A DNA stretch of 62,047 nucleotides, taken from contig JAPLCX010000013.1 in the NCBI GenBank assembly GCA_026392035.1, forward strand, positions 1 through 62,047, in the 5' to 3' direction. The notes under the pieces were generated by a model. It was given only the letters and a program-made list of their open reading frames with translations, was not told the DNA's origin and ran no database searches. The DNA comes from Candidatus Auribacterota bacterium. Its GTDB lineage: Bacteria; Auribacterota; Tritonobacteria; UBA1439. Of this stretch, positions 1 to 62,047 are shown piece after piece. The translations under genes and the position numbers were made by a program. Every line of letters begins with the position of its first letter. Within the stretch, counting starts at the first letter, position 1.

Positions 1-61
1 GCCCCATCACCCCCAACCTGTCCCGCTCCTTACGGCTCATCTCCAGTATCCCCTCTCTCAT
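1..61 (-). mobile_element. 5' end of an ISNCY-like transposase gene, cut by the window edge
   Basis: On the minus strand an ATG at 61-59 opens a frame beginning MREGILEMSRKERDRLGVMG that runs off the window. This resembles the N-terminus of HTH-containing ISNCY-type transposases, which often begin with an MS-[RQ]-KE-x-[DE]-R-L segment. A purine-rich stretch (GGGGGTGGAA) sits just before the ATG. The sequence further upstream (about 88-145) contains two copies of a GGGGACATT phrase, a pattern I associate with the ends of such elements. Only about 20 residues are visible, so the family assignment is tentative. Confidence 0.5.
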
Positions 62-398
62 TTCCACCCCCTTGTCGGGGGCTATTATAGGGGACATTTC
101 TACTTTGGCAGATAGGGGACATTATCATTTTGGTATGACATCAAGCTGGCGATATGATGGAGCCCCACGAGCGCGCGGTTCCTTACCTAATAGCGGCTTT
201 CCACCACGCTCTTGCGCAGAGTAGACGTGATAGAATGCTCCGGGAAATTGTATTCCTATTCTCATTTGTAAAGAGGAAAGATTTGCCACCGATGTCATAT
301 TGAAAGTTTATTCCACATAGTATTTGATTTTCGTCTGCCTTTTTGTTTGAATGTCCCTTGCCCTTCGAAGGGGCTTATACACCGCAAAGGAGGTCGCA
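62..398. other. Non-coding spacer with probable IS end
   Basis: No convincing gene is present. The left part (about 88-145) holds two GGGGACATT phrases in direct orientation and is probably the terminal region of the insertion sequence whose transposase starts at 61. A 12-base palindrome (CCCTTCGAAGGG) lies at about 361-375, before the ribosome-binding site of the next gene. I see no strong sigma-70 promoter. Confidence 0.4.
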
Positions 399-1124
399 AT
401 GCTCAGAGAACCACCGGAGAAAGTATCACAGGAGAAAATCACATTTGACGTGCGCGAGCTCGAGCCGCTGCTCAGCCCGCCACCCTCCACGATGCCCCCC
501 TACGAGCCGAGCTGCGTGAAACTCAAGGACGGTTCGGAGATGCTGATCCGCGAAGCCCGGCGGGAAGAGGTCCCAAAGATGCTTGAGTTCATCAAGAAGA
601 TGCTCGACGTTGACCACGACTTCTACGACATCGTCGGCGTGAGGGTCTACGCGGAGATTCTGGGCTGGTACAGGAACAGGCTGAAAGACCCCTATCAACT
701 CCTCGGCCTCATCAACGGGGAGTGGGTCGGCTTCGCGAACGGGCGCATGTGGAATGATGATATCTCGATCAGCCTTCACTCCCTCGCCATGAAACGCGGT
801 CTCAGGATAGGCGCCATCATGTACTACGCCAAGGCCGAGTATGCCTTTGAAGTCCTTGGGCAAAAAGAGTGGTGGGCGACGTATGAGAGCTACAACGGCT
901 TCAAGCGCTGGGCAATCGGGATGGCACAGCCGTCGTACCCCTGGCCCGAGTACCAGCACGAGCTCGGCGGATCACGCGTCTTTTACATGACGAAGAAATA
1001 CTGGGACACGGTCGTGAAAAAGTATCTCCTCGATCTCATCGGCGGGACGCTGAAGCGCCCCGTGGCGGCGAAGCTCCTCAAGGCGAACGAGAAGATGACG
1101 CTGCCGAAAGAGGTTGAGGTATAA
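399..1124 (+). CDS. GNAT-like acetyltransferase-related protein (241 aa)
   Basis: The ATG at 399 is chosen because AAAGGAGGT lies at the right distance upstream; an earlier in-frame ATG at 351 has no such site. Residues about 45-110 (a strand with IREARREEVPKMLEFI, then an acidic helix and a strand with LGLINGEWVGFANGRM) look like the N-terminal half of a GNAT acetyltransferase fold. The rest, rich in Trp and Tyr, does not show a clear acetyl-CoA loop. The substrate is unknown. The gene stands alone on this strand, convergent with the uridine phosphorylase gene. Function is an inference from fold-like features only. Confidence 0.55.
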   Translation: MLREPPEKVSQEKITFDVRELEPLLSPPPSTMPPYEPSCVKLKDGSEMLIREARREEVPKMLEFIKKMLDVDHDFYDIVGVRVYAEILGWYRNRLKDPYQLLGLINGEWVGFANGRMWNDDISISLHSLAMKRGLRIGAIMYYAKAEYAFEVLGQKEWWATYESYNGFKRWAIGMAQPSYPWPEYQHELGGSRVFYMTKKYWDTVVKKYLLDLIGGTLKRPVAAKLLKANEKMTLPKEVEV

Positions 1125-1150
1125 GCCAGCCTGTAGTCCGGCAAGAAATC

Positions 1151-1172
1151 GCCCCTTCAGAGATGGAGGGGC
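1151..1172 (+). terminator. Hairpin downstream of the GNAT-like gene
   Basis: GCCCCTTC pairs with GGAGGGGC across a six-base loop, with one G-U pair. A short T-rich run (AACTTTCT) follows. This could be a weak intrinsic terminator for the gene ending at 1124. Confidence 0.35.
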
Positions 1173-1180
1173 AACTTTCT

Positions 1181-1213
1181 AAAATCCCAAATCCCAAGAC
1201 CCAAATCCCAAAA
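1181..1213. repeat. AAATCCC heptamer array, one-armed
   Basis: About four imperfect copies of AAATCCC(A) lie between the GNAT-like and uridine phosphorylase genes. The same word recurs at 12397-12427 and, inverted, at 20320-20428. No opposing arm is visible here. Confidence 0.7.
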
Positions 1214-1222
1214 AAGAGGATC

Positions 1223-1978
1223 CTATTTTCCGGCCCTATCCCTCGCGGCAATAATCCTGATCGCCTCGACAGCCGTCTTTATCATCTCCTCGATCCCTAC
1301 CTTCTTGACAATCATCTCTCCCGTGATGGTGGAGCCGATGACCGCGAGGATTTCCGCTGCCCTGAGCCTTCTGAATGAGGAGATCACGAAGATTGCAGAC
1401 GACTCCATCGAGCTCGCCAGCACGTTCGCCTTCTGCCAGGTTTTCCACCTGGCGCGGATCTCGTCGTACTGCGGCAGGCGCGGGTCGTCCTCCTCGGTGA
1501 AAAAGGCGTCCTTGGTCTGCGTGATGCCCAGGTGCGTCTTGTAGCCGAGCTTTTTGGCCGCTTCCCAGAGCGCCATGGTGAGTTGAAAATCGGCAACGGC
1601 GGGGTAGTTGAGCGGTACGTACTGGAGGGAGGTCCCGTCCTCCCGGACGGTGGCCGTGGAGATGACGAGGTCACCGAGGCCGACGTTCGTCTGGAGGCCG
1701 CCTGCCGTCCCGACCCTGATAAAGGTGTCAGCCCCGATGCGTGCGAGTTCCTCCACGGCGATCGCCGCGGAGGGGCAGCCGATCCCGGTGGACGTCACCG
1801 ACACTTTGATGCCGCCCACCTCTCCCGTGTATGTGGTGTATTCCCTGTTCTGCGCCACCTTCTCGGCCCTATCCAGAAAACCCGCGATCAGGGGGACGCG
1901 CCCCGGGTCGCCGGGGAGCAGCACGTACCGCCCGACATCCCCCTTCGCCAGTTGTATGTGATATTGCTTTTCTGACAT
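1223..1978 (-). CDS. udp: Uridine phosphorylase
   Basis: The protein is 251 residues, close to the usual length of the family. It shows the phosphate-binding LPGDPGR motif near residues 21-27, RVGTAGG near 88-94 and the MESSA segment near 190 that holds the ribose-binding glutamate of the PNP/UDP superfamily. It should split uridine with phosphate into uracil and ribose 1-phosphate in the cytoplasm. A GGGGGGAAG site precedes the ATG. It is followed upstream on the same strand by the cyclase-family and AllH-like genes, hinting at a small nucleoside or nitrogen salvage unit, though the spacers are filled with repeats and cotranscription is not certain. Confidence 0.88.
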   Translation of the reverse strand: MSEKQYHIQLAKGDVGRYVLLPGDPGRVPLIAGFLDRAEKVAQNREYTTYTGEVGGIKVSVTSTGIGCPSAAIAVEELARIGADTFIRVGTAGGLQTNVGLGDLVISTATVREDGTSLQYVPLNYPAVADFQLTMALWEAAKKLGYKTHLGITQTKDAFFTEEDDPRLPQYDEIRARWKTWQKANVLASSMESSAIFVISSFRRLRAAEILAVIGSTITGEMIVKKVGIEEMIKTAVEAIRIIAARDRAGK

Positions 1979-2013
1979 TGCTTCCCCCCTGCCTCGTGAG
2001 GCATTACATACAT

Positions 2014-2058
2014 GGGCTTGATAAAACTTGTCCTGAGCGAAGCCGAAGGATCAAGCCC
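2014..2058. repeat. Hairpin repeat with CTTCG-type arm
   Basis: GGGCTTGAT at 2014-2022 is perfectly complementary to ATCAAGCCC at 2050-2058. The loop holds TCCTGAGCGAAGCCGAAGGA, a 20-base phrase that I recall from intergenic regions of many unrelated bacteria. It sits between the udp and cyclase genes. A half-array of AATCCGC words follows at 2073-2100. Confidence 0.65.
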
Positions 2059-2072
2059 CTACATCAGCAAAA

Positions 2073-2100
2073 AATCCGCCCCATCCGCACAATCCGCGGT
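2073..2100. repeat. AATCCGC word half-array
   Basis: Three imperfect words (AATCCGCCCC, ATCCGCAC, AATCCGCGGT) lie in tandem. They match the right arms of the larger arrays at 35038-35066 and 37211-37243. No left arm is present nearby. Confidence 0.6.
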
Positions 2101-2109
2101 CATACACTC

Positions 2110-2880
2110 CTAGCTCATATCGAATGCCACGATCCGGCAAATTGATGACTCCCCCCCGACCCAGCGCCAGGGGAAGCAGCCGATGACCATCCGGCGGTTG
2201 AGCACCTTGTCGATGTCTCCCCCCAGATTTTCAGCGTGTATGATATCAAGCGGGAACAGGTCAATGTGCATGAGCTGGTAGTGGTCGGGAGGAAACATTT
2301 CGTCGATCGTCTTTTTGAACCTCTTTTTGAAATAAATCTCGCATTCTGCCGCTTGCTTCGGCATCCACTCGCGAATCTTCGTGTTCATCGGGTGGTCAGC
2401 GGAGCCGCAGTCAACGCCGATCCATTTGATCTTCATTTTCTTGCACCAGTTCGCAAACTCCCGCTGCGGTCCTGGGTGTTTAACCATGTAGCGCACCTCA
2501 TCCGCCTCAGGCTGGTCCCATGAGTATTTGTGATAGCCGGTGTTGATGACGAGGATATCTCCCTCTTTTACCTCCACGCGGTTGGTGATATCCTTTGAGG
2601 TGTAAATGCCGTAGTCCTCGGCGATATCACTCAGGTCGACGATCGCCCCTTCGCTCACGAGCTCCTCGAGCGGGATGGACGCGACGTCGCGCCCGTGCGT
2701 GCAGAAGTGGAGCGACCCATCGAGGTGGGTGCCCACATGGTTGCTGTGCGTCACCAGCTGGCCGTTCGCGCCGTTCGGCGCCAGGCGCTTGAAGAACTTC
2801 ACCTGGAGCGGCTCATACGTCGGCCATGCCGGAGTGAGATCGCTCAGCGGCTGCGTGAGATCGTACATTTTGAATTTCAC
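2110..2880 (-). CDS. Cyclase-family metal-dependent hydrolase
   Basis: The protein (256 aa) belongs to the cyclase/kynurenine formamidase-like family (PF04199). The family signature HxGTHxD is visible at residues 48-54, with a second histidine at 58. These residues bind zinc or manganese in known members such as KynB and isatin hydrolase. The start is a GTG at 2880 with GGAGG six bases upstream; an in-frame ATG four codons later is too far from that site. The substrate cannot be told from sequence. Between the uridine phosphorylase and AllH-like genes it may act on a cyclic amide or imide from base catabolism, which is only an inference. Confidence 0.8.
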   Translation of the reverse strand: MKFKMYDLTQPLSDLTPAWPTYEPLQVKFFKRLAPNGANGQLVTHSNHVGTHLDGSLHFCTHGRDVASIPLEELVSEGAIVDLSDIAEDYGIYTSKDITNRVEVKEGDILVINTGYHKYSWDQPEADEVRYMVKHPGPQREFANWCKKMKIKWIGVDCGSADHPMNTKIREWMPKQAAECEIYFKKRFKKTIDEMFPPDHYQLMHIDLFPLDIIHAENLGGDIDKVLNRRMVIGCFPWRWVGGESSICRIVAFDMS

Positions 2881-2890
2881 AATTTACCTC

Positions 2891-2930
2891 CGTGACTCGT
2901 TTCCCGTGCCTCGTTTCTCGTGACCCGTCT
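2891..2930. repeat. CGTGACTCGTTTC word array
   Basis: Imperfect tandem words of the type CGTGACTCGTTTC and CGTGCCTCGTTTC fill the 54-base spacer between the AllH-like and cyclase genes. A related two-armed array lies at 29489-29568. Confidence 0.6.
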
Positions 2931-2934
2931 AAGC

Positions 2935-3900
2935 TTACTGTGTCAATCTACGCGCCACGAGCGACAAGCGAGTCTTTGCAATTTCATATCCAAGGGCCAT
3001 GCCATAAATCAGATCCACCCCCGACGTGGCGCCATATTCTAGCACCCGCTCGCTCGCTCTTTCCACCCTTTTCTCATCAATGGCGAAAATCGCTTCCAGC
3101 AGCTCCTTCACCCGCTCCGCGAACCGCCCGCGCCCCGCCGCAGAGAGGAAATGAGCCGATACCGGCGTCGTTCGCTCCGCCGGCGATTTCATCACCTCCC
3201 CGAGCCGGGTGATCATCCTCCGGGCATACGCCTCCAGGAATGGAACACGCCGCGCGCCACACAGGAAACCCACCAGCCCCACGAGCAGGTCGTCGCACGA
3301 GGGCGTGAGCCCCTCCCCCAGCCCGATGATCCGCTGCGCCGCTTCTCTAACTTTTATCTCGCAGCCCCTCGTGAGGGCGGCTGCGAGCGCGTACACCTTC
3401 TCATGTACCACGAGCGCGGTGTCAGATATCTGCGGGTTCTGTCTCTGGCGTCCATGGCTGCAGCGATCTTCGAGCCTGCCGATGAGCGAGCCGAGGACGC
3501 CGCGAGCGCGCGATTTAGCGATCTCACGTGCGATTTTCAAACAGGTTTCCAGTTCGCCCAAGCGATGCGTTCCCGTCGGCGCGAAGGAAGGATCCCATGT
3601 AGCCGCACGAACCGCCTCGACAATGATCCTCTCTTCCCCAATCTTCACCAGCCCCTTCTCGCATTCGAATCGCTCGTCGGGATAAAAAGATGGATATCCG
3701 TTCTTCAGGGAGCCCTCATGCTCAACGAGAATAAATCCCGGCCCATTGCCGACATCCATGTGTGCGATGACAAGCATTGCTCCCTTGAGCGTTCGTAGAT
3801 ATACCACGCGGTCATAGACCGCGAATGTCGCGCCCGTGACCCTTCCTCTGAGGAGCACGTCTCTGAGCTCTCTATCAATTGATAATGCTCTCAGGCGCAT
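2935..3900 (-). CDS. DUF2877 protein, AllH-like (oxamate carbamoyltransferase subunit family)
   Basis: The 321-residue protein carries the DUF2877 signature around residues 190-205 (GLGEGLTPSCDDLLVG; family pattern G-x-G-x-GLTPSGDD). DUF2877 includes AllH (YlbF), one of three subunits of the anaerobic oxamate carbamoyltransferase AllFGH in enterobacteria. The partner genes allF (fdrA) and allG are not in this window, so the role may differ. The start at 3900 has no strong ribosome-binding site. It lies upstream of the cyclase and uridine phosphorylase genes on the same strand. Family assignment is good; pathway assignment is weak. Confidence 0.72.
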   Translation of the reverse strand: MRLRALSIDRELRDVLLRGRVTGATFAVYDRVVYLRTLKGAMLVIAHMDVGNGPGFILVEHEGSLKNGYPSFYPDERFECEKGLVKIGEERIIVEAVRAATWDPSFAPTGTHRLGELETCLKIAREIAKSRARGVLGSLIGRLEDRCSHGRQRQNPQISDTALVVHEKVYALAAALTRGCEIKVREAAQRIIGLGEGLTPSCDDLLVGLVGFLCGARRVPFLEAYARRMITRLGEVMKSPAERTTPVSAHFLSAAGRGRFAERVKELLEAIFAIDEKRVERASERVLEYGATSGVDLIYGMALGYEIAKTRLSLVARRLTQ

Positions 3901-4003
3901 ATGATCACCATGATAGCATATGGCTTCTCTCTCATCTTGTAAGAAGAGCGTGACCGGAGCGGACCCAGGATCTCACCTATGCCGGAGCGCACCCACGCCG
4001 CTG

Positions 4004-4031
4004 TTGACATGCCTACGCAACATGCTATCGT
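4004..4031 (+). promoter_or_regulatory. Sigma-70-type promoter for the small secreted protein
   Basis: A perfect -35 box TTGACA at 4004-4009 is followed after 16 bases by TATCGT at 4026-4031 (4 of 6 consensus). The gene start lies 43 bases further on with a good ribosome-binding site. Confidence 0.5.
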
Positions 4032-4073
4032 AATAGCAGTTTCAGACCTTCAACCGCAACAAGGAGGATTTTT

Positions 4074-4406
4074 ATGAACGTGAAGAAGCTCATGGTTCTC
4101 CCTCTTGCGCTTCTCATCTTCGCGTGGGGGGCTCAGGGCCTTTCACCTGTCCTGGCGCAGGAGAGCGGTCAAAAAGTCAAGGTTGCCCCGGCAGCCGGGC
4201 AACCCAAACAGGAGAGTGTGACGGCACCCGCAGCAACGCAGGTTCAAGAGCGGGCGCCTATGGAAAAGGTCGGCCATGCCGGCGCGACATTCGGGAAGGG
4301 CACGGGAAACTTCTTCGCGAAATTCGGGAAGGGCTCCGGCAGATTCTTCAAGAACGCCGGTGTCGGAACGGGCCGCTTCTTCAAGCGGATCTTCGCCGGG
4401 AAATAA
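4074..4406 (+). CDS. Small secreted basic protein with Gly-Phe-Phe repeats (110 aa)
   Basis: I do not recognise the family. AAGGAGGA precedes the ATG at good spacing. Residues 1-29 form a typical signal peptide (KK, then a hydrophobic core, cleavage after VLA-Q). A Gln/Ala/Pro-rich linker follows to about residue 70. The last 40 residues hold three imperfect repeats of the form G-[TS]-G-[NR]-F-F-[AK], rich in Lys and Arg, ending in FFKRIFAGK. This gives a cationic, amphipathic tail that could bind membranes, cell wall or nucleic acid, or self-assemble. It has its own promoter and stands alone, so it may be abundant. Confidence 0.75.
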   Translation: MNVKKLMVLPLALLIFAWGAQGLSPVLAQESGQKVKVAPAAGQPKQESVTAPAATQVQERAPMEKVGHAGATFGKGTGNFFAKFGKGSGRFFKNAGVGTGRFFKRIFAGK

Positions 4407-4481
4407 TTTCTCAATTCTTCAGTCCAGAGCGCGGCACGCGTCTCGGATAACACCGGATCCTGTTCCACCGGAGCTCTGGGG

Positions 4482-4768
4482 TCAGGTACTATTGCTGTAG
4501 GCCCGCGAAAGTCGGGCCTCTTCGGCACATTGCCAAGGCCGGTACCCTTCCACTTCCAACTGCACAGCCATGCCGATGAAGGTACGAATCAGTACGATCA
4601 GGACGTTCTTCAGTGTGAGCGCAATGACAACCGTTCGAATAATATCGCCGGCGATGAGGAACTCAAGCCCCCGCAGGATGGCCCGTCCCCAATCTTACCG
4701 GTAGAACTGATACGATTTGCCGGTCTCCTCCTGCCGACGAACAAGGAAGCGGCCGGTGGCGAGGAGCG
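4482..4768 (-). pseudogene. Broken DUF1622 membrane-protein gene
   Basis: Reading the minus strand from about 4768 gives GALLATGRFLVRRQEE, a loop, an in-frame stop at 4695-4697, then DWGRAILRGLEFLIAGDIIR and further hydrophobic sequence ending in EVEGYRPW, with the final stop at 4482-4484. This matches the second half of DUF1622 integral membrane proteins, with the conserved LGRAxLxGLEfLvAADIIRT and VLIRTF segments. The N-terminal membrane segment is missing and an internal stop is present. The left breakpoint coincides with the start of the AT-rich module at 4770-5940. It is either a pseudogene or a truncated remnant. Confidence 0.6.
4499..4519. terminator. Hairpin AGGCCCG/CGGGCCT
   Basis: A seven-base perfect stem with loop CGAAAGT lies 90 bases after the small secreted protein gene. 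No strong T-run follows, so it may be a weak or bidirectional terminator. It overlaps the decayed DUF1622 frame. Confidence 0.35.
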
Positions 4769-4813
4769 CGCCTTAACGCGTCGCCTTGAGCTCCTTGTTC
4801 GATTCCGTTTTCG

Positions 4814-5293
4814 TCAACATGATAGTGTGCCAGTTTTATCATTAGCTAAAAGGAGGTTGTAAACAGTTATGGGTTTGTCATGATGTTTACCTTCATATGT
4901 TAAACCGAATCCTTTGAAGGAGCCTTGATCAGATCTCCATTTTTTGAGAACCTTTAGAACCTCTTTAGAAGAACCAAGTTGATTGATAAATTGTGACGCA
5001 TATTTTGAGGGTGGAATCCCTGTCTCAAGATGCGACTTTTTTATTGCATGTATCGCCAAACCGGTTTGATATTCACCTTTTTCATCTATATTCTCTTTCG
5101 TGATGAAACAACTGTAGATCCCTTTTTTGAATTCGCTCTTGAAATGCCAACCATCAGGTACAAGAAAGATGCCTTTGATATCCTCAATGTGCTTCCAGGA
5201 AAAACCCTTGGGGGCAGATGGCCGCTTGCTTTGTCCTGCAAGGCATAAAGATATGGGCACAATGACAAATAATGCCATGAATTTTCTGAACAT
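4814..5293 (-). CDS. Secreted hypothetical protein, AT-rich (159 aa)
   Basis: The family is not recognised. Residues 1-20 (MFRKFMALFVIVPISLCLAG) form a signal peptide; there is a Cys at 17 but it does not fit a lipobox well. The mature part has the look of a small alpha/beta protein (KGFSWKHIEDIKGIFLVPDGWHFKSE at 29-54), similar in feel to PsbP-like or DUF domains that begin with a PxGW phrase. A GGGG stretch lies 12 bases before the ATG. Base composition is clearly lower in GC than its neighbours, as for the next gene upstream, which suggests both arrived together by transfer. Confidence 0.6.
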   Translation of the reverse strand: MFRKFMALFVIVPISLCLAGQSKRPSAPKGFSWKHIEDIKGIFLVPDGWHFKSEFKKGIYSCFITKENIDEKGEYQTGLAIHAIKKSHLETGIPPSKYASQFINQLGSSKEVLKVLKKWRSDQGSFKGFGLTYEGKHHDKPITVYNLLLANDKTGTLSC

Positions 5294-5330
5294 TTTCGTA
5301 CAAGTCCCCTTTCTTTATTAATGGATTTAC

Positions 5331-5561
5331 TTTCTAACGACGGAATTGAGCGGCAATCCCGCTGAGCGGGACGCGGGGAGGAGCGAACGCCCGCGCATCC
5401 GCGCCGGCAAGGCGAAGCCCCGCAGGGGGCGCCCGCTCGAATGACTTGTTCGCGCCGCCAGGCGCGGCAAGTCATGAGAGCTTGCTCAATTTCGTCGTTC
5501 GCGCCGCTTTGGCGGCGCGCGAACGTGAAGCTCACCTGCCCCGCCTCTGCGGGGTCAGGTG
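5331..5561. other. Highly structured GC-rich spacer, possible attC-like recombination site
   Basis: This GC-rich stretch lies between two AT-rich genes. It contains several strong inverted repeats. AACGACGGAATTGAGC near 5336 pairs with GCTCAATTTCGTCGTT near 5480 (one mismatch). ATGACTTG pairs with CAAGTCAT around a GC-rich stem at about 5438-5475. GTTCGCGCCGC pairs with GCGGCGCG-CGAAC at about 5492-5520. CACCTGCCCCGC pairs with GCGGGG-T-CAGGTG at 5533-5561. On the minus strand the segment opening AACAAGTCATTCGAGCGG and closing CCGCTCAATTCCGTCGTTAG resembles an integron attC site placed 3' of a cassette gene. No integrase gene is in the window. Confidence 0.4.
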
Positions 5562-5578
5562 CAGCGACTTGATAGGCT

Positions 5579-5929
5579 TTACCTAGTATTTCTGCCTGCC
5601 TTTTTGGTCTCTTTAGGTGCTTTAATAGTTGCAGACCATCTACCTGATTCTGGAGGAGCATATTCAGCTTCGAGGAACAAACTGCCATCAGTTTGTGGAG
5701 TCAATTTTACTTTGGAAAATTTTGACCAATCGAAATTCAAACCCTTTCTTTCAGTGAATGCACGAAGTTCCTCTTCGTTGTTAGGCCACCTATTGTTCTC
5801 TATCCAATAACGGTTGTTATGCAAAACAAGCGTAGTGAATTCGGTACCATGCTTAAAAATGTTACATGAAGTTAAAGCTAAACTAATCAAAAGTCCAATT
5901 GATATAAATAACATTCTAATGTCCTTCAT
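5579..5929 (-). CDS. Small lipoprotein of unknown function (116 aa)
   Basis: The family is not recognised. A perfect AAGGAGGTGAT ribosome-binding site precedes the ATG. The signal peptide ends in the lipobox LTSC (Cys22), so the product should be lipidated and placed in the cell envelope. The mature domain is short and ends in a Lys-rich tail. A stretch at 45-60 (NNRWPNNEEELRAF) recalls the type II pseudopilin-like or DUF pattern where a Trp-Pro phrase precedes an acidic helix. The gene is AT-rich and in tandem with the secreted gene at 4814-5293; the structured spacer lies between them. Confidence 0.65.
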   Translation of the reverse strand: MKDIRMLFISIGLLISLALTSCNIFKHGTEFTTLVLHNNRYWIENNRWPNNEEELRAFTERKGLNFDWSKFSKVKLTPQTDGSLFLEAEYAPPESGRWSATIKAPKETKKAGRNTR

Positions 5930-5949
5930 TTCTTATCACCTCCTTAAGA

Positions 5950-5958
5950 AGTATAACA
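5950..5958 (-). promoter_or_regulatory. Extended -10 promoter of the small lipoprotein gene
   Basis: On the minus strand the sequence TGTTATACT gives an extended -10 element (TGn followed by TATACT) about 20 bases before the ATG at 5929. No good -35 box is seen, which is usual for extended -10 promoters. Confidence 0.4.
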
Positions 5959-6025
5959 TAAAGCTCACACATAAGTTTCCCAGGCGTTTTCGTTAATTCT
6001 TTCGCCAGCAGTAAGATGAGATGAA

Positions 6026-6042
6026 GAATGTCCAGGACATTC
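6026..6042. promoter_or_regulatory. Perfect inverted repeat GAATGTCC-A-GGACATTC
   Basis: Eight-base arms around a single A lie upstream of the small lipoprotein gene and 3' of the PNPOx-like gene. It could be an operator or a short hairpin; the AATGTCC phrase also recalls the GGGGACATT phrase near the left-edge insertion sequence. Confidence 0.3.
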
Positions 6043-6102
6043 CCGGTTATAACTCTTTAGCATGGGAAAAATAAGGAAAATGTCTGCGATAGCACCCTTG
6101 TG

Positions 6103-6513
6103 TTATCCGATGGCCACTGGACGATACTCGCCGAAACCGGGCGGCATCCAGCGCATGCGGGTCGGGATGATTTCGATGAGCACGAACTCCGGGTTATTCT
6201 CGTCCGTGAAATGTTTTTTCACATTCGGGTTGAGAGCGAGCAGCTCGCGCTTCTTCTCCGGCCCTCCTGAGACGTCCGCGCGCCCCTCCACTCTCAATTG
6301 GTATTTGCGCCCGTCCACGAAACAGATCTCCACTCGCGGGTTCCGTGCGAGCTCTTGCACCTTGCCGCTCCGTTTGAAGGTGGAACTCAACAGCCTGAAA
6401 TCATCGGTGACCACGAACGCCATCGGACGCACCCGCGGCTGCCCCTCAACGTCGGTGGCCAGAACCCCATAGCCCGCCCCTCTGATAATCTCCATCGCCT
6501 CACATGCCGTCAT
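6103..6513 (-). CDS. Pyridoxamine 5'-phosphate oxidase-like flavin-binding protein
   Basis: The protein (136 aa from the ATG at 6513) has the split-barrel PNPOx-like fold signature: a first helix (TACEAMEIIRGAGYGVLAT), then the strand GQPRVRPMAFV, and later KVQELARNPRVEICFVDG. Proteins of this group bind FMN or F420 and have varied or unknown substrates. GAGG eight bases upstream supports the ATG at 6513 over the one at 6531. It is short for a true PdxH, so vitamin B6 synthesis is unlikely. It lies next to a phosphodiesterase gene on the same strand with no obvious link. Confidence 0.75.
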   Translation of the reverse strand: MTACEAMEIIRGAGYGVLATDVEGQPRVRPMAFVVTDDFRLLSSTFKRSGKVQELARNPRVEICFVDGRKYQLRVEGRADVSGGPEKKRELLALNPNVKKHFTDENNPEFVLIEIIPTRMRWMPPGFGEYRPVAIG

Positions 6514-6565
6514 GTGCTCCCCCTCTTTCATTTAGTTTATTGTTATTTTTTATCTAATTTCTCTG

Positions 6566-7054
6566 TTAATAGTTCAAGTCATGGATTTCGGCCGTCATCC
6601 TCTCCGTGTCGAGAATGGCGACGGTGCACCGCCCCGTGAGCCAGCCGCCGCATTCTCCCGGATTGACCACGAGCGTCTTCCCTTTCCGGACCACCACTTC
6701 GTGCGTGTGACCGTACACGATGAGGTCATAGGCGCCGCTCGCCGCGAGGGCGTCAAGCATGTCGGGGACATGGATCAGCAGCACCCGCTTGCCGCCGAGC
6801 TCCCCCTCCCACTTCCGCTCGTGGATTTCGCCGATCCCCTTTAACTTCTCCCTCAGAAAGAACTTCTCGCCGTCGTTGTTCCCGAAGACGGCGATGAGCG
6901 GCATCTTTAACTTCGCGAACTCCTTCGCGGTGATCGGCGAGATGATATCACCCGCGTGCAGGACTACCGCCACCCCCTCACGGTTGAAAAGCTCAACCGC
7001 CTTCGCGATCGCAGGCATGTTCTCGTGTGAATCAGCCATCAACCCGAGCTTCAT
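6566..7054 (-). CDS. YfcE/MJ0936-type metallophosphoesterase
   Basis: The 162-residue protein shows all the metal-binding motifs of the calcineurin-like phosphoesterase fold: DSH near 8-10, HAGDI near 36-40, FGNNDG near 60-65, HxPDM near 95 and YGHTHE near 113-118, ending with a VNPGE segment. Small family members of this size hydrolyse phosphodiesters with manganese. The start at 7054 has GGGG upstream at good spacing. The natural substrate is unknown. It follows the GltB-like gene by only 26 bases on the same strand and may be cotranscribed with it. Confidence 0.85.
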   Translation of the reverse strand: MKLGLMADSHENMPAIAKAVELFNREGVAVVLHAGDIISPITAKEFAKLKMPLIAVFGNNDGEKFFLREKLKGIGEIHERKWEGELGGKRVLLIHVPDMLDALAASGAYDLIVYGHTHEVVVRKGKTLVVNPGECGGWLTGRCTVAILDTERMTAEIHDLNY

Positions 7055-7080
7055 AATTACATCCCCATCAAAGCGCCACG

Positions 7081-8667
7081 CTAGAAGTCCAGGATGTTCT
7101 CAAACGACTTCTCATCATACTCGTGGATCATGGGTATGTTCGTCACGTCCCTCGCGAGCGGAGTGAGCGAGGCGAGGTCTTCTCTGCTTATCAGGTCGAG
7201 CCTGAACTTCTTGCAGCCCGCGATGAGCTGTTGGAGCCCCACCCTGATCCTGTCGAAGTAGGTATAGACGCCCACTGCGGCCCAGGGGAGCTCTTTGCCG
7301 ATCGCCTTGCCGAATCGTGATTTCAACTCGGTCATGGTGATGAAGAATTTCGCCGGATCGTCGCTGTACCTATCCCTGAAGGCGTGCGGGAGATCCTCTG
7401 CCTCGGCGAGCTTGGTAAAATAGTCCGCTTTCATCGCCGCGGTAATCGGCGCCCGCGCCATTGCGACCCCCTTCACCACGGGTCCCTCACCGTAGTTGCT
7501 CATGGCGATGGCCTTAAAGATCTGGGTTTCGTTGATGAACCCGCCCGCGATGACGATATCCGGGATATACTTTTTCCGTTTCTTGAGAATCCGGACCGCG
7601 TCGAGCACAATGGATTCAAGATAGATCGTCGGCGTTGAGCACTCCTGCATCATCGGCACCGGTGACATCCCGGTGCCGCCGCCCGCGCCGTCAAGGGTGA
7701 GTAGATCGACCTTCGCCGCGGACGCGCACTTCAAAATGAACGCTATGGCATAGGGGTTCGGAGAACCTGTCTTCAAGAATACCTTTTTCGCGCCCTCGCT
7801 CCTGAGCCACTGGATGTCCTCGACAAACCCCTTCCACTCGGGCATCCCCACTCGCGAATGGCGCTCGAAGGTGTCGAACACCTTTTTCCTGAAGGCCTCC
7901 TCTACCGCCGGATCTTCCGGATCAGGGATGACCACATAGCCCCGCTTCTTGAGCAGGAGGGCCTTTTCGAGGCTGTGGATCCTCACCTCGCCGCCGATAT
8001 TCTTCGCCCCCTGCCCCCACTTCCTTTCAATTATGTTCACCCCGAGCTTCCTGATCGCGTACAGCGCCACGCCGCACCGCTGGTCCTCAACGTTTGTCTG
8101 CACGCCGATGTCTCCAAACTCACCGTCCCAGAACACGCGATACTGGTCAATGCGGAACCGCAGCTGGGGAGAGTCAACGACCATCCCTTTGGAATCGAAT
8201 GTGGCCTCCTCATCCATACCGCATACATTTTCCCCTATCACATCAATAACTCCCGAGATAGCCGCTCCCATGGAGAGGCCGAGCCAGTTCCGCCTCGCCA
8301 CATCGGTCGACCCCAGGCCGGGAATGATCACGGGTATCTTTACCTTGATGCCGCCGAGAGTCTGGGCGACATCGACATTGGGGAAGAGCGCCTTGTCGGG
8401 ATCTTCCGCAATCCCCTGCGCTCCCCTCACCTCAACCATTATCTGGAGGTCCCTCCAATGAAGGCCGTAATCCTTATTTGAAGCCGCGGTCGATTCTCCA
8501 AACCGTTCCGGCTCGGGATACAGGACATCCCTGCCACGGAAGGCGCTTTTCCCTATTTCACAGAGCACCTTGCACTCCCGTATACAGAGAGGGCACATCC
8601 CGCTTGATGGGGAAACGTCCCTCACCCTCGCGCTGGTCCCCGTTGTTGAACGCGCGTTTTCCTTCAT
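7081..8667 (-). CDS. FMN-binding glutamate synthase family protein (GltB central-domain type)
   Basis: The protein (528 aa) matches stand-alone versions of the FMN/Fe-S domain of glutamate synthase. A Cys cluster (C25, C28, C32, C36) near the N-terminus could hold an Fe-S centre. The FMN barrel shows LTLDGAGGGTGMSP near residue 325 and IVIAGGFIN near 375. It lacks the glutamine amidotransferase domain of full GltB. A strong AGGAG site precedes the ATG. It is divergent from glutamate dehydrogenase, with a 129-base shared upstream region, so both may serve ammonium assimilation or redox balance. Members of this family outside true GltB have poorly known substrates. Confidence 0.82.
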   Translation of the reverse strand: MKENARSTTGTSARVRDVSPSSGMCPLCIRECKVLCEIGKSAFRGRDVLYPEPERFGESTAASNKDYGLHWRDLQIMVEVRGAQGIAEDPDKALFPNVDVAQTLGGIKVKIPVIIPGLGSTDVARRNWLGLSMGAAISGVIDVIGENVCGMDEEATFDSKGMVVDSPQLRFRIDQYRVFWDGEFGDIGVQTNVEDQRCGVALYAIRKLGVNIIERKWGQGAKNIGGEVRIHSLEKALLLKKRGYVVIPDPEDPAVEEAFRKKVFDTFERHSRVGMPEWKGFVEDIQWLRSEGAKKVFLKTGSPNPYAIAFILKCASAAKVDLLTLDGAGGGTGMSPVPMMQECSTPTIYLESIVLDAVRILKKRKKYIPDIVIAGGFINETQIFKAIAMSNYGEGPVVKGVAMARAPITAAMKADYFTKLAEAEDLPHAFRDRYSDDPAKFFITMTELKSRFGKAIGKELPWAAVGVYTYFDRIRVGLQQLIAGCKKFRLDLISREDLASLTPLARDVTNIPMIHEYDEKSFENILDF

Positions 8668-8796
8668 TTTGTGTGGCTCCTTTCTCTCCTATGGCAAAAT
8701 AACGTCACACATACTACAATAAGCCTTGTGTTCACGTAAGAATCATTATATCAGTTGGATGCGGTCTTTGGAAAAAATCCTACAGGAGGTATGAGC
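8668..8796. promoter_or_regulatory. Divergent promoter region between the GltB-like gene and gdhA
   Basis: The spacer is AT-rich near 8735-8755. On the minus strand TATAAT occurs at 8744-8749, but the -35 region is poor. On the plus strand TATATC follows TTGTGT by about 15 bases. I see no sigma-54 signature. Promoters are probable, but exact positions are uncertain. Confidence 0.3.
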
Positions 8797-10056
8797 ATGG
8801 CCAATCAATATCTTGCCGAATCAGCATGGGATGTAGCTCTCGAGCAGCTCGATGAAGTCGCAGAAAAGATCAATCTAGACCCCTACGTGCATGAACGGCT
8901 GCGCCACCCCCAGCGGGAACTCACCGTCTCCATACCCGTGCGCATGGACGATGGCACCCCGCGGGTCTTCACCGGCTACCGCGTGCAGCACAGCCTCATC
9001 AGGGGCCCCTCAAAGGGAGGCATACGCTACCATCCAGATGTCACCCTCGAGGAAATCCGTGCGCTCGCCATGTGGATGACCTGGAAATGTGCGGTGGTCA
9101 ACATCCCCTATGGCGGCGCGAAGGGAGGGGTCATCTGCAACCCCAAAGAAATGTCGATGAGGGAATTGGAAAACCTCACCCGCCGATATGCCGTTGAGAT
9201 CAGCATCATCATCGGCCCCACAAAGGACATCCCCGCCCCGGACGTGTACACGGACGCCCAGACCATGGCATGGATAATGGACACCATAAGCATGACTACC
9301 GGATGGTGCGTGACGGGTGTGGTGACGGGGAAGCCGGTCGACATCGGCGGTTCGCTGGGCCGCAAAGAGGCGACAGGGCGCGGGGTGATGGTGACCGCCA
9401 TTGAGGCGATGAAGTACCAGGGCATTCCGGTCAACGGCGCACGTGTGGCAGTTCAGGGGTTCGGCAATGCCGGATCAATATCTGCCCTGCTCCTCCACGA
9501 CGCAGGAGCGAAGATCATCGCGGTCTCCGACTCGAAGGGGGGTATCTTGAACACGAGGGGTCTCGATCCGCACAGCGTGCTCGAGCACAAAATGAAAACA
9601 GGTTCAGTCATCGGCTATGAAAACTCGGGCACAATAACTAATGCTGAGCTCCTTGAGCTCGAATGTGATGTCCTCATCCCCGCCGCTCTGGAAAACCAGA
9701 TTACGGAGAGGAACGCGCCGCGAATAAAGGCCAAGATCATCGCTGAGGCAGCCAATGGGCCTACCACTCCATCAGCGGACAAGATTCTCCACGAGCGCGG
9801 AATATTTTGTGTTCCCGATATACTCGCGAACGCGGGCGGTGTCACGGTGTCGTACTTCGAATGGGTACAGGATTTGCAGGCCCTCTTCTGGAGCGAAAAT
9901 GATATCAACGAGAAGCTGCGCACCATCATGGTCAATAGCTTCGACGCGGTGCTCAGAACCGCCGAGAAGCACAAGGTTGATATGCGCACCGCGGCGTTGA
10001 TCCTCGCCGTGGGGCGCGTGGCCAGCGCCATGAAAATACGCGGACTGTGGCCTTAA
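8797..10056 (+). CDS. gdhA: Glu/Leu/Phe/Val-type glutamate dehydrogenase
   Basis: The start is set at the ATG at 8797 because AGGAGG lies seven bases upstream; the ATG at 8791 is too close to it. The 419-residue protein has the substrate motif KGGIRYHP near 75-82, the catalytic PYGGAKGGV near 105-113, the PAPDVYT segment and the NAD(P) loop VQGFGNAGS near 212-220. It interconverts glutamate with 2-oxoglutarate and ammonium. Length fits the hexameric class. It lies divergent to the GltB-like gene and upstream of the NuoE/NuoF operon, though a repeat array separates it from the latter. Confidence 0.95.
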   Translation: MANQYLAESAWDVALEQLDEVAEKINLDPYVHERLRHPQRELTVSIPVRMDDGTPRVFTGYRVQHSLIRGPSKGGIRYHPDVTLEEIRALAMWMTWKCAVVNIPYGGAKGGVICNPKEMSMRELENLTRRYAVEISIIIGPTKDIPAPDVYTDAQTMAWIMDTISMTTGWCVTGVVTGKPVDIGGSLGRKEATGRGVMVTAIEAMKYQGIPVNGARVAVQGFGNAGSISALLLHDAGAKIIAVSDSKGGILNTRGLDPHSVLEHKMKTGSVIGYENSGTITNAELLELECDVLIPAALENQITERNAPRIKAKIIAEAANGPTTPSADKILHERGIFCVPDILANAGGVTVSYFEWVQDLQALFWSENDINEKLRTIMVNSFDAVLRTAEKHKVDMRTAALILAVGRVASAMKIRGLWP

Positions 10057-10061
10057 AAGCA

Positions 10062-10093
10062 GTTACTGGTCACTAGTTACTGGTTTCTAGTGG
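10062..10093. repeat. ACTGGT/ACTAGT word array
   Basis: Words of the type GTTACTGGT and CACTAGTTAC are repeated three times in the spacer between gdhA and the NuoE-like gene. The same words recur in the array at 51785-51827, 3' of tRNA-Leu. Confidence 0.6.
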
Positions 10094-10099
10094 TATTAA

Positions 10100-10603
10100 A
10101 TGAGTTCGCATATAACCGCAACAGCTCGCCTCATGCGCACCCCCCAGAGATCAAAAGAGCGGTGTTTCAAGAAGCTCCTTGTGCGCTATAGGGGGAAGCA
10201 GGGGGCGCTGATCCCCCTCCTCCAGAAGACGCAGGAGCTCTTCGGCTACCTCCCTGAAAAGGCGCTGCGGCGCATCGCACAGCAGCTCGGCCTCTCCCCC
10301 GCCCAGGTGTACGGCGTGGCGACATTCTACGGGCAGTTTCGCCTCACGCCGGTCGGCAGGAACCTCATCACCGTCTGCCACGGCACCGCCTGCCACGTCG
10401 CAGGCGCCGAGCGGATATCCGAGGCGATCGAGCGCGCGCTCAAGATCCAGCCGGGCGGCACCACCCCCGACCGGCGCTTCACCCTGTGCAGCGTCGCCTG
10501 CCTCGGCTGCTGCAGCCTCTCCCCCGTCATGATGATCAATAAAACCGTCTACGGGAAGCTCACTCCCGCAGGGACTCCCGCCATTCTCAAGAAATACCGA
10601 TGA
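10100..10603 (+). CDS. NuoE-like [2Fe-2S] thioredoxin-fold subunit (HydC/StnC type)
   Basis: The 167-residue protein has the NuoE signature: YGVATFYGQF near 75-84, the Cys pair CHGTAC near 96-101, and the second Cys pair CSVACLGCC near 133-141. These four Cys bind a [2Fe-2S] cluster. The gene overlaps the next one by four bases (ATGA), so the two are translationally coupled. In electron-bifurcating hydrogenases and transhydrogenases this subunit docks to the NuoF-like flavoprotein. No good ribosome-binding site precedes the ATG at 10100, so a start further in is possible. Confidence 0.88.
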   Translation: MSSHITATARLMRTPQRSKERCFKKLLVRYRGKQGALIPLLQKTQELFGYLPEKALRRIAQQLGLSPAQVYGVATFYGQFRLTPVGRNLITVCHGTACHVAGAERISEAIERALKIQPGGTTPDRRFTLCSVACLGCCSLSPVMMINKTVYGKLTPAGTPAILKKYR

Positions 10604-12390
10604 AGAAGAATCCCGCCAAAAAGTTCCGGGTCACAATCGGCCTGAGCTCCTGCGGTGTCGCGGCGGGGGGCGAGACTGTTCTGGAAACATTCAAGGAGGA
10701 AATCCGCCGGAGGAAAATCCCCGCGGTTATCGGCACCACCGGCTGCCTCGGGATGTGTCACCGTGAAGTGCTGGTGGAGATCGCCTCCCCCGACGGGCGC
10801 TTCTCTCTCTACGGCGAGGTCACGCCGGAGCGCGTTCCACGGATCGTCAGCGAGCACCTCGTCAATGGCGCCCCCGTGGCGAAGTGGCTCGTGGCCGACA
10901 ATGTTCCGGCGCTGGACTCACTCACCTACTTCGCGAAACAGAAGAAGATTGTGCTGGCGAACTGCGGTTTCATCGATCCCGAGGATATTGCCGACTACGT
11001 CGGGAGGGGCGGCTACAACGCGCTCCGCGCGGTCCTCACGCGCTACTCTCCCCGCGCGGTGATTGAAAGCATTTCCGCCTCGGGCCTCCGTGGCCGCGGC
11101 GGCGCGGGGTTCCCCACCGGCACAAAGTGGAAAACGACGAGCGAGGCGCCGGGCGCGGAGAAGTACATCATCTGCAACGCCGACGAGGGCGACCCCGGCG
11201 CCTTCATGGACCGGAGCGTCCTGGAGGGCGATCCCCACGCGGTGCTGGAGGGGATGGCGATCGCCGGCTACGCGATCGGGGCCACGCGCGGGGTCATCTA
11301 CGTGAGAGCCGAGTACCCGCTCGCGGTAAAAAGGCTCTCGCTCGCCCTGGCACAAGCCGCAAAAAGCGGGTTCTTGGGGGGAAATATTTTCGGAATGGGC
11401 TTCGATTTTTCGATCTCCCTCATGGAGGGCGCGGGGGCGTTTGTGTGCGGCGAGGAAACCGCGCTTATAAAATCACTCGAGGGGGAGCGCGGGATGCCGC
11501 GGCTCAGGCCGCCGTTCCCCTCGACGAGGGGCCTCTGGGGGGAACCGACATGCATCAACAACGTGGAAACGCTCGCGAACGTCCCGTGGATCATCAGGAA
11601 CGGCGCGGATGTGTACGCCGCGATCGGGACAGGGGGGAGCAAGGGGACAAAGGTGTTCGCGCTCGCCGGGAAGATCGCCCGGGGCGGCCTCGTCGAAGTC
11701 CCTATGGGTACCACGATCCGGGAGATTGTGGAGGAGATCGGCGGCGGCTCGGCGACCGGCCTCCCCATCAAGGCCGTCCAGATCGGCGGCCCCTCGGGGG
11801 GCTGTCTCCCCGCCAGCCTCTTCGACACGCCCATCGACTATGAGTCGCTCAAGGAGAGCGGCGCCATCATGGGGTCCGGGGGCATGATAGTCCTCGACAG
11901 CTCGAGCTGCATGGTTGACCTCGCACGGTACTTTCTCGCGTTCACACAGAACGAATCGTGCGGCAAGTGCACCTTCTGCCGCATCGGGACAAAGCGTATG
12001 CTCGAGATCCTGGACCGCATCACCAAAGGCCTCGGACGCACCGAAGATCTCGACCTGCTCGAGGAGCTCGCGGAGAAGGTGAAGGTCGCGTCGCTCTGCG
12101 GCCTCGGGCAGACGGCGCCCAACCCGGTCCTCACGACGCTCCGTTTCTTCCGGGAAGAATACATGGCCCACATATGCGAGAAGCGTTGCCCGGCAGGGAA
12201 ATGCAGGGCCCTCATCAGCTACCGCGTCGATGAACTCCGCTGCACGGGGTGCGGCGCGTGCGCGCGCGTCTGCCCGGCGGGGGCGGCCGCGGGGGAGCGC
12301 AAGAAGGCGCACCGCATCGACGGGGAAAAGTGCACCCGCTGCGGGCTGTGCGTGGAAGCCTGCAAATTCGGGGCGATAGTGGTGGAATGA
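10600..12390 (+). CDS. NuoF-like NAD(H)-binding flavoprotein with C-terminal ferredoxin domain (HydB/StnB type)
   Basis: The 596-residue protein combines an N-terminal thioredoxin-like [2Fe-2S] domain (Cys at about 18, 50 and 54), the NuoF FMN/NADH domain (GLRGRGGAGFPTGTKW near 160-175; NADEGDPGAF near 190), the [4Fe-4S] motif ESCGKCTFCRIGTKR near 450-464, and two C-terminal 4Fe-4S ferredoxin motifs (CTGCGACARVCP, CTRCGLCVEACK). This order is that of HydB/HndC and StnB, not of complex I NuoF, which lacks the C-terminal ferredoxin. It should exchange electrons between NAD(H) and the partner subunits. It lies in a tight operon between the NuoE-like gene and the large fusion gene. Confidence 0.9.
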   Translation: MKKNPAKKFRVTIGLSSCGVAAGGETVLETFKEEIRRRKIPAVIGTTGCLGMCHREVLVEIASPDGRFSLYGEVTPERVPRIVSEHLVNGAPVAKWLVADNVPALDSLTYFAKQKKIVLANCGFIDPEDIADYVGRGGYNALRAVLTRYSPRAVIESISASGLRGRGGAGFPTGTKWKTTSEAPGAEKYIICNADEGDPGAFMDRSVLEGDPHAVLEGMAIAGYAIGATRGVIYVRAEYPLAVKRLSLALAQAAKSGFLGGNIFGMGFDFSISLMEGAGAFVCGEETALIKSLEGERGMPRLRPPFPSTRGLWGEPTCINNVETLANVPWIIRNGADVYAAIGTGGSKGTKVFALAGKIARGGLVEVPMGTTIREIVEEIGGGSATGLPIKAVQIGGPSGGCLPASLFDTPIDYESLKESGAIMGSGGMIVLDSSSCMVDLARYFLAFTQNESCGKCTFCRIGTKRMLEILDRITKGLGRTEDLDLLEELAEKVKVASLCGLGQTAPNPVLTTLRFFREEYMAHICEKRCPAGKCRALISYRVDELRCTGCGACARVCPAGAAAGERKKAHRIDGEKCTRCGLCVEACKFGAIVVE

Positions 12391-12394
12391 TCGA

Positions 12395-15300
12395 GTGAAA
12401 TCCCAAATCCCAAATCCCAAATCCAAAATAACGGCAGTGGATTACTGCACCTCGACACCGATTCACATCACCATTGACGGGAAACGGATTACGGCATACC
12501 GGGGTGACACCATCCTCCAGGCGGCACTCCGGGCGGGGGTCGCCATCCCCACGCTCTGCCACGACGAGAAGCTCGATCCTTACGCCTCCTGCTGGATCTG
12601 CGCGGTGAAGGTGAAGGGCGAGAGGCGTCTGAGGCCTGCGTGCGCGACCGTGGTATCCGCCGGCATGGAGATCGCGACTCATGACGAAGAGATTTTCGCC
12701 GCGCGCAGGCTCTGCATCGAGCTTTTGCTCTCCGATCACTGCGGCGAGTGTCTTCCACCCTGCCAGCTCGCGTGCCCCGCGGGCTGCGATGCCCGTGGGT
12801 ATCTCAGCCTGCTCCTCAACAAGCGCTACGGCGAGGCGCTTCGCCTCATCATGGAAACGGTTCCGATGCCGGCGACTATCGGCAGGATCTGCCCCCACCC
12901 CTGCGAGGAGGCCTGCAGGCGCACTACTGTTGATGAGCCCGCCTCCATCTGCGCCCTCAAAAGATTCGCGGCCGAACGGGCCGCTCCGTCCACCCCGACG
13001 CCGGAGAAGAAAAAACCTTCCGGGAAGAAAGTGGCAATCATCGGCTCCGGCCCCGCGGGGCTCAGCGCCGCTTATTTCCTTGCCCTCAATGGCCACGCGG
13101 TGACTGTGTTCGAGGCGCGAGAGAAACCGGGCGGCATGCTGCGCTATGGAATCCCCGAATACCGCCTGCCGAAGGCAGTGCTCGATCGTGAGATAGACTT
13201 CATCAGGCGATGCGGCGTGACAATCAAATGCGCGGCGCCCGTCGGCGGCACAAGGACGATCGCCCGGCTGCTCGATAATGGATACGATGCCGTGCTCGTC
13301 GCCGTGGGGGCCCAGCGCAACCGGCGGATGGGAATTGAGGGCGAAGATAGTGAAGGGGTATTGGGTGGAATTGACTTTCTCGCGGAGGTGGCCTCCGGGA
13401 AGCGGCCTTCGCTCGGCAACACAGTCCTTGTCGTCGGCGGAGGCGACACGGCCATTGACGCCGCGCGAACGGCGCTCCGGCTCGGCGCGGCAACTGTCTC
13501 AATTGTCTATCGCAGGTCGCGCGAGGAGATGCCGGCGAGCAGCGCAGAAATAAAGGCTGCAGAGGAAGAGGGGATCGAGATCAGGCACCTCACGCTGCCG
13601 CTCGCAATTGCCCGGCGAAACAGCAGACTCGAGATAACCTGCTCACGCATGGCACTCGGCGAGCCCGACGAAAGCGGGAGACGGAAACCACTCCCCGTCC
13701 CCGGGAGCGAACATAGCATCGCGTGCGATTCGATAATAATGGCCATCGGTCAATCGGTTGACGCCTCCGTCCTGGATGGCTCGGGACTCGCTCCTGGCAG
13801 CAAGGGCAGAATCAGCGCCGCGGAAGATACACTCCGCACCGCGCGCGAGGGAGTTTTCGCCTGCGGCGACTGTGTCACCGGCCCTGATATCGCGATAGGC
13901 TCCGTCGCCGCTGGCCGCAGGGCTGCCCACGCCATAGATTCCTTCCTCCGCACCGGGAAACCATCTCCGCTCACCATGCCATTCAGCCCCGCCCGAAGGG
14001 AAAACAAGGAAATGGACACGCGTGAATATGCGCACGAGGAAAAGATACCGAGGATTCCGGCTGTGCGGATGAGTGTTAAGGATAGGATCGGCGGATTTTC
14101 CGAGGTCGAGCAGGCGTTCAAAGAAGAGGATGCCCTTAAAGAGGCCTACCGATGCCTGGAATGCGGTTGCGAGAAGTCAGCAGACTGCACCCTGCGGGAT
14201 CTCGCGAGTCAATATGGCGTGGACGCAAACCGGTTCGGCTCACCCGGGAAACGCCGGGAGACTGACGCCAGGCATCCATACATCGTGCGCGACCCCGACA
14301 GGTGCATCAAGTGCGCCCGCTGCATACGCGTGTGCATCGAGGTCCAGGGAATCTGCGCATGGGGGTACATCGGGCGCGGTTTTAACATGCAGGTGGCGGC
14401 GCCCTTCGGTTGGCCGCTCCAGGACACCGACTGCGAGTCATGCGGGCAGTGCCTCACCGCGTGCCCCACCGGCGCGCTCCAGGAAAAAATTGCCATTCGA
14501 GGAGCTCTCCCCGGACTCACGGCAAAAACGGAAACAATCTGCGCCCACTGCGGCGTCGGCTGCCGGATCGCGCTCCACACGTTCGGCAATCAGCTGTTCA
14601 AGGTCACACCATCGGCGAACGGAAACCTCTGCGAGAAGGGGAAGTTCGGGTTTGAATATCTCAGCGGCGCGAACAGAGTCATACTCCCTTCTGTGCGAAA
14701 GGGTAACCGCTTCGTGAGAGCAGGCTGGGGCGAAGTCGCGGACAAAACTCGCGAAGGCCTCCACGGAATTCCTCCTCGCGACATCGCGTTCTTCGTCTCT
14801 CCCCGCCTCACCGACGAAGAGGCGTACGCTGCACAGAAGCTCGCGCGCGCCGTGCTGGGTACAAATAATATCTACCCGCTCGGCGGAAAGATCTTCTCAC
14901 CCCTGGCCCACAGCAGACTCGGGCGTATTGTTTCGCCCTGCAGCATTGGTGACATCGAGAAGAGCGATTCAATCATCCTCATTAATCCGCTCATGGTAGA
15001 ACTTAACGAGGTTGCCGCCCTGTCTGTGATCAAAGCCGTCAGGAGGGGCGCGAAACTCCTGATCATCGGGGGACAGAAAACGAAGCTGGACAGGCTCGCG
15101 TGGAAGAAGATCTCGGCTGACCCTGACTGTTTTAAGGACTATATGCAAGAGATTGATTTATCCATCAAGGGAGAACGTCATCCGACCACCGTGTATAACC
15201 GGGACTGCCTGGATGAGAAAACGATGCTTGCGCTGCACAATTATGCTGCGAAACGCGGCGTGCGGATCGTTTCCCTATGCACCCAGATCAACGAACAGGG

Positions 15301-15736
15301 TCTTCTCGACGCAGGGGTGTCGCCGTTCGCGCTGCCGGGACAGAAACTTATTAGCAATCGCGCGGCCCGGAAGAAATTGGAGAGGGAATGGAACTGCAGT
15401 CTGCCTGCACGGCCCGGGATGAGCTACAAGGAGGTCGTCAGTGCGATGATGCGTGGAAGGATTAAAGCCGCACTATTACTGGGGGGCACCCTGCCTGATA
15501 ACAGGGAGCTGCACGGCGCTCTCCGAAAGGTGCCCTTTGTGGTAATGCAGGCGCTTGTCCCCTCTCCCCTCACCCGCATCGCAAACGTGCTTCTCCCCGC
15601 GGCAAGCTGGGCTGAAACTTCAGGGACATTCACCCATTATGACGGCGCGAAGCTCACGCTGCGGAAAGCCCTGCCTCCCCTCTGCGGTTTCAGTAATGCG
15701 GAAATATGGCAGCAGCTGATGGACAAGCTGGGGTGA
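12395..15736 (+). CDS. Giant fusion: [2Fe-2S] + GltD/NfnB FAD-NADPH module + 2x[4Fe-4S] + degenerate molybdopterin domain
   Basis: The 1113-residue protein joins modules rarely seen together. Residues 20-95 hold a plant-type [2Fe-2S] domain (C55, C66, C69 and a fourth Cys near 83). A GltD-like Fe-S domain follows at about 120-195, then FAD (GSGPAG near 216) and NADPH (GGGDTA near 347) Rossmann folds. Two [4Fe-4S] ferredoxin motifs lie near 637-690, and the motif CxxCxxxC near 715 opens a molybdopterin oxidoreductase domain. That domain lacks the catalytic Cys/Sec position of formate dehydrogenases. Together with the NuoE/NuoF subunits it looks like an NAD-NADP-ferredoxin bifurcating transhydrogenase of Sporomusa Nfn (Stn) type with a NuoG-like tail. 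The GTG start at 12395 lies just before an AAATCCC repeat; a GTG at 12437 is an alternative. Confidence 0.85.
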   Translation: MKSQIPNPKSKITAVDYCTSTPIHITIDGKRITAYRGDTILQAALRAGVAIPTLCHDEKLDPYASCWICAVKVKGERRLRPACATVVSAGMEIATHDEEIFAARRLCIELLLSDHCGECLPPCQLACPAGCDARGYLSLLLNKRYGEALRLIMETVPMPATIGRICPHPCEEACRRTTVDEPASICALKRFAAERAAPSTPTPEKKKPSGKKVAIIGSGPAGLSAAYFLALNGHAVTVFEAREKPGGMLRYGIPEYRLPKAVLDREIDFIRRCGVTIKCAAPVGGTRTIARLLDNGYDAVLVAVGAQRNRRMGIEGEDSEGVLGGIDFLAEVASGKRPSLGNTVLVVGGGDTAIDAARTALRLGAATVSIVYRRSREEMPASSAEIKAAEEEGIEIRHLTLPLAIARRNSRLEITCSRMALGEPDESGRRKPLPVPGSEHSIACDSIIMAIGQSVDASVLDGSGLAPGSKGRISAAEDTLRTAREGVFACGDCVTGPDIAIGSVAAGRRAAHAIDSFLRTGKPSPLTMPFSPARRENKEMDTREYAHEEKIPRIPAVRMSVKDRIGGFSEVEQAFKEEDALKEAYRCLECGCEKSADCTLRDLASQYGVDANRFGSPGKRRETDARHPYIVRDPDRCIKCARCIRVCIEVQGICAWGYIGRGFNMQVAAPFGWPLQDTDCESCGQCLTACPTGALQEKIAIRGALPGLTAKTETICAHCGVGCRIALHTFGNQLFKVTPSANGNLCEKGKFGFEYLSGANRVILPSVRKGNRFVRAGWGEVADKTREGLHGIPPRDIAFFVSPRLTDEEAYAAQKLARAVLGTNNIYPLGGKIFSPLAHSRLGRIVSPCSIGDIEKSDSIILINPLMVELNEVAALSVIKAVRRGAKLLIIGGQKTKLDRLAWKKISADPDCFKDYMQEIDLSIKGERHPTTVYNRDCLDEKTMLALHNYAAKRGVRIVSLCTQINEQGLLDAGVSPFALPGQKLISNRAARKKLEREWNCSLPARPGMSYKEVVSAMMRGRIKAALLLGGTLPDNRELHGALRKVPFVVMQALVPSPLTRIANVLLPAASWAETSGTFTHYDGAKLTLRKALPPLCGFSNAEIWQQLMDKLG
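12397..12427. repeat. AAATCCC heptamer array at a gene start
   Basis: Four near-perfect AAATCCC words lie at the 5' end of the fusion gene. Read in frame they would encode KSQIPNPKSK. The same peptide would be encoded before the UDP-sugar dehydrogenase gene at 20428-20400. Confidence 0.75.
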
Positions 15737-15766
15737 GTCTACCTCGCAGGTGGAATAGGTGCGGTT

Positions 15767-16495
15767 CTACCGTGATTGAGCCTCGTTCAGGAATGCCTTG
15801 ATCTTCTTCAGGTCCTCCTTTGCCTTGTCTTTATCCGCGGGATTTCTCAGGAGATAGGCGGGGTGAAAGGTGGGGAGTATTGTGACGCCGTGGTAGTCGT
15901 GGAAACGGCCGCGGAGCTTGCTGATCGCAGCTTCAGTTTTGAGGAGCGTCTGGGCGGCATGGCGGCCAAGGGCGCAGATGAGGCGCGGCTTCACCACTTC
16001 AAGCTGCGCGAGCAGGTATGGTTCACAACAGGCAACCTCATTCGGCAGCGGATCTCTGTTGCGCGGGGGGCGGCATTTGAGGACGTTCGTGATATACACA
16101 TCCTCTCTTTTTAACCCGATATACGCGAGCATCTTCGTGAGGAGCTGGCCGGCCCTCCCGACGAAGGGGAGCCCCTGCCGGTCCTCATCCGCGCCCGGCG
16201 CTTCACCCACGAAGATCAGCGGCGCGCGGCATGCGCCCGTCCCGAATACGGTCCGAGTCCTCGTTTTCGAGAGCGCGCACTTCCGGCACGTTGAGACTGT
16301 TGTCTGTAACTCGTTGAGCGCACCGACAGGATCCACCGCCGGCCGTGCATCCGGTGTGAGTTCCCCATCGCCATCCTGCCCTTGAGCGGCAGGCTGCTCG
16401 ATGGGAATATGCAGAATCCCCCCCTCGACGAGCTTCTCCACGTAGTTCCCCGTGAGCCGTACAATCTCGCTTAATTCGCTCAGTTTATCATTCAT
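15767..16495 (-). CDS. Uracil-DNA glycosylase, family 4 (Fe-S type)
   Basis: The 242-residue protein has a variable N-terminal tail and a family 4 UDG core. CRKC near 91-94 and the Cys residues near 165-181 form the four ligands of the [4Fe-4S] cluster. The catalytic-side motif GEAPGADEDRQGLPFVGRAG lies near 115-135 and HPAYLLRNP near 214-222. It removes uracil from DNA at the first step of base excision repair. The gene is convergent with the redox operon and is followed upstream by a compound repeat and the nucleotide-sugar genes. Confidence 0.92.
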   Translation of the reverse strand: MNDKLSELSEIVRLTGNYVEKLVEGGILHIPIEQPAAQGQDGDGELTPDARPAVDPVGALNELQTTVSTCRKCALSKTRTRTVFGTGACRAPLIFVGEAPGADEDRQGLPFVGRAGQLLTKMLAYIGLKREDVYITNVLKCRPPRNRDPLPNEVACCEPYLLAQLEVVKPRLICALGRHAAQTLLKTEAAISKLRGRFHDYHGVTILPTFHPAYLLRNPADKDKAKEDLKKIKAFLNEAQSR

Positions 16496-16512
16496 ATTAA
16501 ATAATATTCACC

Positions 16513-16684
16513 ACGGAGGCACGGAGAACACGGAGGGGATTTAAGATAGCGACCACTGGATACACTGAAATTCACAGAAAACATACCATCCCTGTTTCAG
16601 TGCCTTCAGTGCCCTCAGTGGTTATTCCCAATAATCGAGGCGCTTACTCCGTGCCCCTGCCTGCCGGCAGGCAGGTCCGTGGTG
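16513..16684. repeat. Compound nested array: CACGGAG outer words, CACTGA inner words, 20-base palindrome
   Basis: The left outer arm (CACCACGGAGGCACGGAG) is the exact reverse complement of the right outer arm once the palindrome at 16656-16675 is removed. Inside lies a second pair: CCACTGG, CACTGA and CACAGA words on the left, TCAGTG words ending CTCAGTGG on the right. A very similar compound occurs at 38101-38284. Confidence 0.85.
16656..16675. repeat. 20-base perfect palindrome CCTGCCTGCCGGCAGGCAGG (copy 1)
   Basis: It interrupts the right outer arm of the compound array: removing these 20 bases restores CTCCGTGCCTCCGTGGTG, which matches the left arm perfectly. Identical copies lie at 38252-38271 and 52513-52532. 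Confidence 0.9.
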
Positions 16685-16691
16685 AAAAACC

Positions 16692-17792
16692 CTATTTATA
16701 AAAATCCACCACCGCCTTCGCCACTTCCTCGATCTGCCCCTGGGCAAGCTCGGGGTGTATCGGAAGCGCCAGGGTTTCTTCGGCGGCCTTCTCGGACTCG
16801 GGCATGTCGCCCTTCTTATACCCCAGCGCCGTGAAGCACTCCTGGAGGTGGAGCGGCAGGGGGTAGTAGATCGCCGATCCTATCCCTCTGGACCCGAGGT
16901 AGTTCATGAGCTTATCGCGCGCGCTCACTCGCACCACGTACTGGTTGTACACATGGCGGACATAGGGGAGATCGTACGGGGTGACCACCGCGCTCCCCAT
17001 AAAAAGCTCATTGTAGAGCCGCGCATTGGCCCGCCTTTTCTCGGTCCACTCCTCAAGATGCTTTGCCTTCACCAGGAGCACGGCAGCCTGGAGTTCGTCG
17101 AGCCTGCTGTTGTAGCCAACCACCTTATGGAAGTACCTCGGCTTCGCACCGTGCTCGCGGAGAATCCTGAGGTTTTCGGCAACCCTCTGGTCGTGGGTGA
17201 AGAGCATCCCCCCGTCTCCCATGCCGCTCAGATTTTTTGTCGGATAAAAGCTCAGGCAGCCGACGTCGCCCAGCGCCCCGACCCGCTTCCCCTTGTACTC
17301 GGCGCCGATGCTCTGGCAGGCGTCCTCGATTATCTTGACACCCCACTCCTTTGAGAGGGCGATGAGCGGCTCCATTTCAGCGGGTTGACCGTACAGGTGG
17401 ACGGGAATGATCGCCCTGGTCCGCACGCTCAATTTCTTCTCAACCTTGCGGGCGTCAATATTGCAGGTGCGCGGGTCAATATCCACAAACACGGGCGTCG
17501 CTCCCACGAGCACGATCGCGCTCGCGGTGGCAAAAAAACTGTAGGCGGTGGTGATCACCTCGTGCCCGGGGCCCGTCCCCACTGCCCTGAGCGCCAGAAT
17601 CAGCGCGTCTGTGCCGGACGCGCACCCGACGGCGCAGGGAACATCAAGGTACCGGGCGAGGGTCTTCTCCAGTGCGGCCACGCGCTCTCCCAGCACGTAT
17701 TTCCCGCTGCGCGCGACATCGAGAATCGTCTTTTCCAACTCCGGCTGCAATTTTTTATACTGTGCGACAATATCTAAGAAAGGCACCGCCAT
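16692..17792 (-). CDS. DegT/DnrJ/EryC1/StrS-family PLP aminotransferase
   Basis: The protein (366 aa from the ATG at 17792) has the sugar-aminotransferase pattern: GCASGTDAL near 57-65 for cofactor binding, a DACQS segment near 160, and the lysine in FYPTKNLSGMGDGG near 184-197 that forms the Schiff base with PLP. It transfers an amino group to a keto-sugar nucleotide. It lies downstream of an epimerase and two UDP-sugar dehydrogenases on the same strand, so it probably serves synthesis of an amino-sugar or diacetamido-uronic acid for surface polysaccharide (WbpE-like). The substrate is inferred from context. The ATG at 17792 is preferred over 17798 by spacing to GGAGG. Confidence 0.88.
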   Translation of the reverse strand: MAVPFLDIVAQYKKLQPELEKTILDVARSGKYVLGERVAALEKTLARYLDVPCAVGCASGTDALILALRAVGTGPGHEVITTAYSFFATASAIVLVGATPVFVDIDPRTCNIDARKVEKKLSVRTRAIIPVHLYGQPAEMEPLIALSKEWGVKIIEDACQSIGAEYKGKRVGALGDVGCLSFYPTKNLSGMGDGGMLFTHDQRVAENLRILREHGAKPRYFHKVVGYNSRLDELQAAVLLVKAKHLEEWTEKRRANARLYNELFMGSAVVTPYDLPYVRHVYNQYVVRVSARDKLMNYLGSRGIGSAIYYPLPLHLQECFTALGYKKGDMPESEKAAEETLALPIHPELAQGQIEEVAKAVVDFYK

Positions 17793-17845
17793 GGCCATTC
17801 CCCTCCCCGAATAATTTTCTCACCCCTGAGCGGGCGCTCATCCCT

Positions 17846-18805
17846 TTAACTCGCCTTCGCGCTCGCGCGGTGCTGCGTATAGTATGCCGCCGCACGGCGC
17901 AACCCGTCTTTGAGGCTGACAGACGGCGTGAAGCCAAGCTTCTCCCGCGCCCTCGTGATATCGGCCAGGGAATGTCGCACATCCCCCGGCCTCGGCTTCC
18001 CGTAGCGCGGCGCCGCGTGAACCCCGAGGATCTCCTGTATGAGACGGAGGAGATCGTTGATCGAAATGGCCTCCCCGCACGCGATATTCATAACCTCGCC
18101 GCCCGGCAGCGCCGCCTCGCAGGCGAGCAGATTCGCCTCAGCGACATTTTTCACGAAGGTGAAATCCCTGCTCTGGTTACCGTCGCCGTCAATCACCGGC
18201 TCCCCACCCCCGCAGAGCGCGTTGAAGAAATTGGGGATCACCGCCGCGTACTGCGAGCGCGGATCCTGCCGCGGGCCAAACACGTTGAAATACCTGAGGG
18301 CGACACAGCTCAGTCCGTAGAGGCGGCTGAACACCGCGCAGTAGTACTCCCCGGCAAGCTTCCCCACCGCGTAGGGTGACAGCGGGCGCGGCGCCATGTC
18401 TTCCTGTTTCGGCAGCGCCGGGCTGTCCCCGTACACCGACGACGATGAGGCACAGACGACGCGCCCCACACCCGCATCCCTCGCCGCGAGGAGCAGGTTG
18501 AGCGTCCCATCCACGTTCACCTGATGGGCCGTGAGGGGATCGTCTATCGAGCGGACGACAGAAGGGAGGGCTGCCTGATGCAACACGCAGCCGCATCCGG
18601 ATACGGCCCGGGCGACGGTATCGAAGTCCCTGATGTCGCCCTCAATGAGCTCGACCGCATCGGAAAGCCCTTCCAGGTTCTCCCTCCGTCCCGTGGAGAA
18701 ATTATCGAGAACCCTGACGCGCTTGCCCGCATTGAGCAGGTGATCGACGATGTTCGAGCCGATGAAGCCGGCACCACCCGTGACCAGGTAGATATCGTTG
18801 CCCAT
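17846..18805 (-). CDS. NAD-dependent sugar epimerase (WbpP/GalE-like)
   Basis: The 319-residue extended SDR protein has the NAD loop GGAGFIGS near 8-15, the catalytic triad with SSSSVYG near 122-128 and YAVGK near 147-151, and the RYFNVFGPRQDP segment typical of UDP-N-acetylglucosamine or glucuronate 4-epimerases. It should invert C4 of a UDP-hexose in the cytoplasm. Its neighbours (UDP-sugar dehydrogenases upstream, aminotransferase downstream) place it in a nucleotide-sugar pathway for lipopolysaccharide or capsule. Exact substrate is not decided by sequence alone. Confidence 0.88.
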   Translation of the reverse strand: MGNDIYLVTGGAGFIGSNIVDHLLNAGKRVRVLDNFSTGRRENLEGLSDAVELIEGDIRDFDTVARAVSGCGCVLHQAALPSVVRSIDDPLTAHQVNVDGTLNLLLAARDAGVGRVVCASSSSVYGDSPALPKQEDMAPRPLSPYAVGKLAGEYYCAVFSRLYGLSCVALRYFNVFGPRQDPRSQYAAVIPNFFNALCGGGEPVIDGDGNQSRDFTFVKNVAEANLLACEAALPGGEVMNIACGEAISINDLLRLIQEILGVHAAPRYGKPRPGDVRHSLADITRAREKLGFTPSVSLKDGLRRAAAYYTQHRASAKAS

Positions 18806-18870
18806 GCAATCCCTAGCTTGATGTATTAATCAACCGCTGATAGCGCGCCTACTCGCCTTTAATGTTTTCT

Positions 18871-19006
18871 ATCCACGGATTGCGCGGATTGCAACCACAA
18901 CAAAAAGTTGAAAGCATACGGTTTAAAGCGTAACTGCATCCTTTTGCTTCCAGCTTTAAACTTTAGGCTGTTTTTGCATCCGTGAAAATCAGTGTAATCC
19001 GTGGAT
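18871..19006. repeat. Nested array: GGATT outer words, CTTTAAA inner words
   Basis: ATCCACGGAT at 18871-18880 is perfectly complementary to ATCCGTGGAT ending at 19006, each followed inward by further GGATT/AATCC words. The loop contains a second pair, AAAGTTGAAAG with TTTAAAG on the left and CTTTAAACTTT on the right. The array fills the spacer between the epimerase and the UDP-sugar dehydrogenase. Confidence 0.8.
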
Positions 19007-19007
19007 G

Positions 19008-20315
19008 CTAGATGCTCACCACTTTTTTCTTCCGCAGGCCCTTCGGTACCGCGCGCGTCGCGTTACGGGTATCAACCACAAGCGACGCGTGCCGCACAAT
19101 CACATCATAGTCAAAGCAGCTGTGGTCAGTGACAATCACCACGCAGTCCTGCTGCCGGAGCACCCGGGGAGAAAGCCGCGTCGAGATGAAGCGCCTGCCG
19201 CCGAGATCGAGGGTGCGGACATACGGGTCTGCATATAAAACGCGGGCGCCATTCCTCACCAGGACGCGCATGATCACGAGCGCCGGCGACTCCCTCGTGT
19301 CGCCCACATTCCGCTTGTACGCCGCGCCGAGGATCATGATCTTCGCCCCCCTCAGGCACAATCCGCGACGGTTCAACGACTCGCTGATCACCCCGCAGAC
19401 GTGTTCCGGCATGCGGGCATTGATCTCCGCCGCAACCTCGATCAGGCGCGCTTCAACGTCGTACACCCGTGCCTTCCAGGAGAGGTAGATCGGATCAATG
19501 GGCAGACAGTGGCCCCCCAGGCCGGGGCCCGGGTAAAAAGGCATGAACCCGAAGGGCTTTGTCGCCGCGGCCTCGATAACCTCCCACACGTCTATGCCCA
19601 TCCTCTTGCAGATGAGCGCCATTTCGTTGACCATCGCAATATTCACGCTGCGGAAGGTGTTCTCAAGAAGTTTCGCCATCTCAGCAACGCGGGTGGATGA
19701 GACGGGGTGCACCCGTTCGAGCACCTGCCCGTAGAGCAGGCAGGCGAGCGCGGTGCACCGCCTCGTCACACCTCCGATGATCTTCGTGATATTCTTCGTC
19801 GTGTGGAGGGCGTTTCCGGGATCCACGCGCTCAGGTGAAAACGCGAGGAAAAAATCGCGCCCCACCCTCCCCCCGCCCCTCTCCAGCAAGGGGAGGACCA
19901 GCTCGTCGCAGGTGCCCGGATAAGTGGTGCTCTCGAGCACAATCAGCTGCTCCCGTCCCATCCGCGTTGATATTTCCTCGACCGCGCTCATGATGTAGGA
20001 GAGATCTGGATCTTTCGTTTTCCTCAGCGGCGTCGGGACGCAGATGATGATGGCATCAGCACGCTCAAGCGTCCCGCAATCACCAGTAACCCGGAGCCTC
20101 TGCCTCCTGATCAAGGGTTCCAGCTCCTCGCCCGGCACATCCTGAACGTAGGATTTACCCTTGCGGAGCATGGCGGCCTTCGAGCGGTCAACCTCGATCC
20201 CCGTCACCGGGAAGCCTGCCTTCGCGAACTCCACGGCGAGCGGCAGGCCGACGTACCCCAATCCAATGATGGCAACCCTGGCTCTCTTCTGCTCGATTTT
20301 CCTCTGCAGTGCCAT
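19008..20315 (-). CDS. UDP-N-acetylglucosamine 6-dehydrogenase-like (WbpA/WecC family)
   Basis: The protein (435 aa from the ATG at 20315) has the N-terminal NAD fold (IGLGYVGLPLA), the catalytic Cys in GLGGHCLPIDP near 266-276, and the C-terminal UDP-binding domain with GAAYKRNVGDTRESP. This set marks the UDP-HexNAc dehydrogenase branch. It oxidises the C6 alcohol of a UDP-sugar to the acid with two NAD. An in-frame ATG further upstream at 20429 would add a 38-residue tail made only of repeat-encoded Pro/Lys/Ser residues, so it is rejected as the usual start. It lies directly after ugd in the same direction. Confidence 0.9.
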   Translation of the reverse strand: MALQRKIEQKRARVAIIGLGYVGLPLAVEFAKAGFPVTGIEVDRSKAAMLRKGKSYVQDVPGEELEPLIRRQRLRVTGDCGTLERADAIIICVPTPLRKTKDPDLSYIMSAVEEISTRMGREQLIVLESTTYPGTCDELVLPLLERGGGRVGRDFFLAFSPERVDPGNALHTTKNITKIIGGVTRRCTALACLLYGQVLERVHPVSSTRVAEMAKLLENTFRSVNIAMVNEMALICKRMGIDVWEVIEAAATKPFGFMPFYPGPGLGGHCLPIDPIYLSWKARVYDVEARLIEVAAEINARMPEHVCGVISESLNRRGLCLRGAKIMILGAAYKRNVGDTRESPALVIMRVLVRNGARVLYADPYVRTLDLGGRRFISTRLSPRVLRQQDCVVIVTDHSCFDYDVIVRHASLVVDTRNATRAVPKGLRKKKVVSI

Positions 20316-20319
20316 TGCT

Positions 20320-20428
20320 CGGGATTTGGGCTTTGGGATTCCTTTGGGATCTGGGATTTGGGATTTGCCCTGTGGGATTTTGGCTTTGGGATTCCTTTGG
20401 GATTTGGGATTTGGGATTTGGGATTTCA
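20320..20428. repeat. TTGGGAT heptamer array (inverse of AAATCCC)
   Basis: About a dozen imperfect TTGGGAT/TTTGGGA words fill the spacer between the UDP-HexNAc dehydrogenase and ugd. The reverse complement is the AAATCCC word seen at 1181 and 12397. The array is open in the reading frame of the dehydrogenase back to an ATG at 20429. Confidence 0.8.
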
Positions 20429-20430
20429 TA

Positions 20431-21723
20431 CTACCTTCCTATGCTCTTATAGATAAACCCCTTCTCTTCCACCTTCTCCGGATCGAAGATATTGCGCCCA
20501 TCTATGATGATCGGGTGCGTCATGAGCGCCCGGATCCTGTCGAGGCTCATCTGCCTGAACTCATCCCACTCCGTCACGATCACGAGGGCATCGCTCCCGC
20601 GGGCCGCCTCGTACGGATTTTTGCAAAATTTTACGCCTGCGAGCATCTTCCGCGCGACACCCATGGCCTTCGGGTCGTACGCCTTGATCGTCGCCCCCTC
20701 CCGCTGGAGCTCCGCAATGATATCCACGGATGGCGCGCTGCGCATGTCATCAGTGTTGGGCTTGAAGGCGAGGCCGAGGATGCCGATAACCTTATCCTTC
20801 ACGATCCACAGGGCCTCCTCGATCTTCTTCACGAATCTGCTGCGCTGCTCCCTGTTGATCTTCTCAACGATCTTGAGCAGCTCAAAATTGTATCCCAACT
20901 CCTCGGTGATCTTGATGAACGCGGCCACATCCTTGGGGAAGCAGGAGCCGCCATACCCGATGCCCGCGCTGAGGAACGCCCTGCCGATCCTCTTGTCCAG
21001 CCCCATCCCCTCCACCACCTTCATCACATTCGCGCCCGACATCTCGCAGATATGGGCGAGGGCGTTGGCAAATGAAATCTTCAGGGCGAGAAATGAGTTC
21101 GATGCGTGCTTGATGATCTCAGCCGATTTTATGTCCGTCACGATCACGGGCGCCTTGAGCGGAGCGTAGAGCTCCTTGAGGAGCTTCGCCGCCCGCTTTG
21201 AGGAGACGCCGATCACGATCCTGTCGGGGTGCATGGTATCGTCCACCGCTGATCCCTCCCTGAGGAACTCAGGGTTTGACGCAATATCGAAATCCACGTT
21301 CTTTCTATTGTAGCGCTTGATCGTCTCGGCGACCTTCTCGCCGGTCTTCACGGGGACGGTGCTCTTGTCAACGATGAGCCTGTAGCCATCCATGTTTTCG
21401 GCAACCGTGCGCGCGACGATTGCCACCGAGCTCAGGTCAGCGGTCCCGTCCGCCTTCGGCGGAGTGCTCACCGCAATGAAGATGATTTCCGACGACTTCA
21501 CCCCCTGGGGGATACTCGTGCTGAAGGAGAGCCTTCCCGCCCTGGCGTTGCGCCGTATGATCTCGTCCAACCCGGGCTCGTAAATCGGGACATTCCCTTT
21601 CTTGAGCATCTTTACCTTTTCCACGTCGCTGTCCACACAGACCACCTTGTTCTTCATGTCCGCGAGGCACGCGCCGGTGACGAGGCCGACGTAGCCCGCG
21701 CCGATAATGCACACTTTTTTCAT
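20431..21723 (-). CDS. ugd: UDP-glucose 6-dehydrogenase
   Basis: The 430-residue protein begins MKKVCIIGAGYVGLVTG, with GGAGG five bases before the ATG at 21723. The catalytic Cys lies in GYGGSCFPKD near 255-264, and GLAFKPNTDDMR near 315-326 belongs to the UDP-binding half. It makes UDP-glucuronate from UDP-glucose, a precursor of surface polysaccharides. It sits downstream of lptD, separated by a hairpin-bearing spacer, and upstream of the second dehydrogenase, so the group may be cotranscribed for envelope assembly. Confidence 0.94.
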   Translation of the reverse strand: MKKVCIIGAGYVGLVTGACLADMKNKVVCVDSDVEKVKMLKKGNVPIYEPGLDEIIRRNARAGRLSFSTSIPQGVKSSEIIFIAVSTPPKADGTADLSSVAIVARTVAENMDGYRLIVDKSTVPVKTGEKVAETIKRYNRKNVDFDIASNPEFLREGSAVDDTMHPDRIVIGVSSKRAAKLLKELYAPLKAPVIVTDIKSAEIIKHASNSFLALKISFANALAHICEMSGANVMKVVEGMGLDKRIGRAFLSAGIGYGGSCFPKDVAAFIKITEELGYNFELLKIVEKINREQRSRFVKKIEEALWIVKDKVIGILGLAFKPNTDDMRSAPSVDIIAELQREGATIKAYDPKAMGVARKMLAGVKFCKNPYEAARGSDALVIVTEWDEFRQMSLDRIRALMTHPIIIDGRNIFDPEKVEEKGFIYKSIGR

Positions 21724-21770
21724 TCTTTCCTCCAATCCATACGCTCGTTCACGCTCAACTCATTCGTCAG

Positions 21771-21812
21771 GGCCGACCACCGCCAAGGACAGACGAGCTG
21801 TCCCATTCGGCC
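21771..21812 (-). terminator. Nested hairpin between lptD and ugd
   Basis: GGACAG at 21787-21792 pairs with CTGTCC at 21798-21803, enclosed by GGCCGA at 21771-21776 and TCGGCC at 21807-21812. No T-run follows on the minus strand, so termination is uncertain. Confidence 0.3.
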
Positions 21813-21845
21813 AGGCTCCTCCAGGATGCACGCTGATGCGGGGGG

Positions 21846-24581
21846 TCAGAAACGGACATCGAGAGGAACATTTGGATAGGCGTCAAGGTAGAGGAGCACG
21901 AAGAAGCCCACGCTGGACTTCCTTCTCCCCTTGTACCTGACGGTAAATGCCGCTTCCCATTCATGGAGATCCCTGAAGAGGGACCACTCGCCCTCCTCAA
22001 AGGTGCCGTCGGCAGTTTCGAATCTCAGGTATGTCCTCGCCGCCCAGTCGTCATTCAGCTGAAGGTTGAACTCCGTAGTCCAGAGGTTGCTGTCATTCAC
22101 GAGATACCGCTGGCCAAGGGCGAGGCTCACAAGGTCGTTCCGGTACACGTAGTAATCGGTATTGAACTCATCGAGCCGGCCCCTCACGGGGTTGATGTAT
22201 GTTTCGAAATCCAGTTTCTGCCAGTCTATCGGGCGGAACTCGGCGTCAATGAAGATATCATTGAAGAGCTTCTCAAAGCCGTCCGCAACCTCCGCAGATG
22301 AGTAGTGATCGTCCGCGAACGCCCGGTGGTATTGCCCATCATAGCTGCTCTTGTTCGTCAGCATATCGAGGTATATCTTGATGTCAAAGAGATTGACATC
22401 CTCGCCCTCTCCCCGCTTGGTCTGTAACGCGTTCCGCAGCTCCAGCGTGAACATGCTCGTCTCGTTAAAGAAATCATACTCGTCGAACTGGTACACCTTG
22501 TGCGGGTAACTGCGGGTCGGCCTGCTGTAGTACTGGTAGGTCAGCGTGGGCTCAAACAGGTGCCGCAGCTTGTTGATCTTGAGCGTGCTGTTGTAGTAAT
22601 CCCAGACCTTCCAGAACTTCGTGTCCGCCTGTGCGCCGAGGGTGAAGAGGCCGCGCCAGACGTTCTGGTTTTCCTCTGAGCGCACCAGCTCGGAAATTTC
22701 CTGGTCCGGGACACCGTCGCCATCGGAATCAAACAAGACCCCTGTCCCCTTATAGGCCGGATCGTCCGAGGGCGCCTTCGAATAGAATGTCTCGCGCAGT
22801 CCTGCCCACGGTTTGAAGTTGAGGAACTTGAAATATTTCTTCGGATACGAGATCTCATGGTACGTGTCGATACGGAGGCTCCGGATCGGATCGGGGATCG
22901 GATAGTTGTCAATCTCCTCTTGAGTCATGTTCTCCGCTTGATCCGCGTCGAGAGGGTCGTTTGAGAATACGTAGTTGAAGTTCGTGATCGCCGAGCGGCT
23001 CTGGTAGAAGAACGGCGTCTGGCCGATCCTCTGGTTCACCGCGTCAATGCTGAACTCGGGCAGGCGCTGCACCACCGTGTAGAATTTGTTGAAGCGGGGC
23101 TCGGCCCTCAGGCTCAGCTGGTATTTCTCCGCCGCTTTGGTTATGTCGATGTAGTTCTCCCGCTGGATATCGCCCTCGTACTCTTCCCTGAAGAAGTTGT
23201 CGATAAAATCCTCGTCGCTCTGCATATTGAAGTCGATCGTCATCTTCGTGTCTTCTGAGAAATCCTGCTGGTGCGTGAAGGTCGCGCGGTAGCGATTCTT
23301 GATGTCGAAGTCGGAGTTGAGAACCCAGTCCGGATCCTTGTCGTGCGCGAAGTAGAAGACGGTCTGGCCGCTCGCGCTGGCGCTCGGCAGGTTGTGGTCC
23401 ATGGTGACACCGACGCCCAGGCCGTTTTTCGTCCGGTAATCGACGTGAGGGGTGATCCGTATGTTCTTCGTCTTGTACACGTCAAACGCGGTCAGCATGA
23501 AGAAGCCCCAGTCGCTGTTGAAGCCCGGGACGAAGTTGTAGGGGGACTCGTCGTCGGTGAGCGAATACTTCGCGTAGGGGCTCCAGAAGACCGGCGTCTC
23601 GTAGAGGTACATGACCGCATTGTGGGCGACCACGCTGTCGCCGGGGTAGATGTAGATATTCTTCGCCCGCATGCTCGTGTGGGGCTTCGAGTAATCGCAG
23701 GTGGTCACGTAGCCGTTCTCAATCTGGTACTCGCTCGCCGATATCCTGCGCACGACCTTGCCGTACCCGTACCACGGCTGGACGTAGGCGTGGCAGTCGG
23801 TGATGTTCCCCTGGCCGCTCTCGAAGTTATAGCGGAGGTTCTTCCCCGTGAGGAACTGGCCCTCTTGAAAGAGACTCACATTGCCCTCGGCGTACGCGTC
23901 ACTCGTATCGAGGTACACGGTGATCTTGTCAGCGGTGAGCTTGGCATCCTTGTACTTTACCACCGCGTTGCCGGTCCCTGTGACGACGTTCTGTTCACGG
24001 TCGAACTCGACGCTGTCGGCGTCTGCGACGATCGGGAGCGCCTTCCCCTCGCGCTCAGCGGTCTCTTCCTCTTTCTCAACGGGGGCGAGTTTATCAATTA
24101 CCGTCCTCCCCTCCGCTGATTCCCGCTTCATCCGCTCGACCTCCTCACGCTCTTCCCTGGCGGAATACGGCGGCGCTTCGGAGGCATCGCGCTCAGCTTC
24201 AACCGCACCCTCGTCCGCCGGCTCCGCAAACTCCTCCCCGCCCTCGAGACTCTTCACCTCTCCCGCAGCAGTGTCAGTGCCTGCTTCAGCCTCCTCGGGC
24301 GCTGCGGCAGATCCTTTCGCATCCGCCCGCGCGGCCTGCACCGCCCCACGCGCAGTCCCCTTCCCTTCCCCGCCGGTGACCGCAGCTGCTGCTTCGCCAG
24401 CCTGAACAGGCCCAGGCTCGACCGCGGGCGTGCTGCTCGCCGCAGCTGCGCGCTCCCTTTCCAGAACCTCCTGGCGCTCAAGCTGCTCCGCCTCGGGATT
24501 TCTTTTGAGATCCCCCTGGGCAAAGAGCGGAGTGGTGCTCATAAGAAAGGAAGATATGAGTAAAACGAGGGCACGCGCCAT
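21846..24581 (-). CDS. lptD: LPS-assembly outer-membrane protein LptD-like
   Basis: The protein (about 911 aa from the ATG at 24581) opens with a signal peptide (MARALVLLISSFLMSTTPLFAQ). A long low-complexity Glu/Ala-rich linker follows to about residue 180. Next comes an OstA/LptA-like beta-jellyroll (VTGTGNAVVKYKDAKLTADKI, then YAEGNV and the ITDCHAY region), then a large beta-barrel rich in aromatic and charged strands. LptD inserts lipopolysaccharide into the outer leaflet. The acidic linker between signal peptide and jellyroll is unusually long. An ATG at 24593 is an alternative start. Confidence 0.85.
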   Translation of the reverse strand: MARALVLLISSFLMSTTPLFAQGDLKRNPEAEQLERQEVLERERAAAASSTPAVEPGPVQAGEAAAAVTGGEGKGTARGAVQAARADAKGSAAAPEEAEAGTDTAAGEVKSLEGGEEFAEPADEGAVEAERDASEAPPYSAREEREEVERMKRESAEGRTVIDKLAPVEKEEETAEREGKALPIVADADSVEFDREQNVVTGTGNAVVKYKDAKLTADKITVYLDTSDAYAEGNVSLFQEGQFLTGKNLRYNFESGQGNITDCHAYVQPWYGYGKVVRRISASEYQIENGYVTTCDYSKPHTSMRAKNIYIYPGDSVVAHNAVMYLYETPVFWSPYAKYSLTDDESPYNFVPGFNSDWGFFMLTAFDVYKTKNIRITPHVDYRTKNGLGVGVTMDHNLPSASASGQTVFYFAHDKDPDWVLNSDFDIKNRYRATFTHQQDFSEDTKMTIDFNMQSDEDFIDNFFREEYEGDIQRENYIDITKAAEKYQLSLRAEPRFNKFYTVVQRLPEFSIDAVNQRIGQTPFFYQSRSAITNFNYVFSNDPLDADQAENMTQEEIDNYPIPDPIRSLRIDTYHEISYPKKYFKFLNFKPWAGLRETFYSKAPSDDPAYKGTGVLFDSDGDGVPDQEISELVRSEENQNVWRGLFTLGAQADTKFWKVWDYYNSTLKINKLRHLFEPTLTYQYYSRPTRSYPHKVYQFDEYDFFNETSMFTLELRNALQTKRGEGEDVNLFDIKIYLDMLTNKSSYDGQYHRAFADDHYSSAEVADGFEKLFNDIFIDAEFRPIDWQKLDFETYINPVRGRLDEFNTDYYVYRNDLVSLALGQRYLVNDSNLWTTEFNLQLNDDWAARTYLRFETADGTFEEGEWSLFRDLHEWEAAFTVRYKGRRKSSVGFFVLLYLDAYPNVPLDVRF

Positions 24582-24695
24582 CACTCCTCCCATAGCGTCT
24601 TTGTATGCAGCTCTCGTGGCCGGGGATATTGATTGCGACGAATCCTGCACATGGTATCACACACCCACTTCATGGCCAACTCTTTTTTGCTCTTT

Positions 24696-24724
24696 TTGAT
24701 AATACTTGCTACAATATATGTCAA
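24696..24724 (-). promoter_or_regulatory. Sigma-70-type promoter for lptD
   Basis: On the minus strand TTGACA (24724-24719) is followed after 17 bases by TATCAA (24701-24696). The -35 box overlaps the stop codon of the ROK gene. A leader of about 100 bases precedes the lptD start. Confidence 0.5.
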
Positions 24725-25656
24725 GCATTTATCTTCTCAAATACTCGTGCCGCGGCGCCGATTACTCCTGCGTCTTCCCCTAAAGCCGCACGCACGATCC
24801 TGACATGCCGGGCAGGAACCTGGAGCGCTCTCTGGCGGACGATCCGGCGCGCGGGATTCAGCAACAGGTTCCCCGCGTTGGCGATGCCTCCGCCGACAAC
24901 AATCACATCGGGATTGAGAAGGTTCACGATGCCTACCATGCACAAGCCGAGGTAGTAACCCGCCTTCTCCCATGCGGCCTTCGCCGCCGCATCCCCTCTC
25001 CTGGCCGCATCGGCAATGGCGATCGGCGTCAGCTCTCTCTGACGCGCGAGCATGCTCCGCTTCCCCCTCATGGCGATCCGGGCGAGACGTACAAGTCCCT
25101 CCCTCCCGATATACCGCTCGAGGCAGCCCCGGTTTCCACAGATGCAGGGCAACCCCTCAGGCTCTACCTGGATATGCCCCAACTCCCCCGCGCTCATGGA
25201 CTCTCCGCGGTAGAGCTCGCCCTCAAACAACAGCCCGCCCCCCACCCCCGTTCCGACAGTGAGGCAGCACACGTTTCGCGCGCCGCGGGCGGCGCCATAC
25301 CTCGATTCGGCGACTGCCATCATGTTCACGTCATTGTCCAGGATGCAGGGCAGCCGCAGCGATTCCTCCATGAAGGCCTTGAGCGGCACGGTCTTCCACA
25401 GGGGGAGATTTGGAGAGACGTGTACGACGCCCCTTGCCACGTCAATACAGCCCGCGCATCCGACGCCGACGCCGCGAATGGTGTTCTTGTCGCCCAGCCC
25501 CGTCGCGGCAGCGGCAATATTTTTGAGGAGCCTCCTCCACGGCAACCGCGGGTCACAGGGGGTGGAAGCCCGCGTGATGATTCTCGCATGGCGGTTCACC
25601 AGCGCGAGCTTGGCTGACGATCCGCCGATATCAACCCCGATAGCGTAGGGTTTCAT
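24721..25656 (-). CDS. ROK-family sugar kinase or glucokinase-like protein
   Basis: The 311-residue protein begins MKPYAIGVDIGGSSAKLALV, with AAAGG upstream of the ATG at 25656. It has the ROK ATP loop near 5-15, the catalytic DNDVNMMA region near 108-115, GTGVGGGLL near 132-140, and the zinc-binding signature CICGNRGCLE near 170-179. It probably phosphorylates glucose or a related sugar. No DNA-binding domain is present, so it is not a ROK repressor. It lies downstream of the peptide transporter genes. Confidence 0.88.
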   Translation of the reverse strand: MKPYAIGVDIGGSSAKLALVNRHARIITRASTPCDPRLPWRRLLKNIAAAATGLGDKNTIRGVGVGCAGCIDVARGVVHVSPNLPLWKTVPLKAFMEESLRLPCILDNDVNMMAVAESRYGAARGARNVCCLTVGTGVGGGLLFEGELYRGESMSAGELGHIQVEPEGLPCICGNRGCLERYIGREGLVRLARIAMRGKRSMLARQRELTPIAIADAARRGDAAAKAAWEKAGYYLGLCMVGIVNLLNPDVIVVGGGIANAGNLLLNPARRIVRQRALQVPARHVRIVRAALGEDAGVIGAAARVFEKINA

Positions 25657-25694
25657 ACCATTTCCTTTCTTGATCACACATGCCGATTAATAAA

Positions 25695-25808
25695 GAAACT
25701 CGAAACTCGAAACCCGAAACAAACCCAAAACACAAAACTGATAAATCATATTCGCTTGTTTGGGATTTCGAGTTTTGGATTTGTTTAGAGTTTAGTATTT
25801 AGAGTTTC
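25695..25808. repeat. GAAACTC / GAGTTTC long imperfect stem
   Basis: The left arm is built of GAAACTC, GAAACCC and AAACCCAAAAC words; the right arm of TTTGGGATTTCGAG, TTTGGATTTG and GAGTTTAG words. The arms are reverse complements in outline, separated by about 20 bases. The right end touches the stop codon of the OppB-like gene. Confidence 0.8.
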
Positions 25809-26725
25809 TATCCATACCTAATCCTCGGGTCGAGGTACGCGTAGGCGATGTCAACCATGAGATTAAACACAAGGAGCATCACGCAGTAGATGAGCGCCAC
25901 GCCGAGGGCAACGGTGTGATCGCGGTTGAAGGCGCTGTTGACAAAGAAACGCCCCAGCCCCGGCAGGTTGAAGATCTTCTCCACCACCACCGAGCCGGTG
26001 AGGATCTGCGCGCTCGCCGGCCCGAGGAAGGTCACCACGGGAAGAATCGCGACCTTGAGGGCATGTTTGTAGATCACCGCAGCCTCCCCGACGCCCCTGG
26101 CGCGGGCGGCCCTGATAAACGGCTGGTTTAGGACATCGAGCATGCCCGCTCTCATGAGCCTCGCGATATACGCCGTGAAGGGCGCGGCGAGCGTGATCAC
26201 CGGCATGACCAGGTGCGCGGGACCTCCCCACTGCGCCACGGGGAGGAGCCGGAGCACAAACACGAACACAATGATGAGCAGCGGGCCGATGACGAAGGTG
26301 GGGATGGAGATGCCCGCGAGGGCAACCAGCATGACGGCGTAATCAATCAGGCCGTTCTGATGCACCGCGGCGATCGTGCCGAAGAGGATCCCCAGGAAGA
26401 GCGCGAGGCAGAGGGCAAGCCCCCCGAGCGCGAGCGAGTACGGGAGCGCCTGCCAGATGATTTCATTGACGCTCCTCCCCTGAAGCTTGAGCGAAGGGCC
26501 GAGGTCGAGGCGGACGAGCCCCCACATATAGCGGAGGCACTGCCGGTGCAGCGGTTCATCGTAGTGATATTTCGCCTTCACATTCTTTTCAATGCTCGGG
26601 GGGAGCTTCCGCTCAGCGTCGAACGGCCCGCCCGGCGCCGCGCGCATAAGGAGGAAGGCGAGCGTCGCGACAATCCACAGCGTCGGAATCATCCAGAGTA
26701 GGCGCCTGATGATATATGCAATCAT
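25808..26725 (-). CDS. Oligopeptide/dipeptide ABC transporter permease (OppB/DppB type)
   Basis: The protein (305 aa) begins MIAYIIRRLLWMIPTLWIVATLAFLLMR; GGAG lies five bases before this ATG, while the upstream in-frame extension is encoded by a repeat. Six hydrophobic segments are visible, with the permease EAA-type loop near 205-225 (RAARARGVGEAAVIYKHALK). It forms one half of the membrane channel. No OppC-type partner or OppD ATPase is found in the window, which is odd because these are usually adjacent. Confidence 0.92.
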   Translation of the reverse strand: MIAYIIRRLLWMIPTLWIVATLAFLLMRAAPGGPFDAERKLPPSIEKNVKAKYHYDEPLHRQCLRYMWGLVRLDLGPSLKLQGRSVNEIIWQALPYSLALGGLALCLALFLGILFGTIAAVHQNGLIDYAVMLVALAGISIPTFVIGPLLIIVFVFVLRLLPVAQWGGPAHLVMPVITLAAPFTAYIARLMRAGMLDVLNQPFIRAARARGVGEAAVIYKHALKVAILPVVTFLGPASAQILTGSVVVEKIFNLPGLGRFFVNSAFNRDHTVALGVALIYCVMLLVFNLMVDIAYAYLDPRIRYG

Positions 26726-26739
26726 CTTATCTCCATCGT

Positions 26740-26820
26740 CGCGAAAGGGAGAAAGGGCGAATCGGCGAATCGGCGATGAAAAAGGCAATCGCCGATTCTC
26801 CGCCTCGCCGTCTCGCCGGC
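26740..26820. repeat. CGGCGAATC / TCGCCG word array
   Basis: Left words GGCGAATCGGCGA are mirrored by right words TCGCCGATTCTCCGCCTCGCCG, in the spacer between oppA and oppB genes. The same word family occurs at 28438-28513 and 31447-31521. Confidence 0.8.
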
Positions 26821-26832
26821 TCAGCGTTACGA

Positions 26833-28410
26833 CTACCGTATGTAGATATACTTCAACGGGTGCTCGTCCAGCGGATTGGGATAGATGCCGCCGATCCGGT
26901 TAGCGTCGTAGAGGTTGATAGAGACATAGAAGTAGATCGGCATGATCGGCATTTCTTCAACCACGAGAATCCTCTCCGCCTCACGGAAGATCTCCATGCG
27001 CCTCTGCGGATTCCGCTCTCTCCCTGCCGCCGCAATCAGCTCGTCATAGCGGCCGCTGCCCCACCCGGTGCGGTTATTCCCGCCGCCGGTGATGAACATG
27101 TCGAGGAACGTGTTGGGATCGGGATAATCCGCCACCCATCCCGCTCGCGAGATAAAGTAATCCAGCTTGCTCTCGGTGTTCAAATAGGTTCCCCACTCCT
27201 GATTGTCCAGTTCGGCGTGGATGCCGAGATTCTCCTTCCAGATTGCCTGCATCTCAATGGCGATCTGCTTGTGGGCCTCGCTCGTGTTGAACAGGATGCT
27301 CACGCTCGGGAATCCCTTCCCGCCCGGGTAACCCGCCTCCGCGAGGAGCCTGCGCGCCTCCCCGGGATTATAGGCGGGCCCATCCGTGCCGCGATAGTGC
27401 GGCATTCCCGGCGGGACAAGCGTCGTCGCCGGAAGCTGCCCTGCGCGTAGAATCTTGTCCACGATCCGCTGCTTGTCGGCGGCGAGGTTGAGCGCCTTCC
27501 GCACGCGCACATCGCTGAGGGGCGGCCGGGTCACGTTGAACCGATAAAAGTACGTGACGAGGATTGTGGTTGTGTGAAAATCCGGCCGCGTCTTGAGTAG
27601 ATCGATCAAGTGGAGCGGGATTCCCGCCCCGTCAACCCAATCAGCCTCGCCCGATGCGTACATGTTGAACGCCGTGCTCTCGTTTTCGGTGGGCAGCGCG
27701 TCAACCACTCCCAGCTTCACATTGTCTCTATCCCAGTAGAGAGGACTTTTAATCAGACGAATCCGCACACTCGGCATCCACTCTTTCAGAATATAGGGGC
27801 CGTTGCTCACAATATTCCCCGGCCTCGTCCAGAGGTCTCCGTAGTGCTCCACGCACGAGCGCTTGACTGGAAAGAGCGTGTAGAATGAGGTGAGGTAGAG
27901 GAAGAACGGAGTCGGCTGTTTGAGCTCAACCTCGATCGTCCTCTCGTCCAGAACCCTCACTCCCACTCGAGAAAAATCTTTGAGCTTCCCCGAGTTGAAC
28001 TCCTCGGCGCCCCTGATATAGAAGAGCTGGTAGGCATAGTATGCCGCGCCCATCGCGGGGTCGAGCGCCCGCTTCCAGGAGTAGAGGAAGTCGTCAGCCG
28101 TTACCGGGGTCCCGTCACTCCAGACGCAGTCGCGCAGGTGGAAGGTGTAACGCATGCCATCATCCGATAGCTCCCATGATTTCGCCACGCCGGGCACTAT
28201 ATCCGTGCCGGTGGGACTCCGTGCCGTGAGCCCCTCGAAAATGGCACTCGCGATCCGGTGCTCCGGCTGCCCCGTCATGAGGGCGGGATCGAGGGTCTGC
28301 ACATCGGCGCCGTTCTCGAAGGTATAGTCGGCCCGTGGCTCCTTTGTCCCACAGCCCGGCGTTGCGAGTGCGGCGAGGAGTGCCCATACATATACAATTG
28401 ATCGATACAT
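26833..28410 (-). CDS. Peptide ABC transporter substrate-binding lipoprotein (OppA type)
   Basis: The 525-residue protein has a signal peptide with lipobox ATPGC (Cys20), so it is lipid-anchored. The SBP family 5 signature is clear: DVQTLDPALMTGQPEHRIASAIFEGL near 36-61, the YTFHLRDCVWSDGTPVTADDFLYSWKRA region near 92-118, and C-terminal motifs such as RAGWVADYPDPNTFLDMF. It captures oligopeptides for import. It lies between OppF- and OppB-like genes in the same direction, with word arrays in both spacers. Confidence 0.93.
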   Translation of the reverse strand: MYRSIVYVWALLAALATPGCGTKEPRADYTFENGADVQTLDPALMTGQPEHRIASAIFEGLTARSPTGTDIVPGVAKSWELSDDGMRYTFHLRDCVWSDGTPVTADDFLYSWKRALDPAMGAAYYAYQLFYIRGAEEFNSGKLKDFSRVGVRVLDERTIEVELKQPTPFFLYLTSFYTLFPVKRSCVEHYGDLWTRPGNIVSNGPYILKEWMPSVRIRLIKSPLYWDRDNVKLGVVDALPTENESTAFNMYASGEADWVDGAGIPLHLIDLLKTRPDFHTTTILVTYFYRFNVTRPPLSDVRVRKALNLAADKQRIVDKILRAGQLPATTLVPPGMPHYRGTDGPAYNPGEARRLLAEAGYPGGKGFPSVSILFNTSEAHKQIAIEMQAIWKENLGIHAELDNQEWGTYLNTESKLDYFISRAGWVADYPDPNTFLDMFITGGGNNRTGWGSGRYDELIAAAGRERNPQRRMEIFREAERILVVEEMPIMPIYFYVSINLYDANRIGGIYPNPLDEHPLKYIYIR

Positions 28411-28437
28411 AATCCCTATCCCTTACGCAGTCTGAAC

Positions 28438-28513
28438 CGGCGAGTGGGCGAATCGGGGAGCCGGCGATTATGGCTCTTTCGCCGTTTCGCCCATTCTCCG
28501 TCTCGCCGTTTCG
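28438..28513. repeat. CGGCGA / TCGCCG word array
   Basis: Left words GGCGAGTGGGCGAATCGGG are mirrored by right words TTCGCCGTTTCGCCC and TCTCGCCGTTTCG, in the spacer between oppF- and oppA-like genes. Confidence 0.8.
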
Positions 28514-29473
28514 TTAATCATACAGCCAGCATGCCACCGCATGGCCCACGGCAACCTCTTTCAAAAAAGGCTCCTCTTTGTCACAGACAGGCATTCGGTG
28601 GGGGCAACGGGGATGGAATCTACAGCCGGGCGGCGGCGCGACCGCCGAAGGCACCTCGCCCTTGATCTTTCCCCTCACCCGCTCAACCGTCTGGCCGATT
28701 TCAGGGACGGCCGCGAGCAGCGCCTGCGTGTAGGGGTGGAGCGGATCGCGGTAGAGCGCGTCCCTGTCCGTCCCCTCGATGAGCTTGCCCAGATACATGA
28801 CCGCCACGCGGTCGGAGATGTGCTCAATGATGCGGAGGTCATGTGAGATGAAAAGATAGGCCAGCCCCATCTCTTCCTGGAGCTTCTCGAGCAGGTTGAT
28901 GATCTGCGCCTGGATCGAGACGTCGAGCGCGGACACCGGCTCATCGCACACGAGCAGCTCCGGCTTGAGGGCGAGCGACCGGGCGATTCCAATCCTCTGC
29001 CGCTGCCCACCACTGAACTCATGGGGATAGCAGTTGAACGAGCGCGAAGGCAAGCCAACCCGCTCGAGGAGGGCCGCAACGGCCTCTTGGAGCTCACGCC
29101 CCCTGGCAATTCCATGAACCCGGAGCGGCTCGCCCACGCTCCCCCCCACCGTCATCCGCGGATCCAGCGATGATATCGGGTCCTGGAAGATGATCTGCAT
29201 CCGGCGGCGTGCGCGACGGAGATCATCTTTCCCCATGTCTCTCACTGAAATCCCCTGAAAAAAAATGGCGCCCTCCGTCGCCTCGGTTAGCCTCAGCACC
29301 GTTTTGCCCACGGTGGTCTTCCCGCAGCCGCTCTCGCCCACCAATCCCAGCGTCTCTCCCCTGTCGAGCGCGAATGAGATATCATCCACCGCGCGGACCC
29401 ATCCCCGCACCCGCGAAAACACGCCGCGGTAGACGGGGTAGTACTTCTTCAGATTTGAAACCTGTAACAGCAT
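28514..29473 (-). CDS. Oligopeptide ABC transporter ATPase (OppF/DppF type)
   Basis: The protein (319 aa from the ATG at 29473) shows Walker A GESGCGKTT near 47-55, the Q-loop, the ABC signature FSGGQRQRIGIARSLAL near 151-167, Walker B LLVCDEP near 172-178 and the H-loop FISHDL. The C-terminal oligopeptide transporter extension with the CRFHPRCPHR motif is present and often binds an Fe-S centre in this family. It pairs with OppB and OppA; a separate OppD ATPase is not seen here. Confidence 0.93.
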   Translation of the reverse strand: MLLQVSNLKKYYPVYRGVFSRVRGWVRAVDDISFALDRGETLGLVGESGCGKTTVGKTVLRLTEATEGAIFFQGISVRDMGKDDLRRARRRMQIIFQDPISSLDPRMTVGGSVGEPLRVHGIARGRELQEAVAALLERVGLPSRSFNCYPHEFSGGQRQRIGIARSLALKPELLVCDEPVSALDVSIQAQIINLLEKLQEEMGLAYLFISHDLRIIEHISDRVAVMYLGKLIEGTDRDALYRDPLHPYTQALLAAVPEIGQTVERVRGKIKGEVPSAVAPPPGCRFHPRCPHRMPVCDKEEPFLKEVAVGHAVACWLYD

Positions 29474-29488
29474 AATTCTCTCATCGCA

Positions 29489-29568
29489 GTGACCCGCCGC
29501 TCGCGTTTCTTCTTCCGGGGCTCGTCGTTCGCACTCCTCTGCACCCGCCACGAGTCACGGATCACTGT
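29489..29568. repeat. GTGACCCG / CGAGTCAC word array
   Basis: GTGACCCGCCGCTCGCGTTTC on the left is mirrored loosely by CGCCACGAGTCACGGATCACT on the right. It overlaps the last codons of nadA and belongs to the same family as the array at 2891-2930. Confidence 0.5.
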
Positions 29569-30481
29569 CCTTACTCACCTCGAGCATGCGCTCGAGGGAC
29601 CTGGCGGCCCGGCCGCGGATCTCTTCGCTGACCGCGACCTGATGCTCCATTCGTTCCAGCGCCATGGCGACCGAATCGAGCGTGGTCATCTTCATGTTGG
29701 GGCAGAGCAACCGTCGGGAGGCGAGATAAAAACGCTTCCCCGGGTTCTCCTGTTTAAGCCGATGCAGGATCCCCGCCTCCGTAACGATGATGAACTCGCG
29801 CGCTTTCGACTCCCGCGCATAGGGGGACATCCCGGACGTGCTGCTGACATGATCGGCGCAGCGCACGACCTCCGGAACGCACTCGGGATGGGCGACAACC
29901 TTGGCCCTGGGGTGCTGCCTCCGAGCCTCGATGATCTCCTCGGGTGTGACCCACGCGTGGGTCGCGCAGTACCCCTTCCAGATAATCAGTCTCTTCAGCG
30001 TCCTCGCCTGCACGTAGGCCCCGAGGTTCATGTCGGGGCCGAAGAGCGCCTCATCCGATGTCAGTGAATCAACGACGCTGACGGCGTTCCCCGATGTGCA
30101 GCAGATATCGCTCTCCGCCTTGACCTCCGCGCTGGAATTGATGTAGGTGACGACCGGCCTCCCCGGGTACGCCCGCTTCCAGTCACGGAGCTGTTGCACG
30201 CCGAGCATGTCAGCGAGCGGGCAACCGGCCTCTCGCACCGGGAGGAGGACTATCTTTTCGGGGTTGAGTATCGAAGCACTCTCGGCCATGAAGTAGACAC
30301 CGCAAAAAACGATCACTCGGGCGCGGGTGGCGGCGGCCTCCCTGCTGAGGCCGAGCGAATCGCCGACATAATCAGCGATCTCCTGCACCTCCCCGCGCTG
30401 GTAATTATGGGCGAGGATGATCGCCCGGCGCGCTTTTCTGAGATTGTCGATGTGTGCCACAAGTTCACAATGCGACTTCAT
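29555..30481 (-). CDS. nadA: Quinolinate synthase
   Basis: The 308-residue protein has the three-domain NadA pattern with the conserved AHNYQ near 25, the first cluster Cys in VREAGCPLADM near 83, the second in VAHPECVPEV near 196 and the third in LLCPNMKMTTL near 263. These Cys bind the [4Fe-4S] cluster that condenses iminoaspartate with dihydroxyacetone phosphate. nadB and nadC are not in the window. The final residues (SKDSDP) are encoded inside a repeat array. It lies upstream of the transporter genes on the same strand. Confidence 0.93.
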   Translation of the reverse strand: MKSHCELVAHIDNLRKARRAIILAHNYQRGEVQEIADYVGDSLGLSREAAATRARVIVFCGVYFMAESASILNPEKIVLLPVREAGCPLADMLGVQQLRDWKRAYPGRPVVTYINSSAEVKAESDICCTSGNAVSVVDSLTSDEALFGPDMNLGAYVQARTLKRLIIWKGYCATHAWVTPEEIIEARRQHPRAKVVAHPECVPEVVRCADHVSSTSGMSPYARESKAREFIIVTEAGILHRLKQENPGKRFYLASRRLLCPNMKMTTLDSVAMALERMEHQVAVSEEIRGRAARSLERMLEVSKDSDP

Positions 30482-30582
30482 AGTAAAGACCGCCGGCGTG
30501 CCATCACGCCCGACAAACCGTTGATGGTTGAGTGTTATGGGTTGAGGGCAAAAACGCAGGTATCATCCTCAGCCACTCGAGG

Positions 30583-31428
30583 TCAGGGTTCAACAAGGAT
30601 GTTATCAATGAGGCGGGCCTTCCCCACCCGTGCGGCGACGGCAATGAGGGTGCGCGTATCGATCACCTTCACAGGCTCGAGCGTCTCCGGAGCAACGACC
30701 TCGACATACTCGACCATAACAAGGGGGGCGTGTGCAATACTGGCCTTCACCGCGTCAATGATCCTACGCGCGTCCCGCACACCTGACTTCACCAGCTCCT
30801 CCGCCTTCCGGAGCGAGGCGTAGAGCACGGCGGCTTCTTTCTTTTCGCGGGCGGTGAGGTATTTATTTCTCGAGCTGCAGGCGAGTCCGCTCTTCTCCCG
30901 TATCGTCGGTATCACGACAATATGCACCGGATAGTTGAGATCCTCGACCATTTTCCTTATGATCGCGACCTGCTGGGCGTCTTTCTGGCCGAACACCGCT
31001 GTGTGCGGGCGCACAATATTGAACAGTTTCGCGACAACTGTGGCAACCCCCCTGAAATGTCCGGGCCGGAACTGGCCGCACAGCTTCTTTGAGAGCCTCT
31101 CCTCGCCGACGAAGGTGGAGTAGCCCACCGGATAGAGCTCATCGCTGCTCGGAGCGAACACGACGTTGACCCTGCGCTGCCGCGCGATCGAGAGATCGTT
31201 CTTCATATCCCGTGGATATGAAGCGAAGTCCTCTCCCCTGCCGAACTGGAGGGGATTGACGAAGACGCTCACGACAAGCCTGTCGCAGAGCTTTCGTGCC
31301 GCTCCGATGAGGATCGAGTGACCGTCATGGAAATACCCCATGGTGGGCACCAGGCCGATCTTGCGCCCCTTCCTGTAGTTGTGCTTCACGTACTTCTGCA
31401 TCTCTTTGACGGTGGTGATGATTTTCAT
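30583..31428 (-). CDS. panC: Pantoate-beta-alanine ligase
   Basis: The 281-residue protein has the nucleotidyl transferase motif VPTMGYFHDGHSILI near 27-41, GKPGHF-like PGHFRGVATVVAKLFN near 115-130, and FGQKDAQQ near 138-145. It makes pantothenate from pantoate and beta-alanine with ATP. It lies downstream of panB in the same direction, with a word array between, as usual for a panBC unit. Confidence 0.95.
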   Translation of the reverse strand: MKIITTVKEMQKYVKHNYRKGRKIGLVPTMGYFHDGHSILIGAARKLCDRLVVSVFVNPLQFGRGEDFASYPRDMKNDLSIARQRRVNVVFAPSSDELYPVGYSTFVGEERLSKKLCGQFRPGHFRGVATVVAKLFNIVRPHTAVFGQKDAQQVAIIRKMVEDLNYPVHIVVIPTIREKSGLACSSRNKYLTAREKKEAAVLYASLRKAEELVKSGVRDARRIIDAVKASIAHAPLVMVEYVEVVAPETLEPVKVIDTRTLIAVAARVGKARLIDNILVEP

Positions 31429-31446
31429 CTATCATTTCCTCGCGGT

Positions 31447-31521
31447 GAACGAATCGCCGCACGGGCAAAACAGCGAAAAAACTATAATCGCCGTTTCTCC
31501 GTTTCGCCCTCTCGCCGTTTC
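31447..31521. repeat. CGCCG / CGGCGA word array between panB and panC
   Basis: Left words GAACGAATCGCCGCACGGGCAAAA (written here as a loose arm) are mirrored by TCGCCGTTTCTCC, GTTTCGCCC and TCTCGCCGTTTCA on the right. It shares the word family of the arrays at 26740 and 28438. Confidence 0.7.
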
Positions 31522-31534
31522 ATCTGTGTCAGGG

Positions 31535-32341
31535 TCACTGATACGAGTGCTCGCTATTCGGATAGCTGCCTGAACGCACCTCTGCCGCGTACCTCGCAAC
31601 GCCCTCGCGCATCGCCGTGCCCAGATCCGCATAGACCTTCACAAAGCGCGCCCTGCGCCCCTCGTACATCCCGACGATATCGTTGAACACAAGAATCTGA
31701 CCGTCGCAGGCCGGCCCTGCGCCGATTCCGATCGTCGGTACGTCCACCGATTCGGTTACCCTCGCCGCGAGGGCCGCGGGCATGCACTCCAGCACGAGGG
31801 CGAATATCCCCCTGCCCTGGAGGTCACACGCATCGTCCACGAGCTTCTGAGCGGCCTCGTCGCTCCTGCCCTGCACTTTGTAGCCACCGAGCACCAGCAC
31901 GTCCTGCGGCGTCAACCCTATGTGGCCGAGGACGGGGACCCCCGCGCGCACGACTGCTTCCACGTGCGCTCCGATCTCCGCTCCCCCCTCCAGCTTGACG
32001 GCCTCCGCGCCCGCCTCCTTGACGAATCTCCCCGCATTGCGCACGGTCTCTTCAATGCTCACGCCCGTCGACATGAATGGCATATCGGCGACAAGGATCG
32101 CCCTGCGGTTGCCGCGCGAAACGGCGCGGGTGTGGTGAATCATCTCTTCCATTGTCACGGGGAGCGTCGTCTGATAGCCCAGGACCACCATCCCGAGCGA
32201 GTCGCCCACCAGTATCATATCAACGCCCGTTTCGTTGAGGACGCGCGACGTGTAGTAATCATAGGCGGTGAGGGCCACAATCTTCTCACCTCGCTTTTTC
32301 ATCTCTCTGAGCACCACGGTCGTTACCTTGTCAACGCTCAT
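31535..32341 (-). CDS. panB: 3-methyl-2-oxobutanoate hydroxymethyltransferase
   Basis: The 268-residue TIM-barrel protein shows VALTAYDYYTSRVLNETGVDMILVGDSLGMV near 22-52, the metal-binding VADMPFMS near 82, GHIGLTPQ near 137-144 and the TIGIGAGPACDGQILV region near 201-216. It makes ketopantoate from ketoisovalerate. Its start overlaps the end of folK by 11 bases, so the two are coupled. Confidence 0.96.
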   Translation of the reverse strand: MSVDKVTTVVLREMKKRGEKIVALTAYDYYTSRVLNETGVDMILVGDSLGMVVLGYQTTLPVTMEEMIHHTRAVSRGNRRAILVADMPFMSTGVSIEETVRNAGRFVKEAGAEAVKLEGGAEIGAHVEAVVRAGVPVLGHIGLTPQDVLVLGGYKVQGRSDEAAQKLVDDACDLQGRGIFALVLECMPAALAARVTESVDVPTIGIGAGPACDGQILVFNDIVGMYEGRRARFVKVYADLGTAMREGVARYAAEVRSGSYPNSEHSYQ

Positions 32342-32834
32342 GGAACGGTCCTTTCCTGAAAACCTTGTGCGTGTCGGTGAGCCTCCTCACCAGTTCTTCC
32401 ACGGTACCGCCCGCGCCAGGGCACACAATATCCTTTGAGATCTCAGCGAGAGGATCGAGGACGAAACGCCGCCCGGGCAACCGCGGGTGAGGCACCGTCA
32501 GCAGATCGCTCCGGATGACGCGGGCGCCGAAAAGCAGAATATCCAGGTCAATGATCCTGGGGGCGTTGCGCGCTCCCCTCGTCCTCCCCATAGCCGCTTC
32601 TATCCCCTGGAGCTCCCTGAACAGCTCGTCGGGGACCAGGGCGGTTTCAACCTCCTGTACGGCGTTGAAATACCATGGTTGCGGCTCGCCGCCGACGGGT
32701 TCCGTGTAGTAGAGTGAGGAAGCCCTGCGCAGCTCAATGCCCCTGATCCTGCCCATGCGGGATGCGGCCTCGCGCAGGTTTTTCTCCCTGTCGCCGAGGT
32801 TAGATCCTATACTGATGTAGGCTGTCTCAATCAT
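32331..32834 (-). CDS. folK: 2-amino-4-hydroxy-6-hydroxymethyldihydropteridine diphosphokinase
   Basis: The 167-residue protein has the HPPK pattern: ISIGSNLGDREKNL near 7-20, FNAVQEVET near 56-64, RTRGARNAPRIIDLDILLF near 90-108 and PHPRLPGRRFVLDPLAEI near 119-136. It transfers pyrophosphate to the pterin in folate synthesis. It is the first gene of folK-panB-panC; the DUF559 element lies just upstream. Confidence 0.95.
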   Translation of the reverse strand: MIETAYISIGSNLGDREKNLREAASRMGRIRGIELRRASSLYYTEPVGGEPQPWYFNAVQEVETALVPDELFRELQGIEAAMGRTRGARNAPRIIDLDILLFGARVIRSDLLTVPHPRLPGRRFVLDPLAEISKDIVCPGAGGTVEELVRRLTDTHKVFRKGPFHER

Positions 32835-32843
32835 AAAGCGCTT

Positions 32844-33223
32844 TTATCTCACAGCTCTCCCTCCCCCCTTGCGGGGGAGGATCGAGGTGGGGGGTATTCT
32901 ATTCCAGATTGCCTGCTTTACACCCTCGATATTGCTTAAAACTTCGTTATCCAAAAAACGAATTATATTAAACCCTTACTTTTAAACCATTCAGTCCGAT
33001 GTGCATCATAGGTAACGCGCTTGGCGTGTTGTCCACCGTCTAATTCTATTATGAGCCTCTTATCAAAGGAAACGAAGTCGACAATATAATAACCTGTCGG
33101 CTGTTGTCTCCGAAACTTAAATCCAGCCATCTGCCGGAGACGAAGATGTCTCCAAAGCGCACGTTCGGCATCCGTGAGATTTTTTCTTAAGCGTCTAGCC
33201 CTGTCTCTTATGTTATTCCCCAT
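32844..33223 (-). pseudogene. DUF559 endonuclease-like gene, frameshifted
   Basis: From the ATG at 33223 the frame reads MGNNIRDRARRLRKNLTDAE, then KFRRQQPTGYYIVDFVSFDK and LIIELDGGQHA, which is the DUF559 (Vsr-like, PD-(D/E)XK related) core. It stops early at 32963 after WFKSKGLI. One base added in the GGG run near 32975 restores FNIIRFLDNEVLSNIEGV, the conserved C-terminus, and the frame then runs into the flanking repeat (encoding NRIPPTSILP) to a stop at 32844-32846. It is a recent frameshift or an assembly error. The gene lies in the loop of a CCCTCCCCC array and its 3' end is built from the repeat itself. Confidence 0.8.
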
Positions 33224-33390
33224 TCTCACCTTCCCCACAAAGGGGTGAAGGGAAATATCCATTCCCCGAGGGAATGCTCTTTCTGATCTGCTGCATATTA
33301 CAGCAATGGCAACATTATCATTTGATAATCGGGTACTGACATAATCTTCATCCCCACCCTGCCCTCCCCCCTCAAAGGGGGAGGGGATAA
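32857..33390. repeat. Gene-bearing array element: CCCTCCCCC words with DUF559 cargo
   Basis: The left arm at 32857-32894 and the right arm at 33349-33390 are each a hairpin of CCCTCCCCCC and GGGGGAGG words with CCCCACC or GGTGGGG beside it. The DUF559 gene lies between. A further short hairpin pair (CCTTCCCC/GGGGTGAAGG) sits at the 5' side of the gene. The same words form the gene-free arrays at 37063-37160 and 52495-52550. Confidence 0.75.
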
Positions 33391-33395
33391 TTGCT

Positions 33396-34583
33396 TTACC
33401 GGTTCTCTATCTTCCCGATCCTCTCCACTGCCTCGCGCAGGCGGTCCTCGTTGACCGTGAGCGTCATGCGGACGTATCCCTCACCGCTGGGGCCGAGGCC
33501 GTTGCCCGGGGTTACCACGATGCCGGCCTTCTGGAGGAGCATTCTGGCGACTCCCTCCGAGGTGAAACCGGAAGGCACATGCGCCCAGACGTAAAAGGTC
33601 GCCTTCGGCCTGGCGACATTCCAGCCGAGCGCCCTGAGGCCATCCACGAGGATATCCCTGCGGCGCTGGTAGATCTCCAGATATTCTGTGAGGAAATCCT
33701 GCGGCCCCCTCAGTGCGGCCACCCCCGCGAGTTGAATAGCCTGAAAAATACCCGAATCGAGATTCGACTTGATCTTACCGAGCCCCGCAATAATTTCCGC
33801 ACGCCCGACGGCGAAACCGACCCTCCAGCCGGTCATGCTGTATGTCTTGGAGAGCGAATGGAATTCGATCCCAACCTCTTTTGCGCCCTCCACCTCGAGG
33901 AAACTGGGAGACCTCAAGCCGTCAAAGGCGAGCTCCGTGTACGCCGCGTCGTGGCAGATGATCACGCCGTGCCGGCGCGCAAACTCGACCACGGAGGTGA
34001 AAAATTCTTTCCCGCACACTGCGGCAGTAGGGTTGTTCGGATAGTTGATGAACATGAGCGTGGATGCGCGACAGATATCGCGTGGAATCCGATCGAGATC
34101 AGGGAGGAAACCGTGCTCCTCCTTGAGCGGCATGTAGCGCGGCTCGCCCCCGGCGAGTATCGTCGTCGCCTGGTAGACCGGGTATCCGGGATCAGGAACG
34201 AGCACCGCATCGCCCGGATTCACGAATGCGAAGGGGATATGACCGATCCCCTCTTTGGAGCCGATGAGGGGCAGCACCTCCGTCGCGGGATCGAGCGCCA
34301 CGCCAAACCGGTGCGCGTACCACTCCGCAATCGCCTGCCTCAGAACCGGCATTCCGAGGTCAAGCGCGTACCGGTGGTTTTCGGGATCGAGCGCCGCCCG
34401 GTGGAGAGCGTCAACAATGTGCGGCGGCGTGGGGAGGTCGGGATCGCCCACACCGAGGTCTATGACATCCCGGCCCGCCCGGATCAGCTCCCGCTTCACC
34501 CTGTCTATTTCAGCGAATAGATAGGGGGGGAGTTTTTTCAACCGCTCGGCCAGCTCAATTTTGATCCTCTTTTCTGAATTCAA
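33396..34583 (-). CDS. dapL: LL-diaminopimelate aminotransferase
   Basis: The 395-residue fold-type I aminotransferase has [13 protein letters not shown] near 40-52, [10 protein letters not shown] near 175-184, and the PLP lysine in [13 protein letters not shown] near 239-251, which is typical of DapL. It makes LL-diaminopimelate from tetrahydrodipicolinate and glutamate in one step; no dapC, dapD or dapE is present. The start is a TTG at 34583 with GAGG six bases upstream. It is followed upstream by dapB, dapA and dapF, in agreement with the short DapL pathway. Confidence 0.9.
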
Positions 34584-34598
34584 ATCCTACCTCTTTCT

Positions 34599-35066
34599 AA
34601 CCGCGGATTGTACGGATTAAACTCACTGGCAATTCAGCTGGCCGATTTGAAGTAATCCTCGCAGATTATCCTTCTCCATTCCAAGCTCTCCTTGCAGAAA
34701 TTAACAAGCAATCCAACTTTTTTACCGGTGGCTTTCAAGTAATTGAAAACCTGAGCTTCATCAATTCCGGTGAGTTCAGAAGTGGCTTTTGTTTCGACAA
34801 TTATCCTATCCTCAACTATTAAGTCGGCCCGGTACATTTGGTTTAAAACAACGTCCTTATAAGAAATCCTGAGCTCTTTCTGCTTGGCAAAGTCGAGTCC
34901 CCTTCTCTCAAGCTCGATGCACAGTGCTTCTTCATACACCGCTTCCAAGAACCCGGGGCCGAGAATCCTGTGAACTTCAATAGCAGCCCCAATGATCTTC
35001 TCTGTGATATCAGCATAGAGAAGAATTTTTCCCATATAATCCGCTTAATCCGCACAATCCGCGGTT
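34599..35066. repeat. Gene-bearing array element: AATCCGC words with GxxExxY cargo
   Basis: The left arm at 34599-34621 (AACCGCGGATTGT then CGGATTAA) matches the reverse complement of the right arm at 35038-35066 at all but two positions over 23 bases. The GxxExxY gene fills the loop. The same words form the outer arms of the array at 36917-37243 and the half-array at 2073-2100. Confidence 0.85.
34634..35035 (-). CDS. GxxExxY protein (PD-(D/E)XK nuclease-like)
   Basis: The 133-residue protein has the name-giving motif in LGPGFLEAVYEEAL near 25-38 and the nuclease-like core YRADLIVEDRIIVETKA near 69-85, with D71 and E82-x-K84 in the right places for a PD-(D/E)XK site. The family is common in uncultured bacteria and has no proven function. 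It lies between dapL and dapB, in the same direction, enclosed by the two arms of an AATCCGC word array. The array plus gene looks like one inserted unit. Confidence 0.88.
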   Translation of the reverse strand: MGKILLYADITEKIIGAAIEVHRILGPGFLEAVYEEALCIELERRGLDFAKQKELRISYKDVVLNQMYRADLIVEDRIIVETKATSELTGIDEAQVFNYLKATGKKVGLLVNFCKESLEWRRIICEDYFKSAS

Positions 35067-35877
35067 ACTTCCATTTTGCGTCAAATAAAACATTCGCCAT
35101 GTCATACAATCCGGGAGGTTTTCCCACGATCCACTTCGCGGCACGCAGCGCACCGCGGGCAAACGCATCCCTCGAATGCGCTCGGTGGACGAGCTCCAGG
35201 CGTTCGCCGAGAGAGGCAAAGCTCACCGTGTGCTCGCCGACGACATCCCCCTGCCGGACCGCGTGGATCCCGATCTGTCCCCTCGGGCGCTCGCCTGTTT
35301 CGCCTGACCTGCCGTGGCACGCGAGCTCGCCGAGGTCTTTCCCCAGCGCATCCGCGACCGCCGCTGCCAGGCGCTTCGCCGTTCCGCTCGGGGCATCCTT
35401 TTTGAACCGGTGGTGCACCTCGACAATTTCCACGTCGTACTCCTCCCCGAGCGACCGCGCCACTTCAGCAGCGATCCTGAACAGCAGGTTCACCCCCAGG
35501 CTCATGTTCGGCGCGACGAGGCACGCGACCGTTCGCGAGGCGTTCTCTATCGCCTGCATCTCGCGCCCCCCCAACCCAGTGGTGCCTATGACAACCGGCT
35601 TCTTGAGAGCGCTCGCGGTTGCCGCATTCCGTGCGCTCGCCTCGTGCTGGGAGAAATCAACAACCACATCACCCGCAGATGCGGCGGCGGTGAGATCCGC
35701 GGTCACGGGGACACCGAGCCTCCCGGCGCCCGCGACCTCACCGGCATCCCTGCCCAGGCAGGGGTGCCCCTCCCGCTCGATCGCGCCCGCGAGGGTGATC
35801 TCCCCATCCTCGGCCGCGCACGCGATGATTCTTCTGCCCATCCGGCCGCACGCGCCGCACACGATCATCTTTATCAT
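35065..35877 (-). CDS. dapB: 4-hydroxy-tetrahydrodipicolinate reductase
   Basis: The 270-residue protein has the N-terminal NAD(P) loop VCGACGRMGRRI near 5-16, the GTTGLGG segment near 98-104, and the catalytic region EVHHRFKKDAPSGTAKRLA near 152-170. It reduces hydroxytetrahydrodipicolinate. Its C-terminus (DAKWK) reaches into the right arm of the GxxExxY element. It lies upstream of dapL in the lysine cluster. Confidence 0.95.
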   Translation of the reverse strand: MIKMIVCGACGRMGRRIIACAAEDGEITLAGAIEREGHPCLGRDAGEVAGAGRLGVPVTADLTAAASAGDVVVDFSQHEASARNAATASALKKPVVIGTTGLGGREMQAIENASRTVACLVAPNMSLGVNLLFRIAAEVARSLGEEYDVEIVEVHHRFKKDAPSGTAKRLAAAVADALGKDLGELACHGRSGETGERPRGQIGIHAVRQGDVVGEHTVSFASLGERLELVHRAHSRDAFARGALRAAKWIVGKPPGLYDMANVLFDAKWK

Positions 35878-35910
35878 CGTTACCCCCTTGATAACTAATG
35901 ACTTTAGAAC

Positions 35911-36021
35911 AAGTTAAAAGTTAAAACACAAAACTCAAAACTACAATTCAAAACGTAAAACCTTCACGTGCTTTTTAGTTTTGATTTTGGTTTTGCCTTT
36001 TTACTTTTGACTTTTTACTTT
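35911..36021. repeat. AGTTAAAAC / GTTTTGAC long imperfect stem
   Basis: AT-rich words GTTAAAAGTTAAAAC, CAAAACTC and CAAAACG on the left are mirrored by TTTTAGTTTTGATTTTGG and TACTTTTGACTTTTTAC on the right. It fills the spacer between dapB and dapA and ends at the dapA stop codon. Confidence 0.8.
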
Positions 36022-36888
36022 CTATACCAGCTTATAATCCTTGAGAATCCTCTCCAGCCTCGACCGGTTCTCATCGCTCATCTGGCAGAGGGGGAGGCGA
36101 TACTCCTCCTTGATCTTCCCCATCATGGCGAGTGCCGCCTTCACCGGGATTGGATTCGTCTCAACGAAGAGGATCCTGCTCATCTGGTAGAGCTCATAGT
36201 GGAGCGTCCGCGCCCCCTTGATATCCTTCTCGGAAAAGCCGGACACCATCTCCGCAACGGGGCCCGGCAGGATATTGGCTACCACGGAGACCACACCCTT
36301 GCCGCCGAGGGCCATGATCGGAAAGGTGAGGCTGTCGTCGCCGGAGAGCACGGCGATGTCACACTGTGAAATAATCTGGCTCACCTGCTCGAGGCTCCCG
36401 CTCGCCTCTTTGATGGCGACAATGTTCGGGAGCTTGGCAAGCGACGCCACCGTTTCGGGGGCTATGGAGATCCCCGTCCTCCCCGGGACATTATAGATGA
36501 CTATCGGGATATCCACTTCTTTCGCGAGATGCTCGTAGTGATACTGGAGGCCCCTCTGCGTGGGTTTGTTGTAATACGGGGTGATCACGAGGGCGCCGTC
36601 CGCGCCCGCTTCCTTCGCGTGCCCCGTCAATCTGAGTGCTTCGCGGGTGCAGTTGGAGCCGCTGCCCGCGATCACGGGAACTCTCCCGGCGACCTTCCCG
36701 ACGACAAACTCCACCACCTGGTCGTGCTCCTCGTGCGAGAGCGTCGCGGACTCTCCCGTAGTTCCGCACGGGAGGATGCCATTCGTTCCGCTGCGTATCT
36801 GGAACTCGATGAGTTCCGCGAGGGCCTCATAGTCAACCGCTCCTTTTTTGAACGGCGTCACCAGTGCCACGATTGATCCCGTGAACAT
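36022..36888 (-). CDS. dapA: 4-hydroxy-tetrahydrodipicolinate synthase
   Basis: The 288-residue TIM-barrel enzyme has GTTGESATLSHEEH near 41-54, the catalytic Tyr in IVIYNVPGRTG near 127-137, and the Schiff-base Lys in VAIKEASGS near 155-163. It condenses pyruvate with aspartate semialdehyde. It lies between dapF and dapB, with repeat arrays in both spacers. Confidence 0.96.
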   Translation of the reverse strand: MFTGSIVALVTPFKKGAVDYEALAELIEFQIRSGTNGILPCGTTGESATLSHEEHDQVVEFVVGKVAGRVPVIAGSGSNCTREALRLTGHAKEAGADGALVITPYYNKPTQRGLQYHYEHLAKEVDIPIVIYNVPGRTGISIAPETVASLAKLPNIVAIKEASGSLEQVSQIISQCDIAVLSGDDSLTFPIMALGGKGVVSVVANILPGPVAEMVSGFSEKDIKGARTLHYELYQMSRILFVETNPIPVKAALAMMGKIKEEYRLPLCQMSDENRSRLERILKDYKLV

Positions 36889-36916
36889 ATTGCACCCCCC
36901 CCTTTTAATTCTCTTT

Positions 36917-37243
36917 TAACCGCGGATTGGGCGGATTATGCGGATTAAAATATATCCTTAGTTATTTTGGCTCAACCCGGAATTTTGTGAATAATGCCCA
37001 CTTCTCATAATGCATAACAGATTACTCTGGAACAAGATACTACTAGTCAGATCTCTACATATACCCTCTCCCCCTGGAGGGAGAGGGCAGGGTGAGGGGG
37101 TTTCTATAAAAACCCGTTTCTCACCCCCACCTTTCCTCCCCCTTCACAGGGGAAGGGATGTGCCGCATGCTCTTGGGCTCACAAAATTCTGGGTTAAGCC
37201 GTTATTTTATCTTATCCGTGCAATCCGTGTAATCCGCGGTTAA
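36917..37243. repeat. Triple nested array (Russian-doll element)
   Basis: This 365-base gene-free stretch holds three array families inside one another. Outer arms are AACCGCGGATT/GGATT words at 36917-36952 and AATCCG words at 37211-37243. Middle arms (CTCAACCCGGAATTTTGTGA at 36971-36990 and its near-complement in 37175-37197) lie inside them. The innermost pair is CCCTCTCC and GGGTGAGGGG words with the opposite CTCACCCCC at 37063-37160. Each inner element sits close to the middle of the next. Confidence 0.85.
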
Positions 37244-37253
37244 TTTTTCTGTT

Positions 37254-38090
37254 TTATTCGTGTGTGAGTCGTTCGACTTCGATCTCACCGCAGAACACTT
37301 CGTCGGCAGGGCCGCTCATGAACACATGGTCGTCCGCAGCCCACCTGACCGTGATCTCTCCGCCACGGAGCCTCACGGTCACATCCCGCTGCGTCTTCGC
37401 GTTCAGGCAGCTCGCCACCGTCGCCGCGCAGGCCCCCGTTCCGCAGGCCATGGTCTCACCCGCGCCGCGCTCCCAGACCCGCATCGATATCAGCGCGGGC
37501 GAAAGGACCTTGACGAACTCCACGTTCACCCGCCGCGGGAAAAGCGAATCGGTTTCAATCTTGGGCCCGATATTCTCAACGGGACATCGCTCGAGATTTT
37601 CAACGTAGATCACGCAGTGCGGGTTCCCCATCGACACGCAGGTGATCCGCTGCCTACTCCCCCCCACCGTGACCTCGCGGTCTATGACGCGCCCCGAGAG
37701 GCGGACAGGGATCTCCTTCCCCTCCAGCACGGGGCACCCCATGTCAACCGTCACCAGGTCGCCTTCCACGCGAGGCCTGATGATGCCCGCGAGGGTCTCT
37801 ATTGCCTGTCCGTCTTCCCCCGAGAAACCGCGGGATGCCAGGTACCGGGCGAGGCAGCGGATGCCGTTTCCACACATCTCCACCTCGCCCCCGTCCGCGT
37901 TGAATACCCTCATCCGGCAGTCAGCCTTTTTCGAGGGCACGAGCACGAGGAGCTGGTCAGCGCCGATGCCTTTTCGCCTGTCGCAGAGTATCCGGATCAA
38001 TTCAGAATGTATGGGAACCTGATCTCTCATGCAGTCTATGAGTATGAAATCATTTCCGAGTGCCTGCATCTTGACAAATGGTATTTTCAT
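37254..38090 (-). CDS. dapF: Diaminopimelate epimerase
   Basis: The 278-residue protein has both catalytic Cys motifs: the first in MCGNGIRCLARYL near 72-84, the second in ACGTGACAATVAS near 215-227. NPHCVIY near 156-162 is the usual middle motif. It converts LL- to meso-diaminopimelate for lysine and peptidoglycan. It lies between lysA and dapA. Confidence 0.96.
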   Translation of the reverse strand: MKIPFVKMQALGNDFILIDCMRDQVPIHSELIRILCDRRKGIGADQLLVLVPSKKADCRMRVFNADGGEVEMCGNGIRCLARYLASRGFSGEDGQAIETLAGIIRPRVEGDLVTVDMGCPVLEGKEIPVRLSGRVIDREVTVGGSRQRITCVSMGNPHCVIYVENLERCPVENIGPKIETDSLFPRRVNVEFVKVLSPALISMRVWERGAGETMACGTGACAATVASCLNAKTQRDVTVRLRGGEITVRWAADDHVFMSGPADEVFCGEIEVERLTHE

Positions 38091-38100
38091 TTTAGTTTAA

Positions 38101-38284
38101 TCACAGATGAACACAGATACACACAGATAAAAAATTTTACTTTGTTTTTAACCACTGAAGTCACTGAAAAATTTTATTCTTTTTCAGTGTATTCAGCGCC
38201 CTCAGTGGTTATTCCCGACAATTTATACGCTTTCTTCGTGTCCTCCGTGCCCCTGCCTGCCGGCAGGCAGGTCCGTGGTGATAA
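38101..38284. repeat. Compound array with CACAGAT, CACTGA and CCGTGG words and palindrome copy 2
   Basis: The left outer arm has CACAGATG words; the inner pair (CCACTGAAGTCACTG on the left, TTCAGTG and CCTCAGTGG on the right) encloses an AT-rich loop; the right outer arm is CTCCGTG words interrupted by the 20-base palindrome at 38252-38271. The inner right arm through the palindrome is nearly the same as in the array at 16513-16684. Confidence 0.85.
38252..38271. repeat. 20-base perfect palindrome (copy 2)
   Basis: It is identical to copies at 16656 and 52513, and sits between CTCCGTGC-C and TCCGTGGTG exactly as copy 1 does. Confidence 0.9.
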
Positions 38285-38298
38285 TATATTCAATCGCC

Positions 38299-39555
38299 TC
38301 ACCGGAGAAACCGGGGGATCCGCTCGCCCCGCGTGAGATCGCGACAGCATTCCCGCTCCCTGATGAGCGCACACTCGCGCCCGTGGACGAGCACTTCCGC
38401 CGCGCGCGGCCTGGAATTATAGTTGGACGACATCGAAAAACCGTATGCCCCCGCACCCATGACGGCGAAGATGTCCCCCGGGCGGGGCTCCGGCATCGTT
38501 CTGTCCTTGCCGAGAAAATCCCCCGATTCGCACACCGGCCCCACGATATCGGCCATTACCCTCCCGCGCGTGCTCTTCCGGAGCGGCAGGATTTCGTGGT
38601 ACGCGCCGTACAGGCTCGGCCGGATGAGGTCGTTCATGCCGGCATCTACAATGACGAAATTTTTCACCGTCCCCCTCTTGAGATACAGCACTCTCGTGAG
38701 CAGGACCCCCGCATTCCCGACGATAAATCGACCGGGCTCCAGGATGAGGTGCAGGCCAAGCCCCCTGACCTCAGGGAGGACCGCCGCCGCGAACTTCTTC
38801 GCGGTCGCGGGGGTTTCTCCACGGTACACGATCCCCAGCCCACCGCCGATATCGAAGAACCGCAGCGGCACGCCCATCCCCTGCAGCTGCTGCACGAGCG
38901 GCCGCACCTTCCGTATCGCCTTTACGTAGGGACCCGTCTCGGTGATCTGCGACCCGATGTGCGTCTGGACCGCGATGGGGATAACGTGCTTCATACCCAT
39001 TGCCTTCTCATAGGCCGCACGCGCCTGTTCGAGGTCCAGGCCGAATTTATTCTCCGCCCTACCGGTCGTTATGTAGCGATGCGTGTGCGGGTCAACATCC
39101 GGATTGATGCGCAACGCCACGCTCGCGATCTTCCCGAGGCGCTTCGCAACCCGCTCGATCGCGTTGAGCTCGCCCAGCGACTCAACGGTGAGGAACAGAA
39201 TCCCCCTCTCCAGCGCCCGGGCAATCTCCTCCTCGGTTTTGCCCGCCCCCGCGAACACGATTGTTCGAGGGTCCGCTCCCGCCATGAGCACCCGCGTGAG
39301 CTCTCCCCCCGACACCACGTCAAAACCCGCTCCGGCGCGCGAGAGCGCCCGGCAGATCGCGATATTGGAATTTGATTTAACCGAGTAGCAGATGAGGTGC
39401 GGGATGGATTCGAATGCGCCGTCGAGGCGCTGGTAGTGCCCCATCAGGGTCGCGTGGCTGTACACGTAGAGGGGGGTCCCGAACTCCCGCGCGATCCTGT
39501 CAAGGGGAGCATCCTCGCAGAAGAGCCGGCTGTTGCGGTACGTAAAATCATGCAT
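38299..39555 (-). CDS. lysA: Diaminopimelate decarboxylase
   Basis: The protein (418 aa from the ATG at 39555) has the PLP lysine in ICYSVKSNSN near 56-65, GFDVVSGGEL near 76-85, the HIGSQ motif near 189-193, and the catalytic region VGPVCESGDFLGKDR near 330-344. It makes lysine from meso-diaminopimelate. Its start overlaps the end of argH by eight bases, so lysine and arginine genes are physically coupled. An upstream in-frame start would lie deep in argH and is less likely. Confidence 0.95.
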   Translation of the reverse strand: MHDFTYRNSRLFCEDAPLDRIAREFGTPLYVYSHATLMGHYQRLDGAFESIPHLICYSVKSNSNIAICRALSRAGAGFDVVSGGELTRVLMAGADPRTIVFAGAGKTEEEIARALERGILFLTVESLGELNAIERVAKRLGKIASVALRINPDVDPHTHRYITTGRAENKFGLDLEQARAAYEKAMGMKHVIPIAVQTHIGSQITETGPYVKAIRKVRPLVQQLQGMGVPLRFFDIGGGLGIVYRGETPATAKKFAAAVLPEVRGLGLHLILEPGRFIVGNAGVLLTRVLYLKRGTVKNFVIVDAGMNDLIRPSLYGAYHEILPLRKSTRGRVMADIVGPVCESGDFLGKDRTMPEPRPGDIFAVMGAGAYGFSMSSNYNSRPRAAEVLVHGRECALIRERECCRDLTRGERIPRFLR

Positions 39556-40936
39556 TGCGCATCCCCAGTTTTTTCTTCCACATCCGTAGCGCCTTCGAAA
39601 CCTCAGCCGGAGCGGTTGAACCATCCGACTTCTTCCGCGTCACGCCGGTTCCTGGGCAGAGCAGCTCGAGCGCGCCCCTGTCAAAAAGGGCGGAGCAGGA
39701 GCGGAGCTCGGTGAGGGTCAGCGCCTCGAGCCGCTTCCCCCTGTGGATACACTCTGCCACCAGCTTCCCGATGAGGCGGTGGGCCTCGCGGAACGGGCAC
39801 CCTTTCGTGACAAGGTACTCGGCGAGGTCCGTCGCCTGGCTGAAGTCGCCCTCCAGCGATCGCCGGATCTCAGCGCGGCGGAACCTGATCCTCTCCCACA
39901 GCCCCGCCATGATCGCGAGGCATCCCCTGAGCGTCCCCGCGGCGTCGAAGAGCGGCTCCTTGTCCTCCTGCATGTCCCTGTTGTAGGAGAGCGGCAGCCC
40001 CTTCATCACGGTGAGGAGCGACACGAGCGAACCGAAGAGCCTCCCGCTCTTCCCGCGCACGAGCTCCGCGACATCGGGATTCACCTTCTGCGGCATAAGT
40101 GATGAACCGCTGCAGTACGATAGATCGATCTCAATAAAGGCGAACTCCCTGCTCGCCCACCGCACAATCTCTTCCGCCATCCGCGAGAGGTGGACGCCGA
40201 TGATGGCCCCCGCCGCCAGGAACTCGAGCGCAAAATCCCTGTCGCTCACCGCGTCAATGCTGTTCGTGCAGAGAGAGTTAAAACCGAGGAGTTTCGCAAC
40301 ATACTTCCTGTCAATCGGCAGGCTCGTGCCCGCGAGCGCGCCGGCGCCGAGCGGCATCATGTTGACGCGCTCCCGGCAATCCAGGAGCCTGCCCGCGTCC
40401 CGCTGGAGCATCTCCACGTAGGCGAGCAGGTGGTGCGCGGCGATCACCGGCTGCGCGTGCTGGAGGTGCGTGAAGCCCGGCATGACGACATCTTTGTTCT
40501 CCCATGCGACATTCACGATATTCTTCTGGAGCAGCCTGATGCATGCGAGGATCGCGCCTATCTCGTCCCTGAGGAAGAGCCTCAGGTCAAGCGCCACCTG
40601 GTCATTCCTGCTCCGCGCGGTGTGGAGCTTGTCCGCGACCGGCCCGATGAGCTTTTTGAGTCTCGTTTCCACCGCCATGTGGATATCCTCATGCTCAGTC
40701 CCCGGTTTAAAGCTTCCTCTCCTGATCTCACCTCTCACCTTCTTCAAACCAGCGCTGATCTTCTTGCACTCTGCCGCTGAGATCAATCCCTGCCGCTGAA
40801 GCATCTCGACATGCGCGAGGCTCCCCCTGATATCATGCTCGAACAATTTTTGGTCAAAACCGATGGAGGCCGTGAACCGCTCCACCTCCGGCGCCATCTC
40901 CTTATCGAATCTCCCCGCCCAGAGTTTTTGGGTCAT
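39548..40936 (-). CDS. argH: Argininosuccinate lyase
   Basis: The 462-residue fumarase-superfamily enzyme has the HTARSRNDQVALDLRLF motif near 105-121, TAxPxA-like HLQHAQP near 157, and the signature GSSLMPQKVNPD near 278-289. It splits argininosuccinate into arginine and fumarate. It is the last arginine gene of the cluster and overlaps lysA. Confidence 0.96.
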   Translation of the reverse strand: MTQKLWAGRFDKEMAPEVERFTASIGFDQKLFEHDIRGSLAHVEMLQRQGLISAAECKKISAGLKKVRGEIRRGSFKPGTEHEDIHMAVETRLKKLIGPVADKLHTARSRNDQVALDLRLFLRDEIGAILACIRLLQKNIVNVAWENKDVVMPGFTHLQHAQPVIAAHHLLAYVEMLQRDAGRLLDCRERVNMMPLGAGALAGTSLPIDRKYVAKLLGFNSLCTNSIDAVSDRDFALEFLAAGAIIGVHLSRMAEEIVRWASREFAFIEIDLSYCSGSSLMPQKVNPDVAELVRGKSGRLFGSLVSLLTVMKGLPLSYNRDMQEDKEPLFDAAGTLRGCLAIMAGLWERIRFRRAEIRRSLEGDFSQATDLAEYLVTKGCPFREAHRLIGKLVAECIHRGKRLEALTLTELRSCSALFDRGALELLCPGTGVTRKKSDGSTAPAEVSKALRMWKKKLGMRNA

Positions 40937-40975
40937 TTCTTGCCCTTTCCTAGTAAAACTAATGCATCCAACTTC

Positions 40976-41491
40976 TCACCTTCTTCTCACCTTAAAATGC
41001 GAGGCTATACTGATTCTATTTACCGTATTGTCTTTACCAAATACCACTCTCACTGTTCTTTCCTGTCTTCCCTGCTTTCTATAGTATGTCCATGAATTAT
41101 CACGAGGCGCGTTATCGGGAACTCCCAATTTTGCTTGCACAGCCTTTGCCGTGTCTCCGATATAAATTCCCTCGACCTCCCCCCGGTATCTCTTTGTGAC
41201 AGCGATTTCAAAAATTACATTCCTTATCAAGAAGAATGAAAGTCCCTTTTGATCGTAATACCAATATTCATTTCGAGTTCGGGGGTCATCGCGGAAACCA
41301 GGCCGTGGTTGATTTTTTGCGATCCGATCAGGGTTGCCATATACGCTTCGCGCCTGTGCAGATCGATCACCCAGGGATACCTTCAACCCTTCCGATGACT
41401 TGTCCTCTTTTACCCCTGCTTCAAGAAGACTCACGATCAGGCATAGAGAGAGCCAACCAAGAACTGCTCCAGCCGCTACGGGATACCTCAT
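40976..41491 (-). CDS. Envelope protein of unknown function between argG and argH (171 aa)
   Basis: The family is not recognised. From the ATG at 41491 (GAGAG upstream) residues 1-25 form a hydrophobic signal or anchor (VAAGAVLGWLSLCLIVSLLEAG). The rest has two halves of similar feel: an YGNPDRI phrase followed by WYYDQKGLSFFL, then LGVPDNAP followed by WTYYRKQG and a strand pair. This pattern of G-x-P-D near a YY strand recalls BamE/SmpA-like repeats. It interrupts an otherwise biosynthetic cluster. Confidence 0.6.
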   Translation of the reverse strand: MRYPVAAGAVLGWLSLCLIVSLLEAGVKEDKSSEGLKVSLGDRSAQARSVYGNPDRIAKNQPRPGFRDDPRTRNEYWYYDQKGLSFFLIRNVIFEIAVTKRYRGEVEGIYIGDTAKAVQAKLGVPDNAPRDNSWTYYRKQGRQERTVRVVFGKDNTVNRISIASHFKVRRR

Positions 41492-41571
41492 GGGCACATC
41501 TCTCACAACATGCTCCCGCTCAACGCAATTTGGTCGTCGCAGCGTCTCCGCTGGAAAAACAAACACACTAT

Positions 41572-41604
41572 CTGCTTACTACTTAGCGCTTACTGCTTAC
41601 CGCT
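41572..41604. repeat. CTTACTGCTTAC word array overlapping the argG stop
   Basis: Words CTGCTTACTACTTAGCG and CTTACTGCTTACCGC are tandem. On the minus strand this reads GCGGTAAGCAGTAAGCG, and the TAA in the second word is the argG stop codon. No opposing arm is seen. Confidence 0.65.
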
Positions 41605-42792
41605 ATTTTTAAGCATCGCCTGTATCCTCAGCCTCAACGCGTTGAGCCGTATGAAGCCGGTCGCATCTCCCTGATTATACACCCTGCTGGCCTCGAAGGT
41701 GGCGTGCTCGTGGCTGTAGAGCGATTCGGGCGAGCTCCGTCCGACCACGATGCAGTTGCCCTTGTAGAGCTTCAGCCTGACGCGCCCGGTCACGTTGGCC
41801 TGGCTCTCCTCGATCGCGGCTGTGAGCATCCGCATCTCCGGCGAATACCAGAACCCATTGTAAATCAGCGATGCGAAGTACGGGATGAGCGAGTCTCGCA
41901 GGTGCATCACCTCGCGGTCCATGGTGATCGATTCGATCGCGCGATGGGCGACATGGAGGATCGTCCCGCCCGGCGTCTCATAAACGCCGCGGCACTTGAT
42001 GCCGACGAAGCGGTTCTCAACGATATCCACCCTCCCGATCCCATTCCTGCCACCGAGCCCGTTGAGATGGGCGAGCAGTTTCGCGGGGGTCATCTTCTTC
42101 CCGTCAACGGACACCGGGACGCCGCGCGCGAATCCTATCTCGACGTACGTCGGCTTGCCGGGAGCCCGCTCCGGCGAAACGCTGAGCACAAACATCCGCT
42201 CATCCGGCTCCCGGTCCGGGTCCTCGAGAATTCCTCCCTCGAAGCTTATGTGCATGAGGTTGCGGTCGCTGCTGTACGGTTTCTCCTTCGTCACCGGGAC
42301 GGGGATACCGTGTTTCCGCGCGTACTCGATCAGCTCCTGGCGCGAACCGAGACTCCACTCGCGCCAGGGCGCGATGACCCTGAGCTCGGGGGCGAGCGCC
42401 GCGTAGGTGAGCTCGAAGCGGACCTGGTCATTCCCCTTGCCGGTGGCGCCATGGGCCACGGCGGATGCCTTCTCCCTCCTCGCGATCTCCACCTGTTTTT
42501 TCGCGATGAGGGGCCTCGCGATGGACGTCCCCATGAGGTATGACCCCTCGTACACCGCATTTGCCTTGAGGACGGGGAACACGAAATCCCGCACGAACTC
42601 CTCGCGCAGATCCTCGACGTACACCTTGCCCGCGCCGGTGTTCAGCGCCTTCTGTTTAATGCCGTCCAGCTCCTCTTCCTGCCCGAGATCCGCCACGTAG
42701 GCGATCACGTCCAGCCCCTTCTCCTGCTGGAGCCACTTGAGTATCACCGAGGTATCGAGCCCTCCCGAATAGGCGAGCACCACCTTGTCCAT
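41590..42792 (-). CDS. argG: Argininosuccinate synthase
   Basis: The 400-residue protein has the ATP pyrophosphatase loop [12 protein letters not shown] near 7-18, the [13 protein letters not shown] motif near 115-127 and the LYKGNC region near the end. It condenses citrulline with aspartate. The last codons and the stop lie within a CTTAC word array (its final residues GKQ are repeat-encoded). It is followed upstream by argD without argF between. Confidence 0.96.
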
Positions 42793-42861
42793 GTATCCTC
42801 CTATATATTAATAATCCCAGCGTGACACATAAAAACAAAGTTAGCTAAAGCAACTCTTTAG

Positions 42862-42913
42862 CACCTGGTTTCTCTGATTAACCTGAAAGATCAGAGTAAT
42901 CAGATTATTCAGG
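42862..42913. repeat. GCACCTG / CAGGTGC array between argD and argG
   Basis: GCACCTG and TCTCTGATTA on the left are mirrored by TAATCAGATTA and CAGGTGC on the right, with an inner CTGATTAACCTG/CAGAGTAATCAG repeat. It occupies the place where argF often lies in arginine operons. Confidence 0.65.
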
Positions 42914-42943
42914 TGCCAAATATTTAAACTCCTACACAGTAAA

Positions 42944-44197
42944 TCACCGGCCTGCGCGCACAATTGCAGCGAACACCTCATCCACAATCTTTATCGCGCG
43001 GTCTATCTCCTGTTTCTTCACGGTCATGGCGGGCATAAGGCGGAGGACGTTATCACCGGTTGAATTGGTGAGCATCCCCCGCTTCAGGCACTCCGCTACC
43101 ACCATTGTGCCGTCGATGCCGAGGCGCATGCCCAGCATCAGTCCCTCGCCGCGGACCTCCTTGATAAAAGGGTATCGCCCGGCCAGGCGCTCCATCCGCG
43201 CGCGGAGGTAGCGCCCCATCCGCCTCACATTCTTGAGGATCCCCTCCTTCTCAATCGCCTCGAATGTCGCGATCCCCGCGGCGCAGGCCAGCGGGTTCCC
43301 GCCGAATGTCGAGGCGTGCGTGCCCGGCTGGAGTATATCGGCGTACCTAGCCGCCGCGAGCATCGCCCCTATCGCCACACCCCCGCCCAGCGTTTTGGCG
43401 AGCGTCATTACGTCCGGCGTGATACCAAAGTGCTGGTAGGCGAAATACTCCCCCGTCCGCCCCATCCCCGTCTGCACCTCGTCCATGATCAGGAGGATCC
43501 CCCGCTCGTCGCAGAGGCGCCTGAGCGCCACGAAGTGCCCAGAGGGAGCCACGACGATTCCTCCTTCTCCCTGGATCGGCTCGATCATCACGGCACAGGT
43601 TTTTTCGCTCACCGCGCGGGAGAGCGCCCCGATATCCCCGAAGGGCACGTGGCGGATGCCGGGCAGGAGCGGGCCGAATCCCTGCTGGTATTTGGTCTGG
43701 CCCGTCACGGTCACGGTCGCGATCGTGCGGCCGTGGAACGAATTCAGCATCGAGATGATCTCATAGCGCCCGCGCTTCTCCCCCGCCTTCCGGGCGAGCT
43801 TCAGGGCGGCCTCGTTCGCCTCCGCGCCGCTGTTGCAGAAGAAGCACTTGCCCGGGAACGCATGCTCGACGATGAGCTCCGCCAGGCGTCCCTGCCGAGG
43901 ATTAAAGTAGATATTGGGCACGTGAAGGAGCTCCCGCGCCTGCTCCACCACGGCGCGCACCACACGGGGATGGCAGTGCCCGAGGCCGCTCACGGCATAA
44001 CCAGGGAAAAAATCGAGGTACTTCTTCCCCTCGCTGTCCCAGAGCCACGAACCTCGACCGCGGACAAGGACAAGGGGGGTTCTCCCATACGAGGGGATCA
44101 CGTAGCGCGCGTAGGCGCCCAGTGTCGCATCGGACGCCGAACGGCGCGCGCGTTTCCCGGCCGTAGCCACTTTCCGCCCTGTGATTTTTTTTCGCAT
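42944..44197 (-). CDS. argD: Acetylornithine aminotransferase
   Basis: The protein (417 aa from the ATG at 44197, GAGG six bases upstream) is a class III aminotransferase with the cofactor motif FFCNSGAEANEAALKLAR near 105-122, LLIMDEVQTGMGRTG near 220-234, and the PLP Lys in TLAKTLGGGVAIGA near 251-264. A basic N-terminal tail of about 25 residues is unusual. It makes N-acetylornithine. It begins eight bases after argB ends. Confidence 0.92.
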   Translation of the reverse strand: MRKKITGRKVATAGKRARRSASDATLGAYARYVIPSYGRTPLVLVRGRGSWLWDSEGKKYLDFFPGYAVSGLGHCHPRVVRAVVEQARELLHVPNIYFNPRQGRLAELIVEHAFPGKCFFCNSGAEANEAALKLARKAGEKRGRYEIISMLNSFHGRTIATVTVTGQTKYQQGFGPLLPGIRHVPFGDIGALSRAVSEKTCAVMIEPIQGEGGIVVAPSGHFVALRRLCDERGILLIMDEVQTGMGRTGEYFAYQHFGITPDVMTLAKTLGGGVAIGAMLAAARYADILQPGTHASTFGGNPLACAAGIATFEAIEKEGILKNVRRMGRYLRARMERLAGRYPFIKEVRGEGLMLGMRLGIDGTMVVAECLKRGMLTNSTGDNVLRLMPAMTVKKQEIDRAIKIVDEVFAAIVRAGR

Positions 44198-44205
44198 ACC
44201 GATCC

Positions 44206-45084
44206 TCAATCCCGCGAAATCTCGGTCCCAATCCCACGATCGGTGAAAATTTCCAGAAGCATGGAGTGAGGCAACCGGCCGTCAATGATATGCGTCTTCC
44301 TCACCCCCGCCTGCACTGATCTCACCCCCGCGCGGACCTTGGGCAGCATTCCCTCTTTGATCACCCCGGCGCTGATCAGCGTGTCCACGTCGCTCACGCG
44401 GAGCGCCCCGATGAGTGAGTTCTCGTCGTCATGGTTCCTCAGGATTCCGCGGACATCGGTGAGGAGTATGAGCTTCTGGGCTTTCAGGGCGACCGCCACC
44501 TCCCCGGCCGCGGTATCGGCATTGATATTGTAAAGGTGCTGCTCCTCGTCCACGCCGAGAGGCGCGATGACTGGGATCACACCCCTCCGGCACAGCGCTC
44601 TCAGATGACCCGTCTCGATCTTCGCCACATCCCCCACGAATCCGATATCTATCGCCTCTCGCCTCCCATCCTTCTCGACATCGACGATCTGTTTCCTGGC
44701 ATGGATGACGTGATCCTTGCCGGTGAGTCCCCGGGCGCGCGCCCCAAGCTCCTCAAGCTTCGCCACGATCCCGCGGTTCACCTCCTCGATCACCTCCTCC
44801 ACGATCTTCATCGTGTCCGCATCGGTGACCCTGAGCCCTGCCACGAAGCGCGGCGTGATGCCGCGCTCCTGGAGGCGCGTGCTGATCGCGCTGCCGCCGC
44901 CGTGAACCACGATCGGCCGCATCCCGACGCACTCCATGAACACGATATCGCGGAGAATGCTGCCGGGGTCTCCCGTCTCCATGGTGCTCCCGCCATATTT
45001 CACCACCACGACCTTCCCCCTGAATCCCTGAATATACGGGAGCGCTTCAATGAGGACATCGGCCTTCTCTATCAGCTCCCTCAT
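44206..45084 (-). CDS. argB: Acetylglutamate kinase
   Basis: The 292-residue amino acid kinase has VVKYGGSTM near 27-35, VHGGGSAIS near 59-67, the GDVAKIE segment near 150, and NINADTAAGEVAVAL near 187-201. It phosphorylates N-acetylglutamate and is often the feedback target of arginine. The N-terminal helix (LIEKADVLIEALPYIQGFRG) is of the kind found in arginine-sensitive hexameric forms. Confidence 0.96.
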   Translation of the reverse strand: MRELIEKADVLIEALPYIQGFRGKVVVVKYGGSTMETGDPGSILRDIVFMECVGMRPIVVHGGGSAISTRLQERGITPRFVAGLRVTDADTMKIVEEVIEEVNRGIVAKLEELGARARGLTGKDHVIHARKQIVDVEKDGRREAIDIGFVGDVAKIETGHLRALCRRGVIPVIAPLGVDEEQHLYNINADTAAGEVAVALKAQKLILLTDVRGILRNHDDENSLIGALRVSDVDTLISAGVIKEGMLPKVRAGVRSVQAGVRKTHIIDGRLPHSMLLEIFTDRGIGTEISRD

Positions 45085-45115
45085 AATCTCTTCTCACTTC
45101 TTACGTCGTAACTAC

Positions 45116-45259
45116 TCAGGTAGTCAGAAGCCAGGAGCCAGAATCCAGAATGGATCGCGCATAAGCTTCCAGGAGCTTACTGACCTCTTCGAGTAACTGC
45201 ATTAACTCGGAAACATCGCCGTATCCCAAGTCCTCAAATGTCGCCGCCGGCGTCCTCAT
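45116..45259 (-). pseudogene. C-terminal remnant of an S23 four-helix-bundle gene
   Basis: The 47-residue frame starts with an ATG in the spacer close to the right repeat arm and reads ATFEDLGYGDVSELMQLLEE then VSKLLEAYARSIL, which resembles the last helix of the 23S rRNA intervening-sequence (S23) family. Its final residues (DSGSWLLTT) are encoded by the left repeat arm. The first three helices are missing. The repeat arms remain at both sides. Confidence 0.6.
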
Positions 45260-45300
45260 TCCAACTCCTGGCTCCTGACTCCTGAATTCTGGCTCCTGAG
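45118..45300. repeat. Gene-bearing array element: CCAGGAGCCAGAATC words with S23 remnant
   Basis: Left words AGTCAGAAGCCAGGAGCCAG and AATCCAGAATGG are mirrored by right words CTCCTGGCTCCTGACTCC, TGAATTCTGG and CTCCTGAGC. The S23 remnant lies between the arms. The element separates argB from argJ. Confidence 0.8.
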
Positions 45301-45315
45301 CAGTTACCTTACGTC

Positions 45316-46509
45316 TTACGTTTTGTTCAACTCCACATACCCAGGCGTCAGATCACAGGTGAGAATCCTCTCCTCGTCCCTGCCCCTCTCCAGAGTAATG
45401 ACTACGCTGATACACTTCGCCCTCATGCGCGTGCGCAGCGCCCCTTCATCTGCCCCGGCGGGGGCGCCCCGCCTGAACACGCACTCGCCCTGAAGCGCCA
45501 CACTGACCCGCTCCGGACTGAGCGCCACATCCGCCCCTCCGAGGGCGGAGAGGATCCGTCCCCAGTTGGGTTCCTCACCATACATGGCCGTTTTGAAGAG
45601 GGGCGAGTTCGCGATCGCGAACCCGAGCCTCTTCGCCTCGCCCCGGTCGCGGGCCCCGCGCACCATGATCTCTATGAACTTTGAAGCCCCCTCGCCGTCA
45701 CGGACGACCTTCTCCGCGAGCGTCGCGGTGATCTCGTCCAGCGCGCCGGAGAACAACCGCCCGTCTTTTGAATCCTTTCGTTCGATCACGGGGTTTCCCG
45801 CGAGGCCGCTCGCGAGGATAAAAACCGAATCGTTCGTGCTCCGGTCACCGTCAACCGAAATGCGGTTGAAGCTCTTCTCCACGCTCTCGCGAAGGAGCTC
45901 CTTGAGGCAACGCGGGGTGACGGCGGCGTCTGTAGTGATGAAGGCGAGCATGGTCGCCATCTTCGGATGGATCATGCCCGCGCCCTTGGCCATACCCCCC
46001 ACGGTGATCTCCCTGCGGCCGATGACCCTGCGCGCGAGCGCCTCTTTGGGGCAGGTATCGGTGGTGAGGATTGCGCGCGCTGCATCGCGCCCCCCCGCCA
46101 CGCTCAGGCGTCCGATGAGCTCGCCGAGCCCCGACCGTATCTTGTCAATGGGGAGGCGCCGGCCTATGCGCCCGGTGGATGCGGCGAGCACATCCGCGCG
46201 ATCGATCGAGAGCAACCTCGCCACGTCGCGCGTGACCACTTCCGCATCGCGCATCCCCGCCCGGCCCGTGGCGGCGTTCGCGCAGCCGCTGTTGACGACG
46301 ATCGCCCGGGCCCGCCCGGACCGCAGGCGCTCGCGGCTCAGGATGACCGGGGCCGCGCAAAAGCTGTTCGTCGTGAATGTCCCCGCTGCTGCCGCACGGG
46401 CCTCAGAAACGAGGAGGGCGAGATCCCTCACTCCCGCCTTTATGCCGCAGCAGATTCCCGCCGCCCGGAATCCCCTGGCCGCAGTGATATGCCCGAACGC
46501 CTTTTGCAT
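45316..46509 (-). CDS. argJ: Bifunctional glutamate N-acetyltransferase/ornithine acetyltransferase
   Basis: The protein (397 aa from the ATG at 46509, GGGAG upstream) has the self-cleavage site in KGAGMIHPKMATMLAF near 175-190, where cleavage before the Thr of ATML frees the nucleophile. NSGCANAATG near 75-84, the DGDRSTNDS segment near 219-227 and NWGRI near 318 also fit. It cycles the acetyl group between ornithine and glutamate, in keeping with argB, C and D here and no argA or argE. Confidence 0.95.
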   Translation of the reverse strand: MQKAFGHITAARGFRAAGICCGIKAGVRDLALLVSEARAAAAGTFTTNSFCAAPVILSRERLRSGRARAIVVNSGCANAATGRAGMRDAEVVTRDVARLLSIDRADVLAASTGRIGRRLPIDKIRSGLGELIGRLSVAGGRDAARAILTTDTCPKEALARRVIGRREITVGGMAKGAGMIHPKMATMLAFITTDAAVTPRCLKELLRESVEKSFNRISVDGDRSTNDSVFILASGLAGNPVIERKDSKDGRLFSGALDEITATLAEKVVRDGEGASKFIEIMVRGARDRGEAKRLGFAIANSPLFKTAMYGEEPNWGRILSALGGADVALSPERVSVALQGECVFRRGAPAGADEGALRTRMRAKCISVVITLERGRDEERILTCDLTPGYVELNKT

Positions 46510-46705
46510 CAGTGCTCCCTGTCTGGAGAGACTTTCGCGCGCGCCCACCGGTGAGTGGCCGGTGTTCACTCTCACTGCCTGCCGCGGGGCGAGTTCCTAA
46601 TTCCTGCCGTGTCGTGAGTGCGCCTGCCGGGATAACCGACTTTGCCCCGGGTGGCATCCCGCGGACAGCTGCGAAGCCTCGAGGCGCCGAACCGGGCGCG
46701 GTGGT

Positions 46706-47728
46706 TTACACAAGGCCCATGGTTTCCGGGAAACCGCAGATGAGATTCATGTTCTGGACTGCCTGCCCCGCGGCCCCCTTCACGAGATTGTCAATCGCAG
46801 AGAGGATGACAATTCTGTCCGTGCGGCTGTCAACGACAACTGAGATGTCGCAATAGTTCAGCCCGCGCACATTTTTCGTGTCCACCAGTTTCCCGCTCTC
46901 CATCACCCTCACGAACGGCGCGCGCGCGTAGAACTTCGCGTAGAGAGCGATGATATCCTCTGCGGAGATACTCTTGAGCGGCTTCAGGTACGCGGTGGTG
47001 AGGATCCCCCTGTTCATCGGCACCAGGTGAGGGGTAAAGAGAATATGGATGGGGGCGCCTGAGATCCTGCTGAGCTCCCCCTCTATCTCGGGGGTATGCT
47101 GGTGCCGCCCCACCCGGTACGCCCTGAAGCTCTCGCTGCACTCTCCGAAGCTCAACGCGAGGGAGGCCTTCCTCCCCGCTCCCGTGACACCTGACTTTGA
47201 GTCGACGATCACGTCATCCAGCGCGACCAGCCGATGGTGGAAGAGCGGCGCGAGGGCGAGGATCGCACCGGTGGGATAGCAGCCCGGGTTCGCGATCAGC
47301 CGGGACTTCCTGATCTCCTCCGCGTGCAGCTCGGGGAGGCCGTACACCGCCTCGCTCAGAAGTTCCTTTACCTCATGGTTCACTCCGTACCACTCTTCAA
47401 ATATGGCGGGATCGGTGAAGCGAAAATCAGCGCTGAGATCGATGATCTTCTTCCCCTCCCGGTGGAACGAGAGCGCGAATTTCATAGATACGCCGTGGGG
47501 GAGGGAGAGGAACACGAGATCCGCCTTCTCGCAGACATCGGCGACCTCAAGCGGCGTACAAGGCAGATCAACGCGCCCCTTGAAGCGCGGGAACTCGTCG
47601 TCAATCGGGACCGCTTTATCGAGCTTTGCCGTGAGAGACGTCACCTTCACCCGGGGGTGCCTGATCAGAATGTCAAGCAGCTCCCCTCCCGTATATCCGG
47701 TTGCGCCGACAATCGCCACACGTGTCAT
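46706..47728 (-). CDS. argC: N-acetyl-gamma-glutamyl-phosphate reductase
   Basis: The 340-residue protein has the NAD(P) loop VGATGYTGGELLDIL near 7-21, the catalytic Cys in ANPGCYPTGAILAL near 145-158, and the HTPEIE histidine near 207. GAGGTG precedes the ATG. It is the first gene of the arginine cluster, just after a near-consensus promoter. The spacer to argJ (46510-46705) is 196 bases and shows nothing I can name. Confidence 0.95.
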   Translation of the reverse strand: MTRVAIVGATGYTGGELLDILIRHPRVKVTSLTAKLDKAVPIDDEFPRFKGRVDLPCTPLEVADVCEKADLVFLSLPHGVSMKFALSFHREGKKIIDLSADFRFTDPAIFEEWYGVNHEVKELLSEAVYGLPELHAEEIRKSRLIANPGCYPTGAILALAPLFHHRLVALDDVIVDSKSGVTGAGRKASLALSFGECSESFRAYRVGRHQHTPEIEGELSRISGAPIHILFTPHLVPMNRGILTTAYLKPLKSISAEDIIALYAKFYARAPFVRVMESGKLVDTKNVRGLNYCDISVVVDSRTDRIVILSAIDNLVKGAAGQAVQNMNLICGFPETMGLV

Positions 47729-47748
47729 CTGTACACCTCGCTTATAGA

Positions 47749-47776
47749 ATTATATAGTTGTTAGAACTGCTGTCAA
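47749..47776 (-). promoter_or_regulatory. Near-consensus sigma-70 promoter of the arginine cluster
   Basis: On the minus strand a perfect TTGACA (47776-47771) is followed after 16 bases by a perfect TATAAT (47754-47749). The start point would be near 47742, only about 14 bases before argC. I see no clear ArgR box beside it. Confidence 0.8.
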
Positions 47777-47847
47777 ACAAATAAACGCACCCGCAGTAAT
47801 GCCGCAGTTACATGGGGGTAGCGGATTCATGCAAATAGTTTTGCTTT

Positions 47848-47935
47848 ATCCACGGATGACACGGATTAACACTGATTCGAAAACCGCAAAAATCCCTTCC
47901 AATAAAATCCGTGAGGATCAGTGAAATCCGTGGAT
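47848..47935. repeat. ATCCACGGAT / ATCCGTGGAT array upstream of the arg promoter
   Basis: ATCCACGGATGACACGGATT with AACACTGATT on the left is mirrored by AATCCGTGAGGATCAGTG and AAATCCGTGGAT on the right; the ends are perfect complements. The words are those of the outer arms at 18871-19006. Confidence 0.85.
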
Positions 47936-47963
47936 AACCTTTTCATCCCCTCCGCCTCTCATG

Positions 47964-47999
47964 AAATAAAAACGGCAGGGCCGAACCCTCGGCCCTGCC
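47964..47999 (-). terminator. Strong intrinsic terminator after rpsI
   Basis: GGCAGGGCCGA and TCGGCCCTGCC form a perfect 11-base stem with a four-base loop. On the minus strand the stem is followed by GTTTTTATTT. It ends the rplM-rpsI transcript. Confidence 0.9.
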
Positions 48000-48039
48000 T
48001 GTCTCACGCTCCCGCGCGCACTGACTTACACATGAAGCA

Positions 48040-48075
48040 TTACACTTTAGACTTTACACTTTCAACTTTAGGCTG
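48040..48075. repeat. ACACTTTAGACTTT word array
   Basis: CATTACACTTTAGACTTT and ACACTTTCAACTTTAGG words lie between the rpsI stop and its terminator. They match the inner words of the array at 18871-19006. Confidence 0.6.
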
Positions 48076-48081
48076 TCGTTG

Positions 48082-48480
48082 CTATCTCTTTGAGAATTGG
48101 AATCTCTTTCGTGCTCCAGCCCTGCCGTATTTTTTCCTCTCCTTCATGCGCTGGTCCCGGGTGAGCAGGCCCGCCTGTTTCAAGGTTTGCCTCATCCCCT
48201 CATCCATCCGGGAAATCGCGCGGGCCAGACCATGCCTCATCGCCCCCGCCTGCCCCACAAGGCCGCCGCCTGTCACCTTCGCGGAGATATCATACTTCCC
48301 CTGACTCCCCGTCAGTACGAGGGGCTCGGAAATGACCACCCGCAGCTCCTCTGTCCGAAAATACTGATCCAGGGGTTTGTCATTTACCCTGAAAAGCCCG
48401 GTGCCCGGCGCGAGGACCACAGTGGCAACCGCCGTTTTCCGTCTCCCCGTGGCTCTCAGGCCGGCTTCTTGAGCACCCAT
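48082..48480 (-). CDS. rpsI: Small ribosomal subunit protein uS9
   Basis: The 132-residue protein has the uS9 features GRRKTAVATVVLAPGTG near 12-28, VTGGGLVGQAGAMRHGLARAI near 69-89, and the basic C-terminus ending in FQFSKR that reaches the P site. It follows rplM by 45 bases, the usual order. Confidence 0.97.
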   Translation of the reverse strand: MGAQEAGLRATGRRKTAVATVVLAPGTGLFRVNDKPLDQYFRTEELRVVISEPLVLTGSQGKYDISAKVTGGGLVGQAGAMRHGLARAISRMDEGMRQTLKQAGLLTRDQRMKERKKYGRAGARKRFQFSKR

Positions 48481-48525
48481 CTCTCCCTCCGTTATCTATT
48501 CCTTACTCTCTCAGTTCCAACCAGT

Positions 48526-48954
48526 TCACAGCTTAACCGCCACCGGATTCTGGGCCGCGTGCGGGTGAACGGGGCCCGCGTATATCTTGAGCTTCTTGAG
48601 CATCGTCCTCCCGAGGCGGCTTTTCGGTATCATGCCCGCCACGGCATACTCAACGATGCGCTCCGGAATGCGCGCGCGCATCCGCTTCAACGGTTCAACC
48701 CTCAACCCGCCAGGATAGCCGGTATACCGTGTGTAGATCTTTTGCTCCTCTTTCTTGCCGGTGAGCTTCACCTTTTCAGCATTGATCACAATGACGAAAT
48801 CGCCCGTATCCACGTGCGGCGTAAAGATCGCTTTCTCCTTCCCTCTCAAGATATCAGCGATTCTGGTGGCCATGCGGCCCAGGATTTTGCCCTCGGCGTC
48901 AATGAGGTACCACTTCTGCTCTATCTGGCCCTTCTTCGCCATAAATGTTTTCAC
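48526..48954 (-). CDS. rplM: Large ribosomal subunit protein uL13
   Basis: The start is taken as the GTG at 48954, giving [20 protein letters not shown], the usual N-terminus of uL13, with GGGGG upstream. The 142-residue product has [14 protein letters not shown] near 29-42 and the C-terminal HPHAAQNP. An in-frame ATG at 49017 would add a tail not seen in the family. A promoter with an overlapping inverted repeat lies upstream. Confidence 0.96.
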
Positions 48955-48975
48955 TAATACATTCCCCCATTCACG

Positions 48976-49017
48976 TGATAGAGCGCACACTCTATCATCT
49001 CGTTGATTGAACGTCAA
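48976..49017 (-). promoter_or_regulatory. rplM promoter with palindrome over the -10 box
   Basis: On the minus strand TTGACG (49017-49012) is followed after 17 bases by TAGAGT (48994-48989). A perfect inverted repeat, TGATAGAG and CTCTATCA with a six-base centre (48976-48997), covers the -10 box and could be an operator, or a 5' hairpin if transcription starts further upstream. Confidence 0.5.
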
Positions 49018-49222
49018 TGAGGAAGTTGCTGGACTATCCCCAGTTTTTAGAAAAGCAGCTTTGATGTTTTACCACGGACATGCCCGTGGCACTTAAAACA
49101 ATTCAAGCCTATCGAACCCCACAAAAGCCCACCCTTTAATTTAGATCAAGCTTTGATCCCGCAGCAGCAATGGGCTTGAAGTCATATCCCTTCTTTGTTA
49201 AACTTCTTTGCGTAATGATAAC

Positions 49223-49298
49223 GGCGGCGTAGCCAAGTGGCCAAGGCGGAGGTCTGCAAAACCTCTATTCGTCGGTTCAACTCCGACCGCCGCCTCCA
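49223..49298 (+). tRNA. tRNA-Cys (anticodon GCA)
   Basis: The 76-base sequence folds as a cloverleaf: acceptor GGCGGCG with CGCCGCC, discriminator T and encoded CCA. The anticodon stem GGAGGT/ACCTC holds the loop CTGCAAA, giving GCA, and the T arm has GTCGGTTCAACTCCGAC. It stands just upstream of a small lipoprotein gene. Confidence 0.95.
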
Positions 49299-49316
49299 GA
49301 ATTGGGAGAATCATAC

Positions 49317-49523
49317 ATGACCGGAATTTTTAATTGCAGGACAATCGCTCTCTGTGTCCTCATCACAGGCTTATTTCTATTAGTTGGCTGCGTGCCCAAT
49401 GTCATGGCTCCAAGGATTCCCGTTATGAAATACGGGGAAAAGGCGCCCTTCGGGCCGGAGACCGGGGCTGCACCGATCAGGGAAGTTCCAGAAGAGATAA
49501 AGCCATCTGAAATCGTTAAATGA
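49317..49523 (+). CDS. Small lipoprotein (68 aa)
   Basis: The family is not recognised. The ATG at 49317 has GGGAG eight bases upstream. Residues 1-25 form a signal peptide ending in the lipobox LLVGC, so the mature protein is lipid-anchored and only about 44 residues long. The mature part is Pro- and Glu-rich (MAPRIPVMKYGEKAPFGPET then EVPEEIKPSEIVK) and probably unstructured. It starts 18 bases after tRNA-Cys and may be transcribed with it. It precedes the Ntn-hydrolase gene by 31 bases, so they may be functional partners. Confidence 0.65.
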   Translation: MTGIFNCRTIALCVLITGLFLLVGCVPNVMAPRIPVMKYGEKAPFGPETGAAPIREVPEEIKPSEIVK

Positions 49524-49554
49524 TCAGCAGACGCGCCAGGCGCTGAGGGCAGGA

Positions 49555-50457
49555 ATGGATAGAAGAATCCTGTCTGTAATGCTTTATGCCCTTCTCTTCC
49601 TCCTCGCTCATGTAACCTATCTTACAGCCTGCACGCTCTGGGGTGCGACAGGGGCAAGAACCAAAGATGGCGGAACTCTCATCGCCAAAAACAGGGACAA
49701 GGAGCCGAGTCAGCATGGCGAACTGCGCGTCGTCGCCCGCAAGGGGCACTGCTTCCTCGGCCTCTACTACACTGATGCAGACGAGCGGCGCAGCATCGCG
49801 GGAGGGATCAATGACAGGGGACTCTGCATACTCGGCGCGAGCGCCGGGAGCGTGCCTCGCGAGGAAAGGAATAAAGGCGGACAGGGACTCAGCGAGCATA
49901 TCCTCATATCTTTTAACAGCGTGGATGCCGTGCTCAAAAACCAAAATATATTCGCCGGCACCCATCCCGTTTTTTACATAATCGGGGATAGATCCAAAAT
50001 CGCAACTGTAGAAGTAGCTCCCGGGGGTAAGTTTCGGGTAAGAAGTACTGATAACGGAATCCTGTGCCACACAAACCATTACCTTGACGAAAAATTCCTG
50101 CGGGCCAACGATAAAATCGGCAAGAGCAGCCTCGCCCGGCTGAAGCGCATCCAGGAACTCATGACGACTCACGCATCCCCGCTCACATTTGAGGATTTCA
50201 AAACGTTCAGCCAAAACAGGCACGACGGCCCGGATCGCAGCATCTGGAGAACGGGCGGCACACATGAGAAGGAACGGACGCTCGCGACATGGATCGCGTC
50301 AATCCCCAAGAACGGCTCCCCCACCATCTACGTCAAACTCGCAAATACCGACGAACCGGAACGGATTTACAACCTGAAGCTCGACTCCTCCTTCTGGGCT
50401 ACACACACCAGGTCGGATCCTCTGCATAGTAACCTACCGGCCGGGAAAACACGGTGA
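49555..50457 (+). CDS. Secreted C45/choloylglycine-like Ntn hydrolase
   Basis: The 300-residue protein begins with a signal peptide (MDRRILSVMLYALLFLLAHVTYLTA) followed at once by Cys26 in CTLWGATGARTKDGGTLIAKNRD. In the Ntn-hydrolase families C45 and C59 the N-terminal Cys exposed by processing is the nucleophile, and the GGTLIAKNRD phrase is typical. Later motifs (SIAGGINDRGLCILGAS near 79-95, HTNHYLDEKF near 165-174) also fit acyl-CoA:6-APA acyltransferase-like proteins. The same Cys sits in a lipobox-like LTAC, so cleavage could give either an active enzyme or a lipoprotein. It probably hydrolyses an amide outside the cytoplasm. Confidence 0.8.
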   Translation: MDRRILSVMLYALLFLLAHVTYLTACTLWGATGARTKDGGTLIAKNRDKEPSQHGELRVVARKGHCFLGLYYTDADERRSIAGGINDRGLCILGASAGSVPREERNKGGQGLSEHILISFNSVDAVLKNQNIFAGTHPVFYIIGDRSKIATVEVAPGGKFRVRSTDNGILCHTNHYLDEKFLRANDKIGKSSLARLKRIQELMTTHASPLTFEDFKTFSQNRHDGPDRSIWRTGGTHEKERTLATWIASIPKNGSPTIYVKLANTDEPERIYNLKLDSSFWATHTRSDPLHSNLPAGKTR

Positions 50458-50522
50458 TATATTACGGGATGCGAACTCGCAGCAGCTGGAATCTCATAAC
50501 CTTGCCACTGGAGAGGTGAGCG

Positions 50523-50612
50523 ATGGCTAAAAAATTCCATAAAATTGTTCTGATCATATTCGCACTGCTCTTCATTTTGATAATGATCCTCTATTGTATC
50601 CAAACCTCATAG
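50523..50612 (+). CDS. 29-residue single-span membrane peptide
   Basis: A GGAGAGG ribosome-binding site lies six bases before an ATG that opens a 29-codon frame: MAKKFHK, then a run of about 18 hydrophobic residues (IVLIIFALLFILIMILY), then CIQTS and a stop. It has the layout of small membrane proteins with a positive-inside N-terminus. It follows the Ntn-hydrolase gene by 65 bases on the same strand. It could be a real small protein or a toxin-like peptide; no partner RNA was identified. Confidence 0.5.
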   Translation: MAKKFHKIVLIIFALLFILIMILYCIQTS

Positions 50613-50701
50613 GTGGAGAATGGCTAGAGAGGCATAGCGGTGCTGAACGAGCTACGCAAAGCTAGGGACACTTTACATATCTTCTTGAAATCGGGGAAAT
50701 C

Positions 50702-51663
50702 GGGGTCGCACCACGTTATCTCTTTCATTTGGAGATAGATATGTATTTTTTGACCCGATAATAAGGCCTTAGAAGCTGTTTTTTGGTCAATTTCTAGCCT
50801 CTAAGGAATATAATAGTCTGCGCAATAAGGAGTTCACCATGCCACGCGCCTACAGATATTTCCTGCCAGGGTATGTGTACCACATCACCCACCGGTGTCA
50901 TAACTGCGCTTTTCTTCTCCGTTTCGCAAAAGATCGTGACGCATACCAAGAGTGGCTTCGAAAGGGTGCCTTGAGATATAGGGTTTCTATATTTGGTTAC
51001 TGTATAACCTGCAACCATGTTCATTTAATTCTGTTCCAACATAATGATGGCGATTTAAGTAAATTCATGCAACTCATTGAAGGTCGCACGGCGCAGCAAT
51101 ATAATCTAAGAAAAGGGAGAAAAGGGGCATTCTGGCAAGACCGGTACCACTGTACAATTATAGACAGCGGTCTTCATTTGTGGAACTGCCTGCAATATGT
51201 AGATCTCAATATGGTGCGCGCAGGTAGAGTAAAGAATCCAGAACAATGGAAATGGTGCGGCTATGGCGAGTTTATAGGCTTGCGGAAAAGATATCGACTC
51301 CTGGATATGGAAACGATTCTTGATAAAATGGGTTATGATGATCTGGAAAGAACAAGAAAGCACTACAAAGAAGAAATGGAAAGACGCTTATCTTCAGGAG
51401 TATTCGAGCGCGATCCATTATGGACCGAAAGCCTCGCGGTAGGTGAGAAGTTATTCGTAGACTCATTGCAAAAACAATTTCCCCGCGTTAGGCTCTACAT
51501 AAATGAAGAAAAAACCGCAGATGGCAAAAACGAATGGAGTATCAGGGAAGCACCGACAGCTTACAGTCACTTTTGGGGGGTAAAAAGCGCTCCTAAGGCC
51601 ATAAAAAAGGCATAAAATATACGTAACATTTTAGCTGGGAAAGAGATAACGTGGTGCGACCCC
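50702..51663 (+). mobile_element. REP-type (Y1/IS200-like) transposase element with 25-base terminal inverted repeats
   Basis: A perfect 25-base inverted repeat bounds the unit: it begins GGGGTCGCACC at 50702 and reads to TCTCTTTC at 50726, and its reverse complement lies at 51639-51663. The transposase gene is the only cargo. The right end is 31 bases from tRNA-Leu. Perfect long terminal repeats are unusual for RAYT genes, which normally lie among REP hairpins. Confidence 0.85.
50839..51615 (+). CDS. REP-associated tyrosine transposase (RAYT, Y1_Tnp family)
   Basis: The 258-residue protein has the HUH motif NHVHLIL near 60-66 and the catalytic Tyr in LQYVDLNMVRAG near 120-131, with FWQDRYHCTIID between, as in TnpA-REP proteins. 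It nicks single-stranded DNA at folded hairpins. AAGGAG precedes the ATG. A C-terminal domain of about 100 residues (from ERTRKHYKEEMERRL) is longer than in the shortest members. GC content is lower than that of the surroundings, which suggests recent arrival. Confidence 0.9.
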   Translation: MPRAYRYFLPGYVYHITHRCHNCAFLLRFAKDRDAYQEWLRKGALRYRVSIFGYCITCNHVHLILFQHNDGDLSKFMQLIEGRTAQQYNLRKGRKGAFWQDRYHCTIIDSGLHLWNCLQYVDLNMVRAGRVKNPEQWKWCGYGEFIGLRKRYRLLDMETILDKMGYDDLERTRKHYKEEMERRLSSGVFERDPLWTESLAVGEKLFVDSLQKQFPRVRLYINEEKTADGKNEWSIREAPTAYSHFWGVKSAPKAIKKA

Positions 51664-51694
51664 AACTTCAACTTCAGGTTTCGGCTCGCGAGTT

Positions 51695-51783
51695 GCCGGA
51701 GTGGCGGAATGGCAGACGCAAGGGACTTAAAATCCCTCGGCCATTATATGGCCGTGCCGGTTCGAGTCCGGCCTCCGGCACCA
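51695..51783 (+). tRNA. tRNA-Leu (anticodon TAA)
   Basis: The 89-base class II tRNA has acceptor GCCGGAG with CTCCGGC, discriminator A and encoded CCA. The anticodon stem GGGA/TCCC carries CTTAAAA, giving TAA; a long variable arm (CGGCCATTATATGGCCG) follows. It lies 31 bases after the right end of the transposase element. Confidence 0.95.
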
Positions 51784-51784
51784 G

Positions 51785-51827
51785 CACTACAGCAACTACA
51801 GTCGCTGGTTTCTGGTTACTGGTAATA
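51785..51827. repeat. ACTACAG / CTGGTTACTGGT array
   Basis: ACTACAGCAACTACAGTCG is followed by CTGGTTTCTGGTTACTGGT words between tRNA-Leu and coaB. The second half uses the same words as the array at 10062-10093. Confidence 0.55.
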
Positions 51828-51834
51828 GGCGAGA

Positions 51835-52500
51835 TCAACTGGCAGGGGAACTATAAAGGTCAAGGCAGCGCCGGATAATTATTCTGGCGAGCGCGTCCTT
51901 CCTCATCCGTGCCAGTCGTGTGACATTCCCATCGCGGTCTATAATAACCGCCCTGTTATAATCGCTCGCGAAACCGGCATCCGGCCGGAAAACATCGTTC
52001 GCGACAATCATGTCGAGATCCTTCTCCCTGAGCTTGCGCCTGGCTTCCCGTACGAGAGCACCCGTCTCCGCGGCGAACCCCACGAGAATCCTGTTCCCCT
52101 TTTTCCGGCCGAGCTCCGCGAGAATGTCCCCCGTCCTCGCCATCGGCACGTTGATCTGCCGCGACCCTTTTTTCATCTTCCGCGAGAGGCGCTTCTCCGG
52201 CCTGTAATCCGCCACGGCCGCGGCCATGATGACGACATCGGCACGCCTGCGCATGACTTCCCGGCGCATCTCGTTGGCGCTCTCAACCCTGACCAGCCGC
52301 ACCCCTCCGGGGGCGCGCAACGCAACCGGTCCGCTCACGAGAATGACCTTTGCTCCCCTATCCCGTGCCGTGCGTGCAAGGGCATACCCCATCTTGCCGG
52401 TGGAGGGATTTGAAAAAAAGCGTACAGGATCGAGATACTCACGGGTGGGTCCAGCGGTGATGAGAAAGACGGGTTTCAATTTAGACAATTTCCCCCTCAC
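51835..52500 (-). CDS. coaB: Phosphopantothenate-cysteine ligase (separate CoaB)
   Basis: The 221-residue protein is the C-terminal half of the usual CoaBC: ITAGPTREYLDPVRFFSNPSTGKMG near 14-38, DVVIMAAAVADYRP near 87-100, and FAAETG near 143. It joins cysteine to 4'-phosphopantothenate. The apparent GTG start at 52500 and the first codons (RGK) lie in the repeat array at 52495-52550, and a TTG slightly further in is another option. Because coaC ends just before the array, this looks like a CoaBC protein cut in two by the repeat. Confidence 0.88.
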   Translation of the reverse strand: MRGKLSKLKPVFLITAGPTREYLDPVRFFSNPSTGKMGYALARTARDRGAKVILVSGPVALRAPGGVRLVRVESANEMRREVMRRRADVVIMAAAVADYRPEKRLSRKMKKGSRQINVPMARTGDILAELGRKKGNRILVGFAAETGALVREARRKLREKDLDMIVANDVFRPDAGFASDYNRAVIIDRDGNVTRLARMRKDALARIIIRRCLDLYSSPAS

Positions 52501-52550
52501 CCTACCCTCTCCCCTGCCTGCCGGCAGGCAGGCACAAGGGGAGAGGGAAA
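52495..52550. repeat. CCCTCTCCC array between coaC and coaB
   Basis: CCCCCTCACCCTACCCTCTCC is mirrored by GGGGAGAGGG with the 20-base palindrome at the tip. It lies in the joint between CoaC and CoaB coding regions. Words match the inner array at 37063-37160. Confidence 0.8.
52513..52532. repeat. 20-base perfect palindrome (copy 3)
   Basis: It is identical to the copies at 16656 and 38252, but here occupies the loop of a CCCTCTCC/GGGAGAGGG hairpin. Confidence 0.9.
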
Positions 52551-52582
52551 AAATAATTTATGCGGGTCAAATGAGCCGCAAC

Positions 52583-53143
52583 TCAGACAAGCCTCTCAAT
52601 CGCCGCGATGATCTCATCGGTGGAGGCGAGGCGGCCGATCCCCTCGCCGCCGCAGGCGAGATACCCACTGTCGGGCCCCACGAAGCGATAGCCCCGTTTC
52701 TTCAATTTCTTGATATTTTCCTGCACGATCTTGTTCTCGTACATGGCCGTGTTCATCGCAGGAGCGATGAGGACAGGGGCCTTTGTGGCCATCACGGCGC
52801 AGGTGAGGAGGTCGTCCGCGACACCGCAGGCGATCTTCCCGATCACGTTGGCCGTCGCGGGAGCGATCACCGCAATATCCGCCCATTCAGCGAGGCTCAC
52901 ATGCACCGGATCAAATTCCCGGGGCGAGTCGAACATCTCCGTGAACACCGGCCCCCGCGAGAGGGTCCTCAGCGCGAGGGGCGTGACAAACTCGCACGCC
53001 TCCCGCGTCATGACCACGCGCACTTCGGCCCCCCCCTGCGTGAGACTGCTCACCAGGTCGCATGACTTGTACGCCGCGATACAGCCGGTAACACCGAGCA
53101 AAATCTTCTTGCCATTCACCGGTGAGGCAGATTTCTTTTTCAT
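52583..53143 (-). CDS. coaC: Phosphopantothenoylcysteine decarboxylase (separate CoaC)
   Basis: The 186-residue flavoprotein is the N-terminal half of CoaBC: GVTGCIAAYKSCDLV near 17-31 binds FMN, the catalytic His lies in PVHVSLAEWAD near 77-87, PAMNTAMY near 127-134, and the substrate clamp GYLACGGEGIGRL near 158-170. It decarboxylates the cysteine conjugate to 4'-phosphopantetheine. It is followed by a repeat array rather than by an in-frame CoaB domain. Confidence 0.92.
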   Translation of the reverse strand: MKKKSASPVNGKKILLGVTGCIAAYKSCDLVSSLTQGGAEVRVVMTREACEFVTPLALRTLSRGPVFTEMFDSPREFDPVHVSLAEWADIAVIAPATANVIGKIACGVADDLLTCAVMATKAPVLIAPAMNTAMYENKIVQENIKKLKKRGYRFVGPDSGYLACGGEGIGRLASTDEIIAAIERLV

Positions 53144-53149
53144 GAATCG

Positions 53150-53755
53150 CTATCCTCTGGTAATTTTCTCTATTTCTTCCACATTCCTCGCCACGCGCAG
53201 CTGCTCCACGAGGATAATCGCCTTCAGTCCCTCGAACGCGGCCTGGAGGTCGTCGTTCACCACCACGTAGTCGTAGCGCCCCGCATACCCCATCTCCTCG
53301 CGCGCCAGGGAGAGGCGCTTCCGGATGACCTCCTCGGAATCGGTCTTTCTCCCCCGCAGCCTTTTCTCGAGTTCCTTCATGGAGGGGGCCATGATGTACA
53401 CATACACCGCCGGGTATTTCTTCTCCATTATCTGGAGCGCGCCCCTCGCATCGATGTCGAGGATGATATCCTTGCCCGCGGAGAGCGCTCTCTCGATGAC
53501 GCTCCGCCGCGTGCCGTAGTAATTATCGTAGACGACTGCGTGCTCGAGAAATTCCCCCTCGGCGAGCAGCTTTTCGAACTCGGCGCGCGTGGTGAACCAG
53601 TATGATGTGCCGTCCACCTCGCCCTTCCTGGGATGCCGCGTGGTGACCGACACAGAATACTCCAGCTGCGGCGCCGATTTCATAATCATGTTCAGCAAGG
53701 TGGTCTTCCCAGCGCCCGAAGGAGCAGTAAGAACGAACAGGATGCCTTTACGCAT
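53150..53755 (-). CDS. gmk: Guanylate kinase
   Basis: The protein (201 aa from the ATG at 53755, GAGGTGG upstream) has the P-loop TAPSGAGKTTLL near 9-20, the GMP-binding SVTTRHPRKGEVDGTSYWF near 34-52 and the IDARGALQIM segment near 99-108. An earlier in-frame ATG at 53800 lies in a TGACAAA repeat arm and is rejected. In many bacteria yicC, gmk, rpoZ and coaBC are adjacent; here an S23 element lies between yicC and gmk, and rpoZ is absent. Confidence 0.95.
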   Translation of the reverse strand: MRKGILFVLTAPSGAGKTTLLNMIMKSAPQLEYSVSVTTRHPRKGEVDGTSYWFTTRAEFEKLLAEGEFLEHAVVYDNYYGTRRSVIERALSAGKDIILDIDARGALQIMEKKYPAVYVYIMAPSMKELEKRLRGRKTDSEEVIRKRLSLAREEMGYAGRYDYVVVNDDLQAAFEGLKAIILVEQLRVARNVEEIEKITRG

Positions 53756-53764
53756 GATACCACC

Positions 53765-54311
53765 TCTATGGAATGACAAATGACAAAATTCAAATGACAA
53801 AACAGCATGAATAAATTTTAATCCTCAACTCCTCCTTATACTGATTGCAGCAAAAATTCTGGATAATTGCAATGCCTCATCAATAAACACATCGATGCTG
53901 CCAGTCAAATCGGAGTTTGCATGTCGGAGCAATTCAAGCCAATACTTTGTTTCCTTGGCTTCTTTTCTACAGATTCCTATGCGATAATAAAATTCCTTTT
54001 TCGTACCTGCATCATTGCCTTCCCTATAATTTGCTCCCACCGATCCTGCCGCACGAACCAACTGACCAACCAACTGTGCATTAATCGAATTCTTTGATGC
54101 CTGCTTACATAGGTCAATACATCTTTGGGCAAAGTTTAGATCGTACGCGGCTCCAGATCAAATTACCGCTCTGCGATTGCATATTCCCTCGCACTTAATT
54201 TGACAGGGTACTTTATTCCTGTGATTTTTCGTCTATTACGTGCCATATTTTTGCCATTTGGCATTTGCTAATTTTGTTTTGTCATTTGTCATTTGGTATT
54301 TGTCATTTTCT
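53765..54311. repeat. Gene-bearing array element: TGACAAA words with S23 four-helix-bundle cargo
   Basis: The left arm at about 53765-53806 has AATGACAAATGACAAAATTC and AAATGACAAAAC; the right arm at about 54246-54311 has TTTTGTTTTGTCATTTGTC and ATTTGGTATTTGTCATT words, the reverse complement in kind. A decayed S23 gene lies between the arms. The element separates yicC from gmk. Confidence 0.85.
53825..54246 (-). pseudogene. S23 four-helix-bundle (23S rRNA intervening-sequence protein family) gene, decayed
   Basis: Pieces of one gene can be read in order. From the ATG at 54246 comes MARNRRKITGIKY and SAREYAIAER, then a stop (TAA where AAA would fit), FDLEPRTI in the same frame, a second stop with a frameshift, and then FAQRCIDLCKQASKNSINAQ, LVRAAGSVGANYREGNDAGT, KEFYYRIGICRKEAKETKYW and LELLRHANSDL to the stop at 53825. 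The family motif SxGANYxEA is clear. The longest open part is 82 residues (53825-54073). The family is best known from intervening sequences in 23S rRNA; here it sits in the loop of a long imperfect stem. Confidence 0.8.
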
Positions 54312-55187
54312 TCACTGCACGTTCTGCAGCTGCTCCCTGATCTTCTCCATCTCGGCCTTTATCTCGATGGCGAGGCGGGAGATGAGGGCGTCGTTGGCCT
54401 TGTTGGCAGCGGTGTTCACCTCGCGGAGGATTTCCTGCATGGTGAAATCCAGTTTCTTCCCCACCTCCCCCCCGGCGGAAAGGAGCCGGCGGAAATGCTT
54501 CAGATGGCTCCTGAGCCGGACGATCTCCTCCGTGATGTCGACCCGGTCAGCGAAAATGCTGACCTCCGCGAGCAGACGACCCTCATCATAGTGGGCCCCC
54601 TCGAGTATCGTGCGCACCTTCTTGCGGATCTTCTCCTCATAGCGACGCGAGCTCTGCGGCCTCGCCCCGTCAATTCGCCCGAGGAACGATTCCACTCTCC
54701 TCCACCGCGCGATGAAATCCCGAGTGATCATACGGCCTTCCATGGCCTGGTTCTTTTCGAGGTCATCGCACGCCGCCTCGAATCCCTTCCGCACCAGGCC
54801 CCAGACCGGCCCCTTTGAGAAATTCGCCATTTCACTTTTTACAATGGCACCGGTGCGGACGAGCGTCGCCAGATCAAGCCCGCCCTCGAGGCCGAGCCAC
54901 GATCCGACCTTTTTCAGCTGCCCCGCGAGCTCCTTGCACGCCTTCCTGTCAATCGCCACGCGCTCCAGGCCGCCCTCAGCCGGCGTGAAGAGGACATAGG
55001 CGGTGACCTGGCCGCGCCCGACTCTCCCCTGGAGGTACCTCCTCACCGCCGGTTCAAGCGAGGCGATCTCTCTCGGCAGGTTCACGGTCAACTTGAAATA
55101 CCTGCTGTTCACGCTCTGTATCTGCACCGTACAATGGCCGTACGCCCCCCCGGCCTCACCCTCACCGAATCCGGTCATGCTCTTCAT
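54312..55187 (-). CDS. yicC: YicC family endoribonuclease-like protein
   Basis: The 291-residue protein begins MKSMTGFGEGEAGGAYGHCT, the standard YicC start, followed by SVNSRYFKL near 26-34. The C-terminal DUF1732 part shows DRVDITEEIVRLRSHLKHF near 219-237 and GKKLDFTMQEILREVNTAANK near 247-267. E. coli YicC is linked to RNA turnover with PNPase. GGAGG lies upstream of the ATG. It follows manA by one base. Confidence 0.93.
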   Translation of the reverse strand: MKSMTGFGEGEAGGAYGHCTVQIQSVNSRYFKLTVNLPREIASLEPAVRRYLQGRVGRGQVTAYVLFTPAEGGLERVAIDRKACKELAGQLKKVGSWLGLEGGLDLATLVRTGAIVKSEMANFSKGPVWGLVRKGFEAACDDLEKNQAMEGRMITRDFIARWRRVESFLGRIDGARPQSSRRYEEKIRKKVRTILEGAHYDEGRLLAEVSIFADRVDITEEIVRLRSHLKHFRRLLSAGGEVGKKLDFTMQEILREVNTAANKANDALISRLAIEIKAEMEKIREQLQNVQ

Positions 55188-55188
55188 C

Positions 55189-56184
55189 TCATGGTACCTC
55201 CGTTTCCAACAGATTGCATCCATGCGTCCCCGCGTGCACCCTGTAGCTCCCGAGCGCGGCCGGAAGCAGGAGAGTATCGCCCCCGCCCAGCTCGAGCCGC
55301 CCGACAGAATCGCCATACTCAAGAACGCCGCTCCCTCCCACAACGGAAATAATGCTGAACCGGTCCCCCGCGCGCGTCGAACCCCAGCGGCCGCTGATCT
55401 CAAGTTGAACCGTTCTGAAATAGCGGCACCTCACAAGATGCGCCCGGCGGAAACCCTCTCCTTCTTCCCATGTCTTTGAGATCCGAGGATCCGCGTGGTC
55501 CGCGAAATCTATCACTTCCACCGCCCTCTCCCTGTGAAGCGGGCGTCCGCCCCCCTTTGCCGCCGCCCGATCCCAGTCGTACAGCCGGTAGGTGAGATCC
55601 GAGTTCTCCTCGATCTCAAGGATCAGATTACCCGCACCAATGCTGTGGACGCGCCCCGCAGGGACAAAGACGGCATCGCCCGCCCTCGAGGCCAGGCGCC
55701 CGAGCAAACCCATGAGCGCCCCCTCTTCAAGTGCCCGCGCGAATGATTCCCTGTCGGCGGCCTCGCGAAAACCGCAGATCAGCTCAGCCCCCTCATCCGC
55801 CTGCACGACGTACCACAGCTCTGTTTTGCCCCACTCCCCTCCCTCGTGTTCAGCCGCGTAGTCGTCCGGGGGATGAACCTGTACCGAGAGGTGCGCCGAG
55901 GAGTCAATCAGCTTGACCAGGAGTGGGAACCTGTCCGGGCGGCGGGTTGCGAGGGCTCCGCCGAGAATCTCCAGGGGTTTCTCGTCAATCAACTCCCGGA
56001 GAGATCGCCCCGCCCAGGCCCCCGACTCAACGCGGCTCACATCCTCCCCGTGATCCGAAATCTCCCATGACTCGCCGATCCGGCTTCCCTCGGGCAGCGC
56101 CCGTCCGTAGACGCTCATCAGCCGATGGCCGCCCCATATCTTTTCCTTGTAGATCGGCGCGAATTTCAATGGGTAGAGATTCAT
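55189..56184 (-). CDS. manA: Mannose-6-phosphate isomerase, type I
   Basis: The 331-residue cupin enzyme has the KEKIWGGHRL start near 13-22, IGESWEIS near 36-43, LSVQVHPPDDYA near 98-109 with zinc ligands, the KTELWYVV segment near 119-126 and FVPAGRVHSIG near 172-182. It interconverts mannose and fructose 6-phosphates and could feed nucleotide-sugar synthesis. It overlaps rluD by four bases. Confidence 0.93.
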   Translation of the reverse strand: MNLYPLKFAPIYKEKIWGGHRLMSVYGRALPEGSRIGESWEISDHGEDVSRVESGAWAGRSLRELIDEKPLEILGGALATRRPDRFPLLVKLIDSSAHLSVQVHPPDDYAAEHEGGEWGKTELWYVVQADEGAELICGFREAADRESFARALEEGALMGLLGRLASRAGDAVFVPAGRVHSIGAGNLILEIEENSDLTYRLYDWDRAAAKGGGRPLHRERAVEVIDFADHADPRISKTWEEGEGFRRAHLVRCRYFRTVQLEISGRWGSTRAGDRFSIISVVGGSGVLEYGDSVGRLELGGGDTLLLPAALGSYRVHAGTHGCNLLETEVP

Positions 56185-57170
56185 GTCTGTTTTTCAGCGC
56201 GTAGACAGTTGAGCACGCGCTCGATATCCTCCGGCAGGGGGGCTTCCACGTGAACGGCCACACCCGTGCGCGGGTGCGTGAAACCGATCCTCCAGGCATG
56301 CAGCATCGGGCGCTCGATACCCATTTCCCCGATCACCCGCGACCTCCTCCTGCCGTACACGGCGTCTCCCACAACGGGGTGACCGAGGTGCGCCATATGC
56401 ACCCTGATCTGGTGTGTCCGTCCGGTCTGCAGAAAGATTTTTGCGAGCGTGAAACCGCCGATGCGCTCGATAACCTCGAAGCGCGTCACGGCAGATCGCC
56501 CCCTGTCGCGGCAAACGGCCATCCTCTTCCGCTCAACGGGATGTCTCCCGATGAGCCCCTCCACCGTCCCCCGCTCCCCGGGCAGGCTGCCGTGCAGCAG
56601 CGCCAGGTACTCCTTGCGCACCGCTCTGCGCGCGAACTGGTTTGAGAGGGACTGGTGGGCCTCGTCGTTCTTCGCGACGATGATGCAGCCGCTCGTCCCC
56701 TTGTCCAAACGGTGAACGATCCCCGGCTTGAGCTCACCACCGATCCCCGACAGGTCTCCACATCGCGCGAGGAGCGCGTTGACCAGCGTCCCGCTCAAGA
56801 TGCGCCCCGCGGGATGGACAATCATCCCCGCGGGCTTGTTGACCACGAGGAGGTCGGCATCGTCGTAGAGCACATGGAGGGGAATCTCCTCCGCGAGTAT
56901 ACTGGATTCGACGGGCGGCGGAAATGAAACCTCCACCTCGTCGCCCCGCCGGACCCTGTGGTGGGGCTTGACGCCCCTGCCGTTCAGCCGGATATGGGCG
57001 CCTTCGATCAGACGCTGAATCTCGGCGCGAGAACGCCCCTCCAATCGATCGACGAGGAACTTATCCAGGCGTGCGCCGTCGCGCCCCTCGTCGACTAGGT
57101 ATTTCCCTTCCTGTGCGTGGATGCCGGGCTGCACCTCGCCCCCCTTTTTCTTTGTTGCTCTCCCGCCCAT
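56181..57170 (-). CDS. rluD: RluA/RluD-type 23S rRNA pseudouridine synthase
   Basis: The 329-residue protein has an N-terminal S4 RNA-binding domain (ARLDKFLVDRLEGRSRAEIQ near 33-52) and the synthase domain with the catalytic Asp in GIVHRLDKGTSGCII near 150-164, TGRTHQIRVHMAHLGHPVVGD near 247-267. The proposed start overlaps lgt by 76 bases; a GTG at 57134 after AGGGGGGCGAG would reduce this to 40. It is part of the lspA-lgt-rluD-manA chain. Confidence 0.9.
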   Translation of the reverse strand: MGGRATKKKGGEVQPGIHAQEGKYLVDEGRDGARLDKFLVDRLEGRSRAEIQRLIEGAHIRLNGRGVKPHHRVRRGDEVEVSFPPPVESSILAEEIPLHVLYDDADLLVVNKPAGMIVHPAGRILSGTLVNALLARCGDLSGIGGELKPGIVHRLDKGTSGCIIVAKNDEAHQSLSNQFARRAVRKEYLALLHGSLPGERGTVEGLIGRHPVERKRMAVCRDRGRSAVTRFEVIERIGGFTLAKIFLQTGRTHQIRVHMAHLGHPVVGDAVYGRRRSRVIGEMGIERPMLHAWRIGFTHPRTGVAVHVEAPLPEDIERVLNCLRAEKQT

Positions 57171-57955
57171 ACAAGCACGGCAGCCGAGACAACCAACGCC
57201 GCCAGGCTCATCAGTTGCGGAACGTTCATCGCCGTTCTTCCCAAGAACGCCACGGCTGGATTATCCGCGCGGAGGAATTCCAGGAGGAATCTCCCCGCGC
57301 CGTACAGCACGAAGTAGAGGAGAAAGACCTGCCCGTTAAATTTCTTCCTGGGCAGAAAGAGCGAGAGGGCGACAAAGATGCCGAGCTCAAGGAGCGCCTC
57401 ATAGAGCTGTGTGGGATACACCGGGAGGCTGTACGCGCTGCCCGGCGCTAAGATGCCCAGCTCGTAGAGCTGATACGAGCAGGCGAGGCTCCCCGCAGGG
57501 AATACCACCGCCAATGGCGGTGCGCACACCCTGCCGAAGCAGCAGCCGTTGAAAAAACAGCCGATCCTTCCTATGGCGTGTCCGAGCGCTACTGACGGGA
57601 TGAGCAGATCAAATCCCTCGGCGACACTGAGCCGTTGTATTCTCAGATAGACCGCACCCGCGATGACTGCTGCAATGACGCCGCCGAAGTACGAGAGCCC
57701 TCCCTTCCAGACCATGAGCGCTTCCCAGGGGGCGTATGCAAACTCACGCGGATTCTCAAGGACGTAGAGGAGGCGCGAACCGACGAGCGAGGCGAGCATG
57801 GCGTAGAGGCAAGTATCGTACACGGTCTGCGCCCGCCAGCCGTATCTCATGGCCCTCGCGGCGGCGGTCGCGATTGCCACCAGGAACGCCAGCGCGATGC
57901 ACACGCCATAGGAATATATTGTCAACGGCCCGAATTCAACAAGTATCGGATGCAT
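57095..57955 (-). CDS. lgt: Prolipoprotein diacylglyceryl transferase
   Basis: The 286-residue membrane protein has at least seven hydrophobic segments and the signature HAIGRIGCFFNGCCFG near 127-142. The last residues are basic. It moves diacylglycerol from phosphatidylglycerol to the lipobox Cys of prelipoproteins. Its neighbour lspA does the next step, and several lipoproteins are encoded in this window. Confidence 0.95.
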   Translation of the reverse strand: MHPILVEFGPLTIYSYGVCIALAFLVAIATAAARAMRYGWRAQTVYDTCLYAMLASLVGSRLLYVLENPREFAYAPWEALMVWKGGLSYFGGVIAAVIAGAVYLRIQRLSVAEGFDLLIPSVALGHAIGRIGCFFNGCCFGRVCAPPLAVVFPAGSLACSYQLYELGILAPGSAYSLPVYPTQLYEALLELGIFVALSLFLPRKKFNGQVFLLYFVLYGAGRFLLEFLRADNPAVAFLGRTAMNVPQLMSLAALVVSAAVLVWAGEQQRKRGARCSPASTHRKGNT

Positions 57956-57980
57956 TTTTCCCGGTGAGCCCCGTGGCTCG

Positions 57981-58457
57981 TCACTCCCCTCCTGCTGATC
58001 CCGCCTCCGCCCTCACAATCAGAATGTAGAGGAGCATGCACACGCCCACGCTGATCGCCATGTCCGCGATGTTGAACGCCGGCCAATGATAAGTCCCCCA
58101 GTAGAGGTCGAGCCAGTCGGTGACACAGCCCCCCGTGTCAAACACCATGCGGTCCAGCAGGTTGCCCAGCGCGCCGCCGAGCACCAGACCCACGGCGATC
58201 CTGCAGGTATGCCGCTTCGGGGCGTAGCCCCAGTAGAAATAGGCGATCGCGGCGATAGTGGCAAGCGAGAGGAGGACGAAGAGGTACTGCTGGTGGGGGA
58301 AGATGCCAAACGCACCGCCCCTGTTTCTGATGTGCGTGATGTTGAAACAATTCTGGAGCACCACCACCGTCTCCGCTTCCAGGATGGTATTCCTGATCCA
58401 TAACTTGCTCAGCTGGTCAGAGATACACACGACCGCGGCAGTTAGGAAGGTTGCCAT
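57981..58457 (-). CDS. lspA: Lipoprotein signal peptidase
   Basis: The 158-residue protein has four hydrophobic segments, NRGGAFGIF near 45-53, GGALGNLLDRM near 94-104 with the first catalytic Asp, and WPAFNIADMAISVG near 124-137 with the second. It cuts before the lipidated Cys. Its start overlaps the traR-like gene by 16 bases, a common pairing in bacteria. Confidence 0.95.
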   Translation of the reverse strand: MATFLTAAVVCISDQLSKLWIRNTILEAETVVVLQNCFNITHIRNRGGAFGIFPHQQYLFVLLSLATIAAIAYFYWGYAPKRHTCRIAVGLVLGGALGNLLDRMVFDTGGCVTDWLDLYWGTYHWPAFNIADMAISVGVCMLLYILIVRAEAGSAGGE

Positions 58458-58957
58458 TCAGGGTTTCCCCCCTCGGTCTCTTCCGCCTCCTTGCAGGCAA
58501 TGCACAGCCTCGCCCACGGTACCGCCTTGAGCCGCTCCACCCTTATCGACTTGCCGCACGTTTCGCAGAGCCCATAGGTCTTTTCCTCAATGCGCCTGAG
58601 GGCAAGATCGATGAGGTAGACGAGATTCCCCTCGGTGGTGGCCACGGCGAGTCCGAACTCCCTGTCATAGGTGTCCGTCCCCATGTCCGCCATGTGCAGC
58701 GAGTAGCCCGACAGATCACCCGTCGCGTCACGTTGGGAGCTGTGGAGATGGGTATCGTGGAGCGTCACCACATCCCGCATGATCCTCTCTTTGTGTTCGA
58801 TGAGCAAATTTCTGAACTTCCTGAGCGCGGCGGAGGAGAGCGGCGTCTTCTGCTTGCCGGGCGGCCTCTTCGCCGCGGCATGTTTTTTCTTCAGGCCGGC
58901 ATCTCCCGCGCGCTTCTTCCCCGTTGCCTCCCCGCGTTCCTTCTTTGCCTTTCCCAT
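58442..58957 (-). CDS. TraR/DksA-family zinc-finger protein
   Basis: The protein (171 aa from the ATG at 58957, GGAGG seven bases upstream) has a Lys/Ala-rich basic tail of about 40 residues, a coiled-coil part (LRKFRNLLIEHKERIMRDV), and the C4 zinc finger CETCGKSIRVERLKAVPWARLCIAC near 136-160 (shown here by its four Cys). Members bind the RNA polymerase secondary channel or serve unknown roles beside lspA. The finger has four Cys, as in classical DksA. Confidence 0.88.
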   Translation of the reverse strand: MGKAKKERGEATGKKRAGDAGLKKKHAAAKRPPGKQKTPLSSAALRKFRNLLIEHKERIMRDVVTLHDTHLHSSQRDATGDLSGYSLHMADMGTDTYDREFGLAVATTEGNLVYLIDLALRRIEEKTYGLCETCGKSIRVERLKAVPWARLCIACKEAEETEGGNPEWQPS

Positions 58958-58971
58958 CGCTGTGCCTCCTC

Positions 58972-61758
58972 TCAATGATCGTGTCCCTCCACTACCGCCA
59001 CACACCTTCGACAGATGGTCGGATGAGCATCATCCTCCCCGACACTCACAGAATATTTCCAGCAACGCGCGCACTTTGTGCCCCTCGCGCGCGCCACGCT
59101 CACCTCCCGGGTTCGCCCGCTGCCCAGGGCGTTGACTCCCTTCAGCACAACCTGCGATACGATGAAGAGGTCGGCGAGCATGTGCTCCTTCTCCTTGAGA
59201 AAGCGGAGTGTGCGCTCATCAGCGCAGGCTATCGTCACCTCTGCCTCGAGCGCGTTTCCGATCATATCCCCCTGGCGCGCAATCTCCAGGGCCTTTGACA
59301 CCTCTTTCCTCACCTCGAGCAGCCGCTCCCACTCCGCCTCGAGCGGCTCGTCGATGAGTCCCTGGTCCACGGCCGGCCAGTCAGCCAGGTGCACGCTCTC
59401 GCGCTGCCCCCCGCCCGGGGGCACCGCCTGCCACGCCTCTTCCGCCGTGAACGCGAGTATCGGGGCAGACACCCTGATCAGCACATCCAGCACATGGTGC
59501 ATGGCGGTCTGGGCTGACCGGCGCTGCGGCGACCGCCCCCCACGCGTGTAGAGTCGATCCTTCAAAATATCAAGGTAGAGACTGCTCAGATCAACCGCGC
59601 AGAAATTATGGAGCTGGTGGTACGCCTCGCAGAAATCGTACCGCTCATAGGCAGCGGTCACGTCGCGCAGCAGCCGCTGCGTCCGGCTGAGGATCCAGCG
59701 GTCGATCTCCTCCATCTTATCCCTCGGCACCCCATCCCGCCCGGGAGAGAAATCGCACAGATTCCCGAGGATGAACCTGAAGGTGTTGCGGATTCTCCTG
59801 TAGGCGTCAACGAGCTTTTCGATAATCTCCTCCGAGATGCGCACGTCAACGCTGTAGTCAACCGATGCGACCCAGAGGCGCAGGATGTCAGCCCCGTACT
59901 TTTCGATGATGCGCTGGGGCGCAATCACGTTCCCCGCTGATTTGGACATCTTTTTGCCCTCGCCGTCCATGATGAAGCCGTGCGTGAGGACCTCAGCGAA
60001 CGGAGCGTCCCCCCTGAGGGCGACGGAGGTGAGGAGCGAGGTCTGGAACCAACCGCGATGCTGGTCGCTCCCCTCGAGGTAGAGCGTGCAGGGGTATCCC
60101 AGCTCCGGCCGTGTCGCGAGCACCGCTTGGTGGCTGACGCCGGAATCAAACCACACATCTATGATATCTTCTTCCTTTCGGAATTCCTTCCCTCCGCACG
60201 AGGGGCACGTGCACCCACTGGGCACAAAATATTCCACGGGCTCCGTAAACCAGACATCGGCGCCGCGCCCCGCGACCGCGCTCCTGACGCCCTCCAGGAT
60301 CTCTTCGTTCAAAATGGCTTCGCCGCAGCCGCGGCAGTACACCATGGGGATCGGCACTCCCCAGTATCTCTGGCGCGAGAGGCACCAGTCGGGGCGCTGT
60401 TCGAGCATGCTGCTGATCCTGTTCTGCGCGCGCTCCGGGATCCATTTCACCGCATTGATTAACTGAAGCGCGCGTTTCCGCAACCCATTGCGGTCAACTC
60501 CCATGAACCACTGCGTGGTGGCCCTGAAGATCACCGGCTGCTTGCAGCGCCAGCAGTGTGGATATGAGTGGACAATCTCGCGCGACATGAGGAGCGCGCC
60601 GCGCGCTTCGAGATGCTCGATGATTGCAGCGTTCGCCTTCTCGACCTTGAGGCCGGCGAACTGCCCGGCTTCCTTCGTGAACTCGCCCCTCTCGTTCACG
60701 GGGGCATACACCTCGAGCCCGTGCGCGCGCGCGATCTGATAATCCTCCTCGCCATGGCCGGGCGCGATGTGGACGCATCCGCTCCCCTGCTCGAGCGTCA
60801 CGTGGGCGGAGAGGACCACGGGAGAATACCTTTCGACAAACGGATGCTGAGTGATCACCCCCTCCAGCGCAGTCCCCCGGCATGAGCCGAGAATACGGTA
60901 CTGCTCCTCGCCCAGCTCTTCCGCGAGGCGGTCAAGCAGCTCGCGCGCGACGATCAGCGTGCGCCCCCTGAGGCTGGCCGCGACATACTCGAACTCAGGT
61001 CTGACGGCGACCGCCATGTTCGCGGGGAGGGTCCAGGGGGTGGTGGTCCAGATCAGAAATGCTACGTCCTTCAGGCCATGGAACGCCTTTTCAAGACCGG
61101 AGCGCGCCGTGAAGCTCACGTATATCGAAGGCGAACGGTGATCGTCGTATTCGACCTCCGCTTCCGCGAGGGCGGTTTCGCACGTCGCGCACCAGTGAAT
61201 GGGTTTCAAACCCCTGTAGATGTATCCGCCCAGATACAATTTCCCGAAGCATTCGATGATCGTGGCCTGATAGGAAGGATCGAGTGTGAGGTAGGGATTA
61301 TCCCAGTCGCCGAAAATCCCGAGCCGCTTGAACTGTTCTCTCTGAATCGCAACGTACTTCAGGGCGTAGTCGCGCGCCTTCTTCCGGAACTCCGTCCGGT
61401 TTATCTCGTGCTTGCCTAACTTCAGCTCTTTAAAAAGCTGGTGCTCCACGGGAAGCCCGTGACAGTCCCATCCCGGCACGAAAGGCGTGTAAAAGCCCCG
61501 CATCGATTTATATTTGACCACGATGTCTTTGAGGAGCTTGTTGAGCGCGTGCCCCATATGGATATCGCCGTTCGCGTACGGGGGACCGTCGTGGAGGACG
61601 AATTTCTCATTCGCCTCCCTCCGGGAGCAGATTGCGCGGTACGCATCATTTTTCGCCCAGAGCTCGAGCATGAGCGGTTCTCTCGAGCTCAGAGAAGCCT
61701 TCATGGGAAAACTTGTCGTGGGCAGGTTGAGCGTGGCTTTATATTCAGCTTTTCCCAT
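58972..61758 (-). CDS. ileS: Isoleucine-tRNA ligase
   Basis: The 928-residue class I synthetase has the HIGH-type motif in PYANGDIHMGHALN near 60-73, the editing domain in the middle, KKMSKSAGN near 610-618, and a C-terminal zinc finger CARCWKYS with CRRC near 895-920. Length fits bacterial IleS of the type with the C-terminal zinc. It heads the lspA/lgt operon. The sequence upstream contains a promoter and a hairpin with a T-run that may act as an attenuator. Confidence 0.97.
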   Translation of the reverse strand: MGKAEYKATLNLPTTSFPMKASLSSREPLMLELWAKNDAYRAICSRREANEKFVLHDGPPYANGDIHMGHALNKLLKDIVVKYKSMRGFYTPFVPGWDCHGLPVEHQLFKELKLGKHEINRTEFRKKARDYALKYVAIQREQFKRLGIFGDWDNPYLTLDPSYQATIIECFGKLYLGGYIYRGLKPIHWCATCETALAEAEVEYDDHRSPSIYVSFTARSGLEKAFHGLKDVAFLIWTTTPWTLPANMAVAVRPEFEYVAASLRGRTLIVARELLDRLAEELGEEQYRILGSCRGTALEGVITQHPFVERYSPVVLSAHVTLEQGSGCVHIAPGHGEEDYQIARAHGLEVYAPVNERGEFTKEAGQFAGLKVEKANAAIIEHLEARGALLMSREIVHSYPHCWRCKQPVIFRATTQWFMGVDRNGLRKRALQLINAVKWIPERAQNRISSMLEQRPDWCLSRQRYWGVPIPMVYCRGCGEAILNEEILEGVRSAVAGRGADVWFTEPVEYFVPSGCTCPSCGGKEFRKEEDIIDVWFDSGVSHQAVLATRPELGYPCTLYLEGSDQHRGWFQTSLLTSVALRGDAPFAEVLTHGFIMDGEGKKMSKSAGNVIAPQRIIEKYGADILRLWVASVDYSVDVRISEEIIEKLVDAYRRIRNTFRFILGNLCDFSPGRDGVPRDKMEEIDRWILSRTQRLLRDVTAAYERYDFCEAYHQLHNFCAVDLSSLYLDILKDRLYTRGGRSPQRRSAQTAMHHVLDVLIRVSAPILAFTAEEAWQAVPPGGGQRESVHLADWPAVDQGLIDEPLEAEWERLLEVRKEVSKALEIARQGDMIGNALEAEVTIACADERTLRFLKEKEHMLADLFIVSQVVLKGVNALGSGRTREVSVARARGTKCARCWKYSVSVGEDDAHPTICRRCVAVVEGHDH

Positions 61759-61773
61759 AACCCGTTCCGGTTG

Positions 61774-61820
61774 AATAAAAACCGACTGGAGGATGCTCCA
61801 CGGGGATTCCCCAGCCGGTT
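61774..61820 (-). terminator. Terminator-like leader hairpin (possible attenuator) of ileS
   Basis: On the minus strand AACCGGCTGG pairs with CCAGTCGGTT (one G-U), enclosing two small hairpins (GGGG-AAT-CCCC and GGA/TCC). TTTTTATT follows at once, and the ileS start is only 16 bases further on. No promoter fits between the T-run and the gene, so transcripts from the upstream promoter must read through it. Confidence 0.5.
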
Positions 61821-61829
61821 CAGGGCACT

Positions 61830-61858
61830 ACACTATCAGGTGTGTGATACAGAATCAA
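61830..61858 (-). promoter_or_regulatory. Promoter upstream of the ileS leader
   Basis: On the minus strand TTGATT (61858-61853) is followed after 17 bases by TAGTGT (61835-61830). Transcription would start near 61823, just before the leader hairpin. Confidence 0.5.
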
Positions 61859-61861
61859 TAG

Positions 61862-61887
61862 AAAAGCGCGCTCAGTTAGGGCGCGCT
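61862..61887 (-). terminator. Intrinsic terminator upstream of ileS
   Basis: AGCGCGC pairs with GCGCGCT around a nine-base loop, followed on the minus strand by TTTTC. It probably ends a gene lying beyond the right edge of the window. The rest of the spacer to 62047 shows no gene. Confidence 0.55.
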
Positions 61888-62047
61888 CAGTTTCATTCCC
61901 TCAGAAACGTAATGGGTCACCCATCAAAGGCGCGGAGTCAATAGACATGATCTGGTCCCTCCCTCGCGCATGCGCGGGTTCAACTGCTTGCTCCGTTCAC
62001 GCCAGCACTCGTGACTTGCCTGCTGCTCCATCCCGAGCCCGTTTCCT

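Follow-up and report, generated by a model that had tools for sequence, protein, structure and literature searches.

Several insertion sequences are known to use dispersed bacterial palindromes (REP) as targets, including IS1397, which inserts into the palindromic units of E. coli, and ISPpu9/10 (Tobes and Pareja 2006, PMC1525189). Small palindromes also occur as inverted pairs, such as the GTAG- and CGTC-tagged REP dimers and the REPINs (PMC3733652, PMC3116915), and REP dimers have been reported inside other palindromes (PMC3733652). A further dispersed structure is the intrastrand triplex motif (TM, or TMECO in E. coli), in which a hairpin CCCTCTCC is accompanied by GGGTGAGGGG (Holder et al. 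2015, PMC4666352); in E. coli K-12 it also occurs as A/B pairs in inverted orientation, separated by a short spacer. The locus described here shares features with each of these, and its middle part resembles the insertion sequences and MITEs of the ISL3 family.

The window, that is, the whole analysed stretch of 62,047 nt, corresponds to contig C13 in the draft genome (G000; 2.8 Mb) of a Candidatus Auribacterota bacterium. On the minus strand the gene order is lysA, dapF, dapA and then an ORF resembling dapB, and the gap between dapF and dapA is occupied by a composite of three nested inverted pairs (Table 1). All three pairs named in the first-pass annotation of this DNA are present, and the inner motif also has an inverted partner that was absent from that description. 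The main comparison genome was G001, and the nearest relatives compared belong to other genera of the same family; genome-wide counts come from pattern searches, and the anatomy of elements from the copies that were read. We are confident that a 232-bp MITE carrying a pair of triplex motifs has been inserted into the loop of the outer hairpin, and that the composite as a whole represents successive mobile DNA.

Table 1. Features of the dapF-dapA composite and positions of the 20-nt palindrome, in window coordinates
Feature	Position	Strand	Description and basis
Outer left arm	36916..36945	+	three CGGATT words (TTAACCGCGGATTGGGCGGATTATGCGGAT); inverted repeat
Outer loop, left part	36946..36968	.	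A+T-rich, ends with a target site copy; from sequence
Target-site duplication GTTATTTT, left copy	36961..36968	.	8/8 identical to right copy
MITE	36969..37200	+	232 bp, non-coding, ISL3-type by sequence; full-length G001 copies with the same ends
MITE left terminal inverted repeat GGCTCAACCCGGAATTTTGTGA	36969..36990	+	inverted repeat; pattern counts
First triplex motif (predicted)	37064..37099	+	hairpin CCCTCTCC/GGAGAGGG plus GGGTGAGGGG; near-identical to E. coli TMECO motifs (PMC4666352)
Spacer of triplex pair	37100..37119	.	unoccupied in the window; another word array in other copies
Second triplex motif (predicted), inverted	37120..37157	-	sequence and alignment
MITE right terminal inverted repeat	37179..37200	-	inverted repeat
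Target-site duplication GTTATTTT, right copy	37201..37208	.	8/8 identical to left copy
Outer loop, right part	37209..37213	.	from sequence
Outer right arm	37214..37243	-	three ATCCG words; inverted repeat
20-nt palindrome CCTGCCTGCCGGCAGGCAGG	16656-16675, 38252-38271, 52513-52532		

The middle pair had been taken for a word array, an assignment that we revise. Judged by its sequence it is an ISL3-type MITE, because it has terminal inverted repeats of 22 nt (91% complementary), because GTTATTTT is duplicated exactly at its borders, and because sister ends surround an ISL3 transposase gene in the same genome and resembling ends are found on an ISL3 element of another genome (G028). The transposase gene (contig C54; PF01610, E 5.7e-73, 424 aa, stop-free) lies between the ends GGTTCTCTTCC...TGTGTGGGT, with ATTTATAT duplicated on both sides, while the element of G028 has the ends GGCT..ATCCGGATTT, which are close to those of the window MITE, and a duplicated ACATAAAT. 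Patterns for the window ends matched 14 times in the own genome and 56 times in G001, compared to no match for a reversed control pattern, so that a chance origin of this pair can be dismissed; the sister ends gave 26 and 142 matches, respectively. Among 51 elements from both genomes for which both ends were read, the flanking octamers agree at 8/8 positions in 20 and at 7/8 in a further 20, a level that is reached by about 3% of permuted flanks as against 40/51 real elements. These duplications are 83% A+T, compared to 49% for the non-coding 8-mers of the window. A second copy of the MITE in the own genome (contig C98) is flanked by duplicated TAAAATAG, and G001 has three full-length copies, which are 74-75% identical to the window element across its positions 1-232; at two of these the duplication is perfect.

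The 232-bp element contains no ORF of at least 100 aa and hence no transposase gene of its own; the C54 transposase or a relative would have moved it. A full-length transposon with exactly the ends of the window MITE was found neither in G000 or G001 nor in a PF01610 profile search of 44 genomes of the phylum, and G001 has no PF01610 match despite its 56 window-type ends. The element is thus like ISL3-family members in its 22-24 bp ends (GGYTC...TTTTGTG), its A+T-rich 8-bp duplications, the occurrence of non-coding derivatives of about 94-400 bp and the presence of a PF01610 gene with matching sister ends in the own genome; it is unlike them in having a triplex-motif pair as its core, and no autonomous element that would be its exact parent turned up in the genomes searched.

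This inner pair corresponds to the known intrastrand triplex motif, and triplex formation is predicted: as in Table 1 of PMC4666352, the hairpin is followed by GGGTGAGGGG in mirror symmetry. The pair differs from its E. coli counterparts in lying between transposon ends, which were not seen in ISL3-like form when E. coli triplex pairs were inspected by eye, and in that its spacer hosts further arrays in other copies. It is present in the C98 copy and in all three full-length copies of G001, hence in MITEs at other loci of the own genome as well as in a different genus; the simplest view is that the MITE brought it along, in which case it would predate the insertion at this locus. Triplex pairs without a MITE also exist, for example on contig C85 (L009) of the own genome. 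In a 161-bp MITE copy of G001 the pair is replaced by one short hairpin, which may represent either a loss of the pair or an earlier state. In 13 MITE copies another array, often with the ends ACTACAG and CTGTAGT, lies inside the spacer of the pair, and some MITEs carry the inverted pair GTAGGGGTTCGATTTATCGAACCC, which has the layout of a GTAG-tagged REP dimer (PMC3733652). The finding of the widespread CCCTCTCC motif inside a mobile element points to one possible route by which it spreads within genomes.

At a locus of G001 (L204, G001:C177:8421-9810), a MITE built of about five layers, among them a GTCATTGCGAG...CTCGCAATGAC repeat within an array within the triplex pair, has landed directly next to an outer hairpin that is itself intact and empty.

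The outer arms are 30 nt each, 80% complementary, and consist of three words with a period of 9. When the insert and one copy of GTTATTTT are removed, a loop of 28 nt remains, and joining of the flanks yields the probable sequence of the locus before insertion. With up to 2 mismatches allowed, the arm was matched 24 times in the own genome and 315 times in G001, and the reversed control pattern not once, so this family is no product of chance either. The fetched loci include 37 distinct arm pairs. Empty hairpins, of which 11 distinct ones were found in G001, have 27 + 11-12 + 27 nt, with loops that are recurrently close to TTGCATTGTGTA or TCTTGTTTGTA; other pairs enclose longer contents, such as a CACTGA array (L404), an AATGACA array (L343) or a CTTTAAACTTT-type array, and a MITE is held by the pair in the window and by that at L209. 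The arms start with TTAACCGCGG; the foot of the hairpin carries neither GTAG nor CGTC as a tag, and no dedicated transposase was connected with the arrays, so that in both respects these CGGAT arrays are unlike the tagged REP dimers and REPINs, to which some of the MITEs come closer by bearing GTAG-tagged pairs. A literature search for the repeat words, with most subscription journals outside its coverage, found no paper describing such arrays.

Of the possible histories of this locus, we favour the following. The gap between dapF and dapA would first have been home to a dispersed hairpin repeat, with three CGGATT-type words per arm and a short loop. The non-autonomous MITE would then have been inserted into its A+T-rich loop by an ISL3-family transposase supplied in trans, which cut the strands 8 bp apart and so left GTTATTTT on both sides; as the MITE presumably already bore the inverted triplex pair, a single event most likely brought in two of the layers. 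Successive non-coding mobile DNA may thus accumulate in one permissive intergenic spacer. The alternative of a single composite, inherited as a unit without separate insertions, could appeal to the several copies in which inner and middle layers travel together, and yet it is practically untenable: outer copies without the middle and middle copies without the outer exist, and because of these a fixed unit of outer and middle layers is already refuted, while the inner pair occurs without both (on C85 and in E. coli) and the ends of the middle element carry an exact duplication. Nesting by insertion, as originally proposed, is therefore upheld, including a junction of the MITE that is exact to the base. 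The idea that every inner element is the next insertion holds for the MITE in the outer hairpin but probably not for the triplex pair.

A further proposal was that new elements enter preferentially at the loop or tip of a stem already present. On a mechanistic version of this, the mobile element would recognise the loop or a cruciform tip, much as IS1397 does with the palindromic units of E. coli, and each layer would land centrally. The midpoints of MITE and outer hairpin are indeed 5 nt apart, arrays associated with the triplex pair always lie within its spacer in the 13 occupied copies, and five IS families are known to include members that target REP (PMC1525189). However, the inner pair lies 26 nt off the centre of the 232-bp MITE, and the sites of MITE insertion do not show the expected bias. 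When the complementarity of the 80 nt on each side was scored, 5/51 MITE sites reached a score of at least 20, as against 8.7% of A+T-rich non-coding positions, and 3/51 (5.9%) a score of at least 23, as against 6.4%. This baseline was taken from one G000 window with the MITE excluded whereas most of the elements are from G001, and for this reason a small preference may still exist. MITEs also insert just outside intact hairpins, as at L204, and the 20-nt palindrome considered below inserts within arms, at R^GR, rather than at tips. We consider tip-directed insertion improbable, and insertion always at the tip does not occur. Central placement would instead result from insertion into A+T-rich non-coding DNA, loops included; a fixed central position recurs only in the triplex-pair spacer inside MITEs, where shared ancestry of the copies could explain it. 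In this the locus differs from REP-targeting insertion sequences, with which it shares a transposable element within a dispersed palindrome of intergenic DNA: those are specific for palindromes, whereas the only preference seen here is for A+T-rich non-coding DNA. A large hairpin kept as a functional RNA or terminator to regulate the dap operon is also quite unlikely. The transcribed strand of the composite folds far better than shuffled sequences (z -7.8), but nested palindromes do so by construction, and an Rfam search of the window matched two tRNAs only and no family at the composite. In addition, the orthologous gap of G001 (L032:1310-1500) contains an inverted GGCGA word array unrelated to the composite, and the gaps of G002, G004 and G005 have no part of the composite. 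Because the orthologous gap lacks it in all four relatives examined, we take the composite to be mobile DNA that is specific to this lineage and sits in a permissive spacer, rather than a conserved dap regulator, and it probably has no function at this locus. The GGCGA array of the G001 gap is of the same kind as one at 26735-26830 of the window.

With copies that have and copies that lack a given insert, the sequence by itself suffices to place each layer in a relative chronology. Such copies also distinguish what is accounted for by the target rule of a transposon, an A+T-rich site of 8 bp, from what would call for a new mechanism, namely the entry of a 20-nt palindrome into repeat words, precisely and without duplication. 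Two further loci described as two-layered agree with that description, 16513-16684 being CACGGAG around CACTGA and 18871-19006 being ATCCACGGAT around a CTTTAAACTTT array. The third, 38101-38284, does so only in part, as its outer left words (CACAGAT) and outer right words (CACGGAG) belong to different families.

The 20-nt perfect palindrome CCTGCCTGCCGGCAGGCAGG occurs at about 75 places in the own genome. No duplication was seen at the 47 sites that were read, most of which lie inside words of other arrays; a word of another family is held by the flanks of 38/47, compared to 10.6% of positions outside long ORFs. The next base is G in 43/47 sites on the chosen strand, although the choice of strand itself favours G. 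It is conceivable, if somewhat doubtful, that the word-array hairpins and CCTGCCTGCCGGCAGGCAGG together form a minimal kind of mobile DNA, which creates no target duplication and mostly enters other repeats, with the result that the intergenic spacers of this lineage grow in layers. If this were true, one would expect four or five nested layers as a rule, and an age could be assigned to each of them in turn. By description, not by sequence, this is reminiscent of the small dispersed repeats of cyanobacteria, which Elhai et al. in 2008 reportedly described as mobile units of about 20 nt inside other repeats.

A gene with a Y1 (RAYT-type) transposase domain is located at 50875-51201, between 31-nt inverted repeats (50696-50726 and 51639-51669). 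The own genome has 11 Y1 matches, any of which might move small palindromes. The ATCCACGGAT host array has an empty copy with a short loop at 47849-47934 and a filled copy at 18872-19005, with the CTTTAAACTTT-type array between its arms. Elsewhere in the own genome, L131 (C30) and L134 (C47) have a whole composite in common, with CACGGAG arms around three inner arrays, in which the connectors are conserved while the words differ; L133 seems to carry the same inner set reversed.
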